This document shows, piece after piece, positions 1 to 30,966 of a DNA stretch of 30,966 nt. The DNA is from a virus. The notes beneath the pieces were generated by a model, which made no database searches, was not told the origin of the DNA, and saw only the letters and a program-made list of their open reading frames with translations. Position numbers and translations under genes: made by a program. Numbering within the stretch: the first letter of the stretch is position 1; each line of letters starts with the position of its first letter. The stretch spans positions 1 through 30,966 of the IMG/VR virus record IMGVR_UViG_3300030685_000071; one strand, written 5' to 3'.

Positions 1-85
1 CTCTGAAGACTTTGCCTCCGCATGTTTTTTTTCACCGCAATATGCTGAGCAAAATATTTTTTAACACATTGATACAAAGCATAAA
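1..85. other. Left edge, no gene recognised
   Basis: The first 85 bases lie beyond the large terminase terminator. In one minus-strand frame the stretch from about base 46 to base 1 stays open and encodes two cysteines followed by a charged segment, but it begins just after a stop and has no ATG, so I cannot assign it to a gene. The phage portal gene would be expected further left, outside the window. Confidence 0.3.
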
Positions 86-112
86 AAAGGGATGACATCA
101 TGCCATCCCTTT
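86..112 (-). terminator. Intrinsic terminator after the large terminase gene
   Basis: A 9-bp perfect inverted repeat (86-94 with 104-112) is followed on the minus strand by a T-rich run. It lies 30 bases past the terL stop codon, so it should end the head-gene transcript. Confidence 0.8.
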
Positions 113-121
113 ACTTACTCC

Positions 122-144
122 ATACCTCTTACCTCTTACCTCTA
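122..144. repeat. Short tandem repeat next to the terL stop codon
   Basis: Three near-identical copies of an 8-base unit (TACCTCTT on the plus strand) run up to the terL stop. No function is assigned. Confidence 0.5.
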
Positions 145-1848
145 AATAAAAATTATTCCTCCTCCCATTGCACTTGGTTCAGTATAGAAGAAATTCACAC
201 CAATGAACACTGTATCCCAGGCATCAGTAACGTGGGTCTTATGTTCATCAGGATTGTCGGGTGTATCGGGTAACTTCTCAGGACTCTTATCTTTCTCGAA
301 TCCATTCTTCCCTTGCTTAATGCCTGTCTGTTCCATGGCTATCTTAAGCAGTTCGTTGTTCATTGCATTGAATGTAGGGAACAGTAGTTCATTGTCACCC
401 TTCAGGGCACGGTCAATCTGTAGATGCTTCCAATCATGCTTAGATGCTTGCCCTATGTAAACATCAGTAACGTTCCAACGGTTATCAGTCAGGATACGTA
501 TGATAGTATCAGCATAACTCTCGGATGTTGCACCTGTCTCCCAAACAAACGTATGATCATAGTAGAAGATGATATCCTTATGGATCATTGCCATGTAGTA
601 ATCGCATACCATCTGTACCACGTCCTGTAACTTGCCGGGTGTCTTAACATAGAATGTCTTAAGTGTCTTGAACTCATTAGTATCAGGGTGCACCTGACCC
701 ACGCATGCTGTGGATATGGCAGCATTACTATCGAATGCGATGTGGAGTGGTCGCTTCATATCCAGATCAGGATCACCCAGGCAGGCGGCAGTAGTTAGTT
801 TCTTCCAGTTCGTTCCAAACTGTTTAAGGTTATCGTTATCGGTAGGTATATAGAAGTGATTCTCAGTTAATGCAGAGTAGAACCCATTAGGCACACGGAA
901 CAGTCGTTCATTCATAAAGGCAGTACGCCAGATAAGGGTAGGACTATCCCTGTACATCTGCATGATAAAGTCCTCACCCAATACCTCAAGGTTATCGAAT
1001 ACATCGTACTCTCCATAAAATACAGTATATTCAAACTTCTGGTTAGGTAATGGCTTCAATGGTTCCTGGTAACGTCGTGCCAGGGCAAGATCGGCCCGGA
1101 GTTCTTTTATCATCCGGATATTGTATTCTGTTTGTTCCGGCCATGACATATACCCAACTAACTCTTTATAAATGTTACGAATATAGTTGATATGATCAGG
1201 CGACATCTCATCGCGCTTATCCAGTATCCATTTACCCATTTTAGAAGTGGGCATATCGGTGGAGTACAATACGCTGTGATGCCAGGGACAATCATCGAAA
1301 TATTGCCGGTTACCACGATTGGCGGGATTAACTTCCGATTTAATTTTATTATAATCCAAAAATTTTGCTTCAGGACCAATCAACCAATCCAATGACATGG
1401 AGTTGGCAGACATCCCGTTATTGAAAGATAGCACTACCATAATCGTTCCATTCCAAAAATGAAAGCAATTACCCCATGCTTCGCGCAATGGCTTACGTTT
1501 AGGTTGTTTGAAATTCTTCTCCTGTGGGGCTTTTCTGCCAACATAATAGTGAATACCTTCCACATATCCCCATTCGTACAATGCGTGGCAAATAGCGGGT
1601 AATGTGTTACCCCAGGCTTTTGAATAAGTAGGCGAAATAAGAGCACCGGTACTGCCCGGCATCGCCCATACATTCCGAATAATAAAGCGGGCATCTATAC
1701 CCTCAGACTTTCCGGTACCACGAGCAGCAACGATATATTCATCATGCGCGGATATAGCCATCGCGTCACGTTGAGCTTTATTGAAGAATTTACGAACGCG
1801 ATCCTCAAACTTATGAAGCTGATCGGCACCAGGGAGTATTGGATTCAT
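142..1848 (-). CDS. terL: Phage terminase large subunit
   Basis: Motor and nuclease that packages phage DNA into the empty head. The 568-residue product has a Walker A loop at residues 41-50 (AARGTGKSEG), an ATPase-core segment near residues 150-160 (LDWLIGPEA), and a C-terminal RNase H-like nuclease half with spaced acidic residues near 371 (IAFDSN), 431 (YYDHTF) and 544 (DAWDTVF). This two-domain layout and length match tailed-phage TerL proteins. The start codon overlaps the stop of the upstream gene (TAATG), suggesting coupled translation, and an intrinsic terminator follows. I infer the function from the motifs and from its place at the end of the head gene cluster. Confidence 0.9.
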   Translation of the reverse strand: MNPILPGADQLHKFEDRVRKFFNKAQRDAMAISAHDEYIVAARGTGKSEGIDARFIIRNVWAMPGSTGALISPTYSKAWGNTLPAICHALYEWGYVEGIHYYVGRKAPQEKNFKQPKRKPLREAWGNCFHFWNGTIMVVLSFNNGMSANSMSLDWLIGPEAKFLDYNKIKSEVNPANRGNRQYFDDCPWHHSVLYSTDMPTSKMGKWILDKRDEMSPDHINYIRNIYKELVGYMSWPEQTEYNIRMIKELRADLALARRYQEPLKPLPNQKFEYTVFYGEYDVFDNLEVLGEDFIMQMYRDSPTLIWRTAFMNERLFRVPNGFYSALTENHFYIPTDNDNLKQFGTNWKKLTTAACLGDPDLDMKRPLHIAFDSNAAISTACVGQVHPDTNEFKTLKTFYVKTPGKLQDVVQMVCDYYMAMIHKDIIFYYDHTFVWETGATSESYADTIIRILTDNRWNVTDVYIGQASKHDWKHLQIDRALKGDNELLFPTFNAMNNELLKIAMEQTGIKQGKNGFEKDKSPEKLPDTPDNPDEHKTHVTDAWDTVFIGVNFFYTEPSAMGGGIIFI

Positions 1849-2495
1849 TATGGTTCGATTTGTGCCTCTTCAGCTTTTTTGAATAAATTTCCTTTGAATT
1901 TTTCACGGAACCGGCGACGTTCTTCCTCCAGATTAGGAATTTCGCGTATTCCCTCAAGCACGGTTATATCATCAGTAGGCTCGAAGCTGGGTGGTATCAT
2001 TTCATTCCAGTCAAATACATCATCTTCCTTATCAGCCCGGGTATATTTCCCTATTTTATCCATATTGGCGGCAATTCCCTGCGGATCGCGATCCTCAATA
2101 GCAATTTGAGCACCTTTTTTGCATGTTTCGATAATAATATACCGGTGCCAACTCTTGGCGGCAATGGTTATATTTCCAAATATCTTAGTTATACCGGCAA
2201 TGTCATTATAGGCTTGCGATTGAGATACCGGAGTAAATAAGACATCGGTCATAGTTTTACTTATTACTTTCCCTTTTTTGTCTTTTTCAACTAATTCAAC
2301 CGATCCACCTTCCATCAAAAAGCTGATCAATTCAGAATTCATCATGAGAGGATTCGCCATTTTTTTGGATACGCAAAGAAGTACTCGTTTTTTTATATCC
2401 TGATCTTTTTCAGACAATGCCAGTTTAGTTTCATCAATGGAATGAAACAGATGCTTTTCAATTTTTTCGTAAACCGTGATATCATTCTTTGCCAT
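1848..2495 (-). CDS. Probable terminase small subunit
   Basis: A 215-residue soluble, charged protein placed directly before terL with a one-base stop/start overlap. That is the usual place of the small terminase subunit, which binds the packaging site and hands DNA to TerL. The N-terminal half is helical and lysine-rich, and the C-terminal part is acidic then basic, ending in a charged tail (residues about 185-215). I do not see a clear helix-turn-helix, so the call rests mainly on position, size and character. It could instead be another structural protein of the head module. An intrinsic terminator-like hairpin lies just upstream, between this gene and the 318-residue gene. Confidence 0.55.
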   Translation of the reverse strand: MAKNDITVYEKIEKHLFHSIDETKLALSEKDQDIKKRVLLCVSKKMANPLMMNSELISFLMEGGSVELVEKDKKGKVISKTMTDVLFTPVSQSQAYNDIAGITKIFGNITIAAKSWHRYIIIETCKKGAQIAIEDRDPQGIAANMDKIGKYTRADKEDDVFDWNEMIPPSFEPTDDITVLEGIREIPNLEEERRRFREKFKGNLFKKAEEAQIEP

Positions 2496-2511
2496 AATCG
2501 TTGGGATGTAA

Positions 2512-2541
2512 AAAAAGGCAATACCGTGGGATTGCCTTTTT
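2512..2541 (-). terminator. Intrinsic terminator or attenuator upstream of the terminase genes
   Basis: An 11-bp perfect stem (2512-2522 with 2531-2541) with an 8-base loop is followed on the minus strand by a run of T. It sits between the stop of the 318-residue gene and the start of the small terminase candidate, so it may lower terminase expression relative to the structural genes. Confidence 0.75.
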
Positions 2542-2566
2542 AATGTTTATTTGAAATACAATCGGG

Positions 2567-3523
2567 TTAAACGGTTGCTTCAGGTTCAGGAGTCGGAGTC
2601 GGTTTGGCTATCTTAGCTTCCAATTCTGCCAATTCGATATTATAGGCGTCAATGCGTTTAAGTGCATTAAGCTTCACCACTTCACGTTCGGTAGTATTGG
2701 CAACTTCCTGAGACCGTTGCAGGTTTTCAATTAGTCGGTCAATCCTTCTGGCTATTTGAGCACCGGCTACCAGTTCATTTTCAGAATAGGCAGGTTTCTC
2801 CAGTACTGGTTCAATGGTTTTGCCTTCACTCCAGGAATCAATTGAATCCCATGCAGCGCGACGTTCATCGTCCAGGTCTACTAACTGTTTAACAAGTTTT
2901 TTGCGCGTAGCAGGATGAAGTTTTTCAACTGAAATATCCGATTGCAAACTGGCCATTAATGGAGTGATCACTTTAACCCGGTCATAGAGTTTTTTGATGT
3001 CTTCCGGAAGATTGTCATAGGCAACAATGGAAAGTCCACGACGTTCCTTCAGGGAAGTAAGTTCCAGTTCTTTTTCTTCCAATAAAGTCTGAGCATCTTT
3101 CAACTCATCCACCGTATTTTCTAAATCAGATTCCAGGTTCTCTACATTCTCGTTCAAATCTTCATTGTCAGAATCAACATCAGCCTTATCAGCGGTCAAT
3201 TCTTCAATGGTTACTCTCAGTGCATCAATCTCAGCTTGTTTTGCTTCAATTTCTTCCACAGTGGCTACAGGTTCACCTGCAATCACCAACTTCATATCTT
3301 TGAACTGATCGGGATTCGTCCTGATATTGTTCTCAATGACTGACACCTTATTGGTGAGCATGCAAAGAGCAGGATTAAACTGATCACCTTCCGAAAGATT
3401 ATCTTTGAAATATTGTAAGTATTTTTTTTTGATATCCGTTCCGGCGGCAGTTTCAAAGATAGCCAACCCATCAGCGAATGTACGCTTAGGATCGGCCAGC
3501 CATGTTTGAATAGTTTTTAGCAT
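2567..3523 (-). CDS. Coiled-coil phage head-module protein, unknown function
   Basis: A 318-residue acidic protein dominated by a long coiled coil (about residues 85-165, many E, D, L and K heptads) followed by a second helical region (about 175-300). The C-terminal tail is rich in proline and threonine (PTPTPEPE). I do not recognise a family. Its position between the putative capsid-associated genes and the terminase suggests a structural, scaffold or assembly role. It is flanked by a 184-residue structural candidate 9 bases upstream and by a terminator downstream. It could be a head-tail connector accessory or an internal head protein; the sequence does not decide this. Confidence 0.6.
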   Translation of the reverse strand: MLKTIQTWLADPKRTFADGLAIFETAAGTDIKKKYLQYFKDNLSEGDQFNPALCMLTNKVSVIENNIRTNPDQFKDMKLVIAGEPVATVEEIEAKQAEIDALRVTIEELTADKADVDSDNEDLNENVENLESDLENTVDELKDAQTLLEEKELELTSLKERRGLSIVAYDNLPEDIKKLYDRVKVITPLMASLQSDISVEKLHPATRKKLVKQLVDLDDERRAAWDSIDSWSEGKTIEPVLEKPAYSENELVAGAQIARRIDRLIENLQRSQEVANTTEREVVKLNALKRIDAYNIELAELEAKIAKPTPTPEPEATV

Positions 3524-3532
3524 AATGCTGAA

Positions 3533-4087
3533 TTATGGTACTAAAATTGTTGCAATATCAATTGGAGTGCCTAAGTAGATAAGCGGACAAATGGCATCAC
3601 TTGCAAAAGTGAATTTAAATCCACGGCGATCGGCACGAGCCATACCACCGGCATATTCCGGTTTAATGTGACAAGGTAGCCCTGGTTGACCAACAATAAT
3701 CTGTTGACCTTCCATATCTTCCAGAATAAGGTAACCGGATACATTGTTGACCTGACGTGCAAATGCAGCCGCTTCTTTTTTACTGCCGGAACGAAAGAAC
3801 TCACCAGCTGGGGCGAAACTCTGACCTTCAAGTTCGCCCTGATTAGGAGCATCGAATTTAACGGTCTTATCCGTACATTCTATGTACTTAGGTTTGTCAC
3901 CAACAGTTTTGAAAACAAAAGCACCTGCAGCAGTTACCTGGTCCACGTCGGTGGATACATCGGTTACCAATGGTAAGGTTGGCACTGCACTAACGGAAGC
4001 GGCAGGAACGAACAATACGTAGGCTTTGTAACCTCCCATATTATCTTGTCCGGCTGCCCAGGTTAATGGATTAAGATTGAATTTCAT
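3533..4087 (-). CDS. Putative phage structural protein after the major capsid gene
   Basis: A 184-residue protein rich in beta-prone segments, glycine, alanine and valine, without signal peptide or membrane segment. It follows the putative major capsid gene, from which it is separated by a strong hairpin terminator/attenuator, and precedes the coiled-coil gene by 9 bases. Size and composition fit a tail tube, head decoration or head-completion protein, but I see no diagnostic motif. The structural role is inferred from context only. Confidence 0.55.
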   Translation of the reverse strand: MKFNLNPLTWAAGQDNMGGYKAYVLFVPAASVSAVPTLPLVTDVSTDVDQVTAAGAFVFKTVGDKPKYIECTDKTVKFDAPNQGELEGQSFAPAGEFFRSGSKKEAAAFARQVNNVSGYLILEDMEGQQIIVGQPGLPCHIKPEYAGGMARADRRGFKFTFASDAICPLIYLGTPIDIATILVP

Positions 4088-4132
4088 ATCAATGAAGTTT
4101 TAAAATTTTGAGTTAAATAAAAATTGATTAAA

Positions 4133-4164
4133 AAAAAGCCGGCTACCGAAGCAACCGGCTTTTT
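4133..4164 (-). terminator. Intrinsic terminator/attenuator after the major capsid gene
   Basis: A perfect 10-bp stem (4133-4142 with 4155-4164) with a 12-base loop has a T run on the minus strand. It lies just downstream of the capsid gene stop. Placement fits a partial terminator that keeps capsid mRNA more abundant than mRNA for the genes after it. Confidence 0.85.
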
Positions 4165-4173
4165 TCTTATTGA

Positions 4174-5211
4174 TTAATAGTCACCTGAGAGGTCAATACG
4201 AGTATTCACCTGTTCGTTGGTTTTGAAAATCTTTTTATGTACGTCGCGAACGCGAGTACCGTACATTGATTCCAACCAGAATTGAATTTCATTAGGATCT
4301 TCGTAAATATTACGAACCTGCATAAATTGTGCAGCTTTTGACGTATCGAAACCGATATCCATATTCCCCACTTTTTGCAAAATCAATTTGGAACCGGTAC
4401 CCAATGCTTCATCAGTGGCAATTTCCAAAGCAGGACAGAAAGCATCTTCACGAAGTGCTTCCAATACCTGAGTCATAGTTGGAATGGCAAACATTTTCAC
4501 TTTATTACGATAAGCATCACGGGCATTTTTCAAAACCGTCTGGGCACAAATCAATTGAGGAGTACCACCAATGGATGATCTTAATAATGGGTGAGAACTA
4601 TAAATGAATTCTACCAATTTGTCATAGGCAGTAGAATCATTTTCATCAATCGGAGCAGCAAAAACACCTGTAATTTCAAGGTTCCCTTGTCCGGCAGCGA
4701 TATAACCATTAGTAGTCAATAAATCCAATACAGGATAGAATCCGGTGAATGAAGTCATTGGCGAAAAAGTAGCAGTGTCACGTTCAGCATGAAATAATGC
4801 AAACACGATGTCCTCAGCGTGAGAGGTAACCACATTCTGTACAATTAATTGTTCCAGGGGATGGGCTTTGGTTTTCAAATCAAGTTTAGTACCGGCATTA
4901 ACCAGGACTTTCTTATCCTTGTAATTGGTGATATTATCTTTGATTTTGAAAACAACCATTTCAGGTTTCAAATTCGATTCAAAAAACTTTGCAATTTCAG
5001 GATCGTAAGTAATGGCCATGCCCGGAGAGTACGGACCAGTTCCACCGGCTTTACGGCGCATATTCACAATTACGTCCTCATTTTCCACTTGCTGAATGTT
5101 CAGCTTCAGTTTAGCAGCTAAAGCATCAAGTGAGAAGAAAGGCAGAGTCCGTAAAATCGGATCGTAAGTTTTAGCTGCCTCAGTTAATGCAGCGACTGTT
5201 AGAATTGGCAT
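4174..5211 (-). CDS. Probable major capsid protein
   Basis: A 345-residue soluble protein preceded by an S49 head protease gene and a scaffold-like gene, the standard order protease, scaffold, major capsid. The length is normal for an HK97-fold capsid protein. The C-terminal half contains a segment of the type seen in such proteins (PQLICAQTVLKNARDAYR, about residues 217-234), and the end is rich in charged and beta-prone residues. No motif proves the fold. The strong terminator immediately after it agrees with very high expression. Alternative: another major virion protein. Confidence 0.7.
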   Translation of the reverse strand: MPILTVAALTEAAKTYDPILRTLPFFSLDALAAKLKLNIQQVENEDVIVNMRRKAGGTGPYSPGMAITYDPEIAKFFESNLKPEMVVFKIKDNITNYKDKKVLVNAGTKLDLKTKAHPLEQLIVQNVVTSHAEDIVFALFHAERDTATFSPMTSFTGFYPVLDLLTTNGYIAAGQGNLEITGVFAAPIDENDSTAYDKLVEFIYSSHPLLRSSIGGTPQLICAQTVLKNARDAYRNKVKMFAIPTMTQVLEALREDAFCPALEIATDEALGTGSKLILQKVGNMDIGFDTSKAAQFMQVRNIYEDPNEIQFWLESMYGTRVRDVHKKIFKTNEQVNTRIDLSGDY

Positions 5212-5235
5212 TGGTTTATATTTAAAGGGTTAAAT

Positions 5236-5664
5236 TTAATATCCTTGTTTCTTCATTTCAGCAGCAATAGCCAGGATATTACCCTGATTCTTGGCAGCAA
5301 ATTCCAATACAGTATCCGTTGCTACAGCACTTGCTTCAGCTTCAGGAATTGCAACAACACTTTCAGCACCAGGAAGAGCAGATAATACTTCATTCTCGGT
5401 TTTTAACGTGTCACGTTCAGTTGTCAACTCGGTGATAGTGGTATTCAATGTTTCCACAGCACCTTCAAGTTCAGTTACAGTTGCTTGGAGAACACTATCT
5501 CCGGCACTTTCTTCAGCATTAATGACGGCCTGAACATTTTCAAGCGTCACATCAGCAGCGTCAACTCCTTCGCCTTTTGCGGCTACTGAATTTACAACTG
5601 CATCGTAATTGTCTGCTTTTTCTTTCAAAACAGTGAAAGCAGCAGTTGATAAGATTTTAGTCAT
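5236..5664 (-). CDS. Scaffold-like head assembly protein
   Basis: A 142-residue acidic protein, rich in alanine, valine, threonine and glutamate, with a predicted coiled coil (about residues 58-95) and low sequence complexity. It lies between the head protease (4 bases upstream of its start) and the capsid gene (24 bases downstream of its stop). In many tailed phages this slot holds the scaffolding protein or a decoration protein. Function is inferred from position and composition; I recognise no domain. Confidence 0.55.
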   Translation of the reverse strand: MTKILSTAAFTVLKEKADNYDAVVNSVAAKGEGVDAADVTLENVQAVINAEESAGDSVLQATVTELEGAVETLNTTITELTTERDTLKTENEVLSALPGAESVVAIPEAEASAVATDTVLEFAAKNQGNILAIAAEMKKQGY

Positions 5665-5667
5665 GGA

Positions 5668-6516
5668 TTATGAATTAAAATAATTAATAAAATTTTCGAA
5701 TGTGTCAACGGCATCGATTAACCCAATTTCTAAGGATTTATCACCGTAAAATACTTTACCGGTTCCCCAAACTTTTCGGTCACCTTTCAACTGATCCGCA
5801 CGATTGGTTTCAATCATCGAAAGAAACCATTCATTGAATACATCAAGGTCAGCACGTAATTCCTCCGGTTTTCCATTGATGGCATCAATGAATGTTTTAT
5901 TTTTATCAGTAGATGCTGTGGCATATATTTCAATCAGGTTTACACCCATTATTTCCAATTGTTTCGAAAAATCAATCAATGTCACATAAGCACCACAACT
6001 TCCTACTTTAGCCAGGTTACTGTTCGCACAGATATAATCACATCCTGAAAGAATACCATAAGCTGCCGAACATGCCATATCATCAATGAATCCACCAACC
6101 GGCTTATTCTTTTCCGAAATAGTTTCAGCAAGCAACCGCATGGCATAACCTTCACCACCTCCCGAACTCATAACTATGACAATGCTACTGATAGCATCAT
6201 TGGCATAACATTGTTTCATTAGGTTAGAAATAGATCTCATCCCGGCAGGTCCGCACATTTGATCTTCTTTGGTTATTACACCCGAAATATTGATAATGGC
6301 AATTGATCCAGGCATAGCATCTATAACCGGTACTCTATTTTCATTACCAATACCATCTGACATCATAACTGAATTACGATCATTTAAAGCAGGTAATGCC
6401 GGTGCAACTGCCATCCGTTCACCTTTAATAAAGTTCGCAATCAATGGCAAATAATTAGAAGCATAGTTCTGATCAATTGCCCAGACGCCGTTCAATATGT
6501 TGTGTAAGTAGAGCAT
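5668..6516 (-). CDS. S49 (SppA/ClpP-like) phage head maturation protease
   Basis: A serine protease of the S49 family that in phages processes scaffold and capsid during head maturation. The 282-residue product shows the glycine-rich strand (residues 117-122, SSGGGE), the likely nucleophile Ser150 in DDMACSAAYG, the following VGSCGAYV segment (171-178) and a candidate catalytic Lys205 after IYATAST. These match the Ser-Lys dyad of the family. No signal peptide is seen, which separates it from cellular SppA. It opens the protease, scaffold, capsid series and is preceded by a terminator hairpin. Confidence 0.88.
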   Translation of the reverse strand: MLYLHNILNGVWAIDQNYASNYLPLIANFIKGERMAVAPALPALNDRNSVMMSDGIGNENRVPVIDAMPGSIAIINISGVITKEDQMCGPAGMRSISNLMKQCYANDAISSIVIVMSSGGGEGYAMRLLAETISEKNKPVGGFIDDMACSAAYGILSGCDYICANSNLAKVGSCGAYVTLIDFSKQLEIMGVNLIEIYATASTDKNKTFIDAINGKPEELRADLDVFNEWFLSMIETNRADQLKGDRKVWGTGKVFYGDKSLEIGLIDAVDTFENFINYFNS

Positions 6517-6539
6517 AAGCAGTTATTTGGTATTAAAAA

Positions 6540-6577
6540 AGCAGTATTCATGCAAATTGAATTGCAAGAATACTGCT
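6540..6577 (-). terminator. Intrinsic terminator before the head protease gene
   Basis: A perfect 10-bp stem (6540-6549 with 6568-6577) is followed on the minus strand by six T. It lies between the stop of the 145-residue gene (6603) and the start of the protease gene (6516). Confidence 0.8.
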
Positions 6578-6602
6578 ATTATAAAGGGATTTAAAGGACT
6601 TA

Positions 6603-7040
6603 TTACTCCATCAATGGGAGTTCAGAGTGTGTCATTACGCCTGATAACGTTATTTTTGTTCCCGAATATCCATTGGCCGCCGATGGATTTACGTTTTCAA
6701 TTTGAACTTTTAAAGGATTTGCCCGGTCACCTGCCACCAGTACGTCACCATTTCCGGTAACATATTTCAACAGGATCCTTTTAAATTTCTTACCGGTGAT
6801 ATCATTATACTTTGCCTGCCTACTCCTTGCACAATAGATTATTCCCGAAACAGTATAGAGTGGAATGATTCCTTCATCCGGAGTAACGGTTACTTCAATA
6901 CGTCCCGGAGTAGCCGGAAACTCTAACCAGGGCTTTGTAGTTTTCAGCACTACAATTATTTTGCCACCTGTCACGGAGCATGCATTCACATTTTCGACAA
7001 TAGCATAATCCGCCGATATAATTCCTCCAATATTATCCAT
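6603..7040 (-). CDS. Putative minor structural protein, unknown function
   Basis: A beta-rich protein of about 145 residues if started at the ATG at 7040. An in-frame ATG at 7118 would add 26 residues, but that stretch falls in an AT-rich leader carrying an inverted repeat, so I prefer the internal start. It has no signal peptide or membrane segment. It sits just before the head protease, where head-tail joining or head-associated proteins are often found. I do not recognise a family. Confidence 0.55.
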   Translation of the reverse strand: MDNIGGIISADYAIVENVNACSVTGGKIIVVLKTTKPWLEFPATPGRIEVTVTPDEGIIPLYTVSGIIYCARSRQAKYNDITGKKFKRILLKYVTGNGDVLVAGDRANPLKVQIENVNPSAANGYSGTKITLSGVMTHSELPLME

Positions 7041-7085
7041 ATATTTTGTATTAAAAATGGTTATACTCCTTATTATTAAACTCTT

Positions 7086-7120
7086 CGGTGTTTGTACCCC
7101 TTTTATTGGACAAAACACCG
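7086..7120. repeat. Inverted repeat in the leader of the 145-residue gene
   Basis: CGGTGTTT (7086-7093) is repeated in inverse at 7113-7120 with a 19-base spacer. It is in the gap between two minus-strand genes and could be an operator or a weak hairpin; there is no clear T run. Confidence 0.45.
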
Positions 7121-7141
7121 CACTTGGTGAACAAAATAAAT

Positions 7142-7639
7142 CTAAACTTTAACGTTTTTTTGTTTTTTATATTTACGCTTATTCCGTATCCGAGAATCTT
7201 CCCGGTGCCGGTAATAATTTTTGAGTAAAGCGTCGGAGGTAATGCTTTCAATCCGGTACATGCAAATGAAATAATTTGCTGTAACGTCATAATTCTGATC
7301 ATGCTCCTTTTTCATCAAAAAAAGTAAATTGTGAAGTTCATCCCAAAAAATCATAGATATCCGTTTTTGAATAATCCCGCACGATTTTTCAGACAGGAAG
7401 TTATAACATGACGGATTTTTTTTAAACCCATCCTCATCCTGCCGGCGATTGGGTAGAACAATCTCCAGGTTACCCGCATCCAGGTGTTGATTGCAGGGCC
7501 TTTTCTGCAACAGATCATAAATTGTAATGTATAAATCCGTTTTTGGTGGGAACTGAACCGGTTCCGCAAAATCATCGCCCCATTTACCGATGCAATATTC
7601 TGCCAGGTGAGGTTTAATTGTGATTTTAGTAGTATACAT
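7142..7639 (-). CDS. Conserved Bacteroidota phage protein, unknown function
   Basis: A 165-residue protein with a strongly basic C-terminal tail (about residues 143-165, many R and K), suggesting nucleic-acid binding. The N-terminal pattern (MYTTKITIKPHLAEY) and the motif around residues 136-143 (DALLKNYYRH) resemble a protein I associate with Bacteroidota prophages next to head genes, but I know of no established function. It is the first gene of the left arm, directly downstream of the 828-base gene-free region that probably carries its promoter. Confidence 0.65.
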   Translation of the reverse strand: MYTTKITIKPHLAEYCIGKWGDDFAEPVQFPPKTDLYITIYDLLQKRPCNQHLDAGNLEIVLPNRRQDEDGFKKNPSCYNFLSEKSCGIIQKRISMIFWDELHNLLFLMKKEHDQNYDVTANYFICMYRIESITSDALLKNYYRHREDSRIRNKRKYKKQKNVKV

Positions 7640-7803
7640 AAATTTAATTTTTGAAAATTAAAACATTTAAAGTCAGATTATTAGAGCAAATAACAAGATA
7701 CAAAATAAACACGATTTAAACAAATAATCCTCATTTTATTTTAAATGTAATTTTCAGATCTGACATACCCCCCCGGTCCAATAATAGCCGAACAAAGTGT
7801 GCT

Positions 7804-7966
7804 TTCGTGCAAAATGGTATACACTATGTTATAACTATTTATATTCAAGCACGTTAACACCGTACTCTTTTCCGTACTAACTTGTTTTGTTTTTATTTTT
7901 CCGTACTATTTTTGTTTTTGAACATATTCGTGCAAAGAGTACGAAAGAGTACAAAAACAGAACAAG
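7804..7966. repeat. Iteron-like repeat cluster with imperfect dyad
   Basis: TTCGTGCAAA occurs at 7804-7813 and 7927-7936. The heptamer CCGTACT occurs at 7860-7866, 7872-7878 and 7901-7907, with inverse partial copies at 7938-7943 and 7948-7952. CTTGTTTTGTTTTT (7881-7894) is mirrored by AAAAACAGAACAAG (7953-7966) with one mismatch. Clusters of this kind bind replication initiators or regulators. Confidence 0.65.
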
Positions 7967-8274
7967 CGTAAAAAATTGATATTTAATTGATTAATTTTCA
8001 AAAATTGCGTTTTGTTCCAAAGTACTTTTTTATCTCCTTTTTTTAGATAGTCAACTTTTGAAAAGTAGATAAATAATAAAAGAAAAGATTATATATAGAG
8101 AGGCTCTGAAATTGAACGATTTATTTATGATTATTGGAGGGATTTATACGTTTGAGACTGCCCGCCTTTTCCTGAGTGTATGTACTTTTTTTGAACTTAT
8201 GGACTGCGTTTTTTTGGGAGTACGATTGTCCATTTATTTACATACGATAGTAAGGGGGGTGCGGGGGAATGAAA

Positions 8275-8310
8275 AAAGAAGAACCCCCAACCCCTAAAGG
8301 GGAGTAAGAA
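8275..8310 (+). repeat. 36-bp inverted repeat, left arm
   Basis: These 36 bases are identical to the reverse complement of 9195-9230. The core is a CCCC-TAAA-GGGG palindrome next to a C-rich run. The two arms bracket the 87-residue and SSB-like genes. Related G/C-rich palindromes are common between genes in Bacteroidota genomes. Confidence 0.85.
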
Positions 8311-8338
8311 ACAATAGTAACGATTCTGTACATCAATC

Positions 8339-8410
8339 ACAAAAGAGTTATTAGTACCGGCTTCACAACTATCCTACAAAAGAGTTATTAGTACCGGCTT
8401 CACAACTATC
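8339..8410. repeat. Tandem 35-bp direct repeat
   Basis: Bases 8339-8373 and 8376-8410 are identical 35-base units with a 2-base spacer (period 37). With only two copies and almost no spacer this is not a CRISPR array. It directly follows, in the direction of transcription, the terminator of the early operon. Confidence 0.85.
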
Positions 8411-8419
8411 ATAAATAAG

Positions 8420-8446
8420 AAAAGCCTACCGAAAAGGCAGGCTTTT
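8420..8446 (-). terminator. Intrinsic terminator of the early operon
   Basis: An 8-bp stem (8420-8427 with 8439-8446) has T-rich sequence after it on the minus strand. It lies 22 bases past the stop of the last early gene (8468). Confidence 0.75.
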
Positions 8447-8467
8447 AATTAGTAACGAATCTGATAT

Positions 8468-8731
8468 TTATTTTCTGGTTACATTTGCCCAGGCTAAAGC
8501 AAGCTCAACCGTAATATCAACGCTTTTTGATTTTTCATTTAAATAGTACCTGGCAAACTGTCTCATATCTTCAGGGGTGAATGTCGTCGGAAAAGGATCG
8601 CGTTCTGCTATCAATACACCATCTTTAGTATATACCTGAGTAATACACCTGACTGGGATCCCTTCAATGCCATCACCACGTCGTAAAAGCGTCGTGATAA
8701 CAACTTCTTTACATTCTACTTCTACTGCCAT
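8468..8731 (-). CDS. Small conserved phage protein, unknown function
   Basis: An 87-residue soluble protein, beta-prone in the first half and helical in the second. No motif or cofactor-binding residues stand out. It is the last gene of the early operon, after the SSB-like gene, and its leader carries a 37-bp element (8744-8780) that also precedes the 163-residue gene. Together with the SSB-like gene it is bracketed by 36-bp inverted repeats. A DNA-metabolism role is possible from context only. Confidence 0.65.
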   Translation of the reverse strand: MAVEVECKEVVITTLLRRGDGIEGIPVRCITQVYTKDGVLIAERDPFPTTFTPEDMRQFARYYLNEKSKSVDITVELALAWANVTRK

Positions 8732-8743
8732 ATTTTTAATTAT

Positions 8744-8780
8744 TTTAAATAGTAAATAGTAAATGAATAAATAGTAAATT
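8744..8780 (-). repeat. 37-bp leader repeat, copy 1
   Basis: Identical at 36 of 37 positions to 11207-11243. On the minus strand it is built from TTTACTA heptamers and lies between the stop of the SSB-like gene and the start of the 87-residue gene. Confidence 0.85.
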
Positions 8781-8782
8781 AT

Positions 8783-9151
8783 TTAAAATGGTAAATCACT
8801 CCCTTCCACTCCGGGATCAACCACCAGTTCTTCGGCAGCTGGTTGCATAGTAGCATGGATAATGGGTTTTAATCCACCAAGTATTGGTAATGCTTTCTTT
8901 TGATCTTCTGTCAATGCTTCATACTCTGCTTTGTCCTTGCTAAGTTTTACAAGGTGAGTCTGGTCGTACTTAGGTTCCCTGATTTCAAACGCCGATAGGT
9001 TAAGGTATACACCCTTTTCGCCTACATATAACCCACTGCCTTCAATTGGTATAATAAGGCAATTCTTCTTAACTCCCGTCTTTCCTGTTAATACGGTCAG
9101 GGTAGCATCTTTGATTTTGATTAAATCTACTTTGATTGATAAATTACTCAT
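8783..9151 (-). CDS. Putative phage single-stranded DNA-binding protein
   Basis: A 122-residue protein that probably coats single-stranded DNA during phage replication. The body (residues 1-60) is beta-rich with many hydrophobic and basic residues, and it ends in an acidic, flexible tail closing with SDLPF. An acidic tail ending in Pro-Phe is the hallmark of bacterial SSB C-termini, which recruit partner proteins. The fold is not recognisable as a classic SSB OB-fold by eye, so this is inferred from the tail, the size and the nearby primase. A similar Pro-Phe end closes the primase at 11246. Confidence 0.6.
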   Translation of the reverse strand: MSNLSIKVDLIKIKDATLTVLTGKTGVKKNCLIIPIEGSGLYVGEKGVYLNLSAFEIREPKYDQTHLVKLSKDKAEYEALTEDQKKALPILGGLKPIIHATMQPAAEELVVDPGVEGSDLPF

Positions 9152-9194
9152 GATTTATTTTATTTAATTGATTAATTATAAATACTTGGTCTTG

Positions 9195-9230
9195 TTCTTA
9201 CTCCCCTTTAGGGGTTGGGGGTTCTTCTTT
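9195..9230 (-). repeat. 36-bp inverted repeat, right arm
   Basis: Exact inverse copy of 8275-8310. It abuts the stop codon of the 107-residue gene. A related 24-base core (23 of 24 identical) lies at 25917-25940. Confidence 0.85.
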
Positions 9231-9553
9231 TATAAATAATTTGAATAATACACTTCACAAATAAATTCCACCTCTGCCGGCAGTTTCTTTACCCCAACAA
9301 TCACAGCCATTCCCCTGGCGGCCATCTCATACAATTGTTGGTTGATATTAGGCGATTTACGGAAGTTATGCAGGTCACAGAACACAAAGAACGCTCCTGG
9401 TATATTGCACTCATACGGAGTAGGCTTTATCAGTTTTCCGGCATCGCCCAGGGTAAGTGCAAAGCCTGCCTCCACTGCTAACTTTTGCAGGATCTTTTTC
9501 CGGATAACAGGATCCGGAGAAATGGCTACAATAATTTTATTTTGCTTTTGCAT
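9230..9553 (-). CDS. Small phage protein, unknown function
   Basis: I start this gene at the ATG at 9553, giving 107 residues. The longer frame from 9646 would overlap the upstream gene by more than 100 bases and adds a segment unlike the rest. The product begins with a hydrophobic strand (NKIIVAIS, residues 4-11) followed by a basic helix, and later has strands GAFFVFCD and GMAVIVGV. This alternating alpha/beta pattern recalls a Rossmann or P-loop fold, but the classic GKS/T loop is missing. No function is assigned. The start overlaps the stop of the upstream gene by 17 bases. Confidence 0.55.
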   Translation of the reverse strand: MQKQNKIIVAISPDPVIRKKILQKLAVEAGFALTLGDAGKLIKPTPYECNIPGAFFVFCDLHNFRKSPNINQQLYEMAARGMAVIVGVKKLPAEVEFICEVYYSNYL

Positions 9554-9959
9554 GATAAAATTTGCTTGGGTGGAATTGACAATTTTTATTTTCTGAACAA
9601 CCTCCAAATACGGCCTTACAATAACTGTCATTACCACAATCAGCACAAGTAATATTATCTTGAAGAATCATGTTATATTGAGCTATAAAATCAGTTCTAT
9701 ATTTATTATAGCATTTATGAACCCTGTTAGGATCTTTATTTTCATTATAATAGAAAGTCCAATAATCACCATTTTCAAATCCAGTTATAGTATGTTCAAG
9801 ATTCCAATGTTCGTCATGCTGGCCAGTTAAAGTCTTAATTGTAACTTCTAAGTCATTATCTTCCTCATTTACATTTATTATTTTTACATAACCTTCGAAA
9901 TGAATTGATTTGAAATAAGTGTTACAATTAAGTTCAATTGATATTTTTTTCTTTTTCAT
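9537..9959 (-). CDS. Cysteine-containing small phage protein, unknown function
   Basis: A 140-residue protein with a lysine-rich start, a beta-rich middle, and five cysteines in the last third (CADCGNDSYC, then C, then C before FHPSKF). These could bind a metal. The gene looks more AT-rich than its neighbours, which may point to separate acquisition. Its start overlaps the stop of the ASCH-like gene by 4 bases (ATGA), so the two are probably translated together. I do not recognise the family. Confidence 0.6.
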   Translation of the reverse strand: MKKKKISIELNCNTYFKSIHFEGYVKIINVNEEDNDLEVTIKTLTGQHDEHWNLEHTITGFENGDYWTFYYNENKDPNRVHKCYNKYRTDFIAQYNMILQDNITCADCGNDSYCKAVFGGCSENKNCQFHPSKFYHAKAK

Positions 9960-10684
9960 GGCTTCTCAATGCGTTTAAATTCATAAATTAACACCCAGGG
10001 ATTCAGATCAAAACTTTCAACTCCGTTAATTTTACACCATAGAAGAATAAAGCTGAATTTGAATGGACCACAAGGTTTTGGAAGGTTTGATTTAGATCCT
10101 TTCAGATATTTTATTTCATTAGCAGAATTCCATTCACTTGCACCTTCACCTTCGGCATCTTTTTCACGAATATCCATCAATCGTTCACAACGAACTCCGG
10201 TACATTCCAACCAAATACGTGCAGCCACCTTTGGCATGAATAAGGAAGTCCTTTTAAACCATGAACCTCGTTTGAAAATTTTACTTGTTTCAAACTTTTC
10301 AGGCTTATTGTCTTCATACAAATAAGTTCGTTTATCAAAAAGCAAAGTATTATCAATAAATCTTCTCTTTGTCTTACCTGTTTTTGTAAATCCTTCTGAT
10401 ATCCAATATCCGGACGCATAGAATGCTTCTCTTACCCAAATATGATCACCGTTCTGACATCGGGTTTTCAGAGATAAATTCATACCAGATTTATGTATAA
10501 AAACACAATAATATTGACCTATTAAAGTATTTAAATTAACTTCATTTATCATATGTATGAATGCCCAGTTATCCGGATCTTCATTTACTTTCTCCAAACC
10601 CGCGGTCCTGCGAGTCTGGTTTTTCTTTCCTTCCTGAATGGCCTGGACCATTGACGTGGAAAATAAGATAGGGAGTTCTTTCAT
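9956..10684 (-). CDS. ASCH-domain-like phage protein
   Basis: A 242-residue protein whose start (LPILFSTSMVQAI, then GKKNQTRR at residues 19-26) and later NGDHIWVREAFY (about 79-90) match a phage family related to the ASCH/PUA-like RNA-binding fold. ASCH proteins bind RNA or act on modified nucleosides; the role of the phage members is not established. A KVAARIWLE strand and an acidic helix (about 150-180) also fit. It is coupled to the next gene by an ATGA overlap and follows the 163-residue gene with only 3 bases between them, so it belongs to the early operon. Confidence 0.7.
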   Translation of the reverse strand: MKELPILFSTSMVQAIQEGKKNQTRRTAGLEKVNEDPDNWAFIHMINEVNLNTLIGQYYCVFIHKSGMNLSLKTRCQNGDHIWVREAFYASGYWISEGFTKTGKTKRRFIDNTLLFDKRTYLYEDNKPEKFETSKIFKRGSWFKRTSLFMPKVAARIWLECTGVRCERLMDIREKDAEGEGASEWNSANEIKYLKGSKSNLPKPCGPFKFSFILLWCKINGVESFDLNPWVLIYEFKRIEKP

Positions 10685-10687
10685 AGC

Positions 10688-11179
10688 TTATCCAATTATA
10701 TGTTCGTAAATTTCATAATTCCCAATATCACTATCCTCCAGTTGCATTATATGATCTAATACTTCACCGTCAGGATCTATTGTTGGATCCAATATATTAT
10801 AAAAGAAATTCTGACTTTCTTCTATATCCGGTTTATATACTAAATAGTATTTTTTTGGCTTCACTATGCTTTTTTTCTCTTCCAGAAGAACCTTTTTAAG
10901 TGCCGGAAGTATTTCCTCAGAATAACGTTTAACAGCCTGTTCAATTTGTTTAGTCCTGGGCATATTATACATACCTTGAATAATTTTATTGGCAAAATAC
11001 TCAGTTTGGATTGAAAGGATAAACTCTTTAAATGATTTTCCTGTACTTCTCCAGGCATACGAAAAATTTCCGTAATCAGTTACTGATCCTAACAATCCAT
11101 CACTGGTTAAAACTACCTGACCAAGCCACTGGCCTTCCTCCGTCCGTAAAGTGTAACTGTCCGTTCTAATTTCTTTCAT
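10688..11179 (-). CDS. Conserved phage early protein, unknown function
   Basis: A 163-residue protein with a beta-rich N-terminal half containing VVLTSDG and TDYGNFSYAWRS (about residues 22-45), then a helical part and an acidic C-terminus. The N-terminal pattern is one I associate with phage proteins of unknown function next to replication genes. Its leader carries the 37-bp element also found before the 87-residue gene. It lies directly downstream of the primase gene. No catalytic residues are evident. Confidence 0.65.
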   Translation of the reverse strand: MKEIRTDSYTLRTEEGQWLGQVVLTSDGLLGSVTDYGNFSYAWRSTGKSFKEFILSIQTEYFANKIIQGMYNMPRTKQIEQAVKRYSEEILPALKKVLLEEKKSIVKPKKYYLVYKPDIEESQNFFYNILDPTIDPDGEVLDHIMQLEDSDIGNYEIYEHIIG

Positions 11180-11206
11180 AACATTGTTTGATTTAATTGA
11201 TTTATT

Positions 11207-11243
11207 TTTAAATAGTAAATAGTAAATGACTAAATAGTAAATT
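11207..11243 (-). repeat. 37-bp leader repeat, copy 2
   Basis: Matches 8744-8780 at 36 of 37 positions. It begins 3 bases past the stop of the primase gene and precedes the 163-residue gene. In both copies the element follows a gene whose product ends in Pro-Phe. Confidence 0.85.
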
Positions 11244-11245
11244 CA

Positions 11246-14200
11246 TTAAAATGGTTTTTCATCCGGATTAGATGGTAATATTTCATTCCCTTCAGTAATC
11301 ATCGGCGCATCGGCCGCCGTAATTGGTCGGTTGCCAATCCAGAAATATTCAATACCTCCTGATTTATCATCCATGTCGGGTTTGCCATCTTTATCATACT
11401 TCAGAGGTTTTCCGCTCTGTGGGTCCAACATGTGTGGGTTGAATGCATATCCTTTCCATACGCAAAATGCTTTGATCTTATTTTTAAAGGCATTCGGAGA
11501 TACCAGTTTGGGGTTAAGGTTCGAATACTTCAGGTAATCATCATTCAGGAACTTACGTTTAAGTTTAGTATTCATTTTGTCCACGTCACTAAAATACTCA
11601 TCCGCCCAGGCAAGGAATGTTTCACCCATATCCTGCCGGAGCTGGCGACTTTCGATACGTTCGCGCGGTGCCTGTACAACTCCATACTTGAGGTAAATTT
11701 GCAGGCAGTTGGCCAACAGGTTCCAGAATAAGTTCCATTGATCAAAGTCCCAGTCATCAAAGAACAGACCGCCAAAATCATCCTTAGGCTTATGCTCATC
11801 ATTGTAGAAGTCACCGAATGCAATAATGTACTGCCGGTCGAGAAAACTCGAACCACGGCCATTCAAGGCATGATTGGTGGTGAGGTATATCTTTCCGGAT
11901 TGATTGAACGGAATGGTGAAGCGTTTTCCTCCTTTGCAGTTCACATTCCAGTCACCGGTGATATTGGCAAATAAAAATTCAAGGCTGAAATTAGTCCGAA
12001 CATCATCCACAAAAATACATTTCGTTTTCTCTGTCATTCCATCCCATATAAAAGGATCGCTTTCAATCTCTTTCTTCTTACCATCAATATACAGGGTTGG
12101 GTTAATATGCTTTTGCGCTTCACCCAGTATCGATTTGCCGGTTCGTCCGTTCGATTGTCCAACTTCCGATTGCTTACCGTCCATGGCAACAACGGCGCGC
12201 GAAACGGACCTATCCTTTGCCGACAAAGCCATATATCCCATTGCTGCAAGTTTCGAAATCAGGTGAAGCGTGTTTTCGTGCAATTCATCCGGATCAACTG
12301 TTATCCCGGTTTCGCCAGCAGCAATTTGTTTTTCTTTTCTCCAGGTAAAGTTTGAAGTATTGATCAGGAACTGGAGGAACTGGCACCGCTTCCCCTCCGG
12401 ACTGAGTTTAAAAGTAAAACGGGTGTCATCAATCAGATCCACTTCAATAAGAGGTTGGTAAATGCGAATTTCAGGATCCTTATTTGGTTTACAATTCAAT
12501 GTCGCAGGGAAATCATGTTTCTGATCATCCCAAATATTATAAGGCACGGCTGTATAATCAAGTTCTTTAACCTCATTTGGTCGAACCTCCCAGCATCGTT
12601 CTCTGAAATAAAGGCGTTGATATTCCCTGGTTGGTTCTTCGAATACAGGTTTATTAAAAACAAGGTTACTCAGCTTGTCAGGTCCCAAATATTGCACCCC
12701 GCCTTTGTATATCATTTCCAAAACATCTTCATTGGCTGATACTTTAGTAAAATCAGTTACATAATCACGAATTTCGAAAGGTTCAACGGTCCTGACTGTA
12801 GGATGGTTAATGTGAATAAACTGATAGGTCTTACCATCCAGGTTCATCATGCGATAATAACCACGATTTTGTAGGAAAGTAAAACAACGGCCATATTTGA
12901 ATTCATAGGTTGTTGCTTTTGCATTTCCATTCCGGTCTATTCCATTTACTTCCTGCCAGTATTTTTCATCACTCTCAAGGGGTTGTGCACTTTCAATTTC
13001 ACCTTTTTCATTCAACTTCCAAATATGTCGGCCAATACGGAATTTAGGTAAAGCCCTTAAAACGGAAGAATGCTCTTTAGCAAATGCAGTTGGGTTATTC
13101 AGATGCCATATTTCCTGTATTTTGGTGTCATTTACAGCAGTTATTTTGAAAAGCTGAAGATATTTACCGGTTAGGTTCTTTTCATTGATAAGCCAATTCA
13201 AATCTGACAATAATAGGTCAGGAGTTTCTTTTAATGTATTGGCTAAAAGATCATCAATTCCCTTATCTTTTCCTTCGTTAGGTTGAACATGCCCAACGTA
13301 TATTTCAACAGATATTTCACGGTTCTCAAGGCTTTTAATATATTCCTTGAAATTCTTTGCAGCATAATAAAAATTGCGTGGCCGTTGATCAACCGAATCA
13401 TTTATCTTTATCGAGTTTGATAGATCATTCCAATCAGCATCAAAAAGCAATGACACCTTTTTGACATCCGCCTTCTGAATAATTGTTATCAAATCGACCG
13501 GAAGTTGGCTGTCATGTGCAAGGTTTTGAATTCCGGCAATACCAACAGACCAAATACCATGTTTGCATGCTTTTTCGGCTTTCTTTTCGCCTTCCTGAAT
13601 GAATAAATGATCTATCTTTCCACCGGTCTTAATATGGATTCTTAGTTTCTCAGGAATATATATAAAATTACCTGAGCCATACGGAGACTTGTATTTAACA
13701 GGTTTCCCTTTTCCATCCTTATGTTCATCCGGGAATTGAAACCGAACACGAATAAAATCTTTTGTTTTACCGGTTGGCTTTCCTTTCTCATTGACTACCT
13801 CGTACTGGCAAGGTTTCCCATCAAGATCATAATACTCGATAATAACATCATCCCCTTCAATCGGATCATAGAATTTATTAAATGTTCCTGGACGAAACAT
13901 TTTTTTATCGGTAGTCGTATGATTTTCGGTAATTGTGATGATTTTGCTTTGAACATCAGCGTAAGTAAGACCCGATTGAAATAACATTCGGTCACAAAAA
14001 GTACTCGATTTTTTAGGCTCTTTTTTACCTGTTACTTTTTTTGTTGTTACAACCGGTATATCGGCTATAATACTATATTTATGATTCAGGTATTCCAATG
14101 CTTCATGAAAGGGCATGTTCTGACCTTCCATTAAAAAATGTGAAGCTGTATAACCACTAATCTTTTTACATTTAAAACAACCGAATGCCTTTTTAACTGA

Positions 14201-14356
14201 GTTTAATTTAAAGGTATATTCACCCTTACAAATTGGACATTCCCCTGAAAACTCATTATTTTTCTTTCGTAATATGATAAAATCACCGATTACGTCAACC
14301 AACCTGTCATTCGTGGCTTCTAATATCTTATCCCTATCGTGGTCGTTATAATACAT
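11246..14356 (-). CDS. Replicative primase-helicase (zinc finger, Toprim, SF3-like helicase)
   Basis: A 1036-residue replication protein expected to lay RNA primers and unwind phage DNA. Near the N-terminus a CHC2-type zinc-ribbon has cysteines at 40, 43, 60 and 63 (CPIC and CFKC). A Toprim domain follows, with LFIQEGEKKAEKA near 250 and LLFDADWND near 302. The C-terminal part is a D5/SF3-like helicase with a Walker A loop GRTGKS near 738, acidic motif CIFVDDVR near 780 and sensor-like YLTTNHALNGRG near 828. The protein ends in DEKPF, resembling an SSB tail. Lengths of about 800-1000 are normal for such fusions. It sits in the middle of the early operon. Confidence 0.9.
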   Translation of the reverse strand: MYYNDHDRDKILEATNDRLVDVIGDFIILRKKNNEFSGECPICKGEYTFKLNSVKKAFGCFKCKKISGYTASHFLMEGQNMPFHEALEYLNHKYSIIADIPVVTTKKVTGKKEPKKSSTFCDRMLFQSGLTYADVQSKIITITENHTTTDKKMFRPGTFNKFYDPIEGDDVIIEYYDLDGKPCQYEVVNEKGKPTGKTKDFIRVRFQFPDEHKDGKGKPVKYKSPYGSGNFIYIPEKLRIHIKTGGKIDHLFIQEGEKKAEKACKHGIWSVGIAGIQNLAHDSQLPVDLITIIQKADVKKVSLLFDADWNDLSNSIKINDSVDQRPRNFYYAAKNFKEYIKSLENREISVEIYVGHVQPNEGKDKGIDDLLANTLKETPDLLLSDLNWLINEKNLTGKYLQLFKITAVNDTKIQEIWHLNNPTAFAKEHSSVLRALPKFRIGRHIWKLNEKGEIESAQPLESDEKYWQEVNGIDRNGNAKATTYEFKYGRCFTFLQNRGYYRMMNLDGKTYQFIHINHPTVRTVEPFEIRDYVTDFTKVSANEDVLEMIYKGGVQYLGPDKLSNLVFNKPVFEEPTREYQRLYFRERCWEVRPNEVKELDYTAVPYNIWDDQKHDFPATLNCKPNKDPEIRIYQPLIEVDLIDDTRFTFKLSPEGKRCQFLQFLINTSNFTWRKEKQIAAGETGITVDPDELHENTLHLISKLAAMGYMALSAKDRSVSRAVVAMDGKQSEVGQSNGRTGKSILGEAQKHINPTLYIDGKKKEIESDPFIWDGMTEKTKCIFVDDVRTNFSLEFLFANITGDWNVNCKGGKRFTIPFNQSGKIYLTTNHALNGRGSSFLDRQYIIAFGDFYNDEHKPKDDFGGLFFDDWDFDQWNLFWNLLANCLQIYLKYGVVQAPRERIESRQLRQDMGETFLAWADEYFSDVDKMNTKLKRKFLNDDYLKYSNLNPKLVSPNAFKNKIKAFCVWKGYAFNPHMLDPQSGKPLKYDKDGKPDMDDKSGGIEYFWIGNRPITAADAPMITEGNEILPSNPDEKPF

Positions 14357-14359
14357 ATA

Positions 14360-14740
14360 TCAAATGTTTTCAAATAAATCAAGTTGTCTTACATCCATTG
14401 CCTCTTTGCCGGTAATTTTTAAATGCCTGCAAATAGCACTATATTCTTTCTCTGTGATCTTACGTTCACCTTTGTATAGTTGCCACCAGCGGCCTTGCCG
14501 GATACCGGTAAGTTGAAAGAATTGCTTTGTAGGCATAAAGTATTCCGGGAACGTAAATTTTGACGTGATAAGTCGGATAGTGAGGTTATCCTTTGAGTAG
14601 ACTTTGAAGCGCCGGCTCCGGTGTAGGAACAATCGGAGTTCCTCCTGATTCACTCCCAGTTCCTCGGCCATCTCCGGCAATTTCTTTAGTCCTACGTTTT
14701 GATCTAAGTAAGGCAAGCGATCTTTCCAAATTTTGTGCAT
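14360..14740 (-). CDS. Putative DNA-binding protein (helix-turn-helix-like)
   Basis: A 126-residue basic, helical protein with two possible helix-turn-helix units: one around residues 19-40 (LPEMAEELGVNQEELRLF) and one around 72-105 (FFQLTGIRQGRWWQLYKG). It lies 3 bases before the primase gene and may help load the primase or regulate the operon. Its first 155 bases overlap the end of the upstream gene in another reading frame, which is unusually long. An internal ATG at the MAEELG position is an alternative start but would only shorten the overlap. Confidence 0.6.
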   Translation of the reverse strand: MHKIWKDRLPYLDQNVGLKKLPEMAEELGVNQEELRLFLHRSRRFKVYSKDNLTIRLITSKFTFPEYFMPTKQFFQLTGIRQGRWWQLYKGERKITEKEYSAICRHLKITGKEAMDVRQLDLFENI

Positions 14741-15065
14741 CGAAATTTCTTTTTATAGTTGTATTTTCAGGGTTAAATTGATAACAGAACTGGCTTTCCG
14801 AAATAAAGCAACATGCTATTTTAATAAACAAGTCATAATTTACAGGTTCTACCCATGCCTCTACTGATAATGACTGATGAACTTTTAATTTGTCCAAAAA
14901 GTCATAAACGCTTTTCTTATATGCCCAAAATTCGGATTCACCCATTTTGACTATAAATTCAGTTATCCATGTTGGATCAGCGAGAGAAGCAGGTGCATGA
15001 GTAGATAGATTCATGATAGTAGATTGATTAAGTAAAATAAAATGTTTTTTCATTTCCGGTTCCAT
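14586..15065 (-). CDS. Phage early protein, unknown function
   Basis: Up to 159 residues; the ATG at 15014 (Met18) is an equally likely start and would remove the 38-base overlap with the gene upstream. The middle (about residues 30-95) is helical, with aromatic and cysteine residues and no clear motif. The last 30 residues are of low complexity, rich in G, S, T and P, and are read from DNA that also encodes the start of the 126-residue gene in another frame. The overlap may mean this C-terminus is not under strong constraint. No function is assigned. Confidence 0.5.
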   Translation of the reverse strand: MEPEMKKHFILLNQSTIMNLSTHAPASLADPTWITEFIVKMGESEFWAYKKSVYDFLDKLKVHQSLSVEAWVEPVNYDLFIKIACCFISESQFCYQFNPENTTIKRNFDAQNLERSLALLRSKRRTKEIAGDGRGTGSESGGTPIVPTPEPALQSLLKG

Positions 15066-15348
15066 ACTTCCTCGTTTTTATAGTTGCAAGGAAAGGAAAT
15101 GCTTCTTTTGGTACTTTATCCAGTATTTCTTTTATTGGTGCTGCATTCGTAAAAAATTTACGTTCTATGTTTTCATACCGTATTCGGACAACATATCTTC
15201 CTTTTCCATACTTGGTTTCGACATCAGGATCAAAATCAATAATTTCTATTTCGCAATTGGTTACTTCGGTAATTGAAATTTGTTGTACAGGGAATATGTT
15301 TTTGTTTTCAGTTTCTTTTATTCCAAGGTCAGAGAATGTTTTCATCAT
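15028..15348 (-). CDS. Small protein directly downstream of the DGR reverse transcriptase
   Basis: A 106-residue protein with alternating beta strands and several basic residues (KYGKGRYVVRIRYENIERKF, about residues 46-65) and an FFTNAAPIKEIL segment. The gene overlaps the end of the reverse transcriptase gene by 20 bases, so the two are probably co-translated. It could be a nucleic-acid-binding protein, either for replication or as a DGR accessory factor, but it does not look like the known accessory proteins Avd or HRDC. Function unknown. Confidence 0.55.
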   Translation of the reverse strand: MMKTFSDLGIKETENKNIFPVQQISITEVTNCEIEIIDFDPDVETKYGKGRYVVRIRYENIERKFFTNAAPIKEILDKVPKEAFPFLATIKTRKYGTGNEKTFYFT

Positions 15349-16315
15349 GTAATATTGTTTTTAATAAATGTCTCGAATTGCAATGCTTTGCCCAACCGAG
15401 CCAGGGACTAATCTGAATTTTATATTGCTTTTCATCCAGATTTTTTTTATTTAATTTAGCAACCTTCCTGCAGAATTTTTTTTTAATCGATTTTCGCATT
15501 AAAATATGCGTATGCCGGAACACATATCCGACAAAATCAATCCCTCGCTTATCTACCGGAAACACCTGGTAATTATCTTTTACCTGAAGGTTTAATCTGA
15601 CTGTCATATATTCGCTAATATCAATCAGTAAACTTTGCAAATAAGGCTTATCCGGTGCCAGTATCACAATATCATCTGCATATCGGTAATAGTACTTTAC
15701 TTTTTTATCCTCTTTCAGATAATGATCGAAATATGATAAATATAAGTTGGCAAAAAACTGAGAAAGATAATTCCCGATTGGAACCCCGGGCGCACTATCA
15801 ATTATACCATCAAGCAGATTTAAAAGCTTTGTATCCTTTATTTTCTTCCGGATGATACTTTTCAATATCTCATGATCAACACTAGGATAGAATTTTTTAA
15901 TATCAAGTTTCAGACAATAGGTAGTTTTTTCAACTTCATTTAAATCCCGTTTAATCGTTTTTAATACTCCGTTAATGCCTTTGCCCTTTATGCATGCATA
16001 ACTTTGTGAAATGAAAACTGACACCCATATTGGCTCCATGACATTCATTATTGCATGGTGAACTACTCTATCTCTAAATGGAAGCCGGTATACTGTTCTG
16101 ACCTTTGGATCAGTAATAGTAAAAATGCTGTATTCAGATGTTTTGTATGTTCCGTTCACCAGTTCTGCATGCAATTGGTTGATGTTGGCTTCCAGGTTCT
16201 TTTCAAAGAGCTTAACCCCATAACTATTGGACTTCCCTGATTTAGCCTTGTTACATGCTAAATACAGGTTATCCTGGCTGCATACTTGATCATATAAATT
16301 TCCTATTCTTTTCAT
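15329..16315 (-). CDS. DGR reverse transcriptase
   Basis: Error-prone reverse transcriptase of a diversity-generating retroelement. It copies the template repeat RNA and introduces random bases opposite adenines; the cDNA then replaces the variable repeats of the target genes. The 328-residue product has the palm motifs LDIKKFYPSVDH (Asp138), IGNYLSQ (180-186) and YADD (212-215). IGxxxSQ in place of QGxxxSP is diagnostic of the DGR branch. There is no maturase or nuclease domain, and the length is normal. The template repeat lies about 100 bases upstream on the same strand and the two target genes precede it, the standard DGR layout. Confidence 0.95.
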   Translation of the reverse strand: MKRIGNLYDQVCSQDNLYLACNKAKSGKSNSYGVKLFEKNLEANINQLHAELVNGTYKTSEYSIFTITDPKVRTVYRLPFRDRVVHHAIMNVMEPIWVSVFISQSYACIKGKGINGVLKTIKRDLNEVEKTTYCLKLDIKKFYPSVDHEILKSIIRKKIKDTKLLNLLDGIIDSAPGVPIGNYLSQFFANLYLSYFDHYLKEDKKVKYYYRYADDIVILAPDKPYLQSLLIDISEYMTVRLNLQVKDNYQVFPVDKRGIDFVGYVFRHTHILMRKSIKKKFCRKVAKLNKKNLDEKQYKIQISPWLGWAKHCNSRHLLKTILHDENIL

Positions 16316-16417
16316 GCTTTGCTTTTCGTATCGGAGCGTTCAGTTTCCCTACCAGTACCTTTTGAATTAGTTTTTTTTTGGCAAGTGCCAAGGTCTTTGT
16401 CTCTGTAAAATCTTTTA

Positions 16418-16495
16418 GCATAGGTGCGAGCTGTTCCCTGCATTCGCATTCGAGTTATCGTAATTCGTATCATTGAAAACGAAAGCCCTGGAGGA
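16418..16495 (-). repeat. DGR template repeat (TR)
   Basis: A 78-base block between the second target gene and the reverse transcriptase, aligned without gaps to both variable repeats. Read in the target frame it contains five AAT/AAC codons placed where the targets vary, plus other adenine codons. A TAA directly after the block shows it is not a target gene. Against VR1 there are 13 mismatches, 12 at template A; against VR2 there are 16, all at template A. The invariant bases are C, G and T apart from a few unmutated A. Confidence 0.95.
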
Positions 16496-16525
16496 CAACC
16501 CACAAAGACAAACAACCTTTAATCT

Positions 16526-16933
16526 CTATTTCTGAATAATTACAGTCCAAATATCTAAGAACTGTTCACCGGCATACTTTGCCAGTACTCTAGTTTTAAA
16601 GCAAAGTCGCGAGCCGTACCCCGCATACGCATGCGAGCAATCGTAATACGTATCAGTGAAAACGAAAGCCCCGGAGGACATATAGAAGTATGGATAGTAT
16701 TTATACTGATTACTATCATTCCAGTCAGCTTTCCACCCTTCGTTCAGTGCTTCAGCAATTACAATAATTTTGTATTGCGCTTTAAAATATTCACGTAAAT
16801 CTTCCGGTAAATTTGAAAAGTCAGGTACTTCAGGACGTAAGGTTTCTTTCATTGCATCTTCGAAAGTCTTAATACGAATCATCACATTTTCTTTCACTTC
16901 TTTTTCTGCTACTTTTGTTTCTACTTTTTTCAT
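16526..16933 (-). CDS. DGR target (variable) protein 1
   Basis: A 135-residue protein whose C-terminal part (residues 86-111) is encoded by a variable repeat. The conserved frame is EALNEGWKADWND (61-73), YKYYPYF, SSGAFVF, then variable positions, then GYGSRLC and a closing helix AKYAGEQFLDIW. This plan matches small phage DGR targets expected to have a C-type-lectin-like fold that displays variable residues on its surface. Variable positions hold T, Y, C, H, Y and Y where the template has Asn codons. There is no signal peptide, lipobox or membrane segment. It lies between target 2 and the template repeat. The ligand is unknown. Confidence 0.9.
   Translation of the reverse strand: MKKVETKVAEKEVKENVMIRIKTFEDAMKETLRPEVPDFSNLPEDLREYFKAQYKIIVIAEALNEGWKADWNDSNQYKYYPYFYMSSGAFVFTDTYYDCSHAYAGYGSRLCFKTRVLAKYAGEQFLDIWTVIIQK
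16601..16678 (-). repeat. DGR variable repeat VR1
   Basis: The 78-base segment of target gene 1 that matches the template repeat. Thirteen differences are present; twelve fall on template adenines and one (a C to A change in the CAC codon) does not. Similarity stops after the shared TGC codon, which may mark the edge of the initiation-of-homology region. Confidence 0.93.
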
Positions 16934-16979
16934 GTTTGTTTGATTTTTATTTGCCTTTCAGCGATAGTTGTATTTAAAA

Positions 16980-17450
16980 TTAAAACATAAATCCTTTGAA
17001 TATATCAACAAATTGTTTTCCTGCATATGTGGCCAGTTCAGCACTCGAAAGGCAAAGGCGCGAGCCGTACCCCGCAAACGCAATCGAGTAATCGCAACCC
17101 GCACCATCGAAAACGAAAGCCCCGGAGGACAACCGGAAATAAGGATACCACTTTGCTTGGTTGCCATTGGTCCAGTCTGGAACCCAACCCTCGTTCAATA
17201 CCTTTATTACTGTTTTTAATTTTCGGTAATTTATTTCATCTGGAGTGAATCCAAAACTTTTAAGTTCCGATTCATTTAGTGGCTTTTCTCCTAACTCCGT
17301 ACAGGCATCTTCATACGTTTTAATCCGATCAGTAATTTTACCAGAGAAAAATTCTTTACCAAAGGAATCTTCCAGTATCTCTTTAAATTCTGGTGTAGCA
17401 GTCTTATACAGGATACGTGCTTTTGAATCTTCAATTTGTAATAGTTTCAT
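16980..17450 (-). CDS. DGR target (variable) protein 2
   Basis: A 156-residue paralogue of target 1, located just upstream. Shared parts are RIKTYEDAC (42-50), VLNEGWVPDWTNGNQAKWYPYF (split by small differences) and the C-terminal AGKQFVDIF helix. The variable segment spans residues 108-133. At template Asn codons it carries D, G, Y, I, F and Y. It has a longer N-terminal extension than target 1 and no secretion signal. Having two targets means one template can diversify two proteins independently. The start at 17450 directly follows a chain of very small genes. The role is not known; a recognition protein on the virion or cell is possible. Confidence 0.9.
   Translation of the reverse strand: MKLLQIEDSKARILYKTATPEFKEILEDSFGKEFFSGKITDRIKTYEDACTELGEKPLNESELKSFGFTPDEINYRKLKTVIKVLNEGWVPDWTNGNQAKWYPYFRLSSGAFVFDGAGCDYSIAFAGYGSRLCLSSAELATYAGKQFVDIFKGFMF
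17052..17129 (-). repeat. DGR variable repeat VR2
   Basis: The 78-base segment of target gene 2 aligned to the template repeat. All sixteen differences lie at template adenines, and the non-adenine positions are fully conserved within the block. VR1 and VR2 differ from each other mainly at these same sites. Confidence 0.95.
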
Positions 17451-17483
17451 AATTTGTCTTTGTTAGTGTTTTATTAAAAATTA

Positions 17484-17630
17484 TTATTTATGAATACCAT
17501 TTGAATTCACAGAATTTGAACGAATATGAGGTTGATGATATACGTATTTAGAAGAATGAAGTCCGTGCATCGAACAACTTGTAAATACCAGTACCAGGAG
17601 AGCGATAAATAAGAGTTTAATTGTTTTCAT
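17484..17630 (-). CDS. Small lipoprotein, 48 residues
   Basis: A short gene starting MKTIKLLFIALLVLVF and reaching a lipobox-like FTSC with Cys19, typical of a Bacteroidota lipoprotein signal. The mature part is only about 30 residues, polar, rich in H, S and N. The start codon overlaps the stop of the 50-residue gene by four bases (ATGA). It is the last small gene before DGR target 2, so it could be co-expressed with the DGR. Small lipoproteins made by prophages sometimes alter the cell surface; that is only a suggestion here. Confidence 0.6.
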   Translation of the reverse strand: MKTIKLLFIALLVLVFTSCSMHGLHSSKYVYHQPHIRSNSVNSNGIHK

Positions 17631-17779
17631 TTTGAAGTAGATTTATTATTTTTGATTGATTTTAAATAGATACTTTTTTGACTTTTTTTCAGAAACGAAA
17701 AGCTTTTAAATCCATTGCGGATTAAAAAATACACATAGAAAGCGCATAGGATCTTTAATCCTAAATAAATAAAATCCAT
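17627..17779 (-). CDS. Small membrane protein, 50 residues
   Basis: The start MDFIYLGLKILCAFYVYFLI is a single hydrophobic segment followed by a basic tail rich in K and S. It looks like a one-pass membrane peptide with a cytoplasmic C-terminus. Its stop overlaps the start of the lipoprotein gene (ATGA). No family is recognised; the coupling to its neighbour is the main support that it is real. Confidence 0.5.
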   Translation of the reverse strand: MDFIYLGLKILCAFYVYFLIRNGFKSFSFLKKSQKSIYLKSIKNNKSTSK

Positions 17780-17806
17780 ATTCTAAGATTTTAAGTGATT
17801 AAACTA

Positions 17807-17926
17807 TTATTTCTGGAAGGTAGTTGCCGGGGTAGGCTTTCCGCATCCCGAACAATAAAGCGGGTTGCACCTGGCACAATATACTTGTCCGCAGTGGGGA
17901 CATTCAACTTCAACGCAGTGATTCAT
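17807..17926 (-). CDS. Zinc-ribbon miniprotein, 39 residues
   Basis: A 39-residue protein with seven cysteines: an isolated Cys4 followed by CPHC, CARC and CSGC, closely spaced, ending in a short polar tail. The CxxC pairs should bind zinc. Its start overlaps the stop of the preceding 32-residue gene by four bases (ATGA). Such mini zinc fingers are common in phages; the partner is unknown. Confidence 0.55.
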   Translation of the reverse strand: MNHCVEVECPHCGQVYCARCNPLYCSGCGKPTPATTFQK

Positions 17927-18021
17927 TCCGGATAACTAAATACGAGAATTAGCAATGATATAAAGGCTATTGCAAAGAGAATAATAATGGAGAAGTTGAA
18001 GATTGATTTATTGGGTTTCAT
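17923..18021 (-). CDS. Tiny membrane peptide, 32 residues
   Basis: The product MKPNKSIFNF, then a hydrophobic stretch of about 17 residues rich in I, L, A and F, ends in SYPE. It is likely a single-pass membrane peptide. It is linked by ATGA overlaps to the gene before it and the gene after it. The coupling and composition support it; nothing more can be said. Confidence 0.45.
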   Translation of the reverse strand: MKPNKSIFNFSIIILFAIAFISLLILVFSYPE

Positions 18022-18317
18022 TTTACTTCTCCTCTAATTAACATTAATGAATATTGCAGTGATTCAGATACTTCAATCAAAATATAATCACCCATATAAC
18101 TTAAAGTGTCCCATCGAGTATATTTTGGTATCGCAGCTTTTCCTTTATGATCCTGATACTCCTTTACAACCAGTTTAAATTCATCATCTAGAATTTGAAG
18201 ATTCTTTTCATTGATTATTTTACTTTCAAACTTTGAAAAAGCCCGGTGAAGCATTTTATCCAGTGAATTTTTGTATTGATTATTCACCCTGTTCTTTATG
18301 AAATAGTTCTTATCCAT
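18018..18317 (-). CDS. Small phage protein, unknown function
   Basis: A 99-residue, mostly helical and charged protein (MDKNYFIKNRVNNQYK start) with a TRWDTLSYMGDY segment (about residues 67-78) and a hydrophobic end. No motif is recognised. It lies at the head of the ATGA-linked chain of miniproteins, and its start lies inside the end of the 53-residue membrane gene. Confidence 0.5.
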   Translation of the reverse strand: MDKNYFIKNRVNNQYKNSLDKMLHRAFSKFESKIINEKNLQILDDEFKLVVKEYQDHKGKAAIPKYTRWDTLSYMGDYILIEVSESLQYSLMLIRGEVK

Positions 18318-18457
18318 TCTGGCAGATTTTCAATAATGATACAACTAATTAATAAACACACGATAACAAAGACAATCGATTTAAAGATCAAATCATTTTG
18401 ATGATCCTGTTTTCTTTTTCGTTCATTTTCAAAACGAATTTGAAGTACTGTTTTCAT
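18296..18457 (-). CDS. Small membrane protein, 53 residues
   Basis: The N-terminus is polar and basic (ENERKRKQDHQND), then one hydrophobic segment (IVFVIVCLLISCIII, about residues 29-43) and a short polar end. This gives a single-pass, N-in topology. It overlaps the following gene by 22 bases and lies within the end of the 96-residue gene. Support is its place in the compact operon. Confidence 0.4.
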   Translation of the reverse strand: MKTVLQIRFENERKRKQDHQNDLIFKSIVFVIVCLLISCIIIENLPEWIRTIS

Positions 18458-18719
18458 ACTGATTATTTATAAAGTTAATTTGTTTGCATTTACATCTCCA
18501 GAACTCTTTTCCCTGGTACCAGTCACTCTCCGGATTAATTACCTGACATTCGCATGCTTTACAATAATATGTTCCTTTTGCTCTGGCGTATCCAACATGG
18601 ATGACTGATTTGGAATATCCGTTTTGAATCATTATTTTTTTGAGCCGGTTTAATTCCGAAAAACTTCCATCCTTATACTTTTTGTCCCGAATAGTTAGAC
18701 GTGCAAGTGAAGTTGGCAT
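18429..18719 (-). CDS. Zinc-ribbon small protein
   Basis: A 96-residue basic protein with a metal-binding pattern CKACEC (residues about 53-58) and CKCK (about 75-78), separated by about 16 residues that include WYQGKEFWR. This resembles a treble-clef or ribbon fold found in small phage nucleic-acid-binding proteins. It is the first gene after the 18755-18853 inverted-repeat element. Its function is unknown; the zinc fold is inferred from the cysteine spacing. Confidence 0.6.
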   Translation of the reverse strand: MPTSLARLTIRDKKYKDGSFSELNRLKKIMIQNGYSKSVIHVGYARAKGTYYCKACECQVINPESDWYQGKEFWRCKCKQINFINNQYENSTSNSF

Positions 18720-18754
18720 ATGGATTTATTTTAAAGTTTACTCTTTTTAAAAAG

Positions 18755-18853
18755 AACTACCGGTACTGACTTCTTGCGTTACTTTCCCATCATTGCGCTT
18801 CAAGAGCTTTCTGATTTCGTCTCAGGTTTCGAGTGCGATTAGCACCGGTAGTT
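18755..18853. repeat. Long-loop inverted repeat, possible structured leader
   Basis: AACTACCGGT at 18755-18764 is an exact inverse of 18844-18853, enclosing 79 bases with no gene. On the minus strand the closing arm is followed by CTTTTTAAAAAG. This may be a structured leader RNA of the 96-residue gene, a terminator with a long loop, or a binding site. I could not match it to a known riboswitch. Confidence 0.5.
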
Positions 18854-18871
18854 ATATTCTATTACTCCCTC

Positions 18872-19030
18872 TTAGGGAATTGTGCTCTTTAAAAAAAAGA
18901 GAGCGAGTTTACCCGCCCCGGCTATATAGGCTTCACTTATCTTATCACTGTTTACAATCATCTCAACTATTGTAATGCCGTTTCTCTCCTTTTTTAGCAG
19001 TCTTACTCTGCCACCACCATGACACCTCAT
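18872..19030 (-). CDS. Possible small protein, 52 residues
   Basis: An ATG-started frame 21 bases after the LuxR-type gene. It encodes MRCHGGGRVRLLKKERNG, then a mixed segment and a hydrophobic end. The Cys-x-His-Gly-Gly-Gly start recalls tiny zinc-binding phage proteins, but only one Cys is present after the ATG. Tight spacing favours it; the lack of recognisable homology and the short length leave it uncertain. Without it, 18720-19051 would be a 330-base gap. Confidence 0.3.
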   Translation of the reverse strand: MRCHGGGRVRLLKKERNGITIVEMIVNSDKISEAYIAGAGKLALFFLKSTIP

Positions 19031-19051
19031 GCAATGGGTTCCTTGTCGGGT

Positions 19052-19609
19052 TTATTTCATTTTAAGCCGGTTCCACATGTCAATCAGTTGTGACGTCTTA
19101 TGGTAGCCATACCGGGTCAACATGTTTTGTCGGTGTTTCTTTACTGTATTAAGCGCAATACATAAGGAGTCGGCCACTGCCGTTTCATCAAGTCCTAGTA
19201 CCAGTAGACGAAGAACATTAACTTCAGATTTTCGGAGATTGGTTGATTGTACCGGGTAACAGGCCTCTTTTAAATTGCATCCTTCGCATTCTCCCCTTTG
19301 TGGACAATAGCAATATTCAACATTTTGATTTCCATTTTCATCAATATCCACCAAGTGATCAGATTGTCCGAAGTGGAGTTTAATCCACATTTTCACTATT
19401 AAAAATTCGAAATACATTCGGTTCGGTTGACTTTGGTAATATCTTTTTTCAAGACATTTTAAAGCAGCCGGATATTCTTCCGATAAATCTTCAATATGTG
19501 CTTCAATGATATGTCTATGAGTTTGATTTAATATATAGGCCTTTTCTTCCATCTCGGCAACCAATACATTCCCTTTATTTACCACATATTCAATTTCGCG
19601 TAGTCTCAT
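19052..19609 (-). CDS. LuxR/GerE-type transcription regulator with cysteine cluster
   Basis: A 185-residue DNA-binding protein. The C-terminal part (about residues 124-182) is a LuxR-type four-helix domain, with LRKSEVNVLRLLVLGL, then ETAVADSLCIALNTVKKHRQNM as the recognition region. In front of it is a cluster C100, C102, C108, C111, C117 that could hold zinc or an Fe-S centre. The N-terminal part is helical. It is the second gene of a two-gene operon divergent from the repressor; its start overlaps the preceding stop (ATGA). It probably activates or times the early operon. The trigger is unknown. Confidence 0.75.
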   Translation of the reverse strand: MRLREIEYVVNKGNVLVAEMEEKAYILNQTHRHIIEAHIEDLSEEYPAALKCLEKRYYQSQPNRMYFEFLIVKMWIKLHFGQSDHLVDIDENGNQNVEYCYCPQRGECEGCNLKEACYPVQSTNLRKSEVNVLRLLVLGLDETAVADSLCIALNTVKKHRQNMLTRYGYHKTSQLIDMWNRLKMK

Positions 19610-19815
19610 CGTATGAATGATTGTCCGGTTATACGTTCAAGTTCCTGATATTCCAATTCCTTCCATGAATTATTTCGAAGTTTCGCATAAAAGGTTGTGT
19701 AAGCAACATGAAGTGGAACCATAGAATCACGAATTTTATTTTTTGCCGTAGTATCCAGCAATTCGAAATAATCTTTAAAGAGTATTTTTTCTATATTTTC
19801 TTTAATTGTTTCCAT
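19606..19815 (-). CDS. Small early protein, unknown function
   Basis: A 69-residue, charged, mostly helical protein, first gene of the early operon and divergent from the repressor. In phages this place is often taken by a Cro-like or antirepressor protein, but I see no clear helix-turn-helix. Its stop overlaps the start of the LuxR-type gene by four bases. Confidence 0.55.
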   Translation of the reverse strand: METIKENIEKILFKDYFELLDTTAKNKIRDSMVPLHVAYTTFYAKLRNNSWKELEYQELERITGQSFIR

Positions 19816-19846
19816 AAATTCGATTATTAGTGTTATTTTGGTACTG

Positions 19847-19854
19847 CAAATATA
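19847..19854 (-). promoter_or_regulatory. Candidate early promoter -7 box
   Basis: On the minus strand this reads TATATTTG, matching the Bacteroidota -7 consensus TAnnTTTG, 32 bases upstream of the first early gene. No good -33 TTTG is seen about 20 bases upstream, where the operator-like repeats lie, so activity may be weak or regulated. Confidence 0.4.
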
Positions 19855-19857
19855 TAG

Positions 19858-19915
19858 TATTATTCATAAATGAGAACTATATTTCTTATTTAATATGAAT
19901 AATAATTCTTATTTA
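19858..19915. promoter_or_regulatory. Operator-like repeats between repressor and early operon
   Basis: An 11-bp perfect inverted repeat (TATTATTCATA at 19858-19868 with 19894-19904) overlaps three related decamers: TTCTTATTTA at 19883-19892 and 19906-19915, and an inverse near-copy (one mismatch) at 19867-19876. This is the place and pattern expected of repressor binding sites controlling both divergent transcripts. Confidence 0.6.
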
Positions 19916-19936
19916 TAATCATTCAATGCAATAACA

Positions 19937-20341
19937 ATGTTTATATATCACAAAATAAGAACTTTAATCACTGAACTACAATCAGAAAAAAAATACATCA
20001 CTATCCAAAAGATGGCTGATGATATGGGTATAATAAAGAAATCTTTAGAAAATTATAAGGAAGGAAAGTCAAAACCATCTGTTGAGCAACTTGAAAAGAT
20101 AGCTATATACTTCAAAAAGGATATGAATTATTTTTTTGATCAACCTGGATGGCATGCATATGAAATGCAAATTAAACCATCCGATCAGATGAATGAACCT
20201 GCAGAAGAATATCAGCAATCATCATCACGCAATCCTTGGGAATTACTCTATGATACTCAAAAAGAACTAATGGAAGTGAAGGTGGAGAATGAGCGGTTAA
20301 AAAAGGGATATGCACCCGCCCAGGATGCGAAAGCCGTATGA
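19937..20341 (+). CDS. XRE-family phage repressor
   Basis: A 134-residue protein with an N-terminal helix-turn-helix of the XRE/Cro-CI class (about residues 20-60; ITIQKMADDMGIIKKSLENYKEG and following IAIYFKKDMNYFF). Its C-terminal helix (about residues 95-120) is likely a coiled coil for dimerisation. It lacks the autocleaving peptidase domain of lambda CI, so induction must work otherwise. It is divergent from the early operon with operator-like repeats between them, and lies upstream of the integrase on the same strand. It probably keeps the lysogenic state. Confidence 0.75.
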   Translation: MFIYHKIRTLITELQSEKKYITIQKMADDMGIIKKSLENYKEGKSKPSVEQLEKIAIYFKKDMNYFFDQPGWHAYEMQIKPSDQMNEPAEEYQQSSSRNPWELLYDTQKELMEVKVENERLKKGYAPAQDAKAV

Positions 20342-20624
20342 TCATGTGGATACTTTATCCAGTAGTCAAGATATTAATTATATTCCAGATTGCTGTATAG
20401 AACTAAGTTTTGTATCCCAATTGTAGACCAGATAAATATAAATGACTGATTTAGAGACAACGTGGTTGGTGCTGGTGGTACCACTTTAACCCCAAAACCT
20501 CACAGTCATAACGACTGTGAGGTTTCGTGTTTTATATCTATCTCAACAAGTTACGACACAATCTCAATAGTAAATTTCAGTGAACTTTGGACCATAATGT
20601 AGACCAATCGTTACAAATGTAGAA
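20342..20624 (+). other. Integrase upstream region, candidate attP
   Basis: A 283-base gap with a strong hairpin (20496-20524), a 10-bp palindrome GTGGTACCAC (20475-20484) and a 9-bp direct repeat TGTAGACCA at 20422-20430 and 20598-20606 that could be integrase arm sites. Phage attachment sites usually adjoin the integrase gene, so this is the best place for attP, but no core can be named without the host junctions. Confidence 0.4.
20496..20524 (+). terminator. Bidirectional terminator-like hairpin between repressor and integrase
   Basis: A perfect 12-bp stem (20496-20507 with 20513-20524) with a 5-base loop. It is flanked by AA on the left and T-rich sequence on the right, so it probably ends the repressor transcript. 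It could also be part of the attachment site. Confidence 0.75.
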
Positions 20625-21782
20625 ATGATAACAGTAAAATTATACCATCGTACCGGTGAAGATAAAAAGACCGGATTTATTTACGTAAGTTTTTACGTCA
20701 ATAGAGAAAAGGTACACTTTTCGACTAAGGTTCAATGTGATGTCAAGCATTGGAACGAACGTAATTTGCGTATAAGTGCCGGAGATAAGCAAGCTGGAGA
20801 TAAAAATCTGATTATAGAAAGTATTTTATCCAGGATAAACAATGTGTTGGTCAAATACCGGTTAAAGGATAAAAAGCTAACCCGGAATATATTCATGAAA
20901 AATTATAACCGTCCGGATGATTGGACCACCTTTCATGAATTCTGTGAAGATTATCAAAAAAAGACAGCAAGGCAAATAGAGATATCAACCCATAACATGC
21001 ACGACAGTGTGTTGGCCAAACTAAAGGCATTTTCACCTGATCTGTATTTTGATGATATCGATAAGATGTTTTTGGAAAATTATAAAGTTCATCTCAAGAA
21101 AGATTTACTTAATAATGACAACACGACTTATAAAAACATGGCCGTGATCCGGAAGTTTGTGTTGGCAGCAATTAAAGCCGGCTATATGGAAGAGAATCCG
21201 TTCGAAGATTTCAAGGTAAAGCAATCCACTCCACACTTTGTATATCTCACTGAAGAAGATTTACAGGCATTATATTTATATTACCTCAAGGATGATTATA
21301 TTGAAAAATATCGCAAAACATTTCAATGTTTTTTGTTCATGTGTTTCGGATCACAACACATTGGTGATGCAAAAGCTATGAAGCTGGAGCAATTTTCTAA
21401 GATGTCATTCACATATTATCGAATGAAGACACGAGGAAAGAAGCCTGAACCGGTAGTAGTTCCAATATCTTCACCATTGCGAAAGATTGTATTGGATATC
21501 GTTGGTGATCGTAAAAAAGGCTTTATATTCTCTGAATTACCTGCCGATCAAACCATGAATGAATATCTGAAGAAAATAGCTGCAGGAGCAGGAATAACAA
21601 AACTGATATCTCATAAATCCGGTCGGCATACATTCGCTACGATTTATATGGCCAACAATCCAAACCCATTTACATTGAAAGATATCATGGGACATTCAAA
21701 AATTGAACAAACAATGCTCTATGCCCATGTCCTGGAACAGACAAAACAACGTGGAATAGATTGCTTTGATAAATTTAAGTAG
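20625..21782 (+). CDS. int: Tyrosine recombinase / phage integrase
   Basis: Catalyses phage integration and excision. The 385-residue product has an arm-type DNA-binding N-terminus (residues 1-90), a SAM-like core-binding domain (about 100-200) and a catalytic domain. Catalytic residues visible are R334 in KSGRHTFA, H357 in GHS and nucleophile Y366 in MLYAHV. The first catalytic Arg, usually in a TGLR-x-x-D motif, is replaced: the segment is FGSQHIGD with His245 three residues before the Asp, and the usual His of HxxR is Lys331. Both changes may be typical of its Bacteroidota subgroup. It converges with the tape measure gene. Confidence 0.9.
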   Translation: MITVKLYHRTGEDKKTGFIYVSFYVNREKVHFSTKVQCDVKHWNERNLRISAGDKQAGDKNLIIESILSRINNVLVKYRLKDKKLTRNIFMKNYNRPDDWTTFHEFCEDYQKKTARQIEISTHNMHDSVLAKLKAFSPDLYFDDIDKMFLENYKVHLKKDLLNNDNTTYKNMAVIRKFVLAAIKAGYMEENPFEDFKVKQSTPHFVYLTEEDLQALYLYYLKDDYIEKYRKTFQCFLFMCFGSQHIGDAKAMKLEQFSKMSFTYYRMKTRGKKPEPVVVPISSPLRKIVLDIVGDRKKGFIFSELPADQTMNEYLKKIAAGAGITKLISHKSGRHTFATIYMANNPNPFTLKDIMGHSKIEQTMLYAHVLEQTKQRGIDCFDKFK

Positions 21783-21801
21783 CACCCACACCGATATTCC
21801 C

Positions 21802-21839
21802 AAAAAAGCCGTACAATTGAACAATAGTACGGCTTTTTT
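21802..21839. terminator. Bidirectional terminator between integrase and tape measure genes
   Basis: A perfect 13-bp stem (21802-21814 with 21827-21839) that carries A6 on one side and T6 on the other, so it works on both strands. It separates the convergent integrase and late transcripts. Confidence 0.9.
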
Positions 21840-21841
21840 AC

Positions 21842-24800
21842 TTATCCTTTCAAACTTCCTTTCTTTACCGACTTATCCCTCAGTGCCTGTTGTTTCTCCA
21901 GTTGACTCAGTATCACAAAAGCATCAATACCATTATCAATTAAATATTGAATCAATTGTCCAAGTCTACTCATTACTGATATATTGGCTGCAATAACAGC
22001 ATTACTATCCGTTGTCGCCTTATTTGTATTGTCACCACCGTCCCCACTGTCCCCAATTGCACTATAATTCCCAGATGCTCTTTGCGATACTCTATTTCTC
22101 CTGATCACATCAAGTACTCCCGGAGCATTCATCCGAATGTTCCGTAGCGTTGGATTATCAACCACCAGTTCGTCCCCACGTTCGCCCATGAGCGTGGGAG
22201 AAGTCACAATCCCTGTTCTGGCCACTCCTCGGTACGGCACATTCCGGTATACTTTTCCATCATCAGCACCAATCACATCCCACCTTCCATCAGCCGCCTG
22301 AGTAACTACCCGGGCACCGGTTGATCCGGAAGTACCTGAACCACCCGATCCGGAAAGAGTTGTTGCCATGATGGCGTTACGTTGTGAGATAATAGAACTA
22401 ACCTGCATTCCCACCGTTACGACTTCCAACGCGGTTATAATGCCCGCCAAAATGGGATTAACGCCATGAACTGCCCATATGTTGGCAATTCCCAACGCAC
22501 CTGCAGCAATAGCCTGGGCAATTCCTATGGCCATATTAGCATCCGCCTGTTTCTTTTTCAGATCCAGTTCCTTTTGTGCAAACTTCTCATTCACCGCCTG
22601 AATTGCTTCAGCGTTATCACCTGCTAAAGTTAATTCTTTTTGTTTCTGTGCTTCCAGACTATCTACTTCGGCCTGATTGGATGCCTGGTTGGCCGCACCG
22701 ATAGCATTTGTTATTTGCACGGCTATCTGGGCATATTCAACAGCTTTTTGCTTCTTGAATGCAGCGATATATTCTTGCTGATCCTTAACAGCAATCTTTT
22801 CTTCATTTAAATGTGCCTTAAGAGCTTTCAGACTCTTCATATACGACAGTTTCTCCTGGTCAAGTCCAAGAGTCTGCCTCATCCGGGCTATTTCTTCAAG
22901 GCGTTTCTTTTCTTCACCAAGTTCATCCTTCGTTCCTGATTTACGAGCCTTAAGTAATACACCATTTGCCGCTGTAACAGCAGTATTAGCAGCATCTACG
23001 GCTTTCTTCTTATCGGCAGCAGAATTAAAGGTAGCATCACGTATTAATTCAGCATAATCCGTTGCATTTTGCAGACGTGCTTCAGCCAGGGTGATTTCAA
23101 GATCATATATCTGACTGTTATAATCCTGTTGGGAGATGGTTCTGTTATCCAGTTCCCCCTGCAGGCGATCCCGTTCCGTTTGTTCGTACTGGGTAGTTAC
23201 GTCCGATATCGATTTAAACGAATCTTCAATAACTTTTAGGTTCGCTTCATTTTCCGTTTTTTGTTTGGCTATCTGAGCATCTTTAATCTGTCCATCAAAT
23301 TCATTATATTCCTTACTTCCTTTTTTATACAGATCTCGTTTCATACCTAAATATTTAATTTCGAGATCCAACAGTTCGGAGTTATACGTTTCTTCATCTT
23401 TTTTACCATCCAACCTGGATTGCTTCAGTAAATTCTTTTCTGCGGATAATTCAGCATCTAAATTATCAAGATTATTCTTTAATGCTTTTTTAGCAGCTGC
23501 GTCTTCTTTTTTTTGATTAGTCGGAGTAGTAAGGTCTACTTTTTCTCCCGGCATTTGTGAAGCCTTTGATAATTTTAATGCACTCCTAAGACCCCCTAAA
23601 GCATTTACGTAAGCAATTTGTTTTTTTACATCCTTATCAAGTTTTGAAATCTGAATTTCTTTATCTTTATTTTGTTCTTTTACAGCTCCACCCAATTGAT
23701 TATTAACTACTATTTCAGCCTTTAGTTGTTCAATATATTTTTGATCATTTTGATAAATCCTTTTAGCACTTGCAATATTTTTATTTAAAAATCCTTCCTG
23801 ATCTTTTTGTTGAACGACCAGTTTTTTCATGGCTTCAATTCGTAACTCTACAGAATGAGTTATTGCATCAGCATCTTTTTGTGCACCACTTTTACTGAGC
23901 AATGCTAATCCACCAAGTGCATTAGTGATGAATTGAGCCAGATATCTGAATACATTGGCTATCGGACCCTTTCCATCTTCCAGGGACAACATAAATGATC
24001 CCCAACTTGATTTCATTTTATCCATATCTCCCGATAAATTATCTGAAGCTATAGTCATTTGTTCCAGGGCAACATTTGTCCCGGTAACCTGTTTGGTAAG
24101 TTCATGAAACCGATCAGCATTTTGAAATAATATCTGAGCTAATCCAAAAAATTCAGTACCAAATTTCTTTTGCAAGGCAATATTATTCCCGGATATCGAT
24201 TGATTGTTTTCAATGGCCTTATTCAGGTCGAACATTCCATTTGTATAATTTTTTGTGTCTGCCTGAAGTTTTACAAGTACACCTTTAAATCCTGTCCCTG
24301 CAGTTTCAGCTTTTACCCCTTTTTCTCCAAAAAGTTCCATCATGGCAGTGGTCTGTTCAAGACTCATACCGGCTGATTTTGCTATTGTACCTACTTTCGA
24401 AATCGATTCTCCTAAATAGTCCACTTCTACAGCACCAAACTTCGAACCTGCCGCCAGTACATTCACTGTCCGGTCACTTTCTAATGCCGACAATCCAAAC
24501 TGATTCATAATAGTAGTAACATTCTTTGTCGATTCGGTCAGATCCATACCGGTGGCCTTACTTAATGTAAGTACCGAACGGGTAACGTCCGAAAGTGCTC
24601 CTACATTGCTCAACAGTTCCGGCTTGGCACTTCCCACCAACTTCATGGCTTCAACGATCTCAACAGCCGATTTACCGTAATCTTTTGCCAGCGATTTAGC
24701 CTTTTCTTTCAGGTAATCCAGATCCTTACCAACAGCACCTGTTAACGCTGATAAATTGGAAAGTGATTTTCCAAACTCCATTGAGTTTTTAGCTAAATAA

Positions 24801-25444
24801 AATAATCCGGAAACAAGTCCAACGATGGCAGTGATAGCAATCATGGTAGGACTTAATAGGAATGTCTTAATCATTGATCCGAACCCGAGTAATGAATTAC
24901 CGGCATAACCCACAATTCCCGGCATTAATGACATATTCTCTATAAATCCGGATACTCCTTTAGAACCCGCACCAATTGAGGAATGCATTTCACGGTATGA
25001 TAAAGTAACCTGACCATTCACGCGCTGAAGTTGCTCCAGCTTTTTACTTTGTTCTTCTACTGTATTCGATCCTTTTTTTACTTCCTTTTGTAACACCTTC
25101 TGTACAGCAATCAATTCATTATATGTTGATCCGCTAAGGTTCTCAAGTACTTTTTTTGTCTGATCGAGTTTAGCCCGGTAATCAGCCTCAATAGCCTGAC
25201 TCTTCTTTACTTGGTCGCCATACATTTTAAGTTTCTTCTGGTTGTCATCCCATGCTTTTCCAGTAGTCTCACCAGCGGATGTCATTCGCTTACTTTCCGC
25301 TGTCAGATCCTCCAGTTCCTTTTCATACTTTTTGGTAGAAGCCACCATCTGATCAATACCCTTGCCATAGTCACTTGAGTCCAGGTACACCCTGATTCCA
25401 CGCTTAAAATCGTTTGCCATAATTCTTGTCTTAATCTCCGTCAA
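21842..25444 (-). CDS. Phage tail tape measure protein
   Basis: A 1200-residue protein that sets tail length and later helps DNA enter the cell. It has long coiled coils (about residues 30-150 and 530-1000), a TP901-like tape measure core (about 225-420, including GTGFKGVLVKLQAD), and hydrophobic stretches near 190-215 and 1015-1065. The C-terminus is rich in S, G and D. Size and domain plan fit a siphovirus-like or myovirus-like long tail. It is the last gene of the right-arm cluster, ending at the bidirectional terminator. A spacer of about 180 bases with a hairpin separates it from the gene before. Confidence 0.92.
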   Translation of the reverse strand: MTEIKTRIMANDFKRGIRVYLDSSDYGKGIDQMVASTKKYEKELEDLTAESKRMTSAGETTGKAWDDNQKKLKMYGDQVKKSQAIEADYRAKLDQTKKVLENLSGSTYNELIAVQKVLQKEVKKGSNTVEEQSKKLEQLQRVNGQVTLSYREMHSSIGAGSKGVSGFIENMSLMPGIVGYAGNSLLGFGSMIKTFLLSPTMIAITAIVGLVSGLFYLAKNSMEFGKSLSNLSALTGAVGKDLDYLKEKAKSLAKDYGKSAVEIVEAMKLVGSAKPELLSNVGALSDVTRSVLTLSKATGMDLTESTKNVTTIMNQFGLSALESDRTVNVLAAGSKFGAVEVDYLGESISKVGTIAKSAGMSLEQTTAMMELFGEKGVKAETAGTGFKGVLVKLQADTKNYTNGMFDLNKAIENNQSISGNNIALQKKFGTEFFGLAQILFQNADRFHELTKQVTGTNVALEQMTIASDNLSGDMDKMKSSWGSFMLSLEDGKGPIANVFRYLAQFITNALGGLALLSKSGAQKDADAITHSVELRIEAMKKLVVQQKDQEGFLNKNIASAKRIYQNDQKYIEQLKAEIVVNNQLGGAVKEQNKDKEIQISKLDKDVKKQIAYVNALGGLRSALKLSKASQMPGEKVDLTTPTNQKKEDAAAKKALKNNLDNLDAELSAEKNLLKQSRLDGKKDEETYNSELLDLEIKYLGMKRDLYKKGSKEYNEFDGQIKDAQIAKQKTENEANLKVIEDSFKSISDVTTQYEQTERDRLQGELDNRTISQQDYNSQIYDLEITLAEARLQNATDYAELIRDATFNSAADKKKAVDAANTAVTAANGVLLKARKSGTKDELGEEKKRLEEIARMRQTLGLDQEKLSYMKSLKALKAHLNEEKIAVKDQQEYIAAFKKQKAVEYAQIAVQITNAIGAANQASNQAEVDSLEAQKQKELTLAGDNAEAIQAVNEKFAQKELDLKKKQADANMAIGIAQAIAAGALGIANIWAVHGVNPILAGIITALEVVTVGMQVSSIISQRNAIMATTLSGSGGSGTSGSTGARVVTQAADGRWDVIGADDGKVYRNVPYRGVARTGIVTSPTLMGERGDELVVDNPTLRNIRMNAPGVLDVIRRNRVSQRASGNYSAIGDSGDGGDNTNKATTDSNAVIAANISVMSRLGQLIQYLIDNGIDAFVILSQLEKQQALRDKSVKKGSLKG

Positions 25445-25552
25445 CTGACGGATTTGGGGTTCTTTATTTTACAAAAGAAATCATAACCCATTTCCTTTTA
25501 AAGGACAACTACATAGTCACCATCGTCCTCACCGTCCCCACTCTTTTAAAAC

Positions 25553-25586
25553 AGAATGCCCCGACTTTAACAAGCCAGGGCATTCT
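25553..25586 (-). terminator. Hairpin upstream of the tape measure gene
   Basis: A perfect 9-bp stem (25553-25561 with 25578-25586) is followed on the minus strand by GTTTT only, so termination may be partial. It lies between the secreted 129-residue protein and the tape measure gene. Confidence 0.5.
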
Positions 25587-25626
25587 TAAATTAACCTTAA
25601 ATCTAATACTATGAAAAAATCAAGAA

Positions 25627-26016
25627 TCAAACATGTCGGGTAGTCTGTCTATTAGTACAACTATTTCCGTTTTGCTGGGTTATGGGTTTATTATTCAAAG
25701 TCGTTAGCGTCCCCATTGTTCCCATTTTTAAATTATAACATCGGCCAGGATCTATCAGTACAAATACGTCCGGTTTAAATAAAATCCCGATATTCATGTC
25801 TCCGGTGTCCACAACGTCACCCACTTTAAAATTTATCACCACCGGAGTAGTCTCAAAACTTACAGGAATAGAAACTACCGGCATAACCTGATAAACCTGT
25901 TCTACTAGAATAAATCCCCCTTTAGGGGTTAGGGGTTCTTTATTTCCCACATCAGATGCTATGGCTGATGTAAACATCAGCGAGAATAGCGCAAGGCAAA
26001 AAATTAGTCTTTTCAT
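25627..26016 (-). CDS. Small secreted protein, unknown function
   Basis: A 129-residue protein with a signal peptide (residues 1-20, hydrophobic, ending AIA before SD). The mature part is beta-rich with VVINFKVGDVVDTG and FVLIDPGRCYNL segments and a cysteine pair (about residues 93 and 117). Residues 26-33 are read from a copy of the G/C-rich palindromic repeat, just behind the signal peptide, so the repeat may have been inserted in frame or the start may be degraded. It lies between the methyltransferase and tape measure genes. The role is unknown; it may act in the periplasm. Confidence 0.5.
   Translation of the reverse strand: MKRLIFCLALFSLMFTSAIASDVGNKEPLTPKGGFILVEQVYQVMPVVSIPVSFETTPVVINFKVGDVVDTGDMNIGILFKPDVFVLIDPGRCYNLKMGTMGTLTTLNNKPITQQNGNSCTNRQTTRHV
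25917..25940 (-). repeat. Third copy of the G/C-rich palindromic repeat, inside a gene
   Basis: This 24-base segment matches 9203-9226 at 23 positions. It is in frame within the secreted-protein gene and encodes residues 26-33 (KEPLTPKG). A 14-base part of the adjoining sequence recurs at 25456-25469. Confidence 0.7.
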
Positions 26017-26097
26017 AAATAATTTTTTTGTTAGTATTAATAAATAATTTCAATGCAAATATTCTGATTTTTACACATTCAATAAAGGACAAAATAA

Positions 26098-26928
26098 TCA
26101 CTTTTTAATTTTCTTATAAAGCATTATATCTGTGTATCCTGAATTATGATTTAAACTCACAGACATTTCTTTTTTAATTGCTCCGTTAAATGGATTATCG
26201 GCTGATAAATTAGTTTCAACCCATTCGCAAAATTCAAGTATAGACGATTTGTTCGAAGTAAAGTAAAAATAGGATGTCCCTTTTAATACGGTTAATACAT
26301 CCAGATAGTTTGCCAGTCTCCAGTAATTTGTATATGTTGATACATCAGTGCTTAAATAGGGAGGATCAACCAGGAATACCACTCCGGTTATATGCTTCCA
26401 ACGTTCAAATAATACTCTGTAATCCTGTTTTACAATGGTAACTTCATTCAGGTAATCATCAGCCCGATCATAATCGTTCTTTTTTACACAATTATAAAAT
26501 GTTTGTTTTTTCAACTCATCAAGGTTCATGACATATTTCATACTAAATAATAAAGAAGCCGAAAGTGTAATATAATCTACAAAACCGGTCTTTTCTTCCA
26601 TTTCTATTCGTGATATGATAATATCCTTAATATCCTTACTTATTATCTTATCATCTGCCGAACCGGCAACAATACGCCTTATATCAGTAAGCAAAACGTT
26701 CGTACGGTCTATATTATTAATACGGATATGATAGTCATCAAAATCATTGTAGATCACTTCCGCGTCAGGATACATCTGTTTAACGGTATGTGACAATAAA
26801 CCGGACCCCCCGAATAGGTCAACAAATAAGGGTGTACTTTTAAAATCCTGTAATGCCACTTTAAAATCAGTTAGGAATCTTCGTTTTTGTCCCTGAAAAG
26901 GCAATGGCGCCTGAGTAAAATTTTTCAT
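26098..26928 (-). CDS. D12-class (Dam-like) DNA adenine methyltransferase
   Basis: Transfers a methyl group from S-adenosylmethionine to adenine N6 in DNA. The 276-residue product has motif X (PFQGQKRRF, residues 10-18), the SAM-binding motif I (FVDLFGGSG, 35-43) and the catalytic motif IV DPPY near residue 187. This order fits the D12/Dam group. No restriction enzyme gene is nearby, so it is an orphan methyltransferase that may protect phage DNA from host restriction or mark it. It starts just downstream of the plus-strand RNA locus, from which it is divergent. Confidence 0.88.
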   Translation of the reverse strand: MKNFTQAPLPFQGQKRRFLTDFKVALQDFKSTPLFVDLFGGSGLLSHTVKQMYPDAEVIYNDFDDYHIRINNIDRTNVLLTDIRRIVAGSADDKIISKDIKDIIISRIEMEEKTGFVDYITLSASLLFSMKYVMNLDELKKQTFYNCVKKNDYDRADDYLNEVTIVKQDYRVLFERWKHITGVVFLVDPPYLSTDVSTYTNYWRLANYLDVLTVLKGTSYFYFTSNKSSILEFCEWVETNLSADNPFNGAIKKEMSVSLNHNSGYTDIMLYKKIKK

Positions 26929-26941
26929 TAAATAATTGTTT

Positions 26942-26973
26942 TTTGAAATTAGTAAATATATTGTTTATCTTTG
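26942..26973 (+). promoter_or_regulatory. Bacteroidota promoter for the plus-strand RNA
   Basis: TTTG at 26942-26945 and TATCTTTG at 26966-26973 are separated by 20 bases, an exact match to the -33/-7 consensus of the phylum's primary sigma factor. Transcription should begin about 6-9 bases later, just at the start of the hairpin at 26979. Confidence 0.8.
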
Positions 26974-26978
26974 CAAAA

Positions 26979-27109
26979 CCACTCATGTACATTTTGAACA
27001 CAAAAAATGCGACTTAGCAACTGAAGGCATTTGGCCCCCGGTTTGCGCTAAGTCGCATCGTTGTGTTAGTACGTGAGTGGTATCTCTACTAACAACCGGG
27101 GGCTTTTTT
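26979..27109 (+). ncRNA. Candidate structured small RNA, about 130 nt
   Basis: Plus-strand RNA predicted from a consensus promoter and an end in six T (27104-27109). Paired arms are 26979-26990 with 27069-27080 (11 of 12), 26997-27003 with 27061-27067 (7 of 7) and 27007-27018 with 27047-27058 (12 of 12), giving one long hairpin. Its 28-base loop holds GCCCCCGGTT (27034-27043), exactly complementary to AACCGGGGGC (27094-27103) outside it, so a pseudoknot or two competing folds are possible; the second fold is an intrinsic terminator. No protein frame of note is present. I recognise no known RNA family. It could act on phage genes or on a host partner, or be a regulatory switch. Confidence 0.7.
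27002..27058 (-). terminator. Minus-strand terminator within the same element
   Basis: Read on the minus strand, the 12-bp stem 27047-27058 with 27007-27018 is directly followed by a T run (27007-27002). It therefore should end transcripts coming from the lysis genes before the methyltransferase gene. Confidence 0.65.
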
Positions 27110-27130
27110 ACTATCCCCCTTAATTTTAAA

Positions 27131-27835
27131 TTATTTAAACCATGCTTTTATCTTCCCCCATATAACCACAAACGGAATCTTCCCAATCAACCACAACCCT
27201 ATCATTCCAATCCCTACCCCACCAATCAACCATTTCCACCAATTGCTCACAGTAGTCTCAGATAACGAAGTTTTAGAATTAAGCGTACTATTCACCCTCA
27301 TAACGCTATCCAATTTAGTCTGTAGTTCCATGGTATAACCTATCTGCAAATTAAGTTTCTCAGTCAACCCCTCCTGAATCTGAATATCCTTTTCGTTTGA
27401 TTCTTTCACGATCCGGATTGTTTCTTTGACTACCGGCGGTTTATTGGTTCCAGGAACAATCGGTTTTGAAGGATCGTAATCCGTGGTATGGGTTTCAATC
27501 GTTTTATTCTTTTTTTCGGATAAATCCGTTTTCTTATCAGCAGTTTTTACGGACTGATCACTCACAGAACCCGTCTGTTTTTCGTCCAACTTTTTGGATA
27601 CTTCAGTATCTGTTTTCAAATTACTTGATAGGTTTGATTTTTCAAGTTTTTTTGTTCCAGAACATGAGCAAAACAGGATTAAAATACAAATAAAAGCGAT
27701 CCGATTTTGATACTGCAGAAATGCGACTATCTTATCATAATTTCGGGGGTTACTCCACCAACGATCATTCCGGATAGCCAGTGCCAGTAAGTTTCTAAAA
27801 AAAATACGTTTTTTTGTTTTCATCATAGTAATCAT
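27131..27835 (-). CDS. Putative unimolecular spanin (lysis lipoprotein)
   Basis: A 234-residue protein with a hydrophobic segment and lipobox-like FCSC (Cys58), a long polar charged linker (residues 60-195, many K, T, E and D) and a C-terminal transmembrane segment (about 199-218). An outer-membrane lipoprotein joined to an inner-membrane anchor is the topology of one-piece spanins, which fuse the two membranes in the last step of lysis. The first 45 residues before the hydrophobic segment are unusual for a lipoprotein; a non-ATG start nearer the segment is possible. It directly follows the endolysin gene. Confidence 0.6.
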   Translation of the reverse strand: MITMMKTKKRIFFRNLLALAIRNDRWWSNPRNYDKIVAFLQYQNRIAFICILILFCSCSGTKKLEKSNLSSNLKTDTEVSKKLDEKQTGSVSDQSVKTADKKTDLSEKKNKTIETHTTDYDPSKPIVPGTNKPPVVKETIRIVKESNEKDIQIQEGLTEKLNLQIGYTMELQTKLDSVMRVNSTLNSKTSLSETTVSNWWKWLIGGVGIGMIGLWLIGKIPFVVIWGKIKAWFK

Positions 27836-27862
27836 TAAATCATATAAATCATAGTTCAGACA

Positions 27863-28399
27863 TTACAACCAACGACTTACTTTATAAATTTGACTTTTCA
27901 ATCTTCTCTTCCTGTAAACACCATCCCCCTCACGGCTTCCGGCTTCATTCGTATTTCCTTCCACGGTGATGGCCATGCTTCCTTGTTTCCATTGATCAAT
28001 AAATCCTACATGCGCGATACGGCCTTTATTGGGGAAATAGATCCCGAAAACATCGGCAGTACCGGGGGTTGAATTTTTCTTTGATCCGCGGGTGTAAATT
28101 ACTTTTTTCGACGGGAACCAGTTTGGAGCGTATCCGGATATCACGGCTTTTATTCCGGCAGTCTTATAGGTCCATGTAATAAAGGCAGCGCACCATGGTT
28201 GACCACGTTTAAGGATGGCAGAATGCAGGTACATTTCAACCCGCTGGCCGTCATTGTGTCCTGTAGCTTCACGAGTACCAATTTCAGCCGTATAAATACG
28301 TGAAACTGTCTCTATGCTACTACCAGCGTTCTGGCCAGATAAACTAGTAATCCCAACAATAAAAAATAAATAGAGTAAGAGAGTTTTAATTTTTGCCAT
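27863..28399 (-). CDS. Secreted CHAP-type endolysin
   Basis: A peptidoglycan hydrolase (amidase or endopeptidase) for host lysis. The 178-residue product has an N-terminal hydrophobic signal (residues 5-22, LLLYLFFIVGITSLSG) and a CHAP-like domain with Cys70 in QPWCAAF, His130 in IAHVGF and a third residue in EGNTN (147-151). These match the Cys-His-Asn/Glu triad of the family. The signal suggests export through the Sec system, with holin-type genes upstream still present. Its first 88 bases overlap the end of the upstream membrane gene in another frame. Confidence 0.82.
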   Translation of the reverse strand: MAKIKTLLLYLFFIVGITSLSGQNAGSSIETVSRIYTAEIGTREATGHNDGQRVEMYLHSAILKRGQPWCAAFITWTYKTAGIKAVISGYAPNWFPSKKVIYTRGSKKNSTPGTADVFGIYFPNKGRIAHVGFIDQWKQGSMAITVEGNTNEAGSREGDGVYRKRRLKSQIYKVSRWL

Positions 28400-28671
28400 G
28401 GTTGTAAGTTTTCGAAATCGGTTTTCATTTTAACTTGTAAATATCTCCGGTGATTACCAAATACAATCCCCAGCATGATCCAGGCTATTGAAATGTAAAT
28501 CACAAACTGGATGATCGCAAATAGTGGAATTTGGAATATCCCGGCATCGAAAACAGCCGCCGTCGGGTCCATCCATCTGAGAACCCCGATACTTAGTAGC
28601 CATACGGCAAACACGACAGGAAGAGTCATAAACTCATGATACTTTTTGAAAAAACGTTTAATTGATTTCAT
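28312..28671 (-). CDS. Membrane protein, holin candidate
   Basis: A 119-residue protein with three hydrophobic segments (about residues 17-33, 45-70 and 97-116) and a basic N-terminus (KSIKRFFKKYHEF). It lies upstream of the endolysin gene in a lysis cluster, which fits a class I holin. The third membrane segment is encoded in DNA that also encodes the endolysin signal peptide in another frame. Its start overlaps the stop of the 128-residue gene by 4 bases (ATGA). No family signature is seen. Confidence 0.6.
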   Translation of the reverse strand: MKSIKRFFKKYHEFMTLPVVFAVWLLSIGVLRWMDPTAAVFDAGIFQIPLFAIIQFVIYISIAWIMLGIVFGNHRRYLQVKMKTDFENLQPWQKLKLSYSIYFLLLGLLVYLARTLVVA

Positions 28672-29054
28672 GATATTATTTTTATAAATGAGGTAAATAC
28701 TTTTTCACTTCCAACTCCGGCAAGGATAACAACTAAGGCAACAAGGGCTGCAATAAGTTTAAACATTTTAGGATTGTCGTTCAGAAAAATAAGAATCCGC
28801 AAACTATCAAATTTTTTATCAACATCCAATCGGCAAACCTTACACTGCTGGTCTATATGTGTTTTATTTGTCTCGATTGCATCCATAATTTCTTTCTGAT
28901 TTTCGGCAGTTTTTTTGTTGATATCATCAAATTTTTCATAAATACCCTCAAAAGTCTTATCTAACGATATTGCCAACAGTCGTAACGTTGTCGGGATCTC
29001 TCCTGTCTGCGTTCCCAAAGCTGTTGTCGTCTGTTTTTCCATGTCCTCACCCAT
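28668..29054 (-). CDS. Single-pass membrane protein of the lysis cluster
   Basis: A 128-residue protein with a coiled-coil-like soluble part (about residues 25-90, with a CKVC pair) and a C-terminal membrane segment (about 98-115, LIAALVALVVILAGVG). The topology recalls phage hemolysin XhlA-like or antiholin proteins that work together with a holin. It is coupled to the next gene by an ATGA overlap. A Met at residue 5 is an alternative start. Confidence 0.55.
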   Translation of the reverse strand: MGEDMEKQTTTALGTQTGEIPTTLRLLAISLDKTFEGIYEKFDDINKKTAENQKEIMDAIETNKTHIDQQCKVCRLDVDKKFDSLRILIFLNDNPKMFKLIAALVALVVILAGVGSEKVFTSFIKIIS

Positions 29055-29065
29055 GATTATATTTT

Positions 29066-29272
29066 TTACATTATTTGATAATTAAATTCACTATCCGCAA
29101 CTGATTCTAAACTGATTCCTATACTTGAAATTTTAGTTCTATAATAATTTTTAGGAGGTATCACTCCATATTCCAAGTTCAGTCCTATAGAGTAAATTTT
29201 ACTCCTTACACGACTTACGGGAGGTATAATTCCAGTGTCTAAAGCAATTCCTATTGAGTTTATTCGTATCAT
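29066..29272 (-). CDS. Small three-repeat protein
   Basis: A 68-residue protein made of nearly three copies of a 22-residue unit with the pattern SIG-x-x-L-(D/E)-x-G-x-IPP (SIG at 6, 28 and 50). Each unit may form a beta-hairpin, making a small solenoid or an oligomeric fibre piece. It is between the spike and lysis genes with 2 bases to the upstream gene. I do not recognise a family; a spike-associated role is only inferred. Confidence 0.6.
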   Translation of the reverse strand: MIRINSIGIALDTGIIPPVSRVRSKIYSIGLNLEYGVIPPKNYYRTKISSIGISLESVADSEFNYQIM

Positions 29273-29274
29273 AA

Positions 29275-30966
29275 TTATTGATCGTAATCCGCATTAAAAT
29301 GAGCATTCAATTCGACACGCATAAATTTAAGTACAGGAATCTTATAATAGTAATTCGCAGTATCATTAGCAAGGGTTACAAATTCCTGATCTGCATTAGT
29401 TACAGCCCAATTATCATAATAAGAAATCTTGTCATTTGTTACCTCACTAAATAGAACTGGTTTATCAATATTAACTCCTATCTTATGGTATAACATTTGA
29501 ACATTTCCAAAAAGCGGTGCACTGTACCTTGGAAAATCAATTGATGGTGTATCCATATTATCAAATGGAAGAATTTCTATACTTTCAAGTGGGGTTGCTA
29601 AAACTTTTTTTACATTAGTTCCTGAATCTCCATTGAGTAATGTAAAATTAAGAACATCCGAACCTGTCTTAAAAAAATAATCAGGTAGATATTGAGTACC
29701 ATTAAAAACTACAGCCGAATAAATATCTCGATTCAAATTACAAACTTTGTAAATCGTATTAGGCTCTAAAATGTCTGTAGGAAGTAAAGAAAGTGGATTC
29801 ATTAGATTTTGATGTTTCCCAAAATAATATCCAAAAGCTGATCCATCATCCGACATTATGTTACTTCCGTTATACTTAACTCCGTTAGGAATATTAACGG
29901 TATTAGAAGTACAACGATTCCATATTTGATTAGACGTAGTGTCAAATTCAATAGACTTAACTCCACTAATCATTTTACGCATTAATAGAAGCCCTTGCTC
30001 TGAAGAATCTGTACCATCTGCATTTACATTAATCGCTTCGCTTAAATCATTAATTAAATCTATTTTTGCAGCAGGTTTAAAACAGCCTACGTAGCCTCCT
30101 AAGTCGGAAGCATAAAGTGCTTCATTATTTGAAGCAGGATTTAAAGAATAGTCTTGAACTGTACCATCTTCATTATAAGCGTTAAATATATTTGCAGATG
30201 TTCCTCCGTTTTTTTGTTCTTTAATAACTCGACATGTTTCATTTCCAAAAGAGTCTTTTACAAATAATGATGTAGAATCATCAATAGGCATTCCTGCAAC
30301 TACATAAGCATCCCTTAATAATTGTATATTAGCTTTTGAGTCATTAGTCCAAATGGGTTGAATAATAGGAGTTGAGAAGTATTTAAAAATACATGTTGAT
30401 GGGAAGATAGTATAAAGATTATACCCAAAATTTGAGTTCATATAATTAAATTCAACTATTTGTATACTATTCCTTACGGTACAAGTAGTTATTTCATTAC
30501 CAAAAAACGTTGATTGGTGAAGATAATGATCTCTTCTACCATCATCAGAAGAACCATGAATTATATCTTTAACCAATAAATAATCAAATCTATCTAAAGC
30601 ACCAATATTATATTTTTGTATTATAGATCGATACCAACATCTACTATTAGCAGTACCATTAACACTGTCAACAGTCATATTATAACATCCCGCATCAGAA
30701 ACTTCATATAAATAAAGACTAGGATTATAATTAAGGAATAAAAACCGTTGATTTATATCATCTCCTATTAATCTTACACTAGATATACTAAAATATTCAT
30801 TTATAACTCCTCTAAAAACGATATTACTAATACCACTTTTTTGAACAGCTTTAAACATACTTTTAAATGGATATTCACGAGTTCCATCACCTGAAAAATC
30901 ATCTCCCACATACGTATGCACAAAAACTGTATTAGCATTTGTTATAGCTCTAGCTGAATCAGTACC
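29275..30966 (-). CDS. Tail-spike or fibre-like protein, 5' end cut by the window
   Basis: The frame stays open to the window edge, so the gene begins outside; a GTG at 30921 is the first possible internal start, but the 15 codons before it read in frame (GTDSARAITNANTVF) and continue naturally into VHTYVGDDFSGDGTREYPF. That opening is typical of right-handed beta-helix proteins. The visible 563 residues are polar, rich in N, S, T and Y, with no membrane segment. It likely is a receptor-binding or sugar-degrading tail spike, but no catalytic residues are evident. The gene looks more AT-rich than the head genes. It is not a target of the DGR. Confidence 0.65.
   Translation of the reverse strand, partial: GTDSARAITNANTVFVHTYVGDDFSGDGTREYPFKSMFKAVQKSGISNIVFRGVINEYFSISSVRLIGDDINQRFLFLNYNPSLYLYEVSDAGCYNMTVDSVNGTANSRCWYRSIIQKYNIGALDRFDYLLVKDIIHGSSDDGRRDHYLHQSTFFGNEITTCTVRNSIQIVEFNYMNSNFGYNLYTIFPSTCIFKYFSTPIIQPIWTNDSKANIQLLRDAYVVAGMPIDDSTSLFVKDSFGNETCRVIKEQKNGGTSANIFNAYNEDGTVQDYSLNPASNNEALYASDLGGYVGCFKPAAKIDLINDLSEAINVNADGTDSSEQGLLLMRKMISGVKSIEFDTTSNQIWNRCTSNTVNIPNGVKYNGSNIMSDDGSAFGYYFGKHQNLMNPLSLLPTDILEPNTIYKVCNLNRDIYSAVVFNGTQYLPDYFFKTGSDVLNFTLLNGDSGTNVKKVLATPLESIEILPFDNMDTPSIDFPRYSAPLFGNVQMLYHKIGVNIDKPVLFSEVTNDKISYYDNWAVTNADQEFVTLANDTANYYYKIPVLKFMRVELNAHFNADYDQ

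Follow-up and report, generated by a model that had tools for sequence, protein, structure and literature searches.

The diversity-generating retroelements (DGRs) of phages are understood mainly as diversifiers of tail fibres that work with Avd. DGRs in general and distal variable repeats (VRs) are known, as are DGRs with several targets (PMC6642488), and second VRs near counter-defence genes have been reported in Bacteroidota gut prophages (PMC12629997). In Bordetella phage BPP-1, the DGR works with Avd on a single C-lectin tail-fibre target, and a hairpin follows the VR (PMC3240598). The locus described here has two small targets without similarity to tail proteins and, after its reverse transcriptase (RT), a different conserved accessory gene. 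Comparison with known systems supports the view that dedicated, paired non-tail targets together with a non-Avd accessory make up a new DGR variant.

The window, the whole stretch of DNA that was analysed, is a linear virus record of 30,966 nt, which may be incomplete. Its annotation also includes an integrase, a repressor-like regulator, a tape measure protein and a head protease, and its host phage is a temperate phage of Bacteroidota bacteria. On the minus strand, the first target gene (T1), the second target gene (T2), the template repeat (TR) and the RT follow one another within 15329-17450, and a 106-aa gene then overlaps the end of the RT (Table 1). An earlier note, made from the letters of the sequence, had proposed a DGR with one template and two tandem targets in this interval. 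That proposal is borne out, and the parts sit where it had put them. It had also called the DGR complete. The RT, the TR and the two VRs are indeed present, but no Avd was found, and the conserved accessory gene lies mostly outside the interval. Upstream of the cassette, at 19052-19609 of the window, is a LuxR-type (GerE) regulator, with homologues upstream in several relatives (L012, L019, L026).

Table 1. Positions of the DGR features in the window, with the evidence for each.
Feature	Position	Strand	Evidence and remarks
T1, first target gene, 156 aa	16980..17450	-	ORF; phrog_11581 E 3e-31; AF2 pLDDT 92.3; ancient paralogue lineage
VR1, variable repeat of T1	17051..17131	-	17 mismatches vs TR, 16 at TR A
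T2, second target gene, 135 aa	16526..16933	-	ORF; phrog_11581; without the N-terminal extension of T1
VR2, variable repeat of T2	16600..16680	-	13 mismatches vs TR, 12 at TR A
TR, template repeat, 81 nt ungapped	16417..16497	-	six AAY codons; fixed border adenines
Structured spacer RNA, TR to RT	16316..16416	-	hairpin 16378-16391; helix 16355-16359 with 16333-16337
DGR RT, 328 aa, IGNYLSQ and YADD	15329..16315	-	RVT_1; phrog_1423; BPP-1 RT E 2e-54; tree
Accessory gene, 106 aa, phrog_19665	15028..15348	-	20-nt overlap with RT end; predicted OB-fold

Adenine bias is pronounced in both repeats. In the ungapped 81-nt alignment, 28 of the 30 mismatches between the TR and its VRs fall at template adenines, which make up 21 of the 81 TR bases (binomial P = 9e-15); the two others are a T>C change in VR1 and a C>A change in VR2. 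The template had previously been given as 78 bases and the mismatches as 29 in all, both slightly short, while the count of 28 at adenines stands. Variable sites coincide with the AAY codons of the template, as had been claimed, and all six are altered in both VRs. Relatives were retrieved by RT and by target and then scanned for TR/VR pairs. Among 151 unique pairs, mismatches occur at 66% of A positions and at 0.5-0.9% of positions with other bases; because the pair finder prefers repeats with an adenine bias, this is not an unbiased rate. Tabulated by template base, the mismatches are adenine-specific here and in the relatives alike.

Activity of the DGR in nature is strongly supported by comparisons between near-identical contigs. 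Over 7.75 kb, the window and L003, the same virus from another sample, differ only in VR1 and always at TR adenines (three differences in the BLAST alignment and two at the contig edge). All six differences between L032 and L033 are in VR2 at TR adenines, with none in the 8,772 nt outside. L031 differs from L034 at 11 positions in VR1, VR2 being identical, and from L036 at 9 positions in VR2, VR1 being identical. Differences confined to a single VR indicate that the targets have been rewritten recently and independently. The independent retrohoming of the two targets suggested by the earlier note is thus upheld, and related contigs do vary in their VRs.

A subset of the adenine mismatches behaves differently. 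Ten of the 28 in the window are the changes CCA>CCG, GCA>GCG, AGC>GGC, CAC>CGC and CTA>CTT, present in each VR; they are alike in VR1 and VR2 and fixed across relatives. Consequently, they do not represent diversification, and about 18 of the mismatches first counted as diversity carry that signal. In relatives, core TR adenines give mixed VR bases, whereas border adenines give fixed ones. Numbered from the Arg codon of GSRL, position -13 is G for 26 of 26 distinct TRs, +1 is G for 56 of 56, +5 is T for 41 of 41 and -6 is G for 56 of 60; sites -61, -54 and -63 are nearly fixed. Several of these changes are synonymous (GCA>GCG, CTA>CTT, TCA>TCG), so selection on the protein is not the explanation. 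A sequence-context bias of the RT was rejected, as the same trinucleotides are mixed in the core (CAG at -26, CAC at -21), and context data from BPP-1 predict no fixed outcomes either (PMC12875486). Mismatch at bases other than A is 2.1% in the 5′ border, 0.6% in the core, 3.5% in the 3′ border and 62% beyond, and the low border values mean that the borders are still shared sequence. The end of the tract does not by itself explain site -13, which sits between two rewritten codons. The most economical reading is that border adenines act as a discriminator between template and target, in the manner of IMH* and IMH. They offer a concrete handle on how the two are told apart.

In the cassette, the T2 stop is 25-55 nt from the TR, and the TR is 161-195 nt from the RT in all but one of 61 representatives. 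At L026:5444-6001 the latter distance is 557 nt, with an apparent insertion in the spacer region. A 22-sequence alignment of the spacer contains two covarying helices, with 98.5% of cells paired (88.3% in shuffled alignments) and 17 double changes (3.7 in shuffled alignments). Because the structure came from a prediction on that very alignment, the test is tilted in its favour. A conserved hairpin or cruciform after the VR was also sought and rejected: stems of at least 5 occur in 42 of 128 cases against 34.6 by codon shuffles, no clear enrichment, and their positions are not conserved.

The two target genes have a long separate history. Across about 100 related loci, the first target usually has 150-160 aa and the last 121-135 aa. 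On a tree built from the non-VR part of 130 targets in 61 dereplicated loci, the label 'first target' changes 6 times, against a shuffled mean of 43. By this sequence comparison the tandem pair represents two paralogue lineages of ancient origin, which rules out a recent tandem duplication. Some loci carry a third copy; that at L076:310-756, with its own VR, lies about 4 kb upstream of the TR, apart from the tandem pair. In three loci (L058, L060, L061) RTs nested in the short-target clade are accompanied by long targets (437-484 aa), and target type has therefore switched within the clade. The AF2 model of T1 has an N-terminal helical domain, a C-terminal VR hairpin and loop, and C-terminal helices. 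It has no PDB match at E <= 0.001 in a structure search and no known fold by sequence or structure, from which a new fold does not follow; its BFVD relatives are uncharacterised phage proteins.

T1 and T2 both lie in the early/replication region of the genome. At 16 loci the neighbours of the cassette are primases, AAA/transposition proteins, regulators and methyltransferases, and no tail families are among the commonest matches of the flanking genes. No third match to the TR occurs in the window. In the cultured Bacteroides phage Versailles, one TR is common to the C-terminus of a tail protein and a remote early T-like gene (sites L182:10181-10762 and L186:7678-7940; the T-like gene is annotated 'tail protein'). 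This sharing suggests that the VR unit of the targets may be a divergent C-lectin-like piece. The T-like target of LoVEphage (L214:13833-14417) is near genes for Lar-like restriction alleviation and DNA methyltransferases, in agreement with the second VRs near counter-defence genes (PMC12629997).

The accessory gene is kept in place after the RT at 112-118 loci by BLAST and at 157 of 188 by HMM, a conservation that neighbouring phage genes do not share. A reverse search starting from the accessory found an RT directly or closely upstream at 31 of 31 loci, several of them on the same contigs as in the RT-based set. Homologues occur near the RT in Versailles and after it in LoVEphage. Two crAss-like phages yielded none, and neither did the surroundings of RTs below about 45% identity, with one Bacteroides MAG (L162) as the exception. 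The protein matches no Pfam family. Its AF2 model (pLDDT 88.9) has the order beta1-beta2-beta3-alpha-beta4-beta5 of an OB-fold, and its structural neighbours are mostly OB domains (SSB, RPA70, PriB, Teb1, PRD1 P12; best Z 6.0, none at E <= 0.001). Avd itself was not found at the locus with Pfam or the PF22296 profile. This bAvd model, which may miss divergent Avd, had no match in the window or in 17 related virus records, some possibly incomplete; it did match elsewhere in two bacterial genomes, so the model works. PMC10053308 relays from Wu et al. 2018 (NAR) the suggestion of one DGR-associated protein that lacks a Pfam entry, and the 106-aa protein may be that protein. A literature search that left broad surveys aside found no work joining a DGR with an OB-fold accessory.

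Among solved structures, the best relative of the RT is the DGR RT of BPP-1 (8ub7, E 2e-54), while group II RTs reach 6e-17. A quick tree, in which BalMu-1 and a Vibrio plasmid RT are poorly placed, puts it among DGR RTs, as a member of a supported clade of RTs from Bacteroidota phages. Group II introns form the outgroup, on a very long branch, and the RT thus groups where the earlier note expected. The best NCBIfam and PADLOC hits are general RT families (group II, UG/DRT), those of NCBIfam below their cut-offs, and might suggest an RT from a group II intron, a retron or a defence system beside incidental repeats. Given the structural match, the tree position, the restriction of mismatches to adenines and the VR-only variation, we regard this as exceedingly improbable, and the sequence establishes the locus as a DGR. 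The accessory invites more doubt. It could simply be a phage gene that happens to be linked, such as one encoding a single-strand-binding protein for replication, and the DGR would then need no more than its RT and RNA or would draw on an Avd that is undetected or supplied by the host: OB-fold binders serve many uses, replication genes adjoin the cassette, and crAss-like DGRs with related RTs do without the gene. Yet it accompanies the RT in unrelated phage backbones, overlaps the RT end, passes the reverse search without exception, and is present near the RT even in Versailles and LoVEphage, whose main target is a tail protein. We therefore think mere linkage unlikely. The protein is probably, on its predicted fold, a nucleic-acid binder that does the job of Avd by holding TR RNA or cDNA. 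An OB-fold protein so strictly linked would amount to a second way of doing that job.

What the targets bind is harder to judge. T1 and T2 might be small receptor-binding proteins associated with the virion, their genes lying apart from the tail module, and the DGR would then switch host range as in BPP-1. Tail proteins make up most of the phage DGR targets known (PMC8144416), and the Versailles TR, by serving a tail protein as well as a T-like protein, indicates that variable frameworks are shared and keeps a tail function close by. Against this, neither Pfam nor PHROGs detects tail similarity in T1 or T2, their early position recurs in diverse phages, and the search for a third VR in tail genes found none in the window or in nine long relatives (contigs of 35-48 kb). 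A virion role is thus a genuine possibility, though not one we would expect to prevail. Small size, absence of tail similarity and location among early genes make an intracellular host factor, such as a defence protein, the more likely partner over a cell-surface receptor, a role inside the cell being read solely from gene position.

We propose that a transcript containing the TR and the structured spacer would be copied by the RT, with random bases placed opposite adenines. The cDNA would then replace the matching 3′ part of T1 or T2, each independently, with the OB-fold protein as the nucleic-acid-binding accessory in the place of Avd. T1 and T2 would use their displayed variable hairpin and loop to bind a partner that changes fast. 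Taken as a whole, the account of an active temperate-phage DGR with two independent non-tail targets, an OB-fold accessory and a partner more likely to be intracellular is, in our judgement, reasonably probable. We speculate, more tentatively, that this DGR lineage has moved off the tail altogether: its conserved paired products would be small cytoplasmic early binders directed against changing host factors such as defence proteins, the OB-fold accessory would substitute for Avd, and border adenines would mark template against target. If the only targets are indeed a fixed pair of small non-tail proteins, this widespread Bacteroidota lineage would extend targeted hypermutation to phage functions inside the cell. 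It makes the question of what distal DGR targets bind directly testable.

Several known systems share parts of this arrangement. The RTs of crAss-like phage DGRs (PMC7290462; L184, L185) are up to 59% identical, but these DGRs have a single target in the tail module and no accessory of the present family. Read with table 11, the tail target of the crAss-like cr52_1 (L185:6495-7736) contains two in-frame stops, a sign that this phage may recode stop codons. In tentaclin phages (PMC10743442) and Bacuni phages (PMC8143477), one DGR likewise serves two target genes. Their targets, however, are proteins of the receptor-binding or adhesin type, and Avd is present in Bacuni phages.

With the BPP-1 DGR, the locus shares the RT family, adenine-specific mutagenesis between TR and VR, a VR near the 3′ end of the target and an RNA spacer after the TR. 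Unlike BPP-1, it has a predicted OB-fold accessory, two small non-tail targets and no conserved hairpin after the VR. The distal VRs known from Bacteroidota gut prophages, from LoVEphage and from Versailles (PMC12629997) resemble it in having a T-like target in an early or counter-defence region and a homologous accessory near the RT. In those phages, the target adjacent to the RT is a tail protein and the T-like gene is remote, whereas in the window the T pair is the only target and lies inside the cassette.
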